Assembly: GCA_009692985.1 (NCBI GenBank)
Contig: SHYF01000031.1
Coordinates: forward strand, 1-13,698
DNA length: 13,698 nt
Direction of reading: 5' to 3'
Origin: Dehalococcoidia bacterium
Lineage (GTDB): Bacteria > Chloroflexota > Dehalococcoidia > Lucifugimonadales > SHYF01
Shown: positions 1 to 13,698 of the stretch, piece after piece
How positions within the stretch are numbered: position 1 is the stretch's first letter
Layout: each line of letters begins with the position of its first letter
Made by a program: the position numbers and the translations under genes
Notes under the pieces: generated by a model
Seen by the model: only the letters and a program-made list of their open reading frames with translations
What the model was told of the DNA's origin: nothing
Database searches by the model: none

Positions 1-1336
1 AGGGGTCGCCCCGGAAGTCAGTGCCCACCTTGTCCACCTCGTCCAGCATGAACACCGGATTGACGGTGCCGGCACGGCGCATGGTCTGGATTACCCGGCC
101 AGGCATAGCGCCAACGTATGTGCGGCGGTGGCCACGTATCTCCGCCTCGTCCCTAATACCCCCCAGACTTACCCGGACAAACTTGCGGCCCATGGCTGCG
201 GCAATGGACTTGCCAAGGCTGGTCTTGCCAACGCCGGGAGCGCCCACAAAGCAGAGAATGGGGCTGCGCAGCTTCCCTTCGGACAGCTTCCTCACCGCCA
301 GGTACTCCAGAATGCGCTCCTTCACCTTAGCCAGGCCGTAGTGGTTCTCGTCCAGCACGCGGGCAGCCTGCCTTATGTCCAGGTTATCCTCGGTCTGGGT
401 CTTCCAGGGCAAGGTAATAAGCCAGTCCAGGTAGCCCCGGACCACCGAGTTCTCCGGCGAGACGGGCGATATAAGGGCAAGTCGCTCCAGCTCTTCCAGT
501 GCCTTCTTGGCGGCCTCTTCCGGCATCCCGGACTCCTCTATTTTCGTCTTGAGGCTATCCACTTCCCTGGCTTGAGGGTCAGTCTCCTGGAGTTCCTTCT
601 GAATGGCCCGCAGTTGCTCCCGGAGGAAGAACTCTCGATGAGTCTTGTCCACGGAGCCTTTTATCTCGGAGTCAATGCGGTTTTGCACCTCCAGGACATC
701 CACCTCCTGGGCCAGGTGCATATTTACCATGTGCAGCCTCTCATCTGAGTCGAGTGTCTCCAGGACTTTCTGGCGCGCCTCCATGGGCATGTTCAGGGAG
801 GAGCAGACCAGGTCCGCCAGATGCCCTGGGCCATCGGCGTTCATGGCGGCCACGTAGGAGTCCCCGGACAGGTTGGGTGAAAGGCGCACGCACTTCTCGA
901 AGAGGGCCAGCACGGAACGCATTGACCCTTGCGTCTGGAGGGTTTCCACCAGGGACTCTGGCAGGACATCCGCTTTGGCCCGGTACCACGGCTCCGTCTG
1001 AGTCACCTCAACAATTCGCACCCGCTCCTCGCCCTCCACCCAGACCGTGGCCGAACCGTCTGGCATCTTCAGCATCCTGCCTACCGTAGCCAGAGTGCCC
1101 ACGGGGTACAGGTCAGCCACACCGAAATCCCGGCTGTCAACGTTGCGCCGGCCCACCACCAGAATTCTGCGATCGCCAGAGATCGCCTCTTCCACGGCGC
1201 GCTGATAAGCCGGCCGCATCACCACTAGCTGGGTAAGCAGCCTGGGAAACACCAGTGTATCCCTCCTGGGAAGGAGAGGCATCTCCACCGTCTTTGTTGC
1301 CTTTGAGTCTGCTCCAGCCGCCAGGTTAGTTGTCAA
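1..1336 (-). CDS. lon: ATP-dependent protease Lon, N-terminal and AAA+ part (partial, C-terminus outside window)
   Basis: Lon is a cytoplasmic AAA+ serine protease that degrades misfolded and regulatory proteins. Seen: about 445 codons read from 1336 to the window edge. An N-terminal substrate-binding domain begins with a PLLPRRDTLVFP segment and is followed by a coiled-coil region around REFFLREQLRAIQKEL. The AAA+ module has Walker A GAPGVGKTS (about residues 364-372), a GGIRDEAEIRGHRRTYVGA segment and Walker B VFMLDEVDK. The protease domain with the Ser-Lys dyad lies beyond position 1. Start: TTG at 1334-1336, preceded by GGAAGGTG about 5 bases upstream; the ATG codons just upstream meet a stop after a few codons. 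The gene stands 119 bases downstream of the UPF0060 gene on the same strand. Family assignment is near certain; the exact start is very likely. Confidence 0.96.
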   Translation of the reverse strand, partial: MTTNLAAGADSKATKTVEMPLLPRRDTLVFPRLLTQLVVMRPAYQRAVEEAISGDRRILVVGRRNVDSRDFGVADLYPVGTLATVGRMLKMPDGSATVWVEGEERVRIVEVTQTEPWYRAKADVLPESLVETLQTQGSMRSVLALFEKCVRLSPNLSGDSYVAAMNADGPGHLADLVCSSLNMPMEARQKVLETLDSDERLHMVNMHLAQEVDVLEVQNRIDSEIKGSVDKTHREFFLREQLRAIQKELQETDPQAREVDSLKTKIEESGMPEEAAKKALEELERLALISPVSPENSVVRGYLDWLITLPWKTQTEDNLDIRQAARVLDENHYGLAKVKERILEYLAVRKLSEGKLRSPILCFVGAPGVGKTSLGKSIAAAMGRKFVRVSLGGIRDEAEIRGHRRTYVGAMPGRVIQTMRRAGTVNPVFMLDEVDKVGTDFRGDP

Positions 1337-1455
1337 GGTGCATCACCTTCCTACTGCGTGAGTCTCCGAGCCTATTCCAGTCAGTTTACCACAGGCCATA
1401 CTATCTGAAAACGCTACCCGTATCTGGGCAGTAGGTCAATTTGAATCCCGCCGAA

Positions 1456-1784
1456 CTAGATAGCCTTTGCCCTGGGCCAGTACATGATCACCGCTACTTC
1501 CAGAACGACAATGGCCCCACCGAACAGGTCATAGAAATCGGGGGAGCGCTTATCAATCAGCCAGCCCCACGCTATAGACATGACAACAAACACGCCACCA
1601 TAGGCCGCATAGACTCTCCCGAAGTTCGCCGATTGAAAGGCGGGGATGACACCATATAGAGAGCCAAGATCAGAGCACCGAGTATCCCTAAGGCGATGGG
1701 TTGATGTTGGCGAAGCCAAACCCATATTAGATAACCACCTCCGATCTCTGCCAGGCCCGCAAGCAAGAAGATCAGTATAAGCAC
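1456..1784 (-). pseudogene. ynfA: UPF0060 (YnfA-like) small membrane protein, frameshifted
   Basis: Two overlapping reading frames together give one complete UPF0060 protein. The first, from GTG at 1784, encodes [20 protein letters not shown] through ALILALY. The second resumes at GVIPAFQ and carries the family hallmark [14 protein letters not shown], then a last hydrophobic segment ending in MYWPRAKAI. The switch falls at the bases reading TATAT near 1655, where removing two bases restores one frame of 108 residues, the length of E. coli YnfA. Four membrane segments are expected. The function of the family is poorly defined. A good ribosome site (GAGGGGG, 5 bases before GTG) is present. The break could be a true inactivating AT duplication or a sequencing or assembly error; both halves are otherwise intact, so it would be recent. 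Confidence 0.82.
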
Positions 1785-1819
1785 TTTTGCCCCCTCATGA
1801 AACGCCGGGTGGTTCTGCG

Positions 1820-1849
1820 AGTATCCGTGCCATACATGGGTTCGGACAA
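1820..1849 (-). promoter_or_regulatory. Possible promoter of the UPF0060 gene
   Basis: Reading the minus strand, TTGTCC (1849-1844) and GATACT (1825-1820) are separated by 18 bases, about 35 bases before the GTG start at 1784. Each box matches four of six consensus bases. Assignment by eye only. Confidence 0.3.
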
Positions 1850-1934
1850 GCTACGTTCTTGCATTGCAGGGAGTGGGGACATGCGCTTTTATTTATTCTA
1901 CACATATCCCAAACAAACGCCCCGAACTGCGGAG

Positions 1935-2618
1935 CTATTGCCGAAGGCCGTCTTCCTGAGATGGGGATTCGCCACCCCCAAGACTCCGATACAAGTACAC
2001 CAGCAAGGCAACGGACGGGATTCCCAAAGCAACGCTCCCCATGACATCGCTGGGCCAGTGCGCCCCCAGGTAAACCCTGGAGACGGAGATGGCAATGGCA
2101 AGCAAAAGCACCAACGCCGCCAAGGCGCGCCGGAGCCACCTGCGGCATATGCCAGGTACTGCCAGGGCCAGCAACAGTCCTCCAAATACAACGGCGTGGT
2201 AGGCGTGCCCACTGGGGAAGCTGCCGCTGGTGCCGCTCTCCATTACGCGCAGGAGCTCATCGGGCGGGCGCGGGCGGTCAATCAAAGTCTTGAGCACCTG
2301 AACAGCTACCTCCATGACCGCCGTTCCCAGGAAGGTAGCAACCTCTGCCCAGCGCCGCGCCAAGGCAAAAGCGACTGCCGCTGCCAGGATGCTGGCACCC
2401 GCCACGTAACTCTTCCCAAGAAGAGTCACCGCCTTCATCACTGTATCCAGCCAGAGGGTAGCCAGAGACTGGACGCCCCGGGCAACAGGCAAGTCACCCG
2501 GAAGACGCGCCCCAAGAGCTGCCGCCACGGAGAGCACCAGCCCAACGGCTAGCAATAGCCCCGTGACTGCAATGACGGCGCGACTGGTCAAGCGAGACGA
2601 GACCGGGGGGTTGGACAA
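1935..2618 (-). CDS. PAP2-family membrane phosphatase
   Basis: Type 2 phosphatidic acid phosphatase superfamily, integral-membrane enzymes that hydrolyse lipid phosphates such as undecaprenyl diphosphate or phosphatidate. All three signature motifs are visible in order, numbered from the chosen start: KTLIDRPRP (K110 to P118), PSGH (135-138) and SRVYLGAHWPSD, with the catalytic pair H187 and D191. About six hydrophobic segments surround them, from AVIAVTGLLLAVGLVL to IPSVALLVYLYR. Start: TTG at 2618, with GGAGG five bases upstream, giving 227 residues. An in-frame TTG at 2651 would add 11 residues, but it overlaps a good -10 box and has no close ribosome site. The gene is divergent from the Yip1 gene. 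Which phosphorylated lipid it acts on cannot be told. Confidence 0.92.
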   Translation of the reverse strand: MSNPPVSSRLTSRAVIAVTGLLLAVGLVLSVAAALGARLPGDLPVARGVQSLATLWLDTVMKAVTLLGKSYVAGASILAAAVAFALARRWAEVATFLGTAVMEVAVQVLKTLIDRPRPPDELLRVMESGTSGSFPSGHAYHAVVFGGLLLALAVPGICRRWLRRALAALVLLLAIAISVSRVYLGAHWPSDVMGSVALGIPSVALLVYLYRSLGGGESPSQEDGLRQ

Positions 2619-2649
2619 TGGAACCTCCGGCGCTGTGCTGGTGCCCGTC

Positions 2650-2679
2650 AATATACACAGCCCGCTCCCGCAATAACAA
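2650..2679 (-). promoter_or_regulatory. Probable promoter of the PAP2 gene
   Basis: On the minus strand TTGTTA (2679-2674) and TATATT (2655-2650) are 18 bases apart. The -10 box matches five of six consensus bases and the -35 box four. Transcription would begin near 2643, giving a leader of about 25 bases that contains the GGAGG site. This supports the TTG start at 2618 over the one at 2651. Confidence 0.5.
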
Positions 2680-2748
2680 GCGTGGCCAAAGGCACTCCGA
2701 AAGCGTCACCGCCGCAACGTTAATGCCTGTGTGACCACCGCCGAACCC

Positions 2749-2777
2749 TTGACAACTTGAGTTGTGGCAGCAAGAAT
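2749..2777 (+). promoter_or_regulatory. Probable promoter of the Yip1-domain gene
   Basis: A consensus TTGACA (2749-2754) is followed after 17 bases by AAGAAT (2772-2777, four of six). The expected transcript start near 2784 leaves a 40-base leader to the TTG at 2824. A small inverted repeat, CAACT-TG-AGTTG (2753-2764), lies inside the spacer and could be an operator; that is only a guess. Confidence 0.5.
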
Positions 2778-2823
2778 AAGGCTCATCTCACCATCGTGCG
2801 CAGTTCCCAGGAGGAAAAGACCC

Positions 2824-3354
2824 TTGATTAACCGGATGCTTGGAGCAGCAATGCTAAGAGTTAGCACCTTTGAAAAGGTAGAGGCCGATACCAAAGCCAC
2901 CAGGCAAGCTATGCTGGTGGTTGCTATTGTGGCGCTGGCAACTGGGCTAGGGACGGTAGTATCTGGCGGAGTCGCTGGCCTTGTGAGCGGGTTTGTGGTT
3001 GGCCTTTTGGGTTGGGCGCTCTGGGCCTGGATCACGTTCTTCATTGGAACGACCATATTCAAGACTCCGCAGACTCATGCCAACTGGGGAGAGATGGCAC
3101 GGGTGCTGGGCTTCGCTCAGTCGCCTGGGGTGCTGAAAGTACTTGGGTTCATACCAGGTGTCGGACCCGCTATCTTCGTTATCATCTCGGTGTGGCAGCT
3201 TGCGGCAATGGTGATTGCGGTGCGGCAAGGTCTGGACTACACATCCACGTGGCGGGCCGTGGGCGTCGTATTGGTGGGCTTCATCCCATACGTCGTGCTG
3301 ATAGTGGTAGTGCAGTCGCTCCTAAGCGGCCCAATGCCGGGTGCGACCCAATAG
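2824..3354 (+). CDS. Yip1-domain integral membrane protein
   Basis: Small membrane protein of the Yip1 domain family, common in Chloroflexota and archaea and of unknown function. The N-terminus has the typical pattern of a short amphipathic helix followed by a STFEKVEAD segment and then ATRQAMLVVAIVALATG. About four or five hydrophobic segments follow: VVAIVALATGLGTVVSG, LVSGFVVGLLGWALWAWITFF, VGPAIFVIISVWQLAAMVIA and VVLVGFIPYVVLIVVVQSLL. Start: TTG at 2824, nine bases after AGGAGG, giving 176 residues. An ATG at 2836 is too far from that site, and the frame upstream to 2764 would put the promoter at the start codon. The 3' end converges on the DinB-like gene with only 10 bases between stop codons. 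Confidence 0.78.
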   Translation: MINRMLGAAMLRVSTFEKVEADTKATRQAMLVVAIVALATGLGTVVSGGVAGLVSGFVVGLLGWALWAWITFFIGTTIFKTPQTHANWGEMARVLGFAQSPGVLKVLGFIPGVGPAIFVIISVWQLAAMVIAVRQGLDYTSTWRAVGVVLVGFIPYVVLIVVVQSLLSGPMPGATQ

Positions 3355-3364
3355 CAGCGGACGA

Positions 3365-3784
3365 CTAGGAAGTCGCCCCTTGCCGAATGGCCTCCTCAAT
3401 CCTGTTCCCAAAGACTACCTCGTCCTCAATTATGTGCTCGAGGACTTTGCGAGGCGGCCATTCCCCTTCGGCCGGCGCTCGGTCCATGTCATCATCCGAT
3501 AGGCACAGGAGCAGCCCTTCCAGCTCGCCGCGAGACCTCTGCAAGCTGCGCAGGATAAGCTGGGCCTCGCTCTGGGCAATCCCTAGGGCCGAAAGTGTTT
3601 TTACCAAGTGGACGGTGTGCTCCGCCTCGTGCGAAATGAGAAGATAGAACATGGCCCTCACGTTCCGGGGAATGCGTCCGGCTACAGGCAGTGTCATCTG
3701 CGCTTCCTTCACGTCTATGAGCTGCTCCTGAAGCTTTGCTCGCGAAGCCCTTAGCTTTTCCAGCATATCTGTTACATCTCCCAT
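3365..3784 (-). CDS. DinB-like (DinB/YfiT superfamily) four-helix protein
   Basis: A 139-residue all-helical protein resembling the DinB_2/YfiT superfamily, whose members are often metal-binding and act in thiol transfer or stress. The second half shows the usual pattern: RAPAEGEWPPRKVLEHIIEDE resembles the family segment in which a tryptophan motif precedes a helix with a metal-ligand histidine. SHEAEHTVH in the middle could supply further ligands. Start: ATG at 3784, seven bases after AGGAGG. It is convergent with the Yip1 gene, and its upstream side faces repeat copy 1. No specific substrate can be inferred; superfamily membership is fairly sure. Confidence 0.7.
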   Translation of the reverse strand: MGDVTDMLEKLRASRAKLQEQLIDVKEAQMTLPVAGRIPRNVRAMFYLLISHEAEHTVHLVKTLSALGIAQSEAQLILRSLQRSRGELEGLLLCLSDDDMDRAPAEGEWPPRKVLEHIIEDEVVFGNRIEEAIRQGATS

Positions 3785-3808
3785 TCGGTACCTCCTGGTA
3801 TGGGTGCG

Positions 3809-3964
3809 TGATGAAAAACCTCTTCGACCATCCCCCTGACCCCCTTTCCTTCGCTACGCTCAAGGACAGGCTCTAGCCAGGAAGGGGGTGACAGAGATGT
3901 CTGAGGGATACCCCCAGACCCCCACCAAAGGAGCTTAGCCCCTCTAGACTCCCCCTTTTCAGCA
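3809..3964 (+). repeat. Dispersed GC-rich multi-hairpin repeat, copy 1
   Basis: About 155 bases in the gap between the divergent DinB-like and cysteine synthase genes. Three inverted repeats follow one another: CCCCCTTTCC (3840-3849) with GGAAGGGGG (3880-3888); TCTGAGGG-ATA-CCCCCAGA (3900-3918, one mismatch); and AGGAGC-TTA-GCCCCT. The ends resemble terminal inverted repeats: TGATGAAAA on the left and TTTTCAGCA on the right, one mismatch. The same unit recurs near 8900 and 9814, and a diverged part near 10685. No coding potential seen. Confidence 0.88.
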
Positions 3965-4065
3965 ACCTGCTAGGTGCGTTAGATAGTATATGTTACCACG
4001 CTTCTCTTTCCTTGACGCTCCTAACTACCCATGCCACAATGGGCCATCCCCCACGGAGAGTCCCC

Positions 4066-4980
4066 TTGTCCAGGATTGCCAAATCGGTCCTTGAACTCAT
4101 AGGCAACACGCCGCTGGTGCGCCTGCGCGCCCTGGAAACGCCCGGCTCGGCACAAGTGCTGGCCAAGCTGGAGGGCCTGAACCCCAGCGGCAGCACCAAA
4201 GACCGGGCGGCCCTGGCCATGATAGAGGACGCCGAATCTCGCAGTAAGCTCAGGTCCGGCATGACAATTATAGAGCCTACCGGCGGCAATATGGGCATCT
4301 CCCTGGCGCTGGTGGGAGCCGCCAAAGGATACAGAGTAGCCATAACTATGCCCGAGAGCGTGCCCCTGGAGCGCCGACGCCTGGTGACGCGCTTCGGCGC
4401 GACGGTACATCTCACGCCGGCTCGCCTGGGCATGGCGGGGGCCATTCAGGCAGCCCGGCGCATGCTTGACCAGGACCCCATGCTGGTGATGCTGGGCCAG
4501 TTCACCAACCCCGCCAATGCAAAAGCGCATCGAGAAGGCACAGGGAAGGAGATCCTGGAGGCAACCTCTGGTCGGGTGGACGCCTTCGTGGCCGGGGTGG
4601 GTACCGGCGGCACAATCACAGGCGTCGGCGCGGCGCTGAAAGCAGTAAACCCGTCGGTGCTGGTAGTGGCTGTGGAACCTGACACATCTCCGCTGCTAAG
4701 CCAGGGCCACGCGGGTGACCACGGCATTGTGGGCATCGGCGCCGACTTCGTGCCGCCCTTGCTGAACCGAGGCATCATTGACGAGATTGTCGCCGTGGTC
4801 ACCAAGGATGCCATAGATGCGACCAGGCGGCTGGCCCAGGAGATGGGGCTGCTGGTGGGCATATCCTCCGGTGCCAACGTGCTGGCTGCCCTGCGGGTGG
4901 CGCAGCGACTGGGCGAGGACAAGGTGGTGGTGACTGTCTTGCCAGACACGGGCGAGCGGTATCCCATGCTGAACGCGTGA
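4066..4980 (+). CDS. PLP-dependent cysteine synthase / cystathionine beta-synthase family enzyme
   Basis: Fold-type II PLP enzyme of the CysK/CysM/CBS group, which adds sulfide (or a thiocarboxylate sulfur) to an activated serine. Seen, numbered from the chosen start: ELIGNTPLVRL at the N-terminus, PLP lysine K45 in GSTKDR, the substrate loop as TGGNMG (72-77), the phosphate-binding GTGGTITG (179-186), ISSGAN (266-271) and PDTGERY near the end. The total of 304 residues is normal for CysK/CysM, with no CBS or ACT extension. The substrate loop is usually TSGNTG, so it differs at two positions. Start: TTG at 4066, five bases after GGAGAG; ATG at 4039 and TTG at 4012 lack a ribosome site. It stands alone downstream of repeat copy 1. 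Whether it uses O-acetylserine, O-phosphoserine or homocysteine cannot be told. Confidence 0.92.
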   Translation: MSRIAKSVLELIGNTPLVRLRALETPGSAQVLAKLEGLNPSGSTKDRAALAMIEDAESRSKLRSGMTIIEPTGGNMGISLALVGAAKGYRVAITMPESVPLERRRLVTRFGATVHLTPARLGMAGAIQAARRMLDQDPMLVMLGQFTNPANAKAHREGTGKEILEATSGRVDAFVAGVGTGGTITGVGAALKAVNPSVLVVAVEPDTSPLLSQGHAGDHGIVGIGADFVPPLLNRGIIDEIVAVVTKDAIDATRRLAQEMGLLVGISSGANVLAALRVAQRLGEDKVVVTVLPDTGERYPMLNA

Positions 4981-4997
4981 AGCCACTGCCCATACAC

Positions 4998-5021
4998 CTG
5001 CAAGCTTGTTGCAGATTTATT
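4998..5021 (+). terminator. Weak intrinsic terminator candidate after the cysteine synthase gene
   Basis: CTGCAA-GCTTG-TTGCAG forms a six-pair stem 17 bases after the stop codon, followed by the T-rich ATTTATT. The stem is short and the T tract is interrupted, so this is tentative. Confidence 0.35.
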
Positions 5022-5090
5022 CCACGTGTAGGTGGCCAGGAATGTACTGACCCCAGATGTTGTGCTTTGAAACTCCACTTCCATCTTGGT

Positions 5091-5119
5091 TTGCGATTGA
5101 AACTACAGGGCCGTATACT
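5091..5119 (+). promoter_or_regulatory. Probable promoter of the Fic gene
   Basis: TTGCGA (5091-5096) and TATACT (5114-5119) are separated by exactly 17 bases, matching four and five of six consensus bases. The transcript would start near 5126, leaving about 29 bases to the ATG at 5155 and including the GGAG ribosome site. It supports Fic as a separate transcription unit. Confidence 0.55.
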
Positions 5120-5154
5120 TTCATTTGGCAACCGATTAGAAAGCGGAGTTTCAT

Positions 5155-6303
5155 ATGACAACCCACCCTCTCAAGAACAGCCCTTGCGGTAAGTTGGTGC
5201 CGGTCAGCAATGGGCAAATGGCATTCGTTCCCGCGCCACTACCTAGAAGCATCGCCGTTAGTAATGAACTGGTCTATAAACTCGACAGAGCATCCCAGGC
5301 AGTTGCCATGCTTGCAGGTATAGGGGAAACGATTCCTAACCCTCATCTCCTAATTCTCCCGTTCGTGCGACGAGAGGCGATACTCTCTTCTCGTATAGAA
5401 GGTACACAAGCGTCATTGTCTGACCTATTCATACACGAAGCTTCAGGTAGACGTCAAGCAAAGGGTGACGTAAACGAGGTGATAAACTATATAGCGGCGA
5501 TGGGCCATGGCATAGAACTGCTTGTCAAGTTGCCAATCTGCGTCCGACTTCTGAACGAAATACATCTAGTGCTGCTGCAAGGAGTAAGGGGACAGGAACA
5601 ACACCCCGGCGAACTGCGTAATGAGATTGTCTGGATCGGGTCTGAGCATACGCCCATTAGTGAAGCACGCTATGTTCCGCCTCCCCCCGACATTGTACGT
5701 GACCTCATGGAAGACCTAGAAAGGTTTGCTAATGAAGAGTTAAAACTGCCTCCATTGATTCAATGTGCACTACTTCATTACCAATTTGAGACTATCCATC
5801 CATACCTTGATGGAAACGGCCGCATAGGCAGGCTGCTAATAACGCTGTTCCTTTACTGGAAAGGCATGTTGCCTAAGCCACTTCTTTATCTTAGCGCGTA
5901 TTTTGAACGGACTCGTATCAACTATTACGACCAACTATTGAATCTAAGCGCAACAGGAGATTGGGAAGCGTGGCTGAATTACTTCTTTGACGGAGTGTAC
6001 GAGCAAGCACAAGACGCCATTAGACGCATACGCCGTATTCGGGAGGTACAAGATAAGTACAAAGCTTTGTTACTAGAGCATCATGAGACAGCTAATGCTT
6101 TGCGTCTTGTCGACGGACTGATGGCAACTTCGTTCACGTCTGTAGGTACCGCTGCGCGGATACTGGGCGTAACTCATGCTGGAGCTAGTGGTATTCTTGA
6201 AAGACTTCGGGCTATCGGCATCGTAACGAAGTTAGAGAACATTTGGCCTCGGCTTTACGTGGCATCGGAACTGTTGGATGCAATCGATGCACCTGTCTCA
6301 TGA
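5155..6303 (+). CDS. Fic-family protein (probable AMP transferase) with C-terminal winged helix
   Basis: Fic enzymes usually transfer AMP from ATP to a hydroxyl side chain of a target protein. Seen: an N-terminal Fic_N-type region, then SSRIEG (78-83), which fits the inhibitory [S/T]xxxE motif that blocks ATP binding in self-inhibited Fic proteins. The catalytic motif HPYLDGNGRIGR (215-226) is complete, with H215 and both glycines intact. A C-terminal region with TSVGTAARILGVTHAGASGILERL looks like a DNA-binding helix-turn-helix. The 382-residue length is usual for this stand-alone architecture. Start: ATG at 5155, with GGAG upstream. Base composition is visibly lower in GC than its neighbours (24 of 60 bases in 5701-5760, against 41 of 60 in 4561-4620), suggesting recent transfer. 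No antitoxin-like partner gene flanks it. Family is certain; target unknown. Confidence 0.95.
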   Translation: MTTHPLKNSPCGKLVPVSNGQMAFVPAPLPRSIAVSNELVYKLDRASQAVAMLAGIGETIPNPHLLILPFVRREAILSSRIEGTQASLSDLFIHEASGRRQAKGDVNEVINYIAAMGHGIELLVKLPICVRLLNEIHLVLLQGVRGQEQHPGELRNEIVWIGSEHTPISEARYVPPPPDIVRDLMEDLERFANEELKLPPLIQCALLHYQFETIHPYLDGNGRIGRLLITLFLYWKGMLPKPLLYLSAYFERTRINYYDQLLNLSATGDWEAWLNYFFDGVYEQAQDAIRRIRRIREVQDKYKALLLEHHETANALRLVDGLMATSFTSVGTAARILGVTHAGASGILERLRAIGIVTKLENIWPRLYVASELLDAIDAPVS

Positions 6304-6354
6304 GAAAGAACTCCCAAATCAATCCTTCACTTTCGATATCGGAGGACATGAATT

Positions 6355-6438
6355 ATGCAACAAGCTTCCCAGAACGGGTATCCACTCTCATGCTACAATA
6401 GATGCGTTTCCCAACCTGACCCAGGCCTAACCCAGTAA
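6355..6438 (+). other. Possible short leader ORF between fic and selD
   Basis: ATG at 6355 follows GGAGG (6341-6345) with nine bases between, and reads 27 codons to TAA, stopping seven bases before the selD start. A second ATG at 6348 in another frame reads 16 codons. Neither peptide is recognisable, and the selD -10 box lies inside them, so a leader peptide is possible only if transcription comes from upstream. It may be a gene remnant. Confidence 0.15.
6391..6399 (+). promoter_or_regulatory. Extended -10 promoter candidate for selD
   Basis: TGC-TACAAT (6391-6399) is a good extended -10 element, five of six in the hexamer. No convincing -35 box sits 17 bases upstream. The transcript would start near 6406, about 40 bases before the selD ATG. 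Confidence 0.4.
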
Positions 6439-6445
6439 GGAGCCT

Positions 6446-7492
6446 ATGCCCCAGGAATCCATCCGCCTCACCAGCCTGGCCCATTGCGCGGGCTGAGCCT
6501 CCAAGTACAGTCCTGAGGACCTGGCGCAGGTTCTGCGCCAGCTACCAACGATCACCGCCCCGGACCTGCTGGTCGGGACGGAGACAGGCGATGACGCTGC
6601 TGTTTACCGCCTGACGGACGACCTTGCCCTGGTGCAGACGGTGGACTTTTTTCCTCCCATAGTAGACGACCCCGACCACTTTGGCGCGATTGCAGTGGCC
6701 AACGCCGTAAGCGATGTATACGCCATGGGTGGCCGGCCTCTGCTAGGGCTGAACATTGTGGCTTTTCCCATGGAGCTGTCCAAGGACATAGTGGCCAATA
6801 TCTTGAAAGGCGGCTACCGAAAAGCCGCCGAGGCCGGCCTCCTTATCGTGGGCGGTCACACAATAGACGACAAGGAGCCAAAATATGGCCTGGCCGTAAC
6901 CGGCCTGATCCGGCCCGGCGAGCAGGTGACCAACCGCAACGCCCGGCCCGGAGATGTGCTGGTGCTCACCAAGCCCATCGGCACAGGTATAATCACCACC
7001 GCAGGGAAGAACGGCGTGGTGAAGGAAGCGGTGCTGGCCAACACCATCGCCGTCATGGAAATGCTGAACAAGGGCGCTTCGGAGGCAATGATGCATGTGG
7101 GAGTCAACGCATGCACGGACGTCACGGGCTACGGGCTGCTGGGCCACATGAAACCCATGATGACAGCCAGCGGCACCTCTGCCCGCATCTTTTGGTCGAA
7201 AATACCTTTGCTGCCAGGCGTCATGGAGCTTGCAAAAGAGGGAATCGCCCCCGGTGGCACCCAGAGGAACCTGGCCTCACTGGGGCCCAAGGTGAAATAC
7301 CATGCGTCGCTTTCCCAGGAGGCGAGGGTTATCCTGAGCGACGCGCAGACCTCCGGCGGGCTGTTGATTTCAGTGCCACGGGAGCGGCTGGAACGTCTCA
7401 TGGATGAGATGGAGAAACACGGCGTTGCTGGCACGGCAATCATCGGGGAGGTGTTCGCAGGAAACGCCGGGACAATCCAGGTGCTTCCGTAG
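6446..7492 (+). CDS. selD: Selenide, water dikinase (selenophosphate synthetase) containing selenocysteine, in-frame UGA
   Basis: SelD makes selenophosphate from selenide and ATP, the selenium donor for selenocysteine and selenouridine synthesis. The frame opens with ATG at 6446, just after AAGGAG, and reads IRLTSLAHCAG, then TGA at 6494-6496 (codon 17), then ASKYSPEDLAQVLRQLP. Codon 17 aligns with the catalytic Cys17 of E. coli SelD, and the conserved Lys20 is present. TGA therefore most likely encodes selenocysteine rather than stop. The rest is a complete SelD: GDDAAVYRL, GGHTIDDKEPKYGLAVTG, CTDVTGYGLLGH and QTSGGLL. The total of 348 residues matches the 347 of E. coli. A hairpin resembling a bacterial SECIS lies downstream of the TGA. 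It is followed 30 bases later by the JAMM gene, probably in one transcript. A start-to-stop search that treats TGA as stop would lose the first 62 codons, including the active site. Confidence 0.95.
6494..6496 (+). other. selD: In-frame TGA read as selenocysteine (Sec17 of SelD)
   Basis: The codon occupies the active-site position that is Cys in E. coli SelD, inside a CAG-U-ASK context with a neighbouring Cys14 and the conserved Lys20. SelD proteins with Sec at this site are well known in Sec-decoding bacteria. Homology continues on both sides of the codon without a gap. Confidence 0.9.
6521..6541 (+). promoter_or_regulatory. Bacterial SECIS-like hairpin in selD
   Basis: CTGGCGCAG-GTT-CTGCGCCAG forms a perfect nine-pair stem. 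It can also be drawn as seven pairs closing the loop AGGTTCT, which resembles the E. coli fdhF SECIS top (a GGUCU-containing loop closed by GC-rich pairs). The loop guanines lie about 33-34 bases after the TGA, towards the far end of the range usual for bacterial SECIS elements, where SelB would bind. Confidence 0.75.
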
Positions 7493-7522
7493 GAACCTAC
7501 GATTGGAGAGTCCCATCAAGCC

Positions 7523-7921
7523 ATGCTGGAGATAGAGAAGCAATACCTTGACCAGATGGTGGCCCACTCGTTGGAGGACAACCCCAACGAGTGCTGCGGA
7601 ATCCTCGCGGGGCCTGGTGGTAAAGTCGTGCATCTGTACCGGATGACCAACACTGAGCACAGCCCGTACAGGTACAACATGGACGCCAAAGAGCTGTATC
7701 TGACCTACCGGCAGATCGAGGACAAGAAGTGGGACCTGGTAGCCATCTACCACTCGCACACCCACTCGCCGGCGTATCCATCTACCACCGACATCCGTTT
7801 GGCCACCTGGCCGGAGGCATACTACATCCTGGTGTCGCTGATGGAAGAGGGCAACCCACTGGTGAAAGCCTACAGGATTACGGAGGGGCAGGTGAAGGAA
7901 GAGGAGCTGAGGGCTGTATAG
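7523..7921 (+). CDS. JAMM/MPN+ (Mov34/PAD-1, M67) metalloprotease
   Basis: Zinc isopeptidase of the prokaryotic JAMM family. Members cleave C-terminal extensions or adducts from ubiquitin-like sulfur carriers, as Mec does for CysO-cysteine in Mycobacterium tuberculosis. All catalytic positions are present: E23 in NECCG, then H77-S-H79, seven residues, S87, two residues, D90, an exact HxHx7SxxD motif. The length of 132 residues is normal for the stand-alone domain. Start: ATG at 7523, with GGAGAG 12 bases upstream, a long but usable spacing. It follows selD by 30 bases and is probably co-transcribed. No sulfur carrier (MoaD, ThiS or CysO-like) gene is in the window. Family is certain; its role in cysteine, molybdopterin or thiamin sulfur transfer is inference. 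Confidence 0.93.
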   Translation: MLEIEKQYLDQMVAHSLEDNPNECCGILAGPGGKVVHLYRMTNTEHSPYRYNMDAKELYLTYRQIEDKKWDLVAIYHSHTHSPAYPSTTDIRLATWPEAYYILVSLMEEGNPLVKAYRITEGQVKEEELRAV

Positions 7922-8017
7922 AAGCTGCTCCCAGAGAAGGGTTTTGCGGCCCCGTTGCGAACCAACCCTGGCGTACTCGGCAGCGTGTAAGTTGACACAA
8001 AGATAGGAGCGGTAAAC

Positions 8018-8881
8018 ATGAAGCTAGGTGTTGTCTTCCCCCAAACTGAGCTTGGCCCCGATCCAGAAATCGTACGGGAGTATGCCCAGGCCGTAGAGGA
8101 GATGGGGTACGACTTTCTTGCGATTTTCGATCACGTAGTAGGCGCTGATCCCGCCCAGCACGAGGGCTACCGTGGGCCTTACAACTTCAAGTCCCAGTTC
8201 CACGAGCCTTTTGTGTTGTTCGGATACCTCGCGGCCATCACAAAGAGGCTGGAGCTGGTGACAAGCATCGTCATCTTGCCACAGCGACAGACTGTGCTGG
8301 TGGCCAAACAGGCGGCAGAGGTGGACGTCCTCAGCGGCGGACGGCTGCGCTTGGGCATAGGCACCGGATGGAACACAGTGGAGTACGAAGCCCTGGGCCA
8401 GGACTTTCACACCCGTGGCCGCCGCAGCGAGGAGCAGATAGCTCTCATGCGGGCCTTGTGGACCCAGGAGGTCGTTACATTCAATGGCCGGTGGGATAAG
8501 GTTACGGCGGCAGGGATCAACCCTCTGCCGGTGCAGCGCCCCATCCCCATATGGCTTGGCGGAAGGGCAGAGCCGGTCATCAAAAGGGTGGGCCGCCTGG
8601 CAGACGGCTGGTTCCCGCAAATGCCGCCCAACGAAGAGGGCCAGCAAATACTGGACCGTATGCGGGGCTATGCCCGACAGGCAGGCAGAGACCCGGCCAA
8701 GATCGGCGTGGAGGCACGCATCGGCGTTAGGGACTCCACACCCAAAGACTGGGCCAACACTGCGGCAGCCTGGCAGAAGCTGGGGGCTACCCACGTGTCA
8801 GTGAACACAATGGGCGCCGGCTTCACCTCCTTGAAGCAGCACCTGGATGCGCTGCGGCGGTTCCACGATGCCGTAAAATGA
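8018..8881 (+). CDS. LLM-class flavin/F420-dependent oxidoreductase
   Basis: Luciferase-like monooxygenase superfamily TIM-barrel enzyme, of the group usually predicted to use coenzyme F420. Seen: the N-terminal strand MKLGVVFPQTELG, DFLAIFDHVVG, SIVILPQRQTVLVAKQAAEVDVLSGGRLRLGIGTGWN (the most conserved stretch of the family), HTRGRRSEEQIALMRALW, and PIPIWLGGRAEPVIKRVGRLADGWFP towards the C-terminus. The 287-residue length is typical. Start: ATG at 8018, eight bases after AGGAG. It lies 96 bases after the JAMM gene, possibly at the end of the selD transcript, and converges on the transporter gene across repeat copy 2. An NADPH:F420 reductase encoded 1.1 kb away supports F420 use. Substrate unknown. 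Confidence 0.92.
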   Translation: MKLGVVFPQTELGPDPEIVREYAQAVEEMGYDFLAIFDHVVGADPAQHEGYRGPYNFKSQFHEPFVLFGYLAAITKRLELVTSIVILPQRQTVLVAKQAAEVDVLSGGRLRLGIGTGWNTVEYEALGQDFHTRGRRSEEQIALMRALWTQEVVTFNGRWDKVTAAGINPLPVQRPIPIWLGGRAEPVIKRVGRLADGWFPQMPPNEEGQQILDRMRGYARQAGRDPAKIGVEARIGVRDSTPKDWANTAAAWQKLGATHVSVNTMGAGFTSLKQHLDALRRFHDAVK

Positions 8882-8899
8882 TAGCAACCCTTAGCAGGG

Positions 8900-9054
8900 T
8901 GCTGAAAAACTCTATCGACCATCCCCCTGACCCCGTTTCCTTCGGCCTACTCAGGACAGGCTCTGGCCAGGAAGGGGGAATAGACCTTAGGTTTGGGGGA
9001 TGTGCCCCCAAACCTTGTGCCAACGGGGCTTCGCCCCTCTGGACTCCCCTATTG
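8900..9054 (+). repeat. Dispersed GC-rich multi-hairpin repeat, copy 2
   Basis: Shares with copy 1 the order GCTGAAAAAC, TCGACCATCCCCCTGACCCC, TCAGGACAGGCTCTGGCCAG, GAAGGGGG, a G5/C5 hairpin, and GGGGCTTCGCCCCTCTGGAC. Its middle hairpin is longer, AGGTTTGGGGG-ATGTG-CCCCCAAACCT (8989-9015), 11 perfect pairs, and differs from the other copies on both sides of the stem. The right end lacks the TTTTCAGCA of copy 1. It fills the convergent gap between the oxidoreductase and the transporter. Confidence 0.88.
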
Positions 9055-9055
9055 C

Positions 9056-9090
9056 TAGGCAGCCTCGTCGTACGCCGGACGCGCTGCCTA
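9056..9090 (-). terminator. Inverted repeat at the 3' end of the transporter gene
   Basis: TAGGCAGC (9056-9063) and GCTGCCTA (9083-9090) are perfect eight-base arms. The 19-base loop itself holds a smaller CGTC/GACG pairing. The right arm includes the transporter stop codon. No T tract follows, so it may act as a 3' end stabiliser or a factor-dependent terminator rather than an intrinsic one. Confidence 0.4.
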
Positions 9091-9780
9091 ACGCAGGAAG
9101 GCCATCGGGTTCAGCGAAGCTTGACGGTCGTAGGTATCAATGCCCTCGTGGCGCTTCACCCAGGCCACCGCTGCGTAGGTCAGGGGAGTCGCCGCCACCT
9201 CGTATAACACCTTGACAATCCACTGGGTCAACGCCAGCTCCCCCAGGGCAGCGCCGGCGGGAGTGCCCGCGAAGGCCACCGTGATAAAGACGGCGGAGTC
9301 CACGCCCTGGCCCACGATGGTGGAACCGATGGTACGCGTCCAGAGCCAACGTCCCCGGGTGGCAACCTTCATACGAGAGAGGACAATGGAGTTAGAGAAC
9401 TCGCCCACCAGATAGCCGGCGAAGGATGCCACTAACAGGCGCGGCGTATAGCCCAGAATAGCGCTATAGGCGTCCTGTCCCTGCCAGAAAGGCGCAGCCG
9501 GAAGCAGCCCGCCAATCCAGAAACCCAACACCGCCACGGCGTTGCAAAGGAACCCCAGCCAGATGACCCGCCGGGCAAAGCGGAAACCGTACACCTCAGT
9601 CAGGATGTCGCCCAGGATGTAGGTGACTGGAAACACGACTATGGCCGCGGGCAGGATTCGCCCTCCCACCTCGATTATCTTGACTGCGATGATGTTTGAT
9701 ACGATGAGAAGGGTGACAAAGAGGGCCGCAAGGACGACGAGGAGGGCCGTAACGCGAGGCGTGCTGGCGATTCTACTCAC
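9088..9780 (-). CDS. Queuosine precursor transporter (YhhQ/VUT family)
   Basis: Integral membrane protein of the YhhQ (DUF165, vitamin uptake transporter) family, which imports 7-cyano- or 7-aminomethyl-7-deazaguanine for queuosine synthesis. Seen: about six hydrophobic segments starting with VTALLVVLAALFVTLLIVSN; the family segments PVTYILGDILTEVYGFRFARRVIW and LLVASFAGYLVGEFSNS; RTIGSTIVGQGVDSAVFITVAFAG, strongly conserved in the family; and a C-terminal VKVLYEVAATPLTYAAVAWVK. The 230-residue length is typical. Start: GTG at 9780, with GAGGA about four bases upstream. No tgt, queA or queG gene is nearby, so the link to queuosine comes from the family alone. Confidence 0.93.
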   Translation of the reverse strand: MSRIASTPRVTALLVVLAALFVTLLIVSNIIAVKIIEVGGRILPAAIVVFPVTYILGDILTEVYGFRFARRVIWLGFLCNAVAVLGFWIGGLLPAAPFWQGQDAYSAILGYTPRLLVASFAGYLVGEFSNSIVLSRMKVATRGRWLWTRTIGSTIVGQGVDSAVFITVAFAGTPAGAALGELALTQWIVKVLYEVAATPLTYAAVAWVKRHEGIDTYDRQASLNPMAFLR

Positions 9781-9813
9781 TATTCCTCAACCTTCAGTTT
9801 CCTGCTAATCTGG

Positions 9814-9937
9814 TGATCAAAACACCCTTCGACCATCCCCCTGTCCCCCTTCCTAGCCAGGAATGGGGGTGAGAGGTAAATCTGGGGGATACCCCCAGAC
9901 CCCCACCAAAGGGGCTGTGCCCCTCTGGACTCTCCTT
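9814..9937 (+). repeat. Dispersed GC-rich multi-hairpin repeat, copy 3 (shorter form)
   Basis: Starts with TGATCAAAA and CTTCGACCATCCCCCTGTCCCC, then goes directly to TAGCCAGGAATGGGGG. It lacks the roughly 24-base inner segment containing GGACAGGCTC that copies 1 and 2 share. The second hairpin is perfect: TCTGGGGG-ATA-CCCCCAGA (9881-9899). The third, AGGGGC-TGT-GCCCCT, is also perfect, followed by CTGGACT. It lies between the transporter start and the F420 reductase stop. Confidence 0.88.
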
Positions 9938-9965
9938 GCATCACTGGGCTATAGCCCAGTGATGC
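9938..9965 (-). terminator. 28-base perfect palindrome overlapping the F420 reductase stop codon
   Basis: GCATCACTGGGC-TATA-GCCCAGTGATGC is fully self-complementary. It contains the last codons (ITGL) and the TAG stop of the reductase gene (9949-9951). In RNA it would form a 12-pair stem. No T tract follows on the minus strand, so it could be a 3' stabilising hairpin, a factor-dependent terminator, or on DNA a dimeric protein site. Repeat copy 3 abuts its left side. Confidence 0.5.
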
Positions 9966-10599
9966 GAATGGATGAGTGAATCTTGTAGTTCCGGTTGATG
10001 CTTACAAGCAATACTGTCAACTCTTCGACGTAGTGGGCGTTGGCCAGCCCGCCGCCGTTTATTGCTCTTACGCCCTTGATCTTCTCGGCCAGCGCCATGA
10101 CGACTTGCCTTGCCTCCGCGCTATCGGCGCAGACGATAACATCGCAGTCCAACGACTTGTCCGGCACCAAGAGGTCTTCGGCAGACATGTTCTGGAAGGC
10201 ACCCACGACCGTCGCCTCGGGCAGAAGCGACTTCGCCTGCAATGCCGCCGAACCCTCGGGCACTTCGACGGCCCGGGCATGGCCTCTTTCGAAGACCATT
10301 GGGGCTATCACGCTGACCACTATCTTGCCTGTCAGTTTTGGCCGCAGGGCCTCCAGGGTATCCTTCTGCCCTTCGTAGGGAGTGGTGATAAGCACTACAT
10401 CTCCCTGGGAAGAGGCCTCCTCGTTGGTGCCGCCGCTTATGAAGCGGGATGCGGAAGGAGCAAGCTGGCCCAACTCCTGGGCTATCTGCTGGCCCCGCTC
10501 CTGGCTCCGGGAGCCGATGAACACCTTCTCTCCCGCCATAGCGAAGCGAAGCGCCAATCCTCGGCCTTCGGGTCCCGTTCCGCCTATTAGACTAATCAT
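9949..10599 (-). CDS. npdG: NADPH-dependent F420 reductase (F420H2:NADP oxidoreductase)
   Basis: Transfers hydride between NADP(H) and coenzyme F420 in the cytoplasm. Seen: Rossmann motif GGTGPEGRGLALRF at residues 6-19, GSRS (29-32) placed to recognise the NADP phosphate, ITTPYEGQKDTLEAL, VVSVIAPMVFERG, AFQNMSAEDL, and the C-terminal NAHYVEELTVLLVSINRNYK followed by IRITGL, all in family order. The 216-residue length is right for the family. Start: ATG at 10599, five bases after AGGAGG. The frame stays open for 93 more codons upstream, but that stretch is translated repeat DNA and not protein-like. The luciferase-like enzyme nearby is a plausible F420 consumer. Confidence 0.94.
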   Translation of the reverse strand: MISLIGGTGPEGRGLALRFAMAGEKVFIGSRSQERGQQIAQELGQLAPSASRFISGGTNEEASSQGDVVLITTPYEGQKDTLEALRPKLTGKIVVSVIAPMVFERGHARAVEVPEGSAALQAKSLLPEATVVGAFQNMSAEDLLVPDKSLDCDVIVCADSAEARQVVMALAEKIKGVRAINGGGLANAHYVEELTVLLVSINRNYKIHSSIRITGL

Positions 10600-10641
10600 T
10601 GGTTCCTCCTTGCATGGTTTACCTACGTATGCCTGCTTGCC

Positions 10642-10664
10642 GCCCTTCGACAGGCTCATAGGGC
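10642..10664. repeat. Short GCCCTTCGACAGGCTC-type repeat
   Basis: GCCCT (10642-10646) and AGGGC (10660-10664) flank TCGACAGGCTCAT. The TTCGACAGGCTCA core matches half of the larger inverted repeat at 10800-10857, and its ACAGGCTC also occurs in the inner segment of multi-hairpin copies 1 and 2. It is a type of short intergenic repeat seen in many bacterial genomes. Confidence 0.5.
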
Positions 10665-10684
10665 TTTGTTCCAAAAGTCCTTTA

Positions 10685-10760
10685 CCTAACCCCCTTGGTC
10701 CCCCTTTCCTCTCAGAGAAGGGGGAATTTTGAATCTGGGGGACACGCCCAGGCCCCCGGC
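10685..10760 (+). repeat. Diverged fragment of the multi-hairpin repeat family, copy 4
   Basis: CCCCC (10700-10704) TTTCCTCTCAGAGAA GGGGG (10720-10724) matches hairpin 1 in position and composition. TCTGGGGG (10734-10741) ACA CGCCCAGG, then CCCCCGGCAGG, corresponds to hairpin 2 with mismatches and to the start of hairpin 3. The ends and hairpin 3 are lost. It is weaker than the other three copies and could be a related but separate family. Confidence 0.55.
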
Positions 10761-10799
10761 AGGAACTGTCGTTCTCTGTACCTTTCTGACTTTCAAGAC

Positions 10800-10857
10800 A
10801 ACGCAGGCTCATGGCGAACGGGAACGAGTATATCCCGTTCGTGATGAACTTGTCGAA
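10800..10857. repeat. Imperfect inverted repeat of the TTCGACAAGCTCA...CGAACGG type
   Basis: Perfect nine-base arms CGAACGGGA (10815-10823) and TCCCGTTCG (10833-10841) flank a nine-base loop. Beyond them the arms continue imperfectly as GCAGGCTCATGG on the left and TGATGAACTTGTCGAA on the right. This belongs to a recognisable class of intergenic palindromes found in many bacteria. It lies between pyrE and the F420 reductase gene. Confidence 0.65.
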
Positions 10858-10911
10858 CCAGTAAGCCTTGAGAGGCATCTGCCAAATAGAGATACGATCA
10901 ACAGTGGGAGC

Positions 10912-10931
10912 AGCCAGGCACTATGCTGGCT
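10912..10931 (-). terminator. Hairpin at the 3' end of pyrE
   Basis: AGCCAG (10912-10917) and CTGGCT (10926-10931) form a six-pair stem with an eight-base loop, and the first arm read overlaps the pyrE stop codon. There is no T tract. It probably marks the end of the obgE-nadD-pyrE transcript, with low certainty. Confidence 0.35.
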
Positions 10932-11601
10932 ATTCTCGCTTTGCCACCACGGACCCTTTCCTCCACCACGTCCGCACTGCCTGCTCCGCCTTGGAATCTA
11001 ACTGGCCGCTGGCAGTTGCCACCTCCAGCAGGGCAGAGAGGCTACACAGCGAGACCATCTCTATCCCGGCTTTGCGGGCCGCTTCTGTTGCCTGGGGGAA
11101 CTCGTACGTGAGGATGCTGAAACAGTGGTCCGCTTTGGCTCCCACCTCGCGCAGGGCCACCGCCGCCGCGAGGGCGCTGCCACCAAGGTTTGTGAGGTCC
11201 TCAATCACTATGGAGACCTGACCGGACACGACGCCGCCTTCAACCTGCTGGCCTTTCCCGTGGCCTTTGGGCGCGTCCCGAACGTAGGCCAAGGGCTTGT
11301 TCATCTTGTCTGCAACCCACGCTGCCCATGGGATGCCTGCCGTGGCAACCCCAGCCATCACGTCCAGCGCCTCCACCCGGCAGCTCTCCCGAATGCGCGC
11401 TACCAGCAGCTCCGTGATTCGCTGCCGCAGCTTTGGGTATGCCATAAGGAGCCGCAGGTCGCAGTAGATGGGTCCGGTCGCCCCTGAAGCGTATACAAAG
11501 GGATGGGCCGCGTTGATGCTCACGGCTCCCTGGGCCAGGAGGATGCCCGCCACTTCACGCGCCGTGCTGGCTTCCCGTTGCACGTTTGTGGAAGATTTCA
11601 T
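10930..11601 (-). CDS. pyrE: Orotate phosphoribosyltransferase
   Basis: Converts orotate and PRPP to orotidine 5'-phosphate in pyrimidine synthesis. Seen: SINAAHPFVYASGATGPIYCDLR near the N-terminus (orotate side), GVATAGIPWAAWVAD, the mobile catalytic loop YVRDAPKGHGKGQQVEG with K112 and H114, and the PRPP motif IVIEDLTNLGGS (131-142) carrying the paired acidic residues. The usual threonines of the PRPP loop read N-L here, a mild variation. 223 residues. Start: ATG at 11601, eight bases after AAGGAG. It follows nadD by 12 bases, so it should be the last gene of the obgE-nadD-pyrE transcript. Confidence 0.95.
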   Translation of the reverse strand: MKSSTNVQREASTAREVAGILLAQGAVSINAAHPFVYASGATGPIYCDLRLLMAYPKLRQRITELLVARIRESCRVEALDVMAGVATAGIPWAAWVADKMNKPLAYVRDAPKGHGKGQQVEGGVVSGQVSIVIEDLTNLGGSALAAAVALREVGAKADHCFSILTYEFPQATEAARKAGIEMVSLCSLSALLEVATASGQLDSKAEQAVRTWWRKGSVVAKRE

Positions 11602-11613
11602 GCCTTGTTCTCC

Positions 11614-12240
11614 TTAGCCTCCTGTCTTGCTAATCCCTTGGCTGCAGTACAGGCCATACTCTGCAATGAACCGCTCCACCGTCGCCGGGACCAGATACCT
11701 GATTGACTTGCCCTGGGCGACGCGACTTCGTATCTCCGTGCTACTGACGCCGATACTCGGGCCATCCAGCACTCGCGTCCTTTTCTTCATGCCTGGCACC
11801 TGAGCTTCCACATCGTCCAGGGAAGACATAGCAAGCCCTGGACGACCAAAAACCACCGGCGCGCAGAGTTGCAAAAAGCGCCCTGGGTCTTTCCACCGTG
11901 GCAGGTCCGCCAGGGCATCCATGCCCATTAGGAAGAATATCTCTGTTTCTGGCCCCCACTCTTGCCTGAGTGTCTGCATCGTATCAACGGTGTAGGTTGG
12001 CCCAGGCCGATCTACCTCAACCGCCGAGGCCCTGAAGAATGGGTTGGATGCCACTGCCAGGCGGACCATCTGGAGACGCAGGTCTGCTGGAGAGACTGCG
12101 TAGTCCGCCTTCATCCACGGCGCTCCCGCGACAACAAACACCACCTCTTCCAGGGCCAGACATACCCGTGCCTCCTCCGCAATGACAAGGTGGGCAATAT
12201 GAATGGGGTCAAAGGTTCCGCCCAGAACACCTACGCGCAT
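11614..12240 (-). CDS. nadD: Nicotinate-nucleotide adenylyltransferase
   Basis: Transfers AMP from ATP to nicotinate mononucleotide in NAD synthesis. Seen: N-terminal nucleotide-binding motif GGTFDPIHIAH (residues 7-17), TYTVDTMQTLRQEW, FFLMGMDALADLPRWKDP, and the C-terminal GVSSTEIRSRVAQGKSIRYLVPATVERFIAEYGLY. 208 residues is typical. The PPHK segment usual after the second strand reads PWMKA here. Start: ATG at 12240, one base after the obgE stop codon (TGA-T-ATG), which suggests translational coupling. obgE-nadD is a common bacterial gene pair. Confidence 0.96.
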   Translation of the reverse strand: MRVGVLGGTFDPIHIAHLVIAEEARVCLALEEVVFVVAGAPWMKADYAVSPADLRLQMVRLAVASNPFFRASAVEVDRPGPTYTVDTMQTLRQEWGPETEIFFLMGMDALADLPRWKDPGRFLQLCAPVVFGRPGLAMSSLDDVEAQVPGMKKRTRVLDGPSIGVSSTEIRSRVAQGKSIRYLVPATVERFIAEYGLYCSQGISKTGG

Positions 12241-12241
12241 A

Positions 12242-13507
12242 TCATTCCCACTTCATCTCCACCACCCCTATCCTGACAGTGTCTCCCGGCTGTACCCCCG
12301 CCTCTTCCAGTGCCTTGGCAATACCTAGCCGGGTCAGCATCTGGCGAAGCTGGAGCCTTGCCTGGAATCGCCTCAAATCTGCAAGCCTGACCATGCGCTC
12401 GGCTTTGGGGGATAATACCACAAACACCAGCCCATCTCTGACTACCTGCGGCTCAGCTGAGCGGGACTGGCGAAGCAGCCGGACCACTGCCGGTGGAGGA
12501 AGTGGATTGGGCTCGGGGGGCGTTTCCTCAAGCAGTTGGAGGATCTGTTCAACCAACTCCTCCACCCCTTCTCCTGTCTCTGCCGAAATAAAATGCATGG
12601 ATACACCATATCTGGCAAGCCGCCGCCGAAGGACTGGGATACGCGCACGTACGGCTGGCAGGTCTATCTTGTTTACAACAATGACCTGGGGCTTTTGCAG
12701 AAAGGATGACTCAAATGCAGCCACCTCTGTGTTGACCCCGGTAATCGTCGCAGAGGGGTCTTCCACAGAGCCATCAAGGAGGTGGACTATTACTTTGGCG
12801 CGCCACAAGTGCCGCAGGAAGCTTCGGCCCAGACTATTTCCCTGATTCGCTCCTGGCAATATCCCGGGTAGCTCGGCAATAACAAATGATTTCCATTCAC
12901 GAGTTACTACACCCGGCGCAGGTTCAGTCGTTGTGAAAGGATAGCCAGCAACTTCTGGCCGTGCCTTGGATATCTTTTGGAGAAGTTGAGACTTCCCCGC
13001 GTTGGGCATTCCAATCATGCCAACGTCTATTTTCATGCGCAGTTCTAAGACAAGCTCCTTCAGCTCGCCAGGAAGCCCCGCCTCGGCTAGCCAAGGAGTC
13101 CTGTTTGTTGGTGTTGCAAACCTCTTATTCCCGCTGCCACCGTGCCCTCCACGAGCAGCTACAATTACGTCTCCCTCGCTAACAATTTCGCCTAAGCAGG
13201 TCATTCCAGAATCGGTCCTTTCCCATATCACAGTTCCTAAAGGCACACGAATACTCTTTGTCTGCCCATCATGGCCACTTCGGTTTCTTCCAGACCCTCC
13301 CATTGCATTTTCACCCTCTACCTTTGGAACGCCAACCAAATGCACTAAATCATTAACTGAATCTGTTCCAATGAAAAGCACATTTCCCCCGTTCCCTCCA
13401 TCGCCTCCGTCAGGACCACCTCTCGGTATAAACTTTTCTCTACGGAAGCCAATGCTTCCGTTTCCACCTTTTCCTCCAGAGATAGTAATCGCATGTATGT
13501 CATACAT
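12242..13507 (-). CDS. obgE: Obg-family GTPase (CgtA), with unusual G-motif residues
   Basis: Ribosome-associated GTPase involved in large-subunit assembly and stress control. Seen: glycine-rich Obg fold (GGKGGNGSIGFRREKFIPRG, GGPDGGDGGNGGN, ARGGHGGSGNKRFATPTNRTP); G1 GMPNAGKS (166-173) followed by Q174 instead of the usual T or S; switch I YPFTT (189-193); G3 as ELPG (212-215) where DxPG is normal; G4 NKID (279-282); G5 SAETGEG (308-314); and a C-terminal OCT domain from about residue 345 to 421. Start: ATG at 13507, which matches the usual Obg N-terminus. No ribosome site precedes it, and a -10-like box lies six bases upstream, so the mRNA may be leaderless. The 5' half is much AT-richer than the 3' half. 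rplU and rpmA, its frequent partners, are not seen. Confidence 0.95.
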   Translation of the reverse strand: MYDIHAITISGGKGGNGSIGFRREKFIPRGGPDGGDGGNGGNVLFIGTDSVNDLVHLVGVPKVEGENAMGGSGRNRSGHDGQTKSIRVPLGTVIWERTDSGMTCLGEIVSEGDVIVAARGGHGGSGNKRFATPTNRTPWLAEAGLPGELKELVLELRMKIDVGMIGMPNAGKSQLLQKISKARPEVAGYPFTTTEPAPGVVTREWKSFVIAELPGILPGANQGNSLGRSFLRHLWRAKVIVHLLDGSVEDPSATITGVNTEVAAFESSFLQKPQVIVVNKIDLPAVRARIPVLRRRLARYGVSMHFISAETGEGVEELVEQILQLLEETPPEPNPLPPPAVVRLLRQSRSAEPQVVRDGLVFVVLSPKAERMVRLADLRRFQARLQLRQMLTRLGIAKALEEAGVQPGDTVRIGVVEMKWE

Positions 13508-13513
13508 ATATAT

Positions 13514-13542
13514 AGAATACTTTAGTTTAGTAACAGCAGTAA
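13514..13542 (-). promoter_or_regulatory. Possible promoter of obgE giving a leaderless mRNA
   Basis: On the minus strand TATTCT (13519-13514) stands six bases before the ATG. TTACTG (13542-13537) lies 17 bases further upstream as a weak -35. The transcript would begin at or next to the start codon, which fits the absence of a ribosome site. The region is AT-rich, so chance matches are likely. Confidence 0.35.
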
Positions 13543-13698
13543 TAGGCGCGTTGGCGGAAACGAAGGAATTCAGCTTGTGTAATCGCTGCCACGGGAGGAA
13601 TCTATAGGGCTCATACCGGAATAGCCTTGGCGCGTTGCCGGCTATGCAGGTGGAGATGAGAGCCCTGCCAGGATTTGGCGGAGTTCCGAGGTAATGGG

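Follow-up and report, generated by a model that had tools for sequence, protein, structure and literature searches.

A selD gene with one in-frame TGA

The window analysed here, a stretch of 13,698 nucleotides, is a single contig (G000:C31) of a 1.3-Mb MAG that is 71% complete and comprises 128 contigs. It carries a gene for selenide water dikinase (selD), followed by a JAB/MPN-domain gene (Table 1). The selD frame contains a single TGA. Its read-through product, which begins MPQESIRLTSLAHCAGUASKYSPEDL, is a single-domain protein and reaches 379.4 bits against TIGR00476 (cut-off 125) and 364.2 bits against NF002098 (cut-off 299). The SelD proteins of E. coli (PDB 3u0o) and Aquifex aeolicus (2yye, 2zod, 2zau) are full-length homologues with 268 and 238 bits, respectively. 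In the end-to-end alignment with E. coli SelD, residue 17 falls on Cys17 and Lys20 on Lys20, so that the TGA stands at the catalytic position with the lysine kept, just as had been proposed from the first inspection of the DNA. Membership of the SelD family is indicated by the full-length scores above the curated cut-offs and by the catalytic Cys/Sec17 together with Lys20; this UxxK arrangement is listed as the SelD motif in the excerpted table of PMC13188914. Around the active site the two proteins differ: E. coli SelD has Cys17 and Cys19, whereas the window SelD has the predicted Sec17, Ser19 and an additional Cys14.

Table 1. Features of the selD locus, in positions of the window.
Feature	Position	Strand	Remarks
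AAGGAG, Shine-Dalgarno-like	6437..6442	+	3 nt before ATG; direct sequence reading
selD, selenide water dikinase, one TGA read through	6446..7492	+	348 residues
Cys14 codon, TGC	6485..6487	+	3 residues ahead of Sec17, CxxU motif
Predicted Sec17 codon, TGA	6494..6496	+	matches the E. coli Cys17 position
Hairpin B, between UGA and hairpin A	6510..6520	+	4 bp (GTCC-TGA-GGAC); weak alone, z -1.3 to -0.7
Hairpin A, SECIS-type	6521..6541	+	9-bp stem with GUU loop, the latter 33 nt past UGA
JAB/MPN-domain gene, directly 3' of selD	7523..7921	+	PF14464, 80 bits

Sec-containing selD is a kind of gene already known. Excerpts of PMC4918011 describe a Sec-SelD whose in-frame UGA precedes a putative SECIS in Dehalogenimonas alkenigignens (DEALK_04975), a member of the same class whose genome also has selC and genes for Sec synthesis and insertion; it belongs to a different lineage within the class and is likened to the window gene by description. 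Three selenoproteins of three families are given for Chloroflexi in excerpts of PMC1794560, which also mention Sec-to-Cys changes in SelD, and bacterial SECIS elements were found in Sec-SelD genes by RNAz (excerpts of PMC4561486).

A SECIS-type hairpin downstream of the TGA

Hairpin A folds with an energy of -15.5 kcal/mol (z -5.3), and none of 200 shuffles was equally stable. Of the 27,356 stretches of 21 nt tested across the two strands of the window, none folds more stably, and only the complement of hairpin A equals it. Against dinucleotide shuffles, longer stretches of 52 and 67 nt were unexceptional, with z -1.6 and -1.0, respectively, and none of the Rfam families scored above its threshold within the window. 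When codons were redrawn according to the gene's own usage with the amino acids fixed, the window selD gave z -3.3 and -3.1 in 24-nt segments that begin 22 and 25 nt past the UGA, respectively. Hairpin A is more stable than amino acids and codon usage demand.

The original prediction had placed a perfect hairpin with an AGGTTCT top loop about 33 bases downstream of the TGA. The hairpin proved stable and SECIS-like; the loop had to be revised, as the predicted fold leaves only the three GUU nucleotides inside AGGTTCT unpaired. The spacing is correct for the loop but not for the base of the hairpin, which starts 24 nt after the UGA. In E. coli fdhF, the SECIS loop lies about 18 nt from the UGA. 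For bacterial SECIS elements, excerpts of PMC13188914 give a loop of 3-9 nt, a stem of 4-16 bp, a spacing of 16-37 nt, a G at loop position 1 or 2 and an energy of at most -7.5. Hairpin A lies within every published limit of this consensus (bSECISearch model) quoted there, its loop being close to the upper bound of the spacing range.

We compared the hairpin with that of relatives from the same order, from the class and from a set of named genomes. Across 47 distinct order genes the synonymous-codon fold test gave a mean z of -1.9 at the hairpin (24-nt segment, 22 nt after the UGA) versus 0.0 in the same segment of eight genes with Cys at position 17. From about 34 nt after the UGA onward the order genes stayed near zero, small dips aside. 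The arms also covary: in the order a gene's own 3' arm paired at 0.771 compared with 0.693 for swapped arms (sd 0.011, maximum of 1000 swaps 0.730), and in the class set at 0.689 compared with 0.617, in a control that leaves the kinship between genes in place. Pair 29-41 was occupied by CG in 19, TA in 6, TG in 4, GC in 2, GT in 1, AT in 1 and other combinations in 14 of the 47 order genes. An approximate scan with the SECIS rules was passed by 40/47 order, 64/74 named and 70/98 class Sec genes and is not specific, since Cys genes pass too (4/8). At z <= -1.5, Cys genes showed hairpin A in two and hairpin B in three of eight cases. Pair counts in a fixed register separated Sec genes (order, 6.9 of 9) from Cys genes (5.4 of 9) poorly, and we therefore relied on the synonymous-codon test.

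The active site is lost in gene calling

Under translation table 11 the open part of the frame shrinks to 6632-7492 (286 amino acids). The same cut affects the databases: among the best 120 of 8000 scored proteins, all 120 start downstream of residue 17. Gene callers thus truncate the protein, as had been expected, and reading through the TGA corrects a systematic annotation error by which the SelD active site is cut off.

The mechanically called frame and the equally shortened database entries would also fit a selD pseudogene or a true start after the stop. We give this explanation a slim chance. A protein starting after the stop would be without the catalytic residue and without Lys20, relatives keep the N-terminal SIRLTSLAHCAG-U-ASK segment around the TGA, and the surplus stability of the hairpin argues against both a pseudogene and a late start.

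The genome encodes selenocysteine machinery

If the TGA specifies selenocysteine, as we prefer, the organism should be able to decode it. This capacity had been predicted, and a search of the window's own genome for selA, selB and selC recovered all three: selA on G000:C32 (571 bits, cut-off 268), selB on G000:C61 (350 bits, cut-off 242) and a tRNA-Sec with anticodon TCA (UCA) on G000:C56 (65.6 bits, cut-off 47). Two other genes of this genome carry a TGA at a redox position and are likely further selenoprotein genes, namely a peroxiredoxin (FTGG-U, TxxU; L287, 1426-1926, minus strand) and a TlpA-like protein (W-U-PVC, UxxC; L290, 767-1405, plus strand). Their motifs agree with the excerpted table of PMC13188914. 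No selenouridine synthase (TIGR03167) turned up in the 71%-complete genome, and a molybdopterin-oxidoreductase match (PF04879) has no stop inside.

The TGA might instead be read as another amino acid or passed by plain read-through, and non-Sec read-through of a UGA has been described for SPS1 in insects (excerpts of PMC4561486). The presence of selA, selB and tRNA-Sec in the genome, together with at least two other genes with TGA at redox-active positions, speaks against such a reading, whose chance we consider slimmer still.

We thus favour, with a probability of roughly 0.96, a bacterial selD gene with a predicted selenocysteine at the catalytic Cys17 position, its UGA probably being decoded via hairpin A. 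Several sequence characters of bacterial selenoprotein genes were found here: an in-frame UGA with Sec and Cys homologues at the same position, a SECIS-type hairpin within the published limits, and selA, selB and selC in the genome. By the known pathway, SelB with Sec-tRNA-Sec would bind hairpin A and decode the UGA as Sec. The SelD product would then make the selenophosphate from which SelA forms Sec for SelD itself, and translation should halt at codon 17 when selenium is absent.

The TGA is conserved in relatives

We searched 59 genomes of the order, including the window's own. SelD exceeded the cut-off in 45 of them with 47 matches, each of which holds one TGA. SelB was over the cut-off in 50 and selA in 48 genomes; for tRNA-Sec the count of 52/59 is an upper limit, with 5/14 control genomes also over the cut-off and several matches per genome. 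SelD did not reach the cut-off in four genomes that do have selA and selB (G029, G037, G039, G051), while of the genomes with SelD two gave no selA (G024, G035) and one no selB (G020) over the cut-off. All seven are draft or reconstructed genomes, and we therefore read the gaps as incompleteness, an explanation that is unproven.

In the class, 208 of 294 genomes had SelD over the cut-off. Among the matches listed, at least eight there are without a stop, and all eight have TGC. Alignment of relatives at position 17, as originally suggested, gave TGA in 229 and TGC in 8 of 237 readable loci (duplicates included), the TGC loci having been fetched on purpose. For the named genomes, 79 of the best 80 of 195 loci reach codon 17, and TGA is present in 79/79. 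Although TGC and TGT are one base from TGA and eight class genes have TGC, the chance of a sequencing or assembly error is negligible: all 47 order matches carry one TGA, which therefore excludes an assembly error, and the 229 TGA loci come from many separate assemblies, including that of the same-genus relative (L069 and L098, whose selD readings agree). These data further support a dependence of the sampled SAR202-type Dehalococcoidia order on selenium-made SelD.

On a tree of 226 rows the Sec/Cys state changes at least four times. In two genomes of one family (G147 and G314) a Sec SelD coexists with a Cys SelD (L216 with L212; L215 with L211), and the Cys copies L211 and L212 are also without Cys14. 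One SelD match (L217, G191:C118) has one TGA and one TAA inside, which may reflect decay, an error or a frame problem.

Cys14 and Cys19 in Sec-SelDs

The original prediction further proposed a redox-like CAGU pair of Cys14 and Sec17. Cys14 is present in 42/47 order genes and absent in five, the CxxU form had been reported before, and its redox role remains predicted. In the class set, which partly consists of the same order, Cys14 occurs in 58/98 genes, and in the named set in 6/74. Cys19 shows counts of 0/47, 17/98 and 53/74 in the order, class and named sets, respectively. Among 219 distinct Sec-SelDs, 106 have only Cys14, 70 only Cys19 and 43 neither; none has both, compared with about 34 expected if the two were independent. 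In a FastTree phylogeny built from 226 rows, Cys14 changes state 12 times and Cys19 five times. We also considered a correlated swap of Cys14 and Cys19 and dropped it: independent pairs showed no joint change and were too few for significance.

CxxU SelDs were reported in 2008, making up about 5.6% of single-domain Sec-SelDs and occurring also in Ndh-SelD fusions (excerpts of PMC2398784). The CxxU/CxxC SelDs of the Global Ocean Sampling described there have the Cys three residues before the Sec/Cys, as does the window SelD. In contrast to this minority among the Global Ocean Sampling Sec-SelDs, CxxU is the common form in the sampled order.

Two candidate SECIS positions among selD genes

A new-looking by-product of the comparison is a two-position pattern among the 219 distinct Sec-selD genes; a search of open-licence papers found neither two SECIS positions nor a second hairpin reported for selD. 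The synonymous-codon profile of the named and class sets peaks a second time in segments starting 4-7 nt after the UGA. Classified by fold at z <= -1.5, 69 genes have only the distal hairpin A and 53 only the proximal hairpin B, while 59 have both and 38 have neither. Control segments further downstream passed this threshold in 15/219 and 18/219 genes. The joint occurrence of A and B (59 genes, about 65 expected) is close to chance, and hairpin B is therefore not tied to A.

The loop signature N?G[GU] was found in the A loops of 67/69 A-only genes and of 55/59 genes with both hairpins, and in the B loops of 10/69 and 10/59, respectively. The extra proximal hairpin in distal-type genes is thus mostly without the SelB loop signature. 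B-only genes have the signature in the B loop in 45/53 and in the A region in 11/53 cases. This contrast was steady at thresholds of -1, -1.5 and -2 and weaker at -2.5 for B-only genes (24 vs 17 of 40). The encoded residues differ as well: QV[LIM] occupies positions 11-13 after Sec in 63/69 A-only genes and in 54/59 genes with both hairpins, and in 4/53 B-only genes. Labels based on the signature (113 distal, 65 proximal and 41 unclear, the last including 20 of the 47 order genes) have the link to QVL partly built in, and labels from fold z-scores only gave the same QVL contrast at four thresholds. QVL is kept in 4/8 Cys genes, which would fit a remnant of a distal SECIS. With the signature-based labels, a FastTree tree over 177 rows needs at least 15 switches of the SECIS position, compared with about 51 for shuffled labels, and the figure of 15 may be inflated by the tree method and noisy labels.

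A single fixed register for hairpin B in the order was tried and rejected, own arms pairing at 0.519 and swapped arms at 0.506 (sd 0.007), with a better value of 0.579 after a slide of +1. The proximal hairpin, if real, is without one shared register.

Comparison with relatives suggests that the hairpin has moved between two positions. The fuller reading is tentative and, in our estimate, rather unlikely: the selD SECIS would be movable, with its loop either about 17-18 nt or about 34 nt past the UGA and many switches between lineages; some distal genes would have a proximal spacer hairpin selected at the RNA level; and residues 11-13 would follow the RNA, with QVL in distal and mostly other residues in proximal genes. 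As a guess, hairpin B in genes with both hairpins might take up the additional 11-19 nt in its own fold, so that the distal SECIS comes to lie at the working distance of SelB. If the two-position pattern holds, selD offers many natural pairs that share the UGA but differ by about 16 nt in their distance to the SECIS, some having a second hairpin and others none, and the tolerance of SelB for spacing would become directly testable.

Neighbourhood of selD and other features of the window

Among 152 loci with sufficient flanking sequence (duplicates counted), 19 have a JAB/MPN gene just downstream of selD, and cysK is near selD in nine loci. A sulphur or selenium link of these neighbours is a guess. 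In the window a Fic/DOC family gene (5155-6303; PF13784, PF02661) lies between cysK and selD; among the loci compared, whose flanks are limited, this is the only Fic/DOC match beside selD. The window also contains an interspersed intergenic repeat in three partly matching copies (3808-3955, 8899-9050 and 9813-9936), built of blocks of 46, 71, 31 and 26 nt that are 78-96% alike and rich in GGGG/CCCC.
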